From the IMG/VR virus record IMGVR_UViG_3300046009_000615, positions 1-25,099 of that record: 25,099 nucleotides of DNA; one strand, given 5' to 3'. A program made the position numbers and the translations under genes. The DNA is from a virus. The notes beneath the pieces are model-generated. The model saw nothing but the letters and a program-made list of their open reading frames with translations. It searched no databases and had not been told where the DNA came from. Of this stretch, positions 1 through 25,099 are shown one piece after another (position 1 is the stretch's first letter; each line of letters begins with the position of its first letter).

Positions 1-1
1 G

Positions 2-148
2 ATCTTCGAGAAGAACTTTCCCGAAGGGGCTACTCTTGAAGGTGTCATGCAACTCTTCGCTGATTTCCTAGTAGCGTCTGGTTTCACCTATGTCACCAAT
101 GTTGGTTGTGTGGACACTGAGGGCAAAGAAACTTGGGGACCATATTAA
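2..148 (+). CDS. C-terminal part of an unknown phage protein (5' end outside window)
   Basis: The frame is open from the left edge and ends with TAA at 146-148; 48 residues are visible. The visible part reads IFEKNFPEGATLEGVMQLFA at its start and ends ETWGPY. It has one Cys and no recognisable motif. Its stop codon overlaps the ATG of the next gene (TAATG), so it belongs to the same coupled + strand gene run. I do not recognise a family. The coding call rests on the open frame running to the edge, the overlap with the next start and its position in a tightly packed gene array. Confidence 0.6.
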   Translation: MFEKNFPEGATLEGVMQLFADFLVASGFTYVTNVGCVDTEGKETWGPY

Positions 149-351
149 TGCTATGGTCTCCAATCATCCTTGTCTGCACTGCAACTGCTTGTGCCACCGC
201 TAGTGGTCCCGCCTTCAACACTGAGCAAGAGTGTTATATCTCTCTCATGGAGCAAGGCATCCCTGCAATGACACAGGACTATGGCAAAGATGCCGTGATT
301 GATGTGAAATGTGTCCAATGGGACCATGAGATCAAAAGTCCAAACTTCTGA
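148..351 (+). CDS. Small protein with hydrophobic N-terminus, unknown function
   Basis: This encodes 67 residues from the ATG at 148, which overlaps the preceding stop; a TTG at 133 in the same frame would add five residues but overlaps the upstream gene more. Residues 2-19 (LWSPIILVCTATACATAS) are hydrophobic and could be a membrane anchor or export signal, although no basic N-region precedes them. An A-T-A-C at 12-15 loosely resembles a lipobox. The rest is polar and carries two more Cys (positions 29 and 55). It may be a small exported or membrane-bound phage protein. Function unknown; ThyX follows after an 11-bp gap. Confidence 0.6.
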   Translation: MLWSPIILVCTATACATASGPAFNTEQECYISLMEQGIPAMTQDYGKDAVIDVKCVQWDHEIKSPNF

Positions 352-362
352 GGAGACAAACA

Positions 363-1067
363 ATGATCGAGGCTACATATATTGACCACATGGGGTCAGA
401 CCTTAGTGTGGTTAATGCGGCGCGTGTCAGTTTTGGCAAGAAGAGTGAGCCTATCAGGTGGGAATATCTTGATCTTGGGCATGTCAGTGGTGATCTTCTT
501 CCTGTGTTGAAAGAGGGAGACATAAAGCTGATCCAATATCTTGCAGACCATGGACACTACAGCCCCTTCGGTCATTGCTTCGCTTCCTTCCATGTAAAGG
601 CTCCGATCTTCGTAGCACGGCAGCTAGTGAAGCACGAATACCTTCGATGGAATGAAGTCTCTCGTCGGTATGTGGATGATGAACCTGAGTTCTATGTGCC
701 TGAAGTGTGGCGTGGGCGTAGCAAGGATAAGAAGCAAGGTTCTGATGGCGTCGTTGATGTTGATGAACACACCTTTCCTTGGGTTGATTACGGCTCTTGG
801 GGAGATTACAAAATGTATCTTGAAACGTGTGAGGCTGGATACAAATCTCTGCTTGAAAAGGGTGTAGCACCAGAGCAAGCCCGCATGGTTCTACCTCTGT
901 CAACCATGACCGAGTGGTATTGGTCGGGTAGTCTTGATGCCTTCGCCAACATGTGCAACCTCAGGCTCAAGCCTGATACACAGTTTGAGACAAGGCTTGT
1001 AGCTAATTCAATCAGCATTGACATGGCTAAGATATGGCCTGTGAGTTGGGGAGCACTTGTGAAATGA
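363..1067 (+). CDS. thyX: Flavin-dependent thymidylate synthase ThyX
   Basis: ThyX makes dTMP from dUMP using methylene-tetrahydrofolate, FAD and NADPH, supplying thymidine for phage DNA synthesis. The protein has 234 residues, normal for the family. The signature region lies at residues 90-103 (KHEYLRWNEVSRRY): NExSxRY is intact, including the conserved Ser100, Arg102 and Tyr103, but the classical RHR triplet is KHE and the signature's middle Ser (RHRxxS) is Arg95. SPFGH at 67-71 and R86-Q87 fit the N-terminal flavin-binding region. The C-terminal RMVLPLSTMTEWYWSGSLDAF block is typical. An AGGAG ribosome site lies about 8 bases before the ATG. It overlaps the next gene by 4 bases (ATGA). Confidence 0.93.
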   Translation: MIEATYIDHMGSDLSVVNAARVSFGKKSEPIRWEYLDLGHVSGDLLPVLKEGDIKLIQYLADHGHYSPFGHCFASFHVKAPIFVARQLVKHEYLRWNEVSRRYVDDEPEFYVPEVWRGRSKDKKQGSDGVVDVDEHTFPWVDYGSWGDYKMYLETCEAGYKSLLEKGVAPEQARMVLPLSTMTEWYWSGSLDAFANMCNLRLKPDTQFETRLVANSISIDMAKIWPVSWGALVK

Positions 1068-1192
1068 GTAAAATCATTGGGGCTGCGGTTGGTGGATTTC
1101 TTGGCTTATTTCTAGCTTTGTTTCTCAAAGGTTTTGTGGTTGCTCTTGGGGCAGGAGTGGCTTTGATTCTACTTGGAGTGGTTCCGCTATGA
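1064..1192 (+). CDS. Tiny Gly/Ala-rich membrane protein, 42 residues
   Basis: The ATG at 1064 overlaps the thyX stop (ATGA), and the TGA at 1190-1192 overlaps the next ATG (1189) in the same way. The product is MSKIIGAAVGGFLGLFLALF followed by a short basic turn (LKGF) and a second hydrophobic stretch ending LLGVVPL. This predicts one long or two short transmembrane helices. The exact double ATGA coupling is the main argument that it is translated. Function unknown; small phage membrane proteins include holins and inner-membrane effectors, but this one sits far from the lysis genes. Confidence 0.6.
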   Translation: MSKIIGAAVGGFLGLFLALFLKGFVVALGAGVALILLGVVPL

Positions 1193-1377
1193 GGAAGATG
1201 GTTGATCCTCCTTCTGGATGGCGATATGGCTTTCCGAAGATGCTTCCTGAGAACTTCGATCAACATAAGATCAGGGAATGGCTAGTCGAGAATGGCTATC
1301 CTCAAGAAGAGATCGACAGTCTCGGAGATTACTTCTACGTCAGATTCTGGATGGAGCCGAAACATGACGGTCAATGA
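1189..1377 (+). CDS. Conserved-looking small phage protein, unknown function
   Basis: This encodes 62 residues starting MRKMVDPPSGWRYGFPKMLP. It is rich in aromatic residues and Pro, with a central amphipathic stretch (IREWLVENGYPQEEID) and a terminal FWMEPKHDGQ. The start overlaps the stop of the 42-residue membrane protein, and its end overlaps the next gene by 14 bases. No catalytic motif or transmembrane segment is visible. I have no family assignment; the ordered composition and coupled overlaps support a real soluble protein. Confidence 0.65.
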   Translation: MRKMVDPPSGWRYGFPKMLPENFDQHKIREWLVENGYPQEEIDSLGDYFYVRFWMEPKHDGQ

Positions 1378-1696
1378 ACTGCTAGAGAAGTTTATGGAAT
1401 CCGAGTTGATGGATGAACTGGTGGCTCATCGCTTGAAGGATGACTATCAAAACGTCCTAGACTATATCAATGCTATCTGCAATCGTGCTGCCAATGGGAT
1501 CAAACTGAACAGTGCAGCGATGAATGACTTCGATAGCCTAATGGACGATCTGATTGGACTGCAACAAGTCCTACGGATGTATGTCCATGAACCTGATCTA
1601 TCTGTCCCTGCTATCCCTCACAATCTCATGGAAGATTGGGTTCAGTGGAAAAAGAAGCAGTCCTACGACAATTGGCATGAAGGCTCACCAGTATGA
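1364..1696 (+). CDS. Helical acidic protein, unknown function
   Basis: This encodes 110 residues from the ATG at 1364, chosen because a GGATGGAG ribosome site lies about 8 bases upstream; the frame is open further 5' but that part is antisensible with the previous gene. The sequence (MTVNELLEKFMESELMDELV...) is almost wholly alpha-helical, with a likely helical hairpin at residues 1-80 and a Trp-rich C-terminus (MEDWVQWKKKQSYDNW). No enzyme motif is visible. It precedes the recombination nuclease with a 4-base overlap, so a role near DNA processing is possible but unproven. Confidence 0.62.
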   Translation: MTVNELLEKFMESELMDELVAHRLKDDYQNVLDYINAICNRAANGIKLNSAAMNDFDSLMDDLIGLQQVLRMYVHEPDLSVPAIPHNLMEDWVQWKKKQSYDNWHEGSPV

Positions 1697-2544
1697 AGAC
1701 TACAGAAACTCTCGTCAGGGACATCTACAACACACTTTCAACTGGCGATGGGTGGACAGATGATATTGCACAATGGACTCTATCAAACATTGCACTCTCG
1801 TTTGCAAAGCAGTTTGGCCCCAGTGGAGGAAGTCAACGGGGTAAGTTGCGCCTATCTCAACTTGGAACTCCTTGTGAGAGACAACTCTACTATTCTACAA
1901 CTATCCCAGATAACGGCACTCCACTGGCTTCCCACACTAAGTTCAAGTTCGTATATGGCGACGTTATCGAGTCTCTGCTCTTGGGACTGTCCAAGGCATC
2001 AGGACATCTCGTTGTCGGATGTCAAGATCGGCTGGAAGTCTCAGGTGTTGTTGGGCATCGAGATTGCGTTATCGACGGAGTGCTCGTTGATGTCAAATCC
2101 GCCTCTACGCAGTCTATGGATAAGTTCCGAGACGGAAAACTCCGCTCAAACGATCCTTTTGGATACCTCTCTCAACTCTCTTCCTACCTTTGGGCCTCTC
2201 AGTCTGACCCACTTGTAACCAACAAGACCCATGCTGGCTTCCTTGTTGCAGACAAAACCCTTGGGCATATCATCTTCGAGATGTATGATCTGACCGAAGA
2301 GATGTCTCGCAAAGAAGAAGAGATCGCCCGAAAGAAGAAGATCATCAAGGCAGATAAGCCACCGCCGAGGGCATTTACCGATGTTCCTATGGGCAAGTCT
2401 GGAAACATGAAGCTGGATACCAACTGCTCCTACTGCTCCTTCAACCGTATCTGCTGGCCTAATGTCAGGGTCTTTGCCTATTCCTCTGGCCCTGTCTATC
2501 TGACCAAAGTGGATAAAGAACCAGAGGTCTTCGAGATCACATGA
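1693..2544 (+). CDS. PD-(D/E)XK exonuclease with Cas4/RecB-like Fe-S cysteines
   Basis: The 283-residue protein has the layout of Cas4/AddB-type nucleases. It shows a single early Cys (C61 in TPCERQLYY), a helix ending GDVIE (89-93), the catalytic core GHRDCVIDG...VDVKS (D124, D133, K135), a Q161...Y165 motif and a C-terminal triad C245, C248, C254. In the family the four Cys bind a 4Fe-4S cluster and the acidic residues bind Mg or Mn for single-strand end resection. It probably acts in phage recombination or DNA end processing. It is directly followed, with a 4-base overlap, by a second nuclease-fold gene, which strengthens that reading. The exact polarity and substrate cannot be inferred. 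Confidence 0.82.
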   Translation: MKTTETLVRDIYNTLSTGDGWTDDIAQWTLSNIALSFAKQFGPSGGSQRGKLRLSQLGTPCERQLYYSTTIPDNGTPLASHTKFKFVYGDVIESLLLGLSKASGHLVVGCQDRLEVSGVVGHRDCVIDGVLVDVKSASTQSMDKFRDGKLRSNDPFGYLSQLSSYLWASQSDPLVTNKTHAGFLVADKTLGHIIFEMYDLTEEMSRKEEEIARKKKIIKADKPPPRAFTDVPMGKSGNMKLDTNCSYCSFNRICWPNVRVFAYSSGPVYLTKVDKEPEVFEIT

Positions 2545-2888
2545 AACCCTCAGTCTCCAAAGCAAAGGGCAGAACCTTTCAACAGGAAGTCAGGAGAGCA
2601 TTGATGAGTGCTTTCCCTGAGTTGGAGCCTGATGACATCCGCTCTACTGCTATGGGGTCATCTGGTGAAGACTTGCAACTCTCTCCTGCTGCAAGACGTG
2701 CTCTTGGTGGTATTCAGATCGAGTGCAAACGTAAGGCCAACTTCAAGATGCTGTATGGCTGGATGGCACAAGCCAAAAGTCATGGAGAACACAAGCCAGT
2801 GCTTTTTATTCGAGCAGATCGTGAAGAGGCTCTGGCAGTTGTGCCCATGACTGACTATATCAACCTTCTAAGAGGAGAGAAACCATGA
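2541..2888 (+). CDS. Small PD-(D/E)XK nuclease, Holliday-junction-resolvase-like
   Basis: The 115-residue protein shows E16, a GSSGEDLQLSP block with D44, the ECK core (E61-C62-K63) and Q77, the order seen in small archaeal-type Hjc/VRR-like PD-(D/E)XK nucleases. The end of the fold (KPVLFIRADREEALAVVPM) is also typical. It is basic at the N-terminus (SKAKGRTFQQEVRR), which suits DNA binding. It likely resolves branched DNA in replication or packaging, or acts as an endonuclease. It overlaps the Cas4-like nuclease upstream (ATGA). No experiment-level specificity can be read from the sequence. Confidence 0.72.
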   Translation: MKPSVSKAKGRTFQQEVRRALMSAFPELEPDDIRSTAMGSSGEDLQLSPAARRALGGIQIECKRKANFKMLYGWMAQAKSHGEHKPVLFIRADREEALAVVPMTDYINLLRGEKP

Positions 2889-3136
2889 TCGTAGTCTATG
2901 ATGTGCTGTATGGTCCCATCTGGTGTGAAGACATCCCTGATTGGGACTTCGAGGAAGATGGAGAGGCTTTTGTTCTCGTCTGCAAAGTGTGGGATGAAGA
3001 TAGTAACCAACTCATCGACGAGGAAATCCTCTGTGAAACTCTCGATGAGGCACTTGACATGATAGATCACTTCAAGGTTCAGAAGAAGCCTTTCCTGATC
3101 CTTGATGATGAAGAGGCTGGAGGGTCGTTCCATTGA
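2885..3136 (+). CDS. Acidic small protein, unknown function
   Basis: The 83-residue protein is strongly acidic (DWDFEEDGEAFVLVCKVWDE...LDDEEAGG), with alternating hydrophobic strands suggesting a small alpha/beta fold. It has Cys at 14, 33 and 50 but no clear metal motif. An AGAGGAG ribosome site precedes its ATG, which overlaps the preceding stop (ATGA). It may be a DNA mimic or an accessory factor, but nothing proves this. Its stop TGA overlaps the TTG start of the phosphoesterase. Confidence 0.65.
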   Translation: MIVVYDVLYGPIWCEDIPDWDFEEDGEAFVLVCKVWDEDSNQLIDEEILCETLDEALDMIDHFKVQKKPFLILDDEEAGGSFH

Positions 3137-3912
3137 CAGGTAAAACAGCCATCGTCTACACATGTGCTCATGCTGACCCTTCTGTGGGAAATGAGCGTTT
3201 CGATTGGCTAGGGCAACTGATCGAGGACATCAAGCCTGACTATGTGATCGACTTGGGTGATGGGGCAGATATGCGATCCCTCAACACCTACGACACTCGA
3301 TACCCTCAGGCTGTTGTAGCCCAATCCTACCAGAAAGACATCGAGGCTTACAATGAAGCTATGGAGAGGGTTTGGGGACGCTTCAAGATCAGTAAGAAGA
3401 AACGTCCTTTCCGTATCGGCTTTGAGGGCAATCACGAGAACCGGATCAAGAAAGCTATCGCACACGATCCGAGGATTGAAGGCTCTCGCTACGGTATATC
3501 GTTCAGCCATCTCCAAACGGACCATTGGTTTGACGAATACCACGAATACGCTAATTCGGCCCCCGCCATTGCTGACTACGATGGCGTTTCATATGCTCAC
3601 TATTTCGGTGCTGGTAACTACGGGGCTGCTGTCAGTGGTATTCATCACGCTTACACCCTACTACAAAACCGGAACCATTCTTCTACTTGCGGCCACAGCC
3701 ATAAGCGTTCTATCTACTTCAAGGATACTGCTCACCCTCATAGCATTATCGGACTGGTGGCGGGCTGTTACAAAGGGGGAGATGAGGCTTGGGCGGGGCA
3801 ATCGAATCAAGACTGGTGGAAGGGGATCGTCATCAAGAGGGATATTTCAAACGGATGCTACGAACCTCAATTTATCTCGCTTGAGAGCCTCCGAAGGGCA
3901 TACGGTGGATAG
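3133..3912 (+). CDS. Calcineurin-like metallophosphoesterase
   Basis: The 259-residue protein has the metallophosphoesterase blocks in order: CAHADP (11-16), DLGDGAD (40-46), GFEGNHENR (96-104), YAHYF with H156 (154-158) and GHSH (187-190). These residues normally hold two metal ions for phosphoester hydrolysis. The first block is usually D-x-H; here Cys11 stands at the Asp position before H13, so one metal site may differ. The start is TTG at 3133, fused to the previous stop (TTGA), with GGAGGG about 8 bases upstream and no good downstream ATG. The substrate could be a nucleotide, nucleic acid or protein phosphate; unresolved. Confidence 0.82.
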   Translation: MTGKTAIVYTCAHADPSVGNERFDWLGQLIEDIKPDYVIDLGDGADMRSLNTYDTRYPQAVVAQSYQKDIEAYNEAMERVWGRFKISKKKRPFRIGFEGNHENRIKKAIAHDPRIEGSRYGISFSHLQTDHWFDEYHEYANSAPAIADYDGVSYAHYFGAGNYGAAVSGIHHAYTLLQNRNHSSTCGHSHKRSIYFKDTAHPHSIIGLVAGCYKGGDEAWAGQSNQDWWKGIVIKRDISNGCYEPQFISLESLRRAYGG

Positions 3913-3914
3913 AG

Positions 3915-4442
3915 ATGGGGAAACGTAGTGAGTTTGAAAGGGTAGAGAAGGACTACTACCCGACCCCTGCTAAAGCAGTAGAACCTCTGGTATGGCATCT
4001 ACCAGAGGTTTTTACTTTTGCAGAGCCTTGTGCTGGTGATGGTAGGCTGATCCATCATATCCAACAATCCAGACCAAGAGCAGAATGTGTGATGGCTGTA
4101 GACATCGAGCCTAGAAGCATAGACATCCTGCAAGGAGATGCCCTGACTTATCCTGTTCAGGCTTTCTCTGCTGACTATATCATCACTAACCCACCTTGGT
4201 CGAGAGACATCCTGCATCCGATGATCGAGAGGTTCTCTGCAATCGCTCCGACTTGGCTGTTGTTCGATGCAGACTGGGCATACACCAAACAAGCCAAACC
4301 TTTCTTTGCTTACCTGTCTGTCATACAGGTTGTAGGAAGGGTCAAATGGATCGAAGGAAGCAAGATGACCGGGAAAGACAATGCGGCTTGGTATCTGTTC
4401 AACCAGAAAGCCCCGCTAGGAGAGACTATGTTCTATGGATGA
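3915..4442 (+). CDS. DNA N6-adenine methyltransferase-like protein
   Basis: The 175-residue protein has a DYYPTPAKAVEPL leader (13-25), SAM-binding motif I AEPCAGDG (36-43), a D63 strand end (AVDIEP) and the catalytic TNPPW (91-95) of N6-adenine or amino-group methyltransferases. It is short and lacks a target-recognition domain, as many phage orphan methyltransferases do. It may protect phage DNA from host restriction. A perfect inverted repeat with a T tract lies in codons 23-32 (separate entry). The ATG lies 2 bases after the upstream stop with a purine-rich site. The tail overlaps the next small gene by 8 bases. Confidence 0.82.
   Translation: MGKRSEFERVEKDYYPTPAKAVEPLVWHLPEVFTFAEPCAGDGRLIHHIQQSRPRAECVMAVDIEPRSIDILQGDALTYPVQAFSADYIITNPPWSRDILHPMIERFSAIAPTWLLFDADWAYTKQAKPFFAYLSVIQVVGRVKWIEGSKMTGKDNAAWYLFNQKAPLGETMFYG
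3982..4019 (+). terminator. Terminator-like hairpin inside the methyltransferase coding region
   Basis: The arms AACCTCTGGTA (3982-3992) and TACCAGAGGTT (4000-4010) are perfect inverse complements with a 7-base loop (TGGCATC), followed by TTTACTTTT. This has the shape of an intrinsic terminator or attenuator reading on the + strand. It lies wholly inside an actively coding frame, so ribosomes on the message could prevent the hairpin and let transcription continue. The structure is seen; its function is inference. Confidence 0.5.
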
Positions 4443-4581
4443 AGAGCAGATCATCAAACTGCTCGACCAATACGGCTTCGAGCATATCATTGAGCACTAC
4501 AACATGACAGAGGTAGACATCCTTGTAGCCTTGGACGAGAGTGGCTATATTGACCTGTCAGAGTTCGAGGAGGAGACCTGA
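4435..4581 (+). CDS. 48-residue acidic protein, unknown function
   Basis: The ATG at 4435 lies inside the last codons of the methyltransferase (8-base overlap), and the frame ends with TGA at 4579-4581, directly abutting the GTG start of mazG. The product begins MDEEQIIKLLDQYGFEHIIE and ends DLSEFEEET. It is acidic with three short helices, somewhat like a small helix-turn-helix or helical protein. Good regular composition and tight coupling on both sides make it likely real. Function unknown. Confidence 0.62.
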   Translation: MDEEQIIKLLDQYGFEHIIEHYNMTEVDILVALDESGYIDLSEFEEET

Positions 4582-4923
4582 GTGACTGATGAAGTGAAAC
4601 TGTTTATCGGTGATATGGATGTCTATCAGGCTCAGGCCCGTAAGACTGCTATCTATCCGAGGGAATACAAGATCATCTATCCTGCTCTCGGTTTGTGTGG
4701 AGAGGTTGGAGAGGTGGCCGAGAAAGTCAAGAAATCCATCCGAGATGGACACGACCTCGATGACAAGGCTCTAGCCAAGGAACTTGGTGATGTTCTGTGG
4801 TATCTAGCTAACCTTGCAGAAGACCTTGGATATGATCTGTCCGAGATCGCTGAGATGAACTACCAAAAACTGAAGTCCCGACAAGAACGAAATACGCTAA
4901 AAGGAAACGGTGACGAACGATGA
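4582..4923 (+). CDS. mazG: MazG-like nucleotide pyrophosphohydrolase
   Basis: The 113-residue protein carries the MazG metal-binding signature: E41-V-G-E44 (EVGEVAEKVKK) and E67-L-G-D70 (ELGDVLWYLANLA), that is ExxE...ExxD with correct spacing. The family hydrolyses NTPs or dNTPs to monophosphates; phage versions may clean the dNTP pool or change alarmone levels. Single-domain length matches phage MazG. The GTG start at 4582 is supported by GAGGAGG about 8 bases upstream and by abutting the previous TGA. It overlaps the ribonucleotide reductase gene by 4 bases, linking it to dNTP metabolism. Confidence 0.9.
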   Translation: MTDEVKLFIGDMDVYQAQARKTAIYPREYKIIYPALGLCGEVGEVAEKVKKSIRDGHDLDDKALAKELGDVLWYLANLAEDLGYDLSEIAEMNYQKLKSRQERNTLKGNGDER

Positions 4924-6839
4924 ATAACTATCTGCCCACTGACTATCAAAACTTCATTGCCACATCTCGCTATGCCCGATGGCTTGATAGTGAAGGGCGT
5001 CGTGAGACTTGGGCTGAGACCGTTGGTCGATACATGACCGAGGTTGTGGGTCATAAGATTGAACGGAGCACAATGGCAGAGATTGCCAATGCGATCCTGA
5101 GCCTTGAGATCATGCCCTCTATGCGAGCCATGATGACTGCTGGCCCTGCTCTTGAGCGTGACAACACCGCTGGCTACAACTGCTCCTATCTGCCTGTGGA
5201 TGATCCCAAGTCCTTCGATGAGGCCATGTTCATCCTTCTGTGTGGCACTGGTGTGGGCTTCTCTGTGGAGCGTCAGTATGTCAGTAAGCTGCCTGATGTT
5301 CCTGATGAACTGTTCAACAGCGAAGATGTCATCGTTGTCCACGACAGCAAGGAAGGTTGGGCTAAGGCTCTTCGTAAACTGATCGCCATGCTATATGCTG
5401 GTGAAATCCCCAAGTGGGATACGTCCAAGGTTCGTCCTGCTGGTGCAAAGCTGAAAACCTTTGGCGGTCGAGCCTCTGGCCCCGGTCCCCTCGAAGAACT
5501 CTTCCGCTTCGTCATTGAGAAGTTCAAGGTTGCCAAGGGTCGTAAACTCTCTTCTATCGAGTGCCATGACATCATGTGCAAGATCGGGGAAGTTGTGGTT
5601 GTTGGTGGGGTTCGTCGTTCTGCGATGATCTCTCTGTCCAACCTCTCGGATGATCGGATGCGTCATGCCAAGTCTGGTAGTTGGTGGGAAGGCAATGGTC
5701 AACGTGCTCTGGCTAACAACTCTGTGGCCTATACAGAGAAGCCTGAGGCTGAGACCTTCATGCGTGAATGGCTGTCTCTGGTAGAAAGTAAGTCAGGTGA
5801 ACGTGGAATCTTTAACCGTCAAGCCAGTCAACGCCAAACCGCTCGCAACGGTCGTAGAGACACATCTTACGAGTTCGGGACTAACCCTTGTAGTGAGATT
5901 ATCCTCAGACCCTATCAGTTCTGCAATCTTACTGAAGTGGTTGTTCGGGCAACAGATACTATCGAAAGCCTAGAACGTAAGGTTCGTCTGGCTACCATCC
6001 TTGGCACGATCCAGTCTACTCTGACACACTTCCCTTATCTGCGGAAGATTTGGCAGAAGAACACTGAGGAAGAGCGTCTGCTTGGTGTGTCTCTCACTGG
6101 CATCATGGATAATGAAATCCTGAGTGGTGCCCGTGGTCTTGTTGATAATCGTGTGTCCCTTGCGGATGTCCTGACGAGGCTCAAGAATGTTGCTATCGCT
6201 ACTAATGCTGAGTGGGCTGAACGCCTTGGTATCCCTGCTTCTGCTGCTATCACCTGTGTTAAACCCTCAGGCACAGTCTCTCAGTTGGTTGATTCCGCTA
6301 GTGGCATTCACGCTCGCCACTCAGCCTATTATATTCGGACTGTCCGTGGCGATAACAAAGACCCTCTGACGCAATTCATGCGGGATCAAGGTATCCCCAA
6401 TGAGCCTTGCGTTATGAAGCCTGATAGCACTACTGTCTTCTCATTCCCTCAGAAGTCTCCCGAGGGTGCGATCACCCGCAACGATATGACTGCCATTGAA
6501 CAACTTGAGTTGTGGCTGACATACCAACGCTACTGGTGTGAGCATAAACCCTCGATCACTGTCACTGTAAGAGACCATGAGTGGGTGAGTGTTGGTGCTT
6601 GGGTCTATGAGCACTTTGATGAGATGTCTGGTGTGTCGTTCCTTCCTCACTCGGATCACACCTATCGTCAGGCACCTTATCAGGAGTGCAGCAAGACCGA
6701 CTACGAGATGCTTTTGTCGGTGATGCCTGAGCGCATTGATTGGGCAAAACTCTCTGACTACGAGAAAGAAGATACATCCAAAGGCACCAGCACATTTGCT
6801 TGCGTTGGTGGTAGCTGTGAGATCGTGGACCTGACATGA
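4920..6839 (+). CDS. nrdJ: Class II (adenosylcobalamin-dependent) ribonucleotide reductase
   Basis: The 639-residue enzyme converts ribonucleotides to deoxyribonucleotides. It matches the monomeric class II (RTPR-like) type: MPSMRAMMTAGPALERDN (65-82), Cys88 in YNCSY, GTGVGFSVE (109-117), the finger-loop NPCSE with the predicted thiyl Cys324 and Glu326, Cys335 in FCNL as partner of Cys88, and a C-terminal CxxxxC pair (C628, C633) that would re-reduce the active site. There is no ATP-cone domain and no NrdB partner gene beside it. It needs a B12 cofactor, so the host must make or import it. It shares ATGA overlaps with mazG upstream and a tiny basic gene downstream. Confidence 0.93.
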   Translation: MNNYLPTDYQNFIATSRYARWLDSEGRRETWAETVGRYMTEVVGHKIERSTMAEIANAILSLEIMPSMRAMMTAGPALERDNTAGYNCSYLPVDDPKSFDEAMFILLCGTGVGFSVERQYVSKLPDVPDELFNSEDVIVVHDSKEGWAKALRKLIAMLYAGEIPKWDTSKVRPAGAKLKTFGGRASGPGPLEELFRFVIEKFKVAKGRKLSSIECHDIMCKIGEVVVVGGVRRSAMISLSNLSDDRMRHAKSGSWWEGNGQRALANNSVAYTEKPEAETFMREWLSLVESKSGERGIFNRQASQRQTARNGRRDTSYEFGTNPCSEIILRPYQFCNLTEVVVRATDTIESLERKVRLATILGTIQSTLTHFPYLRKIWQKNTEEERLLGVSLTGIMDNEILSGARGLVDNRVSLADVLTRLKNVAIATNAEWAERLGIPASAAITCVKPSGTVSQLVDSASGIHARHSAYYIRTVRGDNKDPLTQFMRDQGIPNEPCVMKPDSTTVFSFPQKSPEGAITRNDMTAIEQLELWLTYQRYWCEHKPSITVTVRDHEWVSVGAWVYEHFDEMSGVSFLPHSDHTYRQAPYQECSKTDYEMLLSVMPERIDWAKLSDYEKEDTSKGTSTFACVGGSCEIVDLT

Positions 6840-6979
6840 GTAAAGCAATCGGCACTATGACTTGGAAGCCCTCTCCAAAGCACAAGAGGACTTCTCAGGC
6901 TACCTTCAAAGCCAGTCATAAACGTTCGTCTAGCAACAAGCACAACAGGAAGAAACTGTATCGTGGTCAAGGACGATGA
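6836..6979 (+). CDS. 47-residue highly basic protein
   Basis: The ATG at 6836 overlaps the reductase stop and the TGA at 6977-6979 overlaps the phoH start (both ATGA). The product starts MSKAIGTMTWKPSPKHKRTS and ends KKLYRGQGR. It contains 12 Lys/Arg-rich clusters plus several His and no acidic residue, so it should bind nucleic acid or another acidic partner. It is predicted to be disordered. The function is unknown; the exact double coupling argues that it is translated. Confidence 0.65.
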   Translation: MSKAIGTMTWKPSPKHKRTSQATFKASHKRSSSNKHNRKKLYRGQGR

Positions 6980-7683
6980 TTGAAGAGAAGCCTAAGAGGA
7001 CCAAGAGGCAGACCAAGTATAAGGGGGCAGAAGTGGAGGGGGCGGCGAGTGTCGTCTCCCTCGTCCCTCTCAATGACCGTCAGAGGCTCTATATTGACGC
7101 TATACGGGCACATGACCAAGTGATCGTCTGTGGATACTCTGGGACAGGGAAGACCTACATAGCGGCCACTGTAGCGGCTAACATGTATGCTACCAAACAG
7201 ATAGACAGGATCATCCTCACTAGACCTAACGTGTCCGTGGGAAAAGACCTTGGCTATCTGCCCGGAGACCTCAACGAGAAGTTCAGTCCTTGGGCTGCTC
7301 CAGTTCTTGAGGTATTGATGCAACAACTGGGAAAAGGTGTAGTGGATACTGGCATCAAGAATGGAAACATCGAGATGGCACCACTATCTACAATGAGGGG
7401 AAGATCGTTCAAGGATGCTTTCATCATCTTGGATGAGGCTCAGAACACTTCAATCCCTGAGATCAAGATGTTTCTGACAAGGATCGGTGAAGGCTCCAAA
7501 GTCATCGTCAATGGTGACATCAAGCAGTCTGACATCAATCAACAGTCTGGTCTGTCGAAGATCATTCACCTAGTGAAGAAATACCGAATGGACATCCCTG
7601 TGATCGAGTTCACTGTAGACGACATCGTTCGTAGTGAAATCTGTAAACAGTGGATCATCGCCTTTGAAGGAGAAGGTCTGTGA
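6976..7683 (+). CDS. phoH: PhoH-like ATPase
   Basis: The 235-residue P-loop ATPase has Walker A GYSGTGKT (53-60), the TRPNVSVGKDLGYLPGD block (82-98), Walker B with FIILDEAQN (149-157) and the GDIKQSD sensor loop (180-186). These are hallmarks of the PhoH family, related to superfamily 1 helicase cores. PhoH is widespread in marine phages; its role is unsettled, with RNA helicase or nuclease-linked activity proposed. The basic N-terminal tail (KPKRTKRQTKYK) may bind nucleic acid. The start overlaps the stop of the basic 47-residue protein, and its stop overlaps a GTG start downstream. Confidence 0.93.
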   Translation: MIEEKPKRTKRQTKYKGAEVEGAASVVSLVPLNDRQRLYIDAIRAHDQVIVCGYSGTGKTYIAATVAANMYATKQIDRIILTRPNVSVGKDLGYLPGDLNEKFSPWAAPVLEVLMQQLGKGVVDTGIKNGNIEMAPLSTMRGRSFKDAFIILDEAQNTSIPEIKMFLTRIGEGSKVIVNGDIKQSDINQQSGLSKIIHLVKKYRMDIPVIEFTVDDIVRSEICKQWIIAFEGEGL

Positions 7684-7913
7684 GCGATCAAATCAACAGC
7701 CCACCACATTACAATACAGGTGGGATCGAGTGCATTGACTACCTCAAAGATAACATGTCCTTTACAGCCTACAAAGGTTATCTGGAAGGGAACTGCAAGA
7801 AGTATCTGCACCGATGGCGATACAAAGGCAAGCCTCTCGAAGACCTCAGGAAAGCCCACTGGTATCTCGAACGTCTGATCCTAGAGATCGAGACCGAGGG
7901 CAACGATAGATAA
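7680..7913 (+). CDS. DUF3310 family protein
   Basis: The 77-residue protein carries the DUF3310 pattern: SPPHYNTGGIECIDYL at the N-terminus, then YLEGNCKKYLHRWRYKGKPLEDLRKAHWYLERLI. This family is common in phages and is sometimes annotated as nucleotide-kinase-like, but no P-loop is present here and the activity is unproven. The start is GTG at 7680, overlapping the phoH stop (GTGA). It is the last gene of the left arm and is followed at once by the terminator. Confidence 0.85.
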   Translation: MSDQINSPPHYNTGGIECIDYLKDNMSFTAYKGYLEGNCKKYLHRWRYKGKPLEDLRKAHWYLERLILEIETEGNDR

Positions 7914-7920
7914 AAGAAAA

Positions 7921-7960
7921 CCCCCTTCAGGTTGTCACGCCTGAGGGGGGTATTTTTATT
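7921..7960. terminator. Bidirectional intrinsic terminator between the convergent arms
   Basis: The stem CCCCCTTCAGG (7921-7931) pairs with CCTGAGGGGGG (7940-7950) around the 8-base loop TTGTCACG, with one G-U wobble. On the + strand it is followed by TATTTTTATTT; on the - strand the other flank (7911-7920) reads TTTTCTTTTA. It should stop transcripts from both sides: from the + gene ending at 7913 and from the - gene ending at 7956, whose stop codon lies in the T tract. Confidence 0.9.
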
Positions 7961-8186
7961 TGTCGTTCTTGTAGATGTCGAGGATGTCTCGTTTGATTTC
8001 CTTGATGTCTGCTCGCATCTCTTGCATAGCTTCGCGGTCTTCTTCTCGCCTCTCTTCTCTTGTCTTGATCTCAGACTGTAGAAGTTGGATTTGTTTTTGA
8101 TTGGTAAGGACCGTTCTGACGAGCCATGTCATCGCACTAAACACCGTTGCTATAATGCCTGAAACAATGTAATCCAAGTAGTCCAT
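7956..8186 (-). CDS. Membrane-anchored coiled-coil protein, holin candidate
   Basis: The 76-residue protein has one transmembrane helix (about residues 6-27, IVSGIIATVFSAMTWLVRTV) followed by a long charged coiled coil (TNQKQIQLLQSEIKTREERR onward to residue 72). It is the last gene of the lysis block, just after the spanins. Position and a single transmembrane span suggest a holin or a lysis regulator; XhlA-type haemolysins also pair a helix with a coiled coil but in the opposite order. Its ATG overlaps the stop of the o-spanin by one base (TAATG). Confidence 0.75.
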   Translation of the reverse strand: MDYLDYIVSGIIATVFSAMTWLVRTVLTNQKQIQLLQSEIKTREERREEDREAMQEMRADIKEIKRDILDIYKNDK

Positions 8187-8401
8187 TATTCATCCTCGCA
8201 GCCTGCATCAAATCCTACAACAAGCCGTCTTCCTGTCGAGAGGGAACGAGGGCCACCATCTTCTATTAAGGCATCTACATGGTCATCTATCAGCGGTGAT
8301 AGGCCATCACAGATTGGGCTATTCTGTTTGAAGTTGACGCTGCCGCAAGAACTCACGATCAGCACTAGGGGTATTGCCACTAGGAACCTTGCGAACTGCA
8401 T
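8186..8401 (-). CDS. o-spanin (Rz1-like) outer-membrane lipoprotein
   Basis: This encodes 71 residues from the ATG at 8401; a TTG at 8407 could add two more. The N-terminus MQFARFLVAIPLVLIVSSCG has a basic residue, a hydrophobic core and a lipobox V-S-S-C with Cys19 as the predicted lipidated residue. In Gram-negative phages this lipoprotein pairs with an inner-membrane spanin to fuse the two membranes at lysis. It begins inside the i-spanin frame and overlaps it out of frame by 83 bases, the classical Rz/Rz1 arrangement. It is not Pro-rich like lambda Rz1. Confidence 0.82.
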   Translation of the reverse strand: MQFARFLVAIPLVLIVSSCGSVNFKQNSPICDGLSPLIDDHVDALIEDGGPRSLSTGRRLVVGFDAGCEDE

Positions 8402-8570
8402 TGTCAATCCTCTTCGTTGTGTCTATGTAGTTCTGTTGCTGTTGAATGGTCAGGTCTTTCTTGGCTATACTTTTTCCATACTGGATCATTCCGAAGGAAG
8501 TCAAGATAGCAACCAAAACACCGCCCACAATAAGAATTGGCTTCAGTCCAACAAGTTTCAGTATCCACAT
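8319..8570 (-). CDS. i-spanin (Rz-like) inner-membrane protein
   Basis: This encodes 83 residues starting MWILKLVGLKPILIVGGVLV; the ATG at 8570 overlaps the endolysin stop (ATGA), so it is preferred over an upstream in-frame ATG at 8600. It has a transmembrane helix at about 9-27 and then a periplasmic helix (KKDLTIQQQQNYIDTTKR). Together with the overlapping lipoprotein it forms a spanin complex that disrupts the outer membrane in the last lysis step. The identification relies on topology, neighbours and overlap, because spanins diverge strongly in sequence. Confidence 0.82.
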   Translation of the reverse strand: MWILKLVGLKPILIVGGVLVAILTSFGMIQYGKSIAKKDLTIQQQQNYIDTTKRIDNAVRKVPSGNTPSADREFLRQRQLQTE

Positions 8571-9043
8571 CAGGCTTTCCTCTTCAAGCCAGCAAGACAC
8601 ATTTGCTTTTCTTCTTCTCTACGAGTGACCAGTCCGGGGAGAGTGATCCCCTTGGCCTTCGTCCATCGTGGGAGTTCATTACAAGCCCCTACAAGGTCTC
8701 CTGCATTTGCTTTACGGACCATAGTGGACTTGCAGAAGGCCCCTACACCAACATTGTAAGTGAAGGAAAGGAAGGCCCCATAGGTGAGATCAGGGATGTC
8801 ATCTGGCCTACCAAGACACTTTCTCATCCCTCTCTCATGCTCTACAAGGCTCTCCTTGAGCATATCCTTGCACTCTTCCTTGGTGTATCTGTCTCCCAGT
8901 TTCACACCCTTGGTCTCTCCAAAACAGACAGTGGGGATACCAACAGGATCGAGATAAGCCACGGTTCGCAGACCCTCAAAGCCCCCTACAAGAGAGACAA
9001 GGACACCCGCTAGTATGGTATTCTTTGCTAGTCTGCTTGCCAT
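8570..9043 (-). CDS. SAR endolysin, GH24 phage lysozyme
   Basis: The 157-residue muramidase cleaves peptidoglycan. The N-terminus (residues 9-21, TILAGVLVSLVGG) is a weakly hydrophobic Gly/Ser-rich signal-anchor-release segment, as in phage P21 and P1 lysozymes, so export would use the host Sec system. The catalytic triad E23-x8-D32-x5-T38 (FEGLRTVAYLD then PVGIPT) is intact. The TYNVGVGAFCKSTMVR block is typical. Several Cys (40, 58, 76, 103, 118, 149) may control activity by disulfide exchange. AAGGTG lies upstream of the ATG. Confidence 0.93.
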   Translation of the reverse strand: MASRLAKNTILAGVLVSLVGGFEGLRTVAYLDPVGIPTVCFGETKGVKLGDRYTKEECKDMLKESLVEHERGMRKCLGRPDDIPDLTYGAFLSFTYNVGVGAFCKSTMVRKANAGDLVGACNELPRWTKAKGITLPGLVTRREEEKQMCLAGLKRKA

Positions 9044-9052
9044 GATTACACC

Positions 9053-9742
9053 TTATCGGAATACAACGAAACAGTTGATGGCACTATCTGCTGCTGCACC
9101 AGACGAAGAGGCCGCTACTTGCAGCTTGAAAGACCCGGCTGCAAAGTCATACGGTTCGATAACTCGACCAGCAGCGGCAAGATTGGTCGTGGTGTGAGTA
9201 GATGTCGAAACCGTATAATTGGCATCAGGCATTGCTGTAGTGAATGTTACAGTGTAGTTTCCTGTGCTATTCTTGGTTACGCTTGCCACATTTCCTGAGC
9301 CATCAATAGTTCCAGCCGCATTAAACCTTGCCCATGCCCTCGCTGCATAGATAGGGGCAGAACCAGTCGCATTAAGTTTGACAGGGATGTGGTCATCTAC
9401 AGCGGCACTTGTTGGGATCGTCGTATCATTATCATTCGATGCAATGGTGTCCGAAGATGTAACAAGCGTAGTAGCCGAGATTTCACTCGTTGTGATAGCA
9501 GAGTTAGGAGTAAACTTGCTACCAGTCTCGTCTACAGTTCCAAGGATGATCCAAGCACTATTTGCCTCATTCCGCTTCTTGATCTGATTGTTAGCAGTAT
9601 CATACCAAAGCATATTCGCAAAGGTAGTAGAGGGCGCAGTAGCATTGGAATTAGTGCTTACAATAGCTGCGAGAGCATTGTTCAGATCAGTTCGGAAAGA
9701 AGGTGCAGATTGGTTGTCAATCACATAATCATGGGTTGCCAT
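9053..9742 (-). CDS. Tail-fibre-like protein
   Basis: This 229-residue protein has an N-terminal attachment-like segment (MATHDYVIDNQSAPSFRTDL, then an LWYDTANNQIKKRNEANSAW block) found at the start of many phage fibre proteins. The middle is Thr/Ser-rich and low in complexity, and the C-terminus (ARAWARFNAAGTIDG... AMPDANYTVSTSTHT) resembles receptor-binding tips. It lies directly after the tail-tip gene and before lysis, the usual place for fibres. The ribosome site AAGGA precedes ACCCGAC-ATG, a leader shared with the tail chaperone gene. Receptor unknown. Confidence 0.75.
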   Translation of the reverse strand: MATHDYVIDNQSAPSFRTDLNNALAAIVSTNSNATAPSTTFANMLWYDTANNQIKKRNEANSAWIILGTVDETGSKFTPNSAITTSEISATTLVTSSDTIASNDNDTTIPTSAAVDDHIPVKLNATGSAPIYAARAWARFNAAGTIDGSGNVASVTKNSTGNYTVTFTTAMPDANYTVSTSTHTTTNLAAAGRVIEPYDFAAGSFKLQVAASSSGAAADSAINCFVVFR

Positions 9743-9753
9743 GTCGGGTATCC

Positions 9754-12294
9754 TTAGTTATACTGGACTATCGCATCAAGAGCACTGATACTCGGTGTCA
9801 CGTTGGTTGTATTGCTTGTCAAAACAATCTTGAATTGGACAGCACGAGCATAGAAATCACCTGCCCTGAATTGTTGCCAAGCAGACCAAGTTGGAGTCCC
9901 AACAGGGTTATCAGTGGTGGTGGAAATGTAAGTGACGACATTGGTATCATCAAATTGTGCTGCACCAGTGAAGTCATCAAAGTTACCAGCAAGACTGTCA
10001 AACAATCCAGAGATGTCATCCCACAAGATCGTTGTAGTAGCAAACCGATCTGTTTCTAGATCAATCCTAGCACGAAGTTTTCTAGCAGTCGTTGTGTCAA
10101 TGTAGTTCGAGAACTCGTAAGTAGCGGTGAAGGGAGGAGTTCCTGAAACATTGGTGATACGGAGTTGATTGCTAGTAACAGAGCAATCAGTTTTTGCGCC
10201 AGAGAATGTTGGGTCTTCCGTCAGGGTCGTGGTAGTAGTAAATCCTTGCAAGGCATTTGCCGGAATGACAACAGAGGTGTAGTTGACAGATTCATTACCA
10301 GTCTTGTCGTAAGCCCGGATCATATAAGTTCCCGGCTTTGTTGGGACAGACACCGAGTTACCCGGACGAGGGACTTTTTCTACAGAAGTGGTGGCATTAG
10401 CCCAAGTGGCACCAGCCTCTTCCGTGGCATGTCTGATCCTGTAAAAAGACAAATCTGGTGCAGAAACAGGCTCCCACTCAAGATGGACAGTAGCGCCATT
10501 GATTTCCCCCCTCAAGTTTGTTACGTTGGCAGGGGCATCAGAAAGACCTGACACTTGAAAGCCTGTGATTGTTGTCCAATCGCTCTTTACACCCAAGAAG
10601 CTATAGGCTCTGGCCCTGATGTCGTAGGTCTCGTCAAGCGTATCAAGAAGTTCAAATACACCAAGATCTCCAGTCCCCATAACAGTCCAATTGCTTTCCG
10701 ATGACAACTTTGCTTGGACCTCTACCCTTTCAACGTCAAAGGGAGTAAGAGAAGAAACTGTTGCATAGATCACATTGGTGAGATGTTCGTTGATGATCCT
10801 TACATCTGAATCCAAACTAAGGCCAATAGCAGGTGCCAAGAAGGGGTTCGGCAGGGTAGTATTGTTCGCCTCAAAGACAGCGCCAGTGACAGCCGTGAAG
10901 ACAGCAGAAGAGGTTTCTCTAAGAACCATATTGACTTGAAGATCAAGGCCGTCTGTCAGGCCAAAACTCCAAGAGGTGACTTCAAAAGGTTTGTCTGTCC
11001 AACCAAAACGACTGTTGGTGAGGAGGATGTTATCTCCAACCTGCACAGCAAAGGCCCTGAGACCAAATGCAGCCGAGACAGTCAGTTGCTCTCTATTCCT
11101 GTTCAGGGCAATACGAGCGATCCTCTGAGCCGTCAGAGATGAACTGGTGAACGGCAATCTGTAGTCGAGGGTGTTGACAATCCCATTGTCCGCTGCAACG
11201 AAAGCAGGGTCAGACACTTCAGGGTAGTCAGCCTCTTGCCAATCAGATTCAGAACCTCTGAACGTTCCTTTGACCGTATTGAAATTGTCACGACGAGAAT
11301 GACGAGTAGAAAGACTGATGCCAGAACGAAGGTCATCCTCATTGAACGACAATGAGGGCACAAGATAGGAAGCAGCCTTCATCTTCCATTTGCCCTGAGA
11401 ATACCAGAACAAACCACCCATCGAGGTAAGAATATCCGTGATGATCTGGTTAGGGCCAAGACTAGTAACGAAGGCACCATTACAGGTGTAACGATCTTCA
11501 CCCTCTACAGTCTCTTCACAAATGTCAGCCGCCACTTCAACGAGACTGTCATCAATCTTGGAGGAGTTCTGAGCAAACCCATAATCAGAGATCAAATAGT
11601 CCCTAAGGCACAAGGCAGGATTGTTTGACCAAGCAGTTGTTGCAGTCCGAGGATCATAAACCTTCTTGCCACGGATCACCGCAGAGACAGAAGGGATACC
11701 ATTCGGGAAAGCATCTTGGTTGTATTTCAGTCGAATGTAGAGATAGGCAATACCTTGAAGCCTGTGTTGGCTAGTCCAACGGCCATCAGTTAGTGTAGCA
11801 GTCTCACTGAGAAGATCAGGATCGGCAGTCTGAGTGTCAGTGCCAAGATACTTCTTGATCCTCACATAGCCATTGTAGCGAGAGGGAGAAGTGACATTGC
11901 CATTACCATCAAGGGTAACAACCTCATCGTTCAGATAGATGTCAACGTAGCTGTCGATCTCATGCCCAGCGAAAGCAATGATACGATGAAGGAACTCGTT
12001 CTTGCCACCAGTCGAGGCATCATACACACGGACACCACCAACGCGAGTTTCACCGTAGATGATCTGATGGTCTAGAGCAGCACCACTTTCACCTTGGATG
12101 CTGTAGCCATTAGAACTGCCAATGCTAGGCTTGGGAGTAAGGGCATTGAGAGCCGCACCCATAGCCGTAGATACAAGAAAGTGCCCCATGACAGTGCCAG
12201 ACAGAGAACCCATCCAAGCACCAGTCATCAAGGTTCCTGAGAGTGCAGCGGTCCCAGCAGAGAGCGCCCCCATAATGGCAGAGATAAAAAACAT
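9754..12294 (-). CDS. Tail-tip / host-specificity protein with fibronectin III-like domains
   Basis: The 846-residue protein is the large distal tail gene after the tape measure, in the position of lambda gpJ. Residues 4-50 form a Gly/Ala-rich hydrophobic N-terminus; residues about 75-460 look like a TipJ-type hub domain (DHQIIYGETRVGGVRVYD, YLYIRLKYNQDAFPNGIPSV, CLRDYLISDYGF). Two fibronectin III-like modules follow at about 500-582 and 586-678 (DAPANVTNLRGEINGATVHL). The C-terminus is beta-rich. It likely caps the tail and contacts the host receptor. A GAGGG ribosome site precedes the ATG. Confidence 0.85.
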   Translation of the reverse strand: MFFISAIMGALSAGTAALSGTLMTGAWMGSLSGTVMGHFLVSTAMGAALNALTPKPSIGSSNGYSIQGESGAALDHQIIYGETRVGGVRVYDASTGGKNEFLHRIIAFAGHEIDSYVDIYLNDEVVTLDGNGNVTSPSRYNGYVRIKKYLGTDTQTADPDLLSETATLTDGRWTSQHRLQGIAYLYIRLKYNQDAFPNGIPSVSAVIRGKKVYDPRTATTAWSNNPALCLRDYLISDYGFAQNSSKIDDSLVEVAADICEETVEGEDRYTCNGAFVTSLGPNQIITDILTSMGGLFWYSQGKWKMKAASYLVPSLSFNEDDLRSGISLSTRHSRRDNFNTVKGTFRGSESDWQEADYPEVSDPAFVAADNGIVNTLDYRLPFTSSSLTAQRIARIALNRNREQLTVSAAFGLRAFAVQVGDNILLTNSRFGWTDKPFEVTSWSFGLTDGLDLQVNMVLRETSSAVFTAVTGAVFEANNTTLPNPFLAPAIGLSLDSDVRIINEHLTNVIYATVSSLTPFDVERVEVQAKLSSESNWTVMGTGDLGVFELLDTLDETYDIRARAYSFLGVKSDWTTITGFQVSGLSDAPANVTNLRGEINGATVHLEWEPVSAPDLSFYRIRHATEEAGATWANATTSVEKVPRPGNSVSVPTKPGTYMIRAYDKTGNESVNYTSVVIPANALQGFTTTTTLTEDPTFSGAKTDCSVTSNQLRITNVSGTPPFTATYEFSNYIDTTTARKLRARIDLETDRFATTTILWDDISGLFDSLAGNFDDFTGAAQFDDTNVVTYISTTTDNPVGTPTWSAWQQFRAGDFYARAVQFKIVLTSNTTNVTPSISALDAIVQYN

Positions 12295-12308
12295 CTTACA
12301 CCCTCAGT

Positions 12309-12992
12309 TTATCTTGTATCGACAGTGTTTCTAGCACTCGTGTTCTTGACTACAGGTTTTGCTACACCTTCTGCAACCCTACCCCAATAGATTTCCTTGT
12401 CTTGCAGACCAGCGACGAACTCAAGGCCCCTATCAGCAGGGAACCTAGATTTCTGATCTTCTGCGGTAAATCTCCTCACCACTGGTCTTTCCAGTTTGAT
12501 AAGGACGTTCTCAGCAAGAAGTTCAATCGTGCAAGTATCATCACGCTCTGTCACATTCATCTGGTCAAGTTCACCAGAGAAGATTTCAAGATAGCCAGAG
12601 GGGTCGTTGGCTAGACCAAAGTAAATCCTGCACTCTCTGCCTTGGTATGGTTCACTGATAGCCAAGGAGATGAGGCTTGAAGGGATACCGCTGATGGTGA
12701 TCGTAGCACCTTTGGCTTGCATCTCTGTTGTCTCATCGACAGTAGAAATGCTCAGAAGTTGACCAGCACCAAGATAAGTCTTGCCATTGATGGTGAGATC
12801 ATTGTAACCAGACCAAAGATAGACAGGAGCACTATCGAAGTCGAGATCAACTGCAAAGAAAGGAGAAATCGTTTCAGCGTTCAGGGCAGCATTGAGAAGG
12901 CTATCAATACCACGAGAAGAGTTTGCATATATGCGAGGAACCAGTCCTGCAACGGGAATATTGGAAACAGGGGAGTTAATCGTAACTGTCAT
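12309..12992 (-). CDS. Distal tail / tail assembly protein
   Basis: This encodes 227 residues from the ATG at 12992, chosen for the GGAGG site just upstream and the ATGA overlap with the preceding gene; a TGC-containing upstream extension is less likely. The core (FFAVDLDFDSAPVYLWSGYN, then ITISGIPSSLI and CRIYFGLA) is beta-rich, and the C-terminal part has a conserved-looking LIKLERPVVRRFTAEDQKSR segment. Position between the tape measure and the tail-tip gene corresponds to the lambda L/K/I or DUF2163-type region. I infer a structural part of the tail tip; no peptidase motif is seen. Confidence 0.75.
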   Translation of the reverse strand: MTVTINSPVSNIPVAGLVPRIYANSSRGIDSLLNAALNAETISPFFAVDLDFDSAPVYLWSGYNDLTINGKTYLGAGQLLSISTVDETTEMQAKGATITISGIPSSLISLAISEPYQGRECRIYFGLANDPSGYLEIFSGELDQMNVTERDDTCTIELLAENVLIKLERPVVRRFTAEDQKSRFPADRGLEFVAGLQDKEIYWGRVAEGVAKPVVKNTSARNTVDTR

Positions 12993-13618
12993 ATGGCCTC
13001 CACACAATCAAAGGTGATGCCATAGTTACTCATGTTGTTGATCTCCCATTGCTGCACATTGTTGGCAAGACGGAACTTACCCTTGGCAGAGGAGACAACA
13101 ACAGCAGCATTGTCAGCAGGAGCAGTCCTGATTGAAGGCCAAAGATCAAGAGTGGCTTCACCCGATCCATTGCTATTCACATCTTTCAGGACTTTATGCA
13201 GAGTAGACGAGGAACCAGTGCCAAGTTGGATATAGTCCCCTGCGAGGAGATAGCCTGTGGCGCTCAAGGGAAGCCCGTCAATGTCTAACTCATCACCAGT
13301 CTGACTACCACCCTTGACTACAGGGGTGCCCGGTGTAACCCCAGCAGAGCCTCTGGGAGTGGCACAGTTGGGATCACCCAACAGGAAGGTGCCATATTGC
13401 CCTTTGAGGCTCAACAGGAAGGCCACCCAAGACTCCATCAGGTCTCGGCGCAGAGGAGGAAGGCTAATGGAAGCACTCCACCTCTGGCCGGGATGCTGAA
13501 CGATCTGTTGCGAATAGGTGAAAGGAGAGGAACTGATCGCTACTGCGTTCTCTGCACTGAAAGTAATACTGGCAATCCCAATGCTTGTCGGGAGGCTCAG
13601 GGGATAGGTTATTGCCAT
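12989..13618 (-). CDS. Minor tail protein downstream of tape measure
   Basis: This encodes 209 residues beginning MAITYPLSLPTSIGIASITF. A PGQRWSASISLPPLRRDLME segment and the ...LLSLKGQYGTFLLGDP block resemble distal-tail proteins of lambda gpM/DUF2460 position. The sequence is mainly beta-strand with no enzyme motif. AAGGAG precedes the ATG by about 8 bases. It is immediately downstream of the tape measure (11-base gap) and overlaps the next tail gene (ATGA). Role in the tail tip is inferred from gene order. Confidence 0.72.
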   Translation of the reverse strand: MAITYPLSLPTSIGIASITFSAENAVAISSSPFTYSQQIVQHPGQRWSASISLPPLRRDLMESWVAFLLSLKGQYGTFLLGDPNCATPRGSAGVTPGTPVVKGGSQTGDELDIDGLPLSATGYLLAGDYIQLGTGSSSTLHKVLKDVNSNGSGEATLDLWPSIRTAPADNAAVVVSSAKGKFRLANNVQQWEINNMSNYGITFDCVEAI

Positions 13619-13629
13619 TTATACTCTCC

Positions 13630-15813
13630 TTAACCGAAAGCAGCTTTCATTTGACCGCCACGACGACGAGCATCAATTACCGCAGCCTTGGTGGCCTCAG
13701 TGATTTGCGGGATCATCTTGGCTACTTCCATACGAACATTGGCAGCATCAGAACCAGTTACCGTGATGTTGTTGTTTACAGTCATCGAGGCTTGACCGCC
13801 AGTCCCACTCAGATGGGCAGGAACCACAGTGCCACTGTGACGAGGGCGAATGATCTCTGGTCCCTTCTCACCCACAATGTAGGACTGCCCCGGCATGACA
13901 GAGCCACCAGACGAACGGAAGAAACCAAGTCCAGAAGTTGCCAGTGTAGTAGCACCACTCACAGCACCAACGATACGTTGAACAACAAAGACACGATAGA
14001 GTTCAGCAATGATGTCACGAGCCATAAGTTTGAAGGCATCCTTGACACTCTTGGTGCCGTCAACCAAAGCCATCAAACCAGATTCAAGAGAACTCTCGAT
14101 GCTTTCAATGACTTGCTTTCTTTGACGTTCTGCTTCGGTGAGTTCTTGAACAAGTTTGATTCGTCTCTCAACACCACGGTTTTCTTTTTCAATCTCAACA
14201 GGGTTTGCAACGAGGATGCCCCGTCCAGAAGAAGTCCCCCTTCCTCCATAGCGTCCTAGTGCCTGACCAGCAGCAGTCCCTTCAAATTGGCGCATCTTCA
14301 ACCAGTTTTCAGCAGCAACGCGGGTATTTTCTGCAAGCTGATAAGAAACCGTTCGCATGTTCTCATAACGACCAAGAGCCTCTCTCGCCGCTGCACTTAG
14401 CCTGTCTTGCTCTTGTCGCTCTTCGATTCTAGCTTCAAGAAGCCTAGCCATAGCTTGTTCTTGCGCTTCTGCCAAAGCCAGTGCAGCTTCTTGTGCTTGA
14501 ACTTGAGATTCTTGCGCTTGAACCAAAAGACCTGTGTCTGCCAGCAAGATGTCCAAAGACTCTGCCATCTCGTCTGTGAGAAGATTCATTTGCCGAAGGC
14601 TATTTACGGCCTCTACAAGCCTAGTGCCAAGCTGGTCAGCAGGGCCAATCGTGGCCTCAATTAGTGTGTCATTGATTTGCCTGAAAAGAGTAAGTCTGGC
14701 CTCTTCTTCATTCCTTGCTTGACCACGAAGTTGATTACGACCCCTTGCATTTAGTCTTCTCTCAGCTTCTCTTTGGGCTGCTAGACTGGGTGCCAGAATG
14801 TCACCAAGAGCAGATCGGACACCCGAAACAGTTTCTTCCTCTTTTACCTGCTTTCTTGCAAGTTGGTATTCACGAAGAGCCGCCGTAGCATTATTCATGG
14901 GGATGACTAATGACTCTTCAATCGAAGTCTTTATGTCTTGGAAAGTTGACACATCATCCGAGATGTCTCTAATGATGTCTGCAAAGGTTTTTGCCTCTTC
15001 GCCAGTTCTGCTAAAATACCCAAGGATAGCGGTGATTGTTGGGATAAGGATTGATGTAATCGTCCCTGCAATAGCACCAGCCGCACCGGGGATAAGATAC
15101 AACAAACCTGCCAACTGAGTAGCCTGTTGACCAAATGCGACGAAAGCATTGGTGCCAGACTGCACTTGAACAATAAAGTCACCAACTTGATAGCCGGTTT
15201 GTTGGGCAACCAGTCCAAATTGATTTTGGCCTTTCATTGATCTGGCGGTGGCCGCATTAGTTCTCATCGTCTGAACTTCTTGCCGCTCTAAGGCTTGAAT
15301 GAAGACATTGGCGGAATCAGCAGCAGACTTAGTAGCCCTAGTAATGCCAAACTGTGCATTGATTGCCTGTTGATTGGCTCTGGCAACTTTAGCAGCTTGG
15401 GCCTCTTGTTCACGAAGAACTTTTACAAAGACTGCGGCAGAATCAGAGGCAGACTTGTTTGCAGTCTTATAGGTGTTGACTTGAGTAACAAGTTCACCAA
15501 AAGCCCTAGCTTGGTCCCTGAGTTTTTGTTCTAGCCTCTGTTCGGTGATTTTCCTAGCTTCTACATCTGCCTCTTTCAAGGCTTTAGCAAACCCACGCAC
15601 TCTAGAGGTAGCCTGTTGGCTATTGTTAAACAGACCTTGGAACTCTCTCTTGAGTTGGAGGAGGCCAGAGTTAAACTGTTTCGAGCCGATAGCGCCACTT
15701 TGAAAAGCCCCAAAGAGGATTTTGATTTCTCTCTCAAGACGACGAGTATCTTGAACGGCTTTAACCATATCAGAGGAATCGACAGGAATACGGATTGTTG
15801 CGAGATCAGTCAT
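13630..15813 (-). CDS. Tail tape-measure protein
   Basis: The 727-residue protein sets tail length; at about 1.5 angstrom per residue this gives a tail near 110 nm. The N-terminal 200 residues are helical coiled coil with an internal repeat: residues 120-139 (KSASDSAAVFVKVLREQEAQ) recur 42 residues later as KSAADSANVFIQALERQEVQ. A hydrophobic segment lies at about 233-266 (LAGLLYLIPGAAGAIAG...), as usual for membrane passage. Coiled coil returns at about 425-530. The C-terminus (GGSVMPGQSYIVGEKGPEII...) is a classic lambda-type tape-measure end. It overlaps the chaperone G-T frame by 8 bases. Confidence 0.93.
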   Translation of the reverse strand: MTDLATIRIPVDSSDMVKAVQDTRRLEREIKILFGAFQSGAIGSKQFNSGLLQLKREFQGLFNNSQQATSRVRGFAKALKEADVEARKITEQRLEQKLRDQARAFGELVTQVNTYKTANKSASDSAAVFVKVLREQEAQAAKVARANQQAINAQFGITRATKSAADSANVFIQALERQEVQTMRTNAATARSMKGQNQFGLVAQQTGYQVGDFIVQVQSGTNAFVAFGQQATQLAGLLYLIPGAAGAIAGTITSILIPTITAILGYFSRTGEEAKTFADIIRDISDDVSTFQDIKTSIEESLVIPMNNATAALREYQLARKQVKEEETVSGVRSALGDILAPSLAAQREAERRLNARGRNQLRGQARNEEEARLTLFRQINDTLIEATIGPADQLGTRLVEAVNSLRQMNLLTDEMAESLDILLADTGLLVQAQESQVQAQEAALALAEAQEQAMARLLEARIEERQEQDRLSAAAREALGRYENMRTVSYQLAENTRVAAENWLKMRQFEGTAAGQALGRYGGRGTSSGRGILVANPVEIEKENRGVERRIKLVQELTEAERQRKQVIESIESSLESGLMALVDGTKSVKDAFKLMARDIIAELYRVFVVQRIVGAVSGATTLATSGLGFFRSSGGSVMPGQSYIVGEKGPEIIRPRHSGTVVPAHLSGTGGQASMTVNNNITVTGSDAANVRMEVAKMIPQITEATKAAVIDARRRGGQMKAAFG

Positions 15814-16153
15814 TTACAGCCCTCATATAAACCTTGTCCAACTTCCTAATGGCTTCTACCTCGAAGGCAGTAAGTGGTGTCTCAGTCAATTCCATCCAAG
15901 CCTTTATATCACCGTATGTGATAGGGTTAGGCCCACTAAACCCAACAGTTCTTGCACTGTTCAAAACATGAAAGGCAGACCAGATATGAGCGAGAAGTTC
16001 TGGAAACAACGGTCCATCCAGTTCTTTCGGTCTCAATCCAGTCTGCCTTTCTACTTGCTCAAGATGATCTCTTTTGGAAATGCCATCCTTGTCGGGAATG
16101 TTCAGCTTGAACTCATGTTCAGCGAACTCTTCCAATTCGACAATCAGGCTTTC
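15806..16153 (-). CDS. Tail assembly chaperone G-T extension, made by -1 frameshift
   Basis: This frame has no convincing start of its own: only a TTG at 16135 and no ribosome site. It lies in the -1 frame relative to the upstream chaperone and is entered at the slippery heptamer T-TTT-TTG (16159-16153). From there it encodes 115 residues starting ESLIVELEEFAEHEFKLNIP and ending VYMRAVND. The joined product would be about 245 residues (130 + 115). In lambda-like phages the G-T fusion recruits tail-tube subunits to the tape measure. Position directly upstream of the tape measure supports this strongly. Confidence 0.82.
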   Translation of the reverse strand, partial: ESLIVELEEFAEHEFKLNIPDKDGISKRDHLEQVERQTGLRPKELDGPLFPELLAHIWSAFHVLNSARTVGFSGPNPITYGDIKAWMELTETPLTAFEVEAIRKLDKVYMRAVND

Positions 16154-16542
16154 AAAAAAGAAGCATTATCGTTGACGGCCTCCTCGACCTGATCCTTGAT
16201 CCAAGGATAGTCCCTGTAGAGTTCCGTAGCAGATTGGATGTCCAACTTGGGGGTCTTACCACCAAGAACAATATCCCATTCCTTCGTGACACGAGCCAGC
16301 ACTTCCAGAGAAGATTGCTCAACCTCTTCGGAGGTCATTGAGAACTTCTTGGTCTTCTGTGCCTTCTGTAGACGACGATTGGTTTGTTCGTGGAGAGCGT
16401 CCTTATACACCTTGGAATGGGGTGCATAGACGGTGATAGACATCTCAGTGCCATCTGCTTTGAGGATAGGCTCTAGAGTTGCAGGGTGATTAAGGATAAC
16501 TTCGATAGTGTCAGATTTCGGTTTAAGGTCGAGAAGGTCCAT
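16144..16542 (-). CDS. Tail assembly chaperone (lambda gpG-like)
   Basis: The 132-residue protein starts MDLLDLKPKSDTIEVILNHP, with a beta N-terminal half and a helical C-terminal half, consistent with gpG-type chaperones located between the tail-tube and tape-measure genes. Most ribosomes would end at TGA 16144-16146; a fraction would slip back one base at codons TTT-TTG (residues 129-130) and continue into the G-T extension. The leader contains AAGGA then ACACCCGAC before the ATG. Sequence similarity alone would not name it; gene order and the frameshift do. Confidence 0.85.
   Translation of the reverse strand: MDLLDLKPKSDTIEVILNHPATLEPILKADGTEMSITVYAPHSKVYKDALHEQTNRRLQKAQKTKKFSMTSEEVEQSSLEVLARVTKEWDIVLGGKTPKLDIQSATELYRDYPWIKDQVEEAVNDNASFLKA
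16153..16159 (-). promoter_or_regulatory. -1 ribosomal frameshift slippery site T-TTT-TTG
   Basis: On the - strand the zero-frame codons are TCT TTT TTG AAA GCC TGA. The heptamer T TTT TTG fits X-XXY-YYZ, allowing both tRNAs to re-pair after a one-base slip. The -1 frame then remains open for 115 codons to 15806, whereas the zero frame stops two codons after the slippery site and its AAA. No stimulating structure was confirmed by eye. Confidence 0.82.
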
Positions 16543-16573
16543 GTCGGGTGTTCCTTGTTAAGTGTCGGGTGTT
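16542..16573 (-). repeat. 11-bp direct repeat in the tail chaperone leader
   Basis: The - strand 11-mer AACACCCGACA occurs at 16552-16542 and 16573-16563, 21 bases apart, just before and into the chaperone start codon. A near copy (ATACCCGACATG) forms the leader of the tail-fibre gene at 9742. Two turns of helix spacing suits a protein operator; a shared translation leader is the alternative. Confidence 0.45.
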
Positions 16574-16584
16574 TGTATATAAGC

Positions 16585-16630
16585 GGCAGGAGCGGCCCCG
16601 ACAACCAACCCCTGCCTACCCCTTTCGGGG
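16585..16630 (-). promoter_or_regulatory. Hairpins after the tail-tube gene (attenuator or mRNA-stability element)
   Basis: Just after the tail-tube stop, the - strand transcript reads CCCC-GAAA-GGGG (16630-16619), a 4-bp GC stem with a GNRA tetraloop. It is followed by GGCAGG (16616-16611) that can pair with CCTGCC (16590-16585) across a G-rich 20-base loop. No T tract follows, so it is not a clear terminator. It may stabilise the abundant tail-tube message or reduce read-through into the chaperones. Confidence 0.45.
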
Positions 16631-16631
16631 A

Positions 16632-17558
16632 TTACGGATTCGTCCGAGTGAGTTTCAGGGACGTAGCTTCCGTGGTATCATAGATAGCAACGAAGGGCAG
16701 GGTGATGATACGCGATTGAGGGTTGTCAACCGGGATATCAGCGCCGTTGATCTTGATACGCGGGAAGAGGAAGGTATAGGGGTTCGAGCCAGTCGGGTCA
16801 TCCACTTCAACCTCAAGAGCCGTCTCGGTCTCGTTCAGGAAGCGATTGACAAGCGCAGCATCCTCGAAGTAAGCGGTGATCGTTCCTTCGACAGTCGCCA
16901 TGCCAAACTCAAGCTGCGGGGTCGTAGAGGCACCAACAACGAAGGTAGGAGCAAGGCTGTTCGACAGGGTGAAATCAAGGCCAGTCACCGTAGCAATGGA
17001 CGAAAGAGCACCACCAGCATTACCGATCTCAAGAGCACCCGAATAGGCATCAAACGGAGCATTGGTCGAGGAAGCAGTCTTCGTAGCATCAACCGAAGTT
17101 CCGCTGATAGACATGTCCTTGCCAACCATCGAGAGGGTGCAAGTCACCATCTGGTTCGGACGGATCGAGACAGCCATCGAGGAGACAGCCATACCAGTGA
17201 AAAGACGAAACTGAGTGATGTCCGCAGCCGCATCTTCAATCGAAAAGAACTTCGGGGTGGTGCCGATCTTGAGAACGTTGGCATTCCAAGAATTGAAGAA
17301 GGCACTCTCAAAGAAGGGATCATAGTCACCTTTACGAAGGTCAACAGTGATGTCACCAGCCGAGGTGCGGTTGCCATGACGATCCGTGCGGATCATACGG
17401 TCGGGTTGAATATCATTCCCCTGAACACGCTCTTTGGTCAGATTGAGCGAATGAGTGGTGTAGGGGAGTTGAATTAGCGACGGACCAACAGGTGTAGTGC
17501 CGAAAACCGATTCGACAACATACGAAAGGCCGGAACGACTACCTTGCGAAAAAGCCAT
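16632..17558 (-). CDS. Major tail (tube) protein
   Basis: The 308-residue protein begins MAFSQGSRSGLSYVVESVFG and is beta-rich throughout, fitting the phage tail-tube family (Phage_tube_2 type) that polymerises into the noncontractile tube. TPQLEFGMATVEGTITAYFE near the middle-to-C-terminal part and the terminal IITLPFVAIYDTTEATSLKL are typical. A very strong ribosome site (AAGGAGATAACCT before ATG) and a structured intergenic region downstream suit a highly expressed structural protein. It sits between the tail terminator gene and the tail chaperones, the expected order. Confidence 0.87.
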   Translation of the reverse strand: MAFSQGSRSGLSYVVESVFGTTPVGPSLIQLPYTTHSLNLTKERVQGNDIQPDRMIRTDRHGNRTSAGDITVDLRKGDYDPFFESAFFNSWNANVLKIGTTPKFFSIEDAAADITQFRLFTGMAVSSMAVSIRPNQMVTCTLSMVGKDMSISGTSVDATKTASSTNAPFDAYSGALEIGNAGGALSSIATVTGLDFTLSNSLAPTFVVGASTTPQLEFGMATVEGTITAYFEDAALVNRFLNETETALEVEVDDPTGSNPYTFLFPRIKINGADIPVDNPQSRIITLPFVAIYDTTEATSLKLTRTNP

Positions 17559-17569
17559 AGGTTATCTCC

Positions 17570-17977
17570 TTATGAGCGATAGATATACCAGCCTACATTG
17601 ACTGGGGTGCAGTAGAATGGTGAATCAAGGTAGCTGGTTCCTACCTCTGCATAATCGACAGAGACGATATATCCATTGTAGGAGATGTCTGTCGTGGCAT
17701 CAAATCTTGCTAGGACTGCATCAACAATGTCATAATTAGCACCCGGACCTACATTTTCAGGAGTGCAGACAATCAAACGATACAGACCTTGGTATAGTTG
17801 TTGAGGGTTAAGCCCTCTCGTAGCAGGACGACGAAGGGTAGGGACCATCGTAGCCTTGATATAGGGAGTTCCAGTCACCTGTTGGTAAGGGACGTTCTGG
17901 AAAGCAATAGCAGGAAGTCCAGTAGTTGTGGCAAGGTGGTTATCCAGACAGGCTCTGATGTCATTCATAATGCTCAT
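17570..17977 (-). CDS. Tail terminator / completion protein (DUF4128-like)
   Basis: The 135-residue protein (MSIMNDIRACLDNHLATTTG...) has the alpha/beta pattern of lambda gpU-type tail terminators; GLPAIAFQNVPYQQVTGTPY and GLYRLIVCTPENVGPGANYD fit DUF4128. It caps the tail tube when it reaches the length set by the tape measure. It overlaps the upstream head-tail protein by 4 bases (ATGA) and precedes the tube protein by 11 bases. Assignment rests on family look and gene order. Confidence 0.8.
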   Translation of the reverse strand: MSIMNDIRACLDNHLATTTGLPAIAFQNVPYQQVTGTPYIKATMVPTLRRPATRGLNPQQLYQGLYRLIVCTPENVGPGANYDIVDAVLARFDATTDISYNGYIVSVDYAEVGTSYLDSPFYCTPVNVGWYIYRS

Positions 17978-18387
17978 TCTCTGAACCTCACTTCTGACAC
18001 AGCCTCATCAAGAAGATATGAAGCCACGTTTCTAACAACGCCAAAGACACCATATCCGTGGTCATCTTCTACAGCTTTGGCATGGGGTGCCCTATTGGTC
18101 AGGTAAACCTTGGTGACATCCAACGGTAGGGCAGCAATATCTCCCAAGACCTGATCGAAGGCTTCACTTTTCTTGGCTTCTGCATCTTGTCCACGAGGTT
18201 TGCCATGAGATGTTTTGGATCGACCGCCGCCTGAGATCGTTGTAACTGTGAATGAAGTCACATAGGCACCAGTGTCTACAGGGGAGATCATTATGGCTTT
18301 CTCAGCCATCTTCTCAAGAAACACATCCCTGACTTCATTGAGTTGGGTTTCAACCCGTTTGACAAGCTGAGAGATACCAATCTGCAT
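17974..18387 (-). CDS. HK97 gp10-like head-tail completion protein
   Basis: The 137-residue protein contains the typical SPVDTGAYVTSFTV strand near residues 35-48 and YLTNRAPHAKAVEDDHGYGV around residue 95-114, both hallmarks of the HK97_gp10 family of neck or tail-completion proteins. The N-terminus is a helix (LVKRVETQLNEVRDVFLEKM). It joins head and tail between the stopper and the tail terminator. A GAGGG site precedes the ATG, which lies 1 base after the previous stop. Confidence 0.85.
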   Translation of the reverse strand: MQIGISQLVKRVETQLNEVRDVFLEKMAEKAIMISPVDTGAYVTSFTVTTISGGGRSKTSHGKPRGQDAEAKKSEAFDQVLGDIAALPLDVTKVYLTNRAPHAKAVEDDHGYGVFGVVRNVASYLLDEAVSEVRFRE

Positions 18388-18388
18388 A

Positions 18389-18751
18389 TCAGTCCCTCAC
18401 TTGAAGGAGGTAGCACATCACATTGTTGGCAGACTTGATTTCACTCACCTTGACGATGTTGACCGTATCACCTTCACCAATGATCTGGTCAGTGCTATCA
18501 GGAGCAGGTGTCGTATTGCCATTCACCAGCTTATCTGATAGAACCACACGACGATCACCACGAAGGATGTTGTTCTCATCAATCATGTCTGGCGTGTAGT
18601 CGTAGAAGTAAGCCCTGACGCTGTAATCCGTGTTGGTGGTGGTCAATGTTCCAGTGGCAGCAGAGTAGGCAGTCATAGCCCTCTTACGAAGAGTGACCGT
18701 CCTACCATGCTCTTTAATCAGCGAGCGGAGTGTATTAGGATCAAAAGCCAT
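18389..18751 (-). CDS. Head-tail stopper / head closure protein
   Basis: The 120-residue beta-rich protein (HGRTVTLRKRAMTAYSAATG, then TTNTDYSVRAYFYDY and GDRRVVLSDK) matches the barrel of SPP1 gp16/HK97-type head-tail joining proteins, which plug the connector until tail docking. Its ATG overlaps the stop of the upstream adaptor by one base (TAATG). Order (adaptor, stopper, gp10-like, terminator, tube) is exactly the siphovirus connector order, which is the best evidence. Confidence 0.78.
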   Translation of the reverse strand: MAFDPNTLRSLIKEHGRTVTLRKRAMTAYSAATGTLTTTNTDYSVRAYFYDYTPDMIDENNILRGDRRVVLSDKLVNGNTTPAPDSTDQIIGEGDTVNIVKVSEIKSANNVMCYLLQVRD

Positions 18752-19215
18752 TACTCGTAATCAGGGAGATAGCTTTCCCCTGCCTCCGGGTTGTCAAACT
18801 GATTGACAGCGAACTGCGGAGCAACTCGATCCGTGTTGGCATTTGCAACGCCCATAGCCGCTTGAGAGATACCCCCCGCAGAGACGCCCAGAGCGCGCCC
18901 AGAGGTCCGCTTACCGAGAGCCTCCATCTGGGTAGCCAAGAGCGTGTATTGCTTGCTACGGTCGCTGTAGGAGGCTTGCAGAGCACCATCCAGTTGAGTG
19001 TCAACCAGACGGGAGAACTTAGCTGCCACAAGACGACAAGACCAAGCAGCAGCGTAGTAGACATTGTTTCCGTTCTGCGACAGACCGAAGAAGATTTCTT
19101 CATCCTGCAAGAGTTGGTCATTCGTATCGGTATCACCAACAAGAAGACGAACGGAATTGAGACGGCCTGAAGCAGCCGTGGTATTCAAATCACTAGCATT
19201 GTAACTCCAAGCCAT
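18751..19215 (-). CDS. Head-tail adaptor (HK97 gp6-like connector)
   Basis: The 154-residue protein begins MAWSYNASDLNTTAASGRLN and contains VRLLVGDTDTNDQLLQDEEI followed by a helical AAAWSCRLVAAKFSRLVD stretch, the standard pattern of gp6-like connector proteins that dock beneath the portal. The C-terminal region (SAGGISQAAMGVANANTDRV) is less structured. It lies 8 bases after the preceding gene and its stop overlaps the stopper start. A weak AGGTG ribosome site precedes it. Confidence 0.82.
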   Translation of the reverse strand: MAWSYNASDLNTTAASGRLNSVRLLVGDTDTNDQLLQDEEIFFGLSQNGNNVYYAAAWSCRLVAAKFSRLVDTQLDGALQASYSDRSKQYTLLATQMEALGKRTSGRALGVSAGGISQAAMGVANANTDRVAPQFAVNQFDNPEAGESYLPDYE

Positions 19216-19223
19216 CTCAACAC

Positions 19224-19628
19224 CTATACACCATATTCTTTGCTGAACGTGTGTCGCCAGTTACGGATGATACCAATCTGACGAGCCTTGATCGAACTGA
19301 ACTTGCACTTCCGGTGCTCATACTCTTTTTGGGTCTTGGCCTTCTCTTTGACAACAGCATTGTATTTCTTCACCATCACATGAAGCGATTCAATGTCCAG
19401 ATCGTCAAGACCATCACCAATCTTGGTATTGTCAACAGAAGCCTCTAGTTCCTCATCGTGGTAAAGAAAGCCTTGGTTATACATCGTAATGATACGATGG
19501 GCATCCATCTGCATTTCTTTCCATTTGAATACTGAGTCCACTTCCCAGACGCGACCCCGTGCTTGGATTGGGATTTTCACAAACACGGGGCGGTCGAACT
19601 GGAAAGGGATAGCACTGTGTCGGGCCAT
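19224..19628 (-). CDS. Unknown protein between capsid and connector genes
   Basis: The 134-residue protein starts MARHSAIPFQFDRPVFVKIP, has a beta N-terminal half (VWEVDSVFKWKEMQ) and a basic helical C-terminal half (HVMVKKYNAVVKEKAKTQKE, then HRKCKFSSIKARQIGI). A strong GGGAGGATAGC precedes the ATG. Position directly after the major capsid gene and before the adaptor suggests a minor head or DNA-contacting neck component. The basic C-terminus could bind DNA. I do not recognise a family. Confidence 0.68.
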   Translation of the reverse strand: MARHSAIPFQFDRPVFVKIPIQARGRVWEVDSVFKWKEMQMDAHRIITMYNQGFLYHDEELEASVDNTKIGDGLDDLDIESLHVMVKKYNAVVKEKAKTQKEYEHRKCKFSSIKARQIGIIRNWRHTFSKEYGV

Positions 19629-19642
19629 GCTATCCTCCCAGA

Positions 19643-20650
19643 TTAGGCGACGATGGTCGCGAAGAAGGCACCCATTTCGGCAGCAACGACCTTGTGGGCA
19701 TACGCCATGTTGGCTTCGAGCATTTCGGCAATGCCCTGAACGCGCAGGAAGTCACCCGTATACGAACGGATGTCGATGCCATAGCCCGACGCATTGTCCA
19801 GTTCGTTCCAAGTGAACGTGTAGCCAGCCGAGGGAACCATCAGGCCAGCCGAACGGGGACGGTAGTAGAGAGCAGCCGACTTGCCACCGATGAACGAGTT
19901 CGACTCCGTGTCACCCTCTTTCGCCGTGTTCTTGACCGACTCCATGACGAGGAACTCTTCCACGCCAAAGATTTCAGCCAGCTTGGCATCCGTGACAAGA
20001 GCGGTGTTCGTAACCGTTGCGCCACCATTCAGACGATCAAGGATGTCCGGGTGGTTGACGAGCACATCACGAACTTCTTTGCCAACAACCATGACGTTCG
20101 GCTTGAAGCCACCCGACTTGAGTTGGACAGTCCGCATCGCAGTCGTAACGTCAACGATGGGGGTCGAAGCCGTATAGTCCGACCACTGCTTGACTTGGTT
20201 GGTCGTCGGGGTGCCAGCAACACCAGTGTAATCCGTGGACCACACCGAAGCCTTGAAGAAGCTGTCAGCCCACTTGATCTCACGGTCGATGAGCAGTTGG
20301 TGCGTCAGCATCTGAGCGCCAGCGGCACGGATGTCGAGAGCGGCATCTTCGTTGGCAAGCGTCTCGAAGTCAAAGTCCGTCGAGATCGAGTAGACCTTCG
20401 CGGTGTAGCTGTCGCTCGACACAGCCATGCCAACACGGGGCGACATGGTGCGGGGAGCGCGCTCTTGCACTTGGCCCGTGCGGTTGAAGTGCTCACGGTC
20501 ATACTCATAGTATTTGTCGGTTTTCTTCGACACCGGAACATTGGGGAACACACGATCCGCGATAAACGACGTAGAACTTTGCAGGAAAGCAATCGTGATG
20601 TTGGTAAGCGGCTGATCGATATGAACAGCACTCGGGGTGAGCATAGCCAT
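19643..20650 (-). CDS. Major capsid protein
   Basis: The 335-residue protein builds the head shell. ADRVFPNVPVSKKTDKYYEY near residues 31-50 and the FDFETLANEDAALDIRAAGA helix are typical of an HK97-fold capsid group, and the FKPNVMVVGKEVRDVL and ALYYRPRSAGLMVPSAGYTF blocks fit the P and A domains. There is no N-terminal scaffold (delta) domain, in keeping with a separate scaffold-like gene upstream. Codon use is distinctly biased (few rare codons), as expected for high expression, which also creates a long antisense open frame. An AAGGAA site precedes the ATG. Confidence 0.87.
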   Translation of the reverse strand: MAMLTPSAVHIDQPLTNITIAFLQSSTSFIADRVFPNVPVSKKTDKYYEYDREHFNRTGQVQERAPRTMSPRVGMAVSSDSYTAKVYSISTDFDFETLANEDAALDIRAAGAQMLTHQLLIDREIKWADSFFKASVWSTDYTGVAGTPTTNQVKQWSDYTASTPIVDVTTAMRTVQLKSGGFKPNVMVVGKEVRDVLVNHPDILDRLNGGATVTNTALVTDAKLAEIFGVEEFLVMESVKNTAKEGDTESNSFIGGKSAALYYRPRSAGLMVPSAGYTFTWNELDNASGYGIDIRSYTGDFLRVQGIAEMLEANMAYAHKVVAAEMGAFFATIVA

Positions 20651-20675
20651 CTTTGTATTCCTTTACTTAACTAGA

Positions 20676-21038
20676 TTAGGCCGTTTTCTCAGCGCGCGAC
20701 AGTTCGATGGTCACGATGCGACCCGAAGCGCCATCCTCAAGGGCATACCCAAGGATAACATCCGAGGAAGCAGCCGAGACCGCCTTACCGTCAGCATCCG
20801 AAGCGATATCATCGCCGCGCGAGAAGGTGCCACCGCAGAGGACAGTCACACGACCGTCATAGGCAACCGGGATGGCTTGGTTGGCACCCGTAGCACCGAA
20901 GAGAGCAACGCCATCCGTGCGGAGGCCATCGCCCGTTTTGTCAACTTGACCGTCAGCAGCAAGCGTGACGAAGGTGAACTGCGTAATCACAGAACCCGAG
21001 ATGTAGGTGCGGGTCTGCATGTTTTCCGTGAACGCCAT
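20676..21038 (-). CDS. Capsid decoration protein (DUF2190-like)
   Basis: The 120-residue beta protein starts MAFTENMQTRTYISGSVITQ and contains FTFVTLAADGQVDKTGDG and YDGRVTVLCGGTFSRGDDIA, then GYALEDGASGRIVTIELSRA, the standard pattern of DUF2190 / head-stabilising proteins lying next to the capsid gene. It likely trimerises on the capsid surface. AGGAG lies about 9 bases before the ATG. Codon bias like the capsid gene suggests high expression. Confidence 0.83.
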   Translation of the reverse strand: MAFTENMQTRTYISGSVITQFTFVTLAADGQVDKTGDGLRTDGVALFGATGANQAIPVAYDGRVTVLCGGTFSRGDDIASDADGKAVSAASSDVILGYALEDGASGRIVTIELSRAEKTA

Positions 21039-21052
21039 TTTAATGACTCCTG

Positions 21053-21802
21053 TTACTTCTTGTAGGTTTCTTTGAGAAGGGCTTTACCTTCTGCGGTTTT
21101 GATAACGGCAGAGTAACCTTGCTGGAAGGTCACACCTTTTTCAGCCGAATAGGCTTTAGCCAGTGCTTCGAGTTTGGCATCGGCGGAACCGAAATCACCG
21201 TTCGCATCCGACTTACCAACTTCCGACATCATGCCTTCAAACAGTTTGTCAGCAGCACGAAGCATTTCGATAAGTTCTTGGTCATCACCAATCGACTTCA
21301 GCAGTTTACCGCGTTGGTCAGCCGTTCCCTTGAAATTGGGCAGCACCTCGTCGGCACGTTTGCGGAGTTCTTCAGCCGCACGGGCTTTCTCGACCTCTTC
21401 TAGTTTCTTCAGGATCGGAGCGGGGATGCTCGACTTCGCAATCATCTCACCGTCAACTTCGATCATCTCAGCGGCCTTCTCAACCGAACCCTTCTTGAGT
21501 TCTTCGATCTGGGCTTGAAGCGAAGCAATTTCCGACTTGAGGAGTTCGCACTCAGCTTTGTAGGACTTACGAGCGGGCTTCTTGTTGCCCATCATTTCTT
21601 CCTCGTCATCCTCCATCTCGTCGTCCATCATCTCATCTTCGCTCATTTTCTTATCGTCATAAGCCTTGAGAAGTTCGTCTTCAGTTTGGATTTCATTTTC
21701 CATTGGGGTTTCCCTTTTGAACAAAGCGACGGTTGCCGATTTGTTGGCAGGAGAATCTACCAGCGACACCTCGTCAAGTTCCAGATCAAGGAGTTCATTC
21801 AT
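21053..21802 (-). CDS. Scaffold-like acidic protein carrying the C-terminal piece of the maturation protease
   Basis: The 249-residue protein has three parts. Residues 1-30 (MNELLDLELDEVSLVDSPAN, then KSATVALFKR) look like the last conserved segment of XkdF-type prohead proteases, normally in the same chain as the protease. Residues 40-72 are extremely acidic with Met (MSEDEMMDDEMEDDEEEMM). Residues 80-150 are coiled coil, fitting a scaffold. The ATG at 21802 overlaps the protease stop by 8 bases within an AATG x3 repeat. A second ATG at 21703 (Met34) has an AAGGGA site and would give a pure 216-residue scaffold, like lambda Nu3 within gene C. Confidence 0.75.
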   Translation of the reverse strand: MNELLDLELDEVSLVDSPANKSATVALFKRETPMENEIQTEDELLKAYDDKKMSEDEMMDDEMEDDEEEMMGNKKPARKSYKAECELLKSEIASLQAQIEELKKGSVEKAAEMIEVDGEMIAKSSIPAPILKKLEEVEKARAAEELRKRADEVLPNFKGTADQRGKLLKSIGDDQELIEMLRAADKLFEGMMSEVGKSDANGDFGSADAKLEALAKAYSAEKGVTFQQGYSAVIKTAEGKALLKETYKK

Positions 21803-21806
21803 TCAT
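21794..21806 (-). repeat. AATG microsatellite at the protease/scaffold junction
   Basis: The - strand reads ATGAATGAATGAA: three ATGA/AATG units holding the protease's Met-Asn-Glu-stop and the next gene's Met-Asn-Glu. Removal of one 4-base unit gives one continuous frame (REKMNELLDLELDEVSLVD). It is either a genuine coupled junction, a slippage mutation, or a length error in assembly. Confidence 0.75.
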
Positions 21807-22910
21807 TTTCTCCCGCTTTGCACGGCCCCCAATACTGAAGGCTCGTAGTTCTCCAGATTTGACCTTCTGCCAAACTGCATCATCGTAGACTTTACAAGCT
21901 ACAATCCAGCCTTCACGGTCACTCTGGATGCCAAGGGCGTCTGCGATCTCTTTCGTCAGAGGAAGGGAGTGAATAAACTCTCCAACCTTACCGCCCATGT
22001 GCATTTCTTTTGTCACCCTAGTAGAAAGCATGAACTCAGTAGCAGCTTTCATCAGGGTTTCAGGTTTGATGACATCACCTTGAGAGTCTACAACAGGGAC
22101 ACCCTTTTCAGTGATAACGGAGGCCCATCCCCAGACAATACGCTGATCGTCATCTGCTTTGAGGATTTGGCCTTGAATACTTGCTTTGGTCAGATCAGAC
22201 ACCGAAGTTCCAGCCTCCCACATACGACAAGACCAATACCTAGCCGATGTCTTATCTTTCGCAGTATCGCAACTATGACGAGAACGGAAATTGGCTCTGG
22301 CTTCTGGATCATCCCTACGGATTTCCATGTTGGGATCACCGAAGGTCACACGCTTGACCCTATCGCCATCCTTGACGTAGACACCAAACTTTTTGGTTGA
22401 TCCAGAAGGAAGGCGGAAAGGTTTATCCAGAGGGACTGTCTTGCCTTGATATTCCGCTTTCTCGACGCCCTTGGTAGCCATAGGATGCCCTTCTGGAAGA
22501 AGATCAGTGTCGTGCTTTCCAGAGCGGAACTTTCCGTTGCGAATGGCACGGAGGAAGTTGTTCACCCGAGCCATAGCCCATTGTTCAGGAGAAGAGACGT
22601 TGGGACGGACACTTTCAGGATTGGTCCTATAGGCCCCAACGCCCCTATTATAGACTTGGCGAAGAGTTGCAGCAGTCACCCTACCCTTATCGCCATGCTG
22701 TTCATTGTGCTCTGTAGCCTTGTCTCTGAGGGTCTGCATATCGACCTTCTCGACTTGCTTGGAGCGAGACCATGCAGCAGCCATAGCCCGACCTTCATCC
22801 TGAGTATCCTCATAGACAGAATTGAAGACGTTCCTGAAAACGCTTTGCTGCTTGGCAGAGAGTTTGTCCCTTACAGCTTTAGGGAGATCGGAATTGGCTG
22901 CATATGGCAT
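21795..22910 (-). CDS. ChaB / XkdF-type capsid maturation protease, C-terminus cut off
   Basis: The 371-residue protein is composite. Residues 1-55 (MPYAANSDLPKAVRDKLSAK...) form a ChaB-like domain; 110-140 (ARVNNFLRAIRNGKFRSGKH) and 165-232 (FGDPNMEIRRDDPEARANFR, YWSCRMWEAG) form small phage domains often attached to head proteases; 245-365 form an XkdF-like serine protease core with WGWASV (260-265), H304 in KEMHMGG and S359 in RAFSIGG. The conserved EVSLVD-PAN end is missing here and opens the next gene instead. It probably processes scaffold or capsid during head maturation. The start at 22910 lies one base from the upstream gene's stop. Confidence 0.8.
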   Translation of the reverse strand: MPYAANSDLPKAVRDKLSAKQQSVFRNVFNSVYEDTQDEGRAMAAAWSRSKQVEKVDMQTLRDKATEHNEQHGDKGRVTAATLRQVYNRGVGAYRTNPESVRPNVSSPEQWAMARVNNFLRAIRNGKFRSGKHDTDLLPEGHPMATKGVEKAEYQGKTVPLDKPFRLPSGSTKKFGVYVKDGDRVKRVTFGDPNMEIRRDDPEARANFRSRHSCDTAKDKTSARYWSCRMWEAGTSVSDLTKASIQGQILKADDDQRIVWGWASVITEKGVPVVDSQGDVIKPETLMKAATEFMLSTRVTKEMHMGGKVGEFIHSLPLTKEIADALGIQSDREGWIVACKVYDDAVWQKVKSGELRAFSIGGRAKREKMNE

Positions 22911-22912
22911 GA

Positions 22913-23383
22913 TTACGAGTCTGCTTCGATGCCGATGAACACGAGACGAACCGTGGCACCCGTGGCACCCGGATCAGCCGAGATGACGATCTCAACTTCA
23001 TCCGCAGTGGTGGTAGCACCCGTCGAGGTGGTCGAACCCGGACCCATCGCACGGACACCGTTACAACCGAAGATACCTTTGTAACCAGTCGTGTTGAGGG
23101 CAATCGAGGCACCATCAACATACGAGTCAGTATCAGCGTCATCGCCGATGTCATTCAGGTTGACAGCGTTGGTCGAGGCGGTCGTGACTGTCACGCTGAC
23201 AGCCATCGGGATGAAATTGACGGGCATACCAATCGAGGCTTCCTTGCCAGTCGTAGCGCCGTTGGCAACCGTGATCGAGGTCGTGTAGGTGGACAGCTTG
23301 AAACCTTCGGTGCCAGACGAAAGGACAGTCATGCCGTCCCGAACCTTGACGTTGCGGAGCAGTTTGTTCCAGAGATTAATCAT
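22913..23383 (-). CDS. Virion-like protein, unknown role in head module
   Basis: The 156-residue protein starts MINLWNKLLRNVKVRDGMTV and is beta- and Thr/Ser/Ala-rich with many GAT/TVT turns (SITVANGATTGKEAS, AVSVTVTTASTNAVNLND). Two adjacent GTGGCACCC copies near the 3' end encode GATGAT. There is no enzyme motif. Its codon bias resembles that of capsid genes, suggesting a structural protein made in quantity, perhaps a decoration or head-fibre base. AAAGGAAATGAGTT precedes the ATG. Family not recognised. Confidence 0.68.
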   Translation of the reverse strand: MINLWNKLLRNVKVRDGMTVLSSGTEGFKLSTYTTSITVANGATTGKEASIGMPVNFIPMAVSVTVTTASTNAVNLNDIGDDADTDSYVDGASIALNTTGYKGIFGCNGVRAMGPGSTTSTGATTTADEVEIVISADPGATGATVRLVFIGIEADS

Positions 23384-23406
23384 AACTCATTTCCTTTGTA
23401 TGATTC

Positions 23407-23727
23407 TTAATTGAGTTGAGGGATGATAAGGACAGTCTCGTTGGTATTGTTGGGGAAGGTCTCTACCGTAGTGTCTGCGTAAGTCACTTCAAACTCAACG
23501 TAGTAGGTTCCCGGAGTGTCTGTATCACCTGCTTGCCAGTCATACTTGACAATACCACCAGCAGCATTTACGATGGTCATCGGTTCATCAATGACAACTG
23601 ATCCACCAACTGCTTTCATATGGAACCTGACAGAAGCGCCATTGATATTGACAGCAGTTCCGTTAGAGTCTTGCAAGGTTGCTTGGATTGACGGAGAAGT
23701 ATCAGATTGCTTGATTGTAAAGGCCAT
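23407..23727 (-). CDS. BppU/DUF2479-like Ig-fold structural protein
   Basis: The 106-residue protein (FTIKQSDTSPSIQATLQDSN, AVNINGASVRFHMKAVGG, IVKYDWQAGDTDTPGTYYVE) has the pattern of the BppU N-terminal domain, an immunoglobulin-like module of phage baseplate or fibre proteins. Here it stands alone and lies in the head module, not at the tail tip. It overlaps the repeat-protein gene upstream by 26 bases, suggesting coupled expression of partners. A GGAG site lies about 9 bases before the ATG. Confidence 0.75.
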   Translation of the reverse strand: MAFTIKQSDTSPSIQATLQDSNGTAVNINGASVRFHMKAVGGSVVIDEPMTIVNAAGGIVKYDWQAGDTDTPGTYYVEFEVTYADTTVETFPNNTNETVLIIPQLN

Positions 23728-25099
23728 CTATTTCTACTCCGTTTGGTGTTCCAGAGACAACAGCGTTGTTTGGTGTTCCAGTGAGATTGGTCTGATTGAA
23801 GGTCTTGCTTAGTGCAGTCTGATTAAAGGTTTCTGTAATCAGGGTCTTGGTGGTTGAGTTTGAAGTAATCGAGACCACTCGTCTTTGGCTAGTATATCCA
23901 ACACCAGTTGGTGCAATGCCAGCCACAACAATCACAGAAACAGGTGGCTGTATTGTTTTACCTGCATTGATCTGAGGAGCGATTGGTGCTATGTTCAGAT
24001 TGGCAGCAGGAGGTTGGACAGAAGCCCCAACGAAGATTTGGGGTTGTAACGCTACAAGGGTAATGTTTGCAGAAGGAACTGCGACTGATTTACCAGACGA
24101 AACAGAAGGGGTTTGGACAACCAGACTTATGTCTACGACGGGAATTAGGAAGGACTTGCCAGCATTGATGCTTGGTGCTTGCCCTGAGAAAGTTACATTC
24201 GCAGGAGGAACATTGACTGTCTTACCAGCGTTGATTACAGGTGCGTTAGCAGCAACCTGAGTGTCAGCAGCAGGGACAAGAACAGACTTACCAGATGCAA
24301 CAAAAGGTGCTTGTGCAGCAATTTGTATATCAATAGCAGGGACTGAAACACTCTTGCCAGCACTTACAGTTGGTGCTTGAGCAGTAAGATCAATGTTTGC
24401 AGATGGGACAAAAACAGCAGTGGTGATGTTGACGAAAGGTGCAACTGCTGCAATCGCAGTGTCAGCAGCAGGAACAAAGACGCTCTTACCTGCACTTACT
24501 GTCGGGGCTTGAGCCGCAACAGAGATATCTGCAAAAGGAACAAGGACAGATTTGCCTGCGTTGATAGCTGGTGCTTGTGCTGCAATAGCGATATCAGCAG
24601 CAGGGACAAGGACTTGCGTAGTAATGCTGACAAAAGGCGCTACAGCAGCAATCGCAATATCGGCAAACGGGACTGCAACTGACTTGCCTGTGTTAACAGC
24701 AGGCGCTTGTGCTGCAAGTTGGATATCAACAGCAGGAACAAGAACAGATTTGCCTGCACTGATAGCAGGGGCATTAGCAGCAATCTGAGTGTCAGCAGAG
24801 GGGACAGAGACAGAAGCCCCCGTGGAAATAGCTGGGGCTTGTGCAGCAATCAGGATATCTGCGGCAGGAACATCGACACGTTTACCAGCATTGATGGTTG
24901 GTGCATTAGCTGTAATCGCAGTGTCAGCAGCAGGCGATAGAATTGCTTTACCAGCATTAATCGCAGGAGCAAAGCCAGCAATGGCGATGTCTTTAGCAGG
25001 AACAGCGACGGATGCCCCCGTTCTGATCGCCGGTGCCAGAGCGGCAAGAGCGATGTCTACGGAGGGAACGTCGATGTTTACCGGCTCGGCTACTACCCC
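23702..25099 (-). CDS. Long 22-residue-repeat structural protein (5' end outside window)
   Basis: The frame is open without a stop from the right edge to TGA at 23704-23702, giving 465 visible residues. About 17 consecutive 22-residue units fill 25066-23945. A typical unit is P-A-A-D-I-A-I-A-A-Q-A-P then A-I-N-A-G-K-S-V-L-V; most conserved are P1, A/S2, D/N4, I/T5, A9, P12, G17, K/A18 and V20. Two units carry ITT instead of AGK. The end switches to an N-x-T-rich tail with TFNQT twice. The alternating hydrophobics suggest a beta-solenoid or fibre. It is probably a head or neck fibre or spike; its neighbour is an Ig-like protein. Confidence 0.82.
   Translation of the reverse strand, partial: GVVAEPVNIDVPSVDIALAALAPAIRTGASVAVPAKDIAIAGFAPAINAGKAILSPAADTAITANAPTINAGKRVDVPAADILIAAQAPAISTGASVSVPSADTQIAANAPAISAGKSVLVPAVDIQLAAQAPAVNTGKSVAVPFADIAIAAVAPFVSITTQVLVPAADIAIAAQAPAINAGKSVLVPFADISVAAQAPTVSAGKSVFVPAADTAIAAVAPFVNITTAVFVPSANIDLTAQAPTVSAGKSVSVPAIDIQIAAQAPFVASGKSVLVPAADTQVAANAPVINAGKTVNVPPANVTFSGQAPSINAGKSFLIPVVDISLVVQTPSVSSGKSVAVPSANITLVALQPQIFVGASVQPPAANLNIAPIAPQINAGKTIQPPVSVIVVAGIAPTGVGYTSQRRVVSITSNSTTKTLITETFNQTALSKTFNQTNLTGTPNNAVVSGTPNGVEIDGLYNQAI
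23945..25066 (-). repeat. 17 tandem 66-bp coding repeats
   Basis: The 66-bp period is visible as TTGCC/TTACC (Gly-Lys codons on the - strand) at 24156, 24222, 24288 and 24354. All units keep frame. Copies are diverged (roughly half the positions vary) yet keep the same protein consensus, so the array is old and selected at protein level and not a recent slippage product. Less regular partial units flank it on both sides. Confidence 0.85.

Follow-up and report, generated by a model that had tools for sequence, protein, structure and literature searches.

A 22-residue tandem-repeat protein from the head gene module of an environmental phage is a candidate modular virion fibre

The window analysed here comprises the whole of a 25,099-bp viral contig from IMG/VR (IMGVR_UViG_3300046009_000615), which ends 15 residues before the start codon of a gene encoding a protein of consecutive 22-residue repeats, hereafter REP. 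We lean towards reading REP as a modular, probably homotrimeric virion fibre that would consist of an anchor, a beta shaft, and a tip, with the head or neck slightly favoured over the tail as its location. The parts of REP and the landmark genes that follow it in the window are:

25076-25099, minus strand: part of the N-terminal region that the window still covers, the 8 residues preceding unit 1 (comparison with the overlapping locus L002, N-terminal HMM)
23702-25099, minus strand: REP gene, tandem-repeat protein; ORF open at the contig end, 465 of 480 residues
23888-25075, minus strand: 18 consecutive 22-residue (66-bp) units, the last degenerate (autocorrelation, shuffles, unit column table)
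23705-23887, minus strand: C-terminal tip region, 61 residues (RRVVSITSN...; C-terminal HMM matches L089/L040)
23407-23727, minus strand: 106-aa BppU_N-domain protein, candidate adaptor (PF10651 above cutoff; first 26 nt shared with the end of REP)
22913-23383, minus strand: 156-aa protein, phrog_36974, no function assigned
21795-22910, minus strand: head maturation protease with a ChaB-like N-terminus (PF14550, PF06150), head-module landmark
19643-20650, minus strand: major capsid protein, E type (PF03864, phrog_1005), landmark

The repeat array and the full-length protein

An earlier note on this DNA, made from the sequence alone, had described at least 17 in-frame 66-bp units together with a unit consensus, and both descriptions were correct, the exact count being 18 and the consensus VxVPxADIxIAAxAPxIxAGKS. 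Self-identity within the array was 0.48 at a lag of 22 residues, 0.50 at 44, and 0.56 at 66, and the full 480-aa protein still gave 0.41 at lag 22. Composition shuffles of REP (n=2000) yielded a maximum over all lags of only 0.134 +/- 0.007 (highest value, 0.165), far below the lag-22 identity, and the 22-residue repeat is thus real. Column analysis of the units revealed that Pro4 and Pro15 are invariant (18/18 units), while positions 1, 3, 8, 10, and 17 are conserved as hydrophobic and alternate with the variable positions 2, 9, 13, 16, and 18. From these alternating columns and invariant prolines we infer probable beta strands that are buried along one side. The combination of alternating hydrophobics with turn Gly/Pro residues that occurs in triple beta-spiral fibres is also present in the units.

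When compared unit against unit, the repeats are ~47% identical in protein and ~55% identical in DNA. At positions where units share the same residue, codon agreement was 0.42 versus 0.37 expected, such that synonymous codons are near-random, and Tandem Repeats Finder detected no DNA array at the REP repeats. Therefore, the repeats are old and have been kept at the protein level; a recent slippage expansion, which was considered as their origin, is ruled out by the DNA-level divergence among units. The C-terminal tip contains short N-rich repeats of ~9 residues, a period read by eye. Scans of the REP gene region for promoters, terminators, and Rfam families returned nothing above chance.

It had been noted earlier that the N-terminus of REP lies outside of the window. 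This is true, although only 15 residues are missing and these are known from an identical copy. Locus L002 carries the complete gene (5382-6824, 480 aa), whose 1398 overlapping nt are identical to the window, and it supplies the absent residues as MLGFSPLAAAPLGDD. Comparison with L002 and an N-terminal HMM placed most of the conserved N-terminal peptide MLGFSPLAAAPLGDDG beyond the window edge, and the full-length protein carries the N-terminal peptide of the REP family, M[LF]GFxPLAxxPLxDDG. The earlier note had also expected the copy number to vary between isolates, which held only at greater distances. The REP of L003 is 95% identical and likewise has 18 units, with 48 synonymous and 24 nonsynonymous site differences separating its codons from those of L002, while the REPs of L005 and L006 are 66% identical over the alignment and 392 aa long, consistent with 14 units. 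Thus, copy number is stable among close relatives and shifts with divergence.

Gene neighbourhood and the BppU_N partner

As the earlier note had placed it, REP lies in the head module ahead of the protease and capsid genes. In L003, a terminase large subunit (PF03237/PF17289) and a portal protein (Portal_Mu) are followed by ORFs of 230, 85, and ~143 aa, a 644-aa repeat protein, a short ORF, REP, and the BppU_N protein, after which both the window and L005 continue with the 156-aa protein, the protease, a 249-aa protein, a cement-like protein, and the capsid protein, which in the window is 59% identical to that of Roseobacter phage CRP-6. The 644-aa protein beside REP has NNVAIGxxAL motifs, and its homologue in L002 matches tail-spike and virion-structural PHROGs. 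Such NNVAIGxxAL proteins were located in L003 (5234-7168, 644 aa) and L006 (2395-4176, 593 aa); judging from the motif rather than a database match, the 644-aa protein is possibly a trimeric adhesin resembling the YadA head. The short ORF between it and REP was located in L002 (5139-5378; ~79 aa, MDYNPTPEEIAKHYSACLDS...). The tail genes of the window lie downstream and include those for the tail tube (PF18906) and the tail terminator, a large ORF that we read as the tape measure, and hub-like and large tail-tip proteins, both of which scored below Pfam cutoffs. The tail tip and a downstream small fibre-like ORF are encoded apart from REP, at 9053-12294. The window phage is therefore presumably long-tailed. 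CRP-6, which has the same gene order, is reported to be short-tailed (PMC6918029).

Divergence within this neighbourhood was highly uneven. Across the divide between the window clade and that of L005 and L006, identity is 66% for REP and 74% for the 644-aa repeat protein, compared to 89-99% for the portal, p230, p85, p143, BppU, p156, protease, p249, cement, and capsid proteins. That fast change is confined to REP and the 644-aa protein fits what would be expected of exposed fibres in contact with the host, without amounting to proof.

The 106-aa partner of REP contains a BppU_N domain (PF10651, 35.2 bits against a cutoff of 23.1). In 11 of the 13 loci examined, the end of REP and the start of BppU share 1 or 26 nt, which suggests that their translation is coupled. 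In the lactococcal phage TP901-1, BppU is a part of the baseplate. The partner gene resembles lactococcal BppU in its BppU_N match, a likeness that concerns the neighbour rather than REP itself, but it differs in having a single domain and in being encoded beside the protease in the head module instead of with the baseplate. Other contexts of the domain are diverse: in tailed viruses of haloarchaea, BppU homologues adjoin the genes for terminase or portal, and the tail region of Bacillus phage vB_BhaS-171 encodes a lipase-like protein with BppU_N fused to it. From these contexts, BppU_N appears to be a general adaptor-like domain, which by itself leaves head versus tail undecided. A separate observation comes from Halorubrum tailed virus 25 (L170, 2605-7645), in which a 1569-aa laminin-G protein directly precedes the BppU_N protein beside the terminase and portal genes; this archaeal virus has the same adhesin-then-BppU arrangement as is found at REP.

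Relatives with shared ends and unlike repeats

Scans with the protease and BppU proteins gathered ~160 loci, and in most of them the gene directly upstream of BppU encodes a protein that repeats in tandem every 22 or 23 residues (a 20-residue period occurs in a few members of the family). An ORF bearing the N-terminal motif was present in 74 loci, some of which overlap the same contig, and in 71 of these the BppU_N gene and/or the head protease comes immediately after REP; of the remaining three, one ends at a contig edge and two (L165/L166) differ. A portal gene was found upstream of REP wherever the locus includes one. Leaving aside the 218-aa proteins of L165/L166, complete members are 266 to 851 aa long. 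The 851-aa member (L033, 853-3405) has a globular insertion of ~200 residues amid its repeats. In L145-L153, which represent another clade, the place of REP upstream of BppU is occupied by other proteins, 265-268 aa in length, that repeat weakly every 20 residues (ASGNLxFTLPFTxSSTAF).

The sole isolated relative that we found is gp57 of Roseobacter phage CRP-6 (QBQ72781.1, 422 aa), which is annotated as a hypothetical protein. It resembles the REP of the window in its tandem repeats, in its position before BppU (gp56) and the protease (gp55), and in having a similar N-terminal peptide, MFGTSPFAAATF, but its repeats are acidic 23-residue units with a 46-residue super-period and no detectable similarity to those of the window. 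The L033 protein connects to gp57 by tblastn (3e-19). In phage records, tblastn found no match to REP as a whole, to the C-terminal region, or to the N-terminal peptide, and a scan of genome contigs for prophage copies yielded 255 pattern matches, none of which was confirmed.

An N-terminal HMM built from the first 20 residues of the 22-residue class was searched against 8323 ORFs. It matched the N-termini of 23-residue-class proteins (L033, 4e-10; L031, 2e-8; L060, 3e-8; L082, 3e-7) as well as those of proteins with GSFxLTGQ-type repeats (L090, 2e-9; L015, 0.005), and among these ORFs CRP-6 gp57 itself was not matched. Similarly, the C-terminal HMM matched the 23-residue-class proteins L089/L040 (E 3-5e-7) and, weakly, L031/L032 (E about 0.5), whereas an HMM of two repeat units matched only the class of the window, with no match in the L015-L017 class. 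Thus, the ends are shared while the repeats are without detectable relation, a pattern for which either shaft exchange or extreme divergence is a possible explanation. In L041, L057, L060, and L082, a conserved C-terminal domain of ~280 aa replaces the short tip. Profile-profile comparison of the 22- and 23-residue classes gave an alignment limited to the N-terminal 17 residues that was not significant (P 0.087), and for this reason we do not claim common ancestry of the two repeat classes. The GSFxLTGQ proteins (L015-L017, EBPR siphovirus 2 gp72, and podovirus ctVRi840) share the 22-residue period of REP, and L015 additionally resembles it in the N-terminal peptide and in having BppU and the protease as neighbours. 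EBPR siphovirus 2 gp72, unlike REP, joins its repeats to what is probably a tail-tip protein, and such repeats may therefore also serve in tails.

A further observation concerns the CRP-6 module. At 6938-8404 and 8781-10550 of its locus (L007), a collagen-like fibre, gp60, is encoded near gp58, and homologues occur upstream of REP in many loci. The gp60 protein has 99 Gly-X-Y triplets with 26 Lys in Y and none in X, and gp58 combines a GT25 part and a PLOD-type glycosyltransferase domain with a 2OG-Fe(II) oxygenase-like part, matching human LH3 (9e-23), procollagen galactosyltransferase 1 (1.5e-5), and the lysyl hydroxylase structure 6AX6 (3e-7). Judged by these matches, gp58 looks like a phage-encoded enzyme for collagen lysine hydroxylation and glycosylation that would act upon the phage's own fibre. 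Genes resembling gp58 were found in 44 loci, 30 of which also have a collagen-like gene in view.

The proposed fibre and its alternatives

In the fibre that we propose, a hydrophobic N-terminal peptide of ~16 residues (M[LF]GFxPLAxxPLxDDG) would dock REP to the virion, and each 22-residue unit would probably fold into two or three short beta strands with Pro/Gly turns between them. Stacking of the units would create a long and narrow shaft, which is most likely homotrimeric if fibres of other kinds are a guide, and which would end in a tip formed by the short C-terminal repeat or, in relatives, by a globular domain. The BppU_N-domain protein, whose translation is apparently coupled to that of REP, is probably its adaptor, and REP would probably extend outward from the head or the portal-neck region and touch the surface of the host or extracellular material. 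Besides the periodicity, the modular ends, the fast divergence, and the gene overlap with BppU, this reading draws on the constant place of REP and on the genes upstream, which are fibre-like too: a repeat protein with tail-spike and virion-structural PHROG matches in the window clade and a collagen-like protein in the CRP-6 clade. More tentatively, the wider family may be widespread and consist of head- or neck-anchored fibres in which the N-terminal anchor persists, and to some extent the C-terminal tip as well, while the shaft between them is exchanged among at least three repeat classes without mutual sequence similarity (VPxADI 22-mers, GSFxLTGQ 22-mers, and TGxPxV 23-mers), with unit number setting its length and a BppU-like protein as the dedicated adaptor.

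Database searches placed REP near no described family. Profile searches of the PDB gave only chance-level matches and no solved fibre relative, and searches of Pfam and PHROGs for the REP family gave no informative assignment, only compositional or weak matches. The whole-protein score for Mucin-like (PF16058) exceeded its cutoff, but with no single significant stretch in P0001 and inconsistently among homologues, and we rejected it as compositional. Phage_head_fibr (PF11133) did not match REP and gave a sub-threshold match only in the 120-aa cement protein. In the literature that was searched, no paper describing the REP family was found, and a lead to VrlC held nothing relevant to REP. Fibres with repetitive shafts are themselves already known.

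AlphaFold monomer models were built for the 22-residue class from 10 sequences and for the 23-residue class from 32, the latter led by the metagenomic relative L128. With pLDDT values of 37.6 and 36.6, respectively, the models are uninterpretable as a fold and contain only short strands and no helix, all at low confidence. Structure prediction, which the earlier note had proposed as a check, thus yielded no usable fold and established neither an ordered nor a disordered shaft. Since an intertwined trimer would give low pLDDT just as disorder would, these predictions neither support nor refute the fibre model. Of the extended beta fibre or solenoid that the note had suggested, an extended, beta-rich repeat protein stands, and the modular ends, fast divergence, and globular C-termini make a surface fibre probable, with a solenoid as the alternative candidate. 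The head spike or neck whisker that the note had offered as its place is a putative location.

The position of a gene in the head module is no proof that its product is located on the head, and REP could be a tail or baseplate fibre, or a receptor-binding accessory, whose gene merely resides there and whose BppU-like neighbour joins the tail tip as in TP901-1. The baseplate domain of that neighbour and the BppU_N-lipase-like fusion in the tail region of vB_BhaS-171 both favour this reading. So do the tail PHROG matches among the genes upstream of REP, a Phage_tail_APC match within the CRP-6 module, and EBPR siphovirus 2 gp72, in which GSFxLTGQ repeats and a probable tail-tip protein are fused. 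However, REP stays between the portal and protease genes in essentially all loci, and the window encodes its tail tip and small fibre-like ORF separately, which make a tail fibre, the chief rival, rather unlikely.

Two further readings dispense with a fibre altogether. Beta-strand-like repeats of this composition could instead form a flexible spacer, and REP might then be a largely disordered, low-complexity spacer or shielding surface polypeptide with no defined fibre fold, as its biased composition (21% Ala, no Cys or Trp) and the pLDDT below 40 in both AlphaFold runs would suggest. We consider this improbable given the strict 22/23-residue periodicity with its invariant Pro and alternating hydrophobics, the maintenance of both periods over many phages, and contents of 13% Val and 9% Ile that are unusual for disorder. 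Lastly, the place of REP directly before the BppU and protease genes is a common one for scaffold genes, which raises the prospect that REP works inside the prohead or in its assembly (as a scaffold, ruler, or ejection protein) and is cleaved or lost upon maturation. This reading is very improbable, because REP diverges fast compared to the head genes, has fibre-like modular ends and tips, and is predicted to contain no helix, albeit in low-confidence models.

If the fibre reading of REP is confirmed, it would put a name to a common unannotated fibre family of environmental phages and account for the recurrent BppU gene beside the head protease. It would also provide natural shafts of differing length (266 to 851 residues) on one shared anchor, a series useful for determining how fibre length and surface chemistry tune adsorption. 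The isolated relative CRP-6 makes the fibre claim directly testable.

Among known systems, two have fibres near the head or portal: the neck fibres of Anabaena phage A-1(L), for which N-terminal anchoring of gp82 was shown (PMC10966104), and the capsid fibres of Agrobacterium phage 7-7-1, for which N-terminal anchoring was postulated (PMC12796354). We liken both to the fibre proposed for REP, and the A-1(L) fibres differ in being built from separate trimeric subunits (gp82/gp81/gp80). Triple beta-spiral shafts of the adenovirus type and of phages have no sequence or structure match to REP, whose unit is 22 residues and whose trimer is putative, but they share with the proposed fibre its overall plan of an N-terminal virion-binding peptide, a repetitive beta shaft, and a C-terminal tip.
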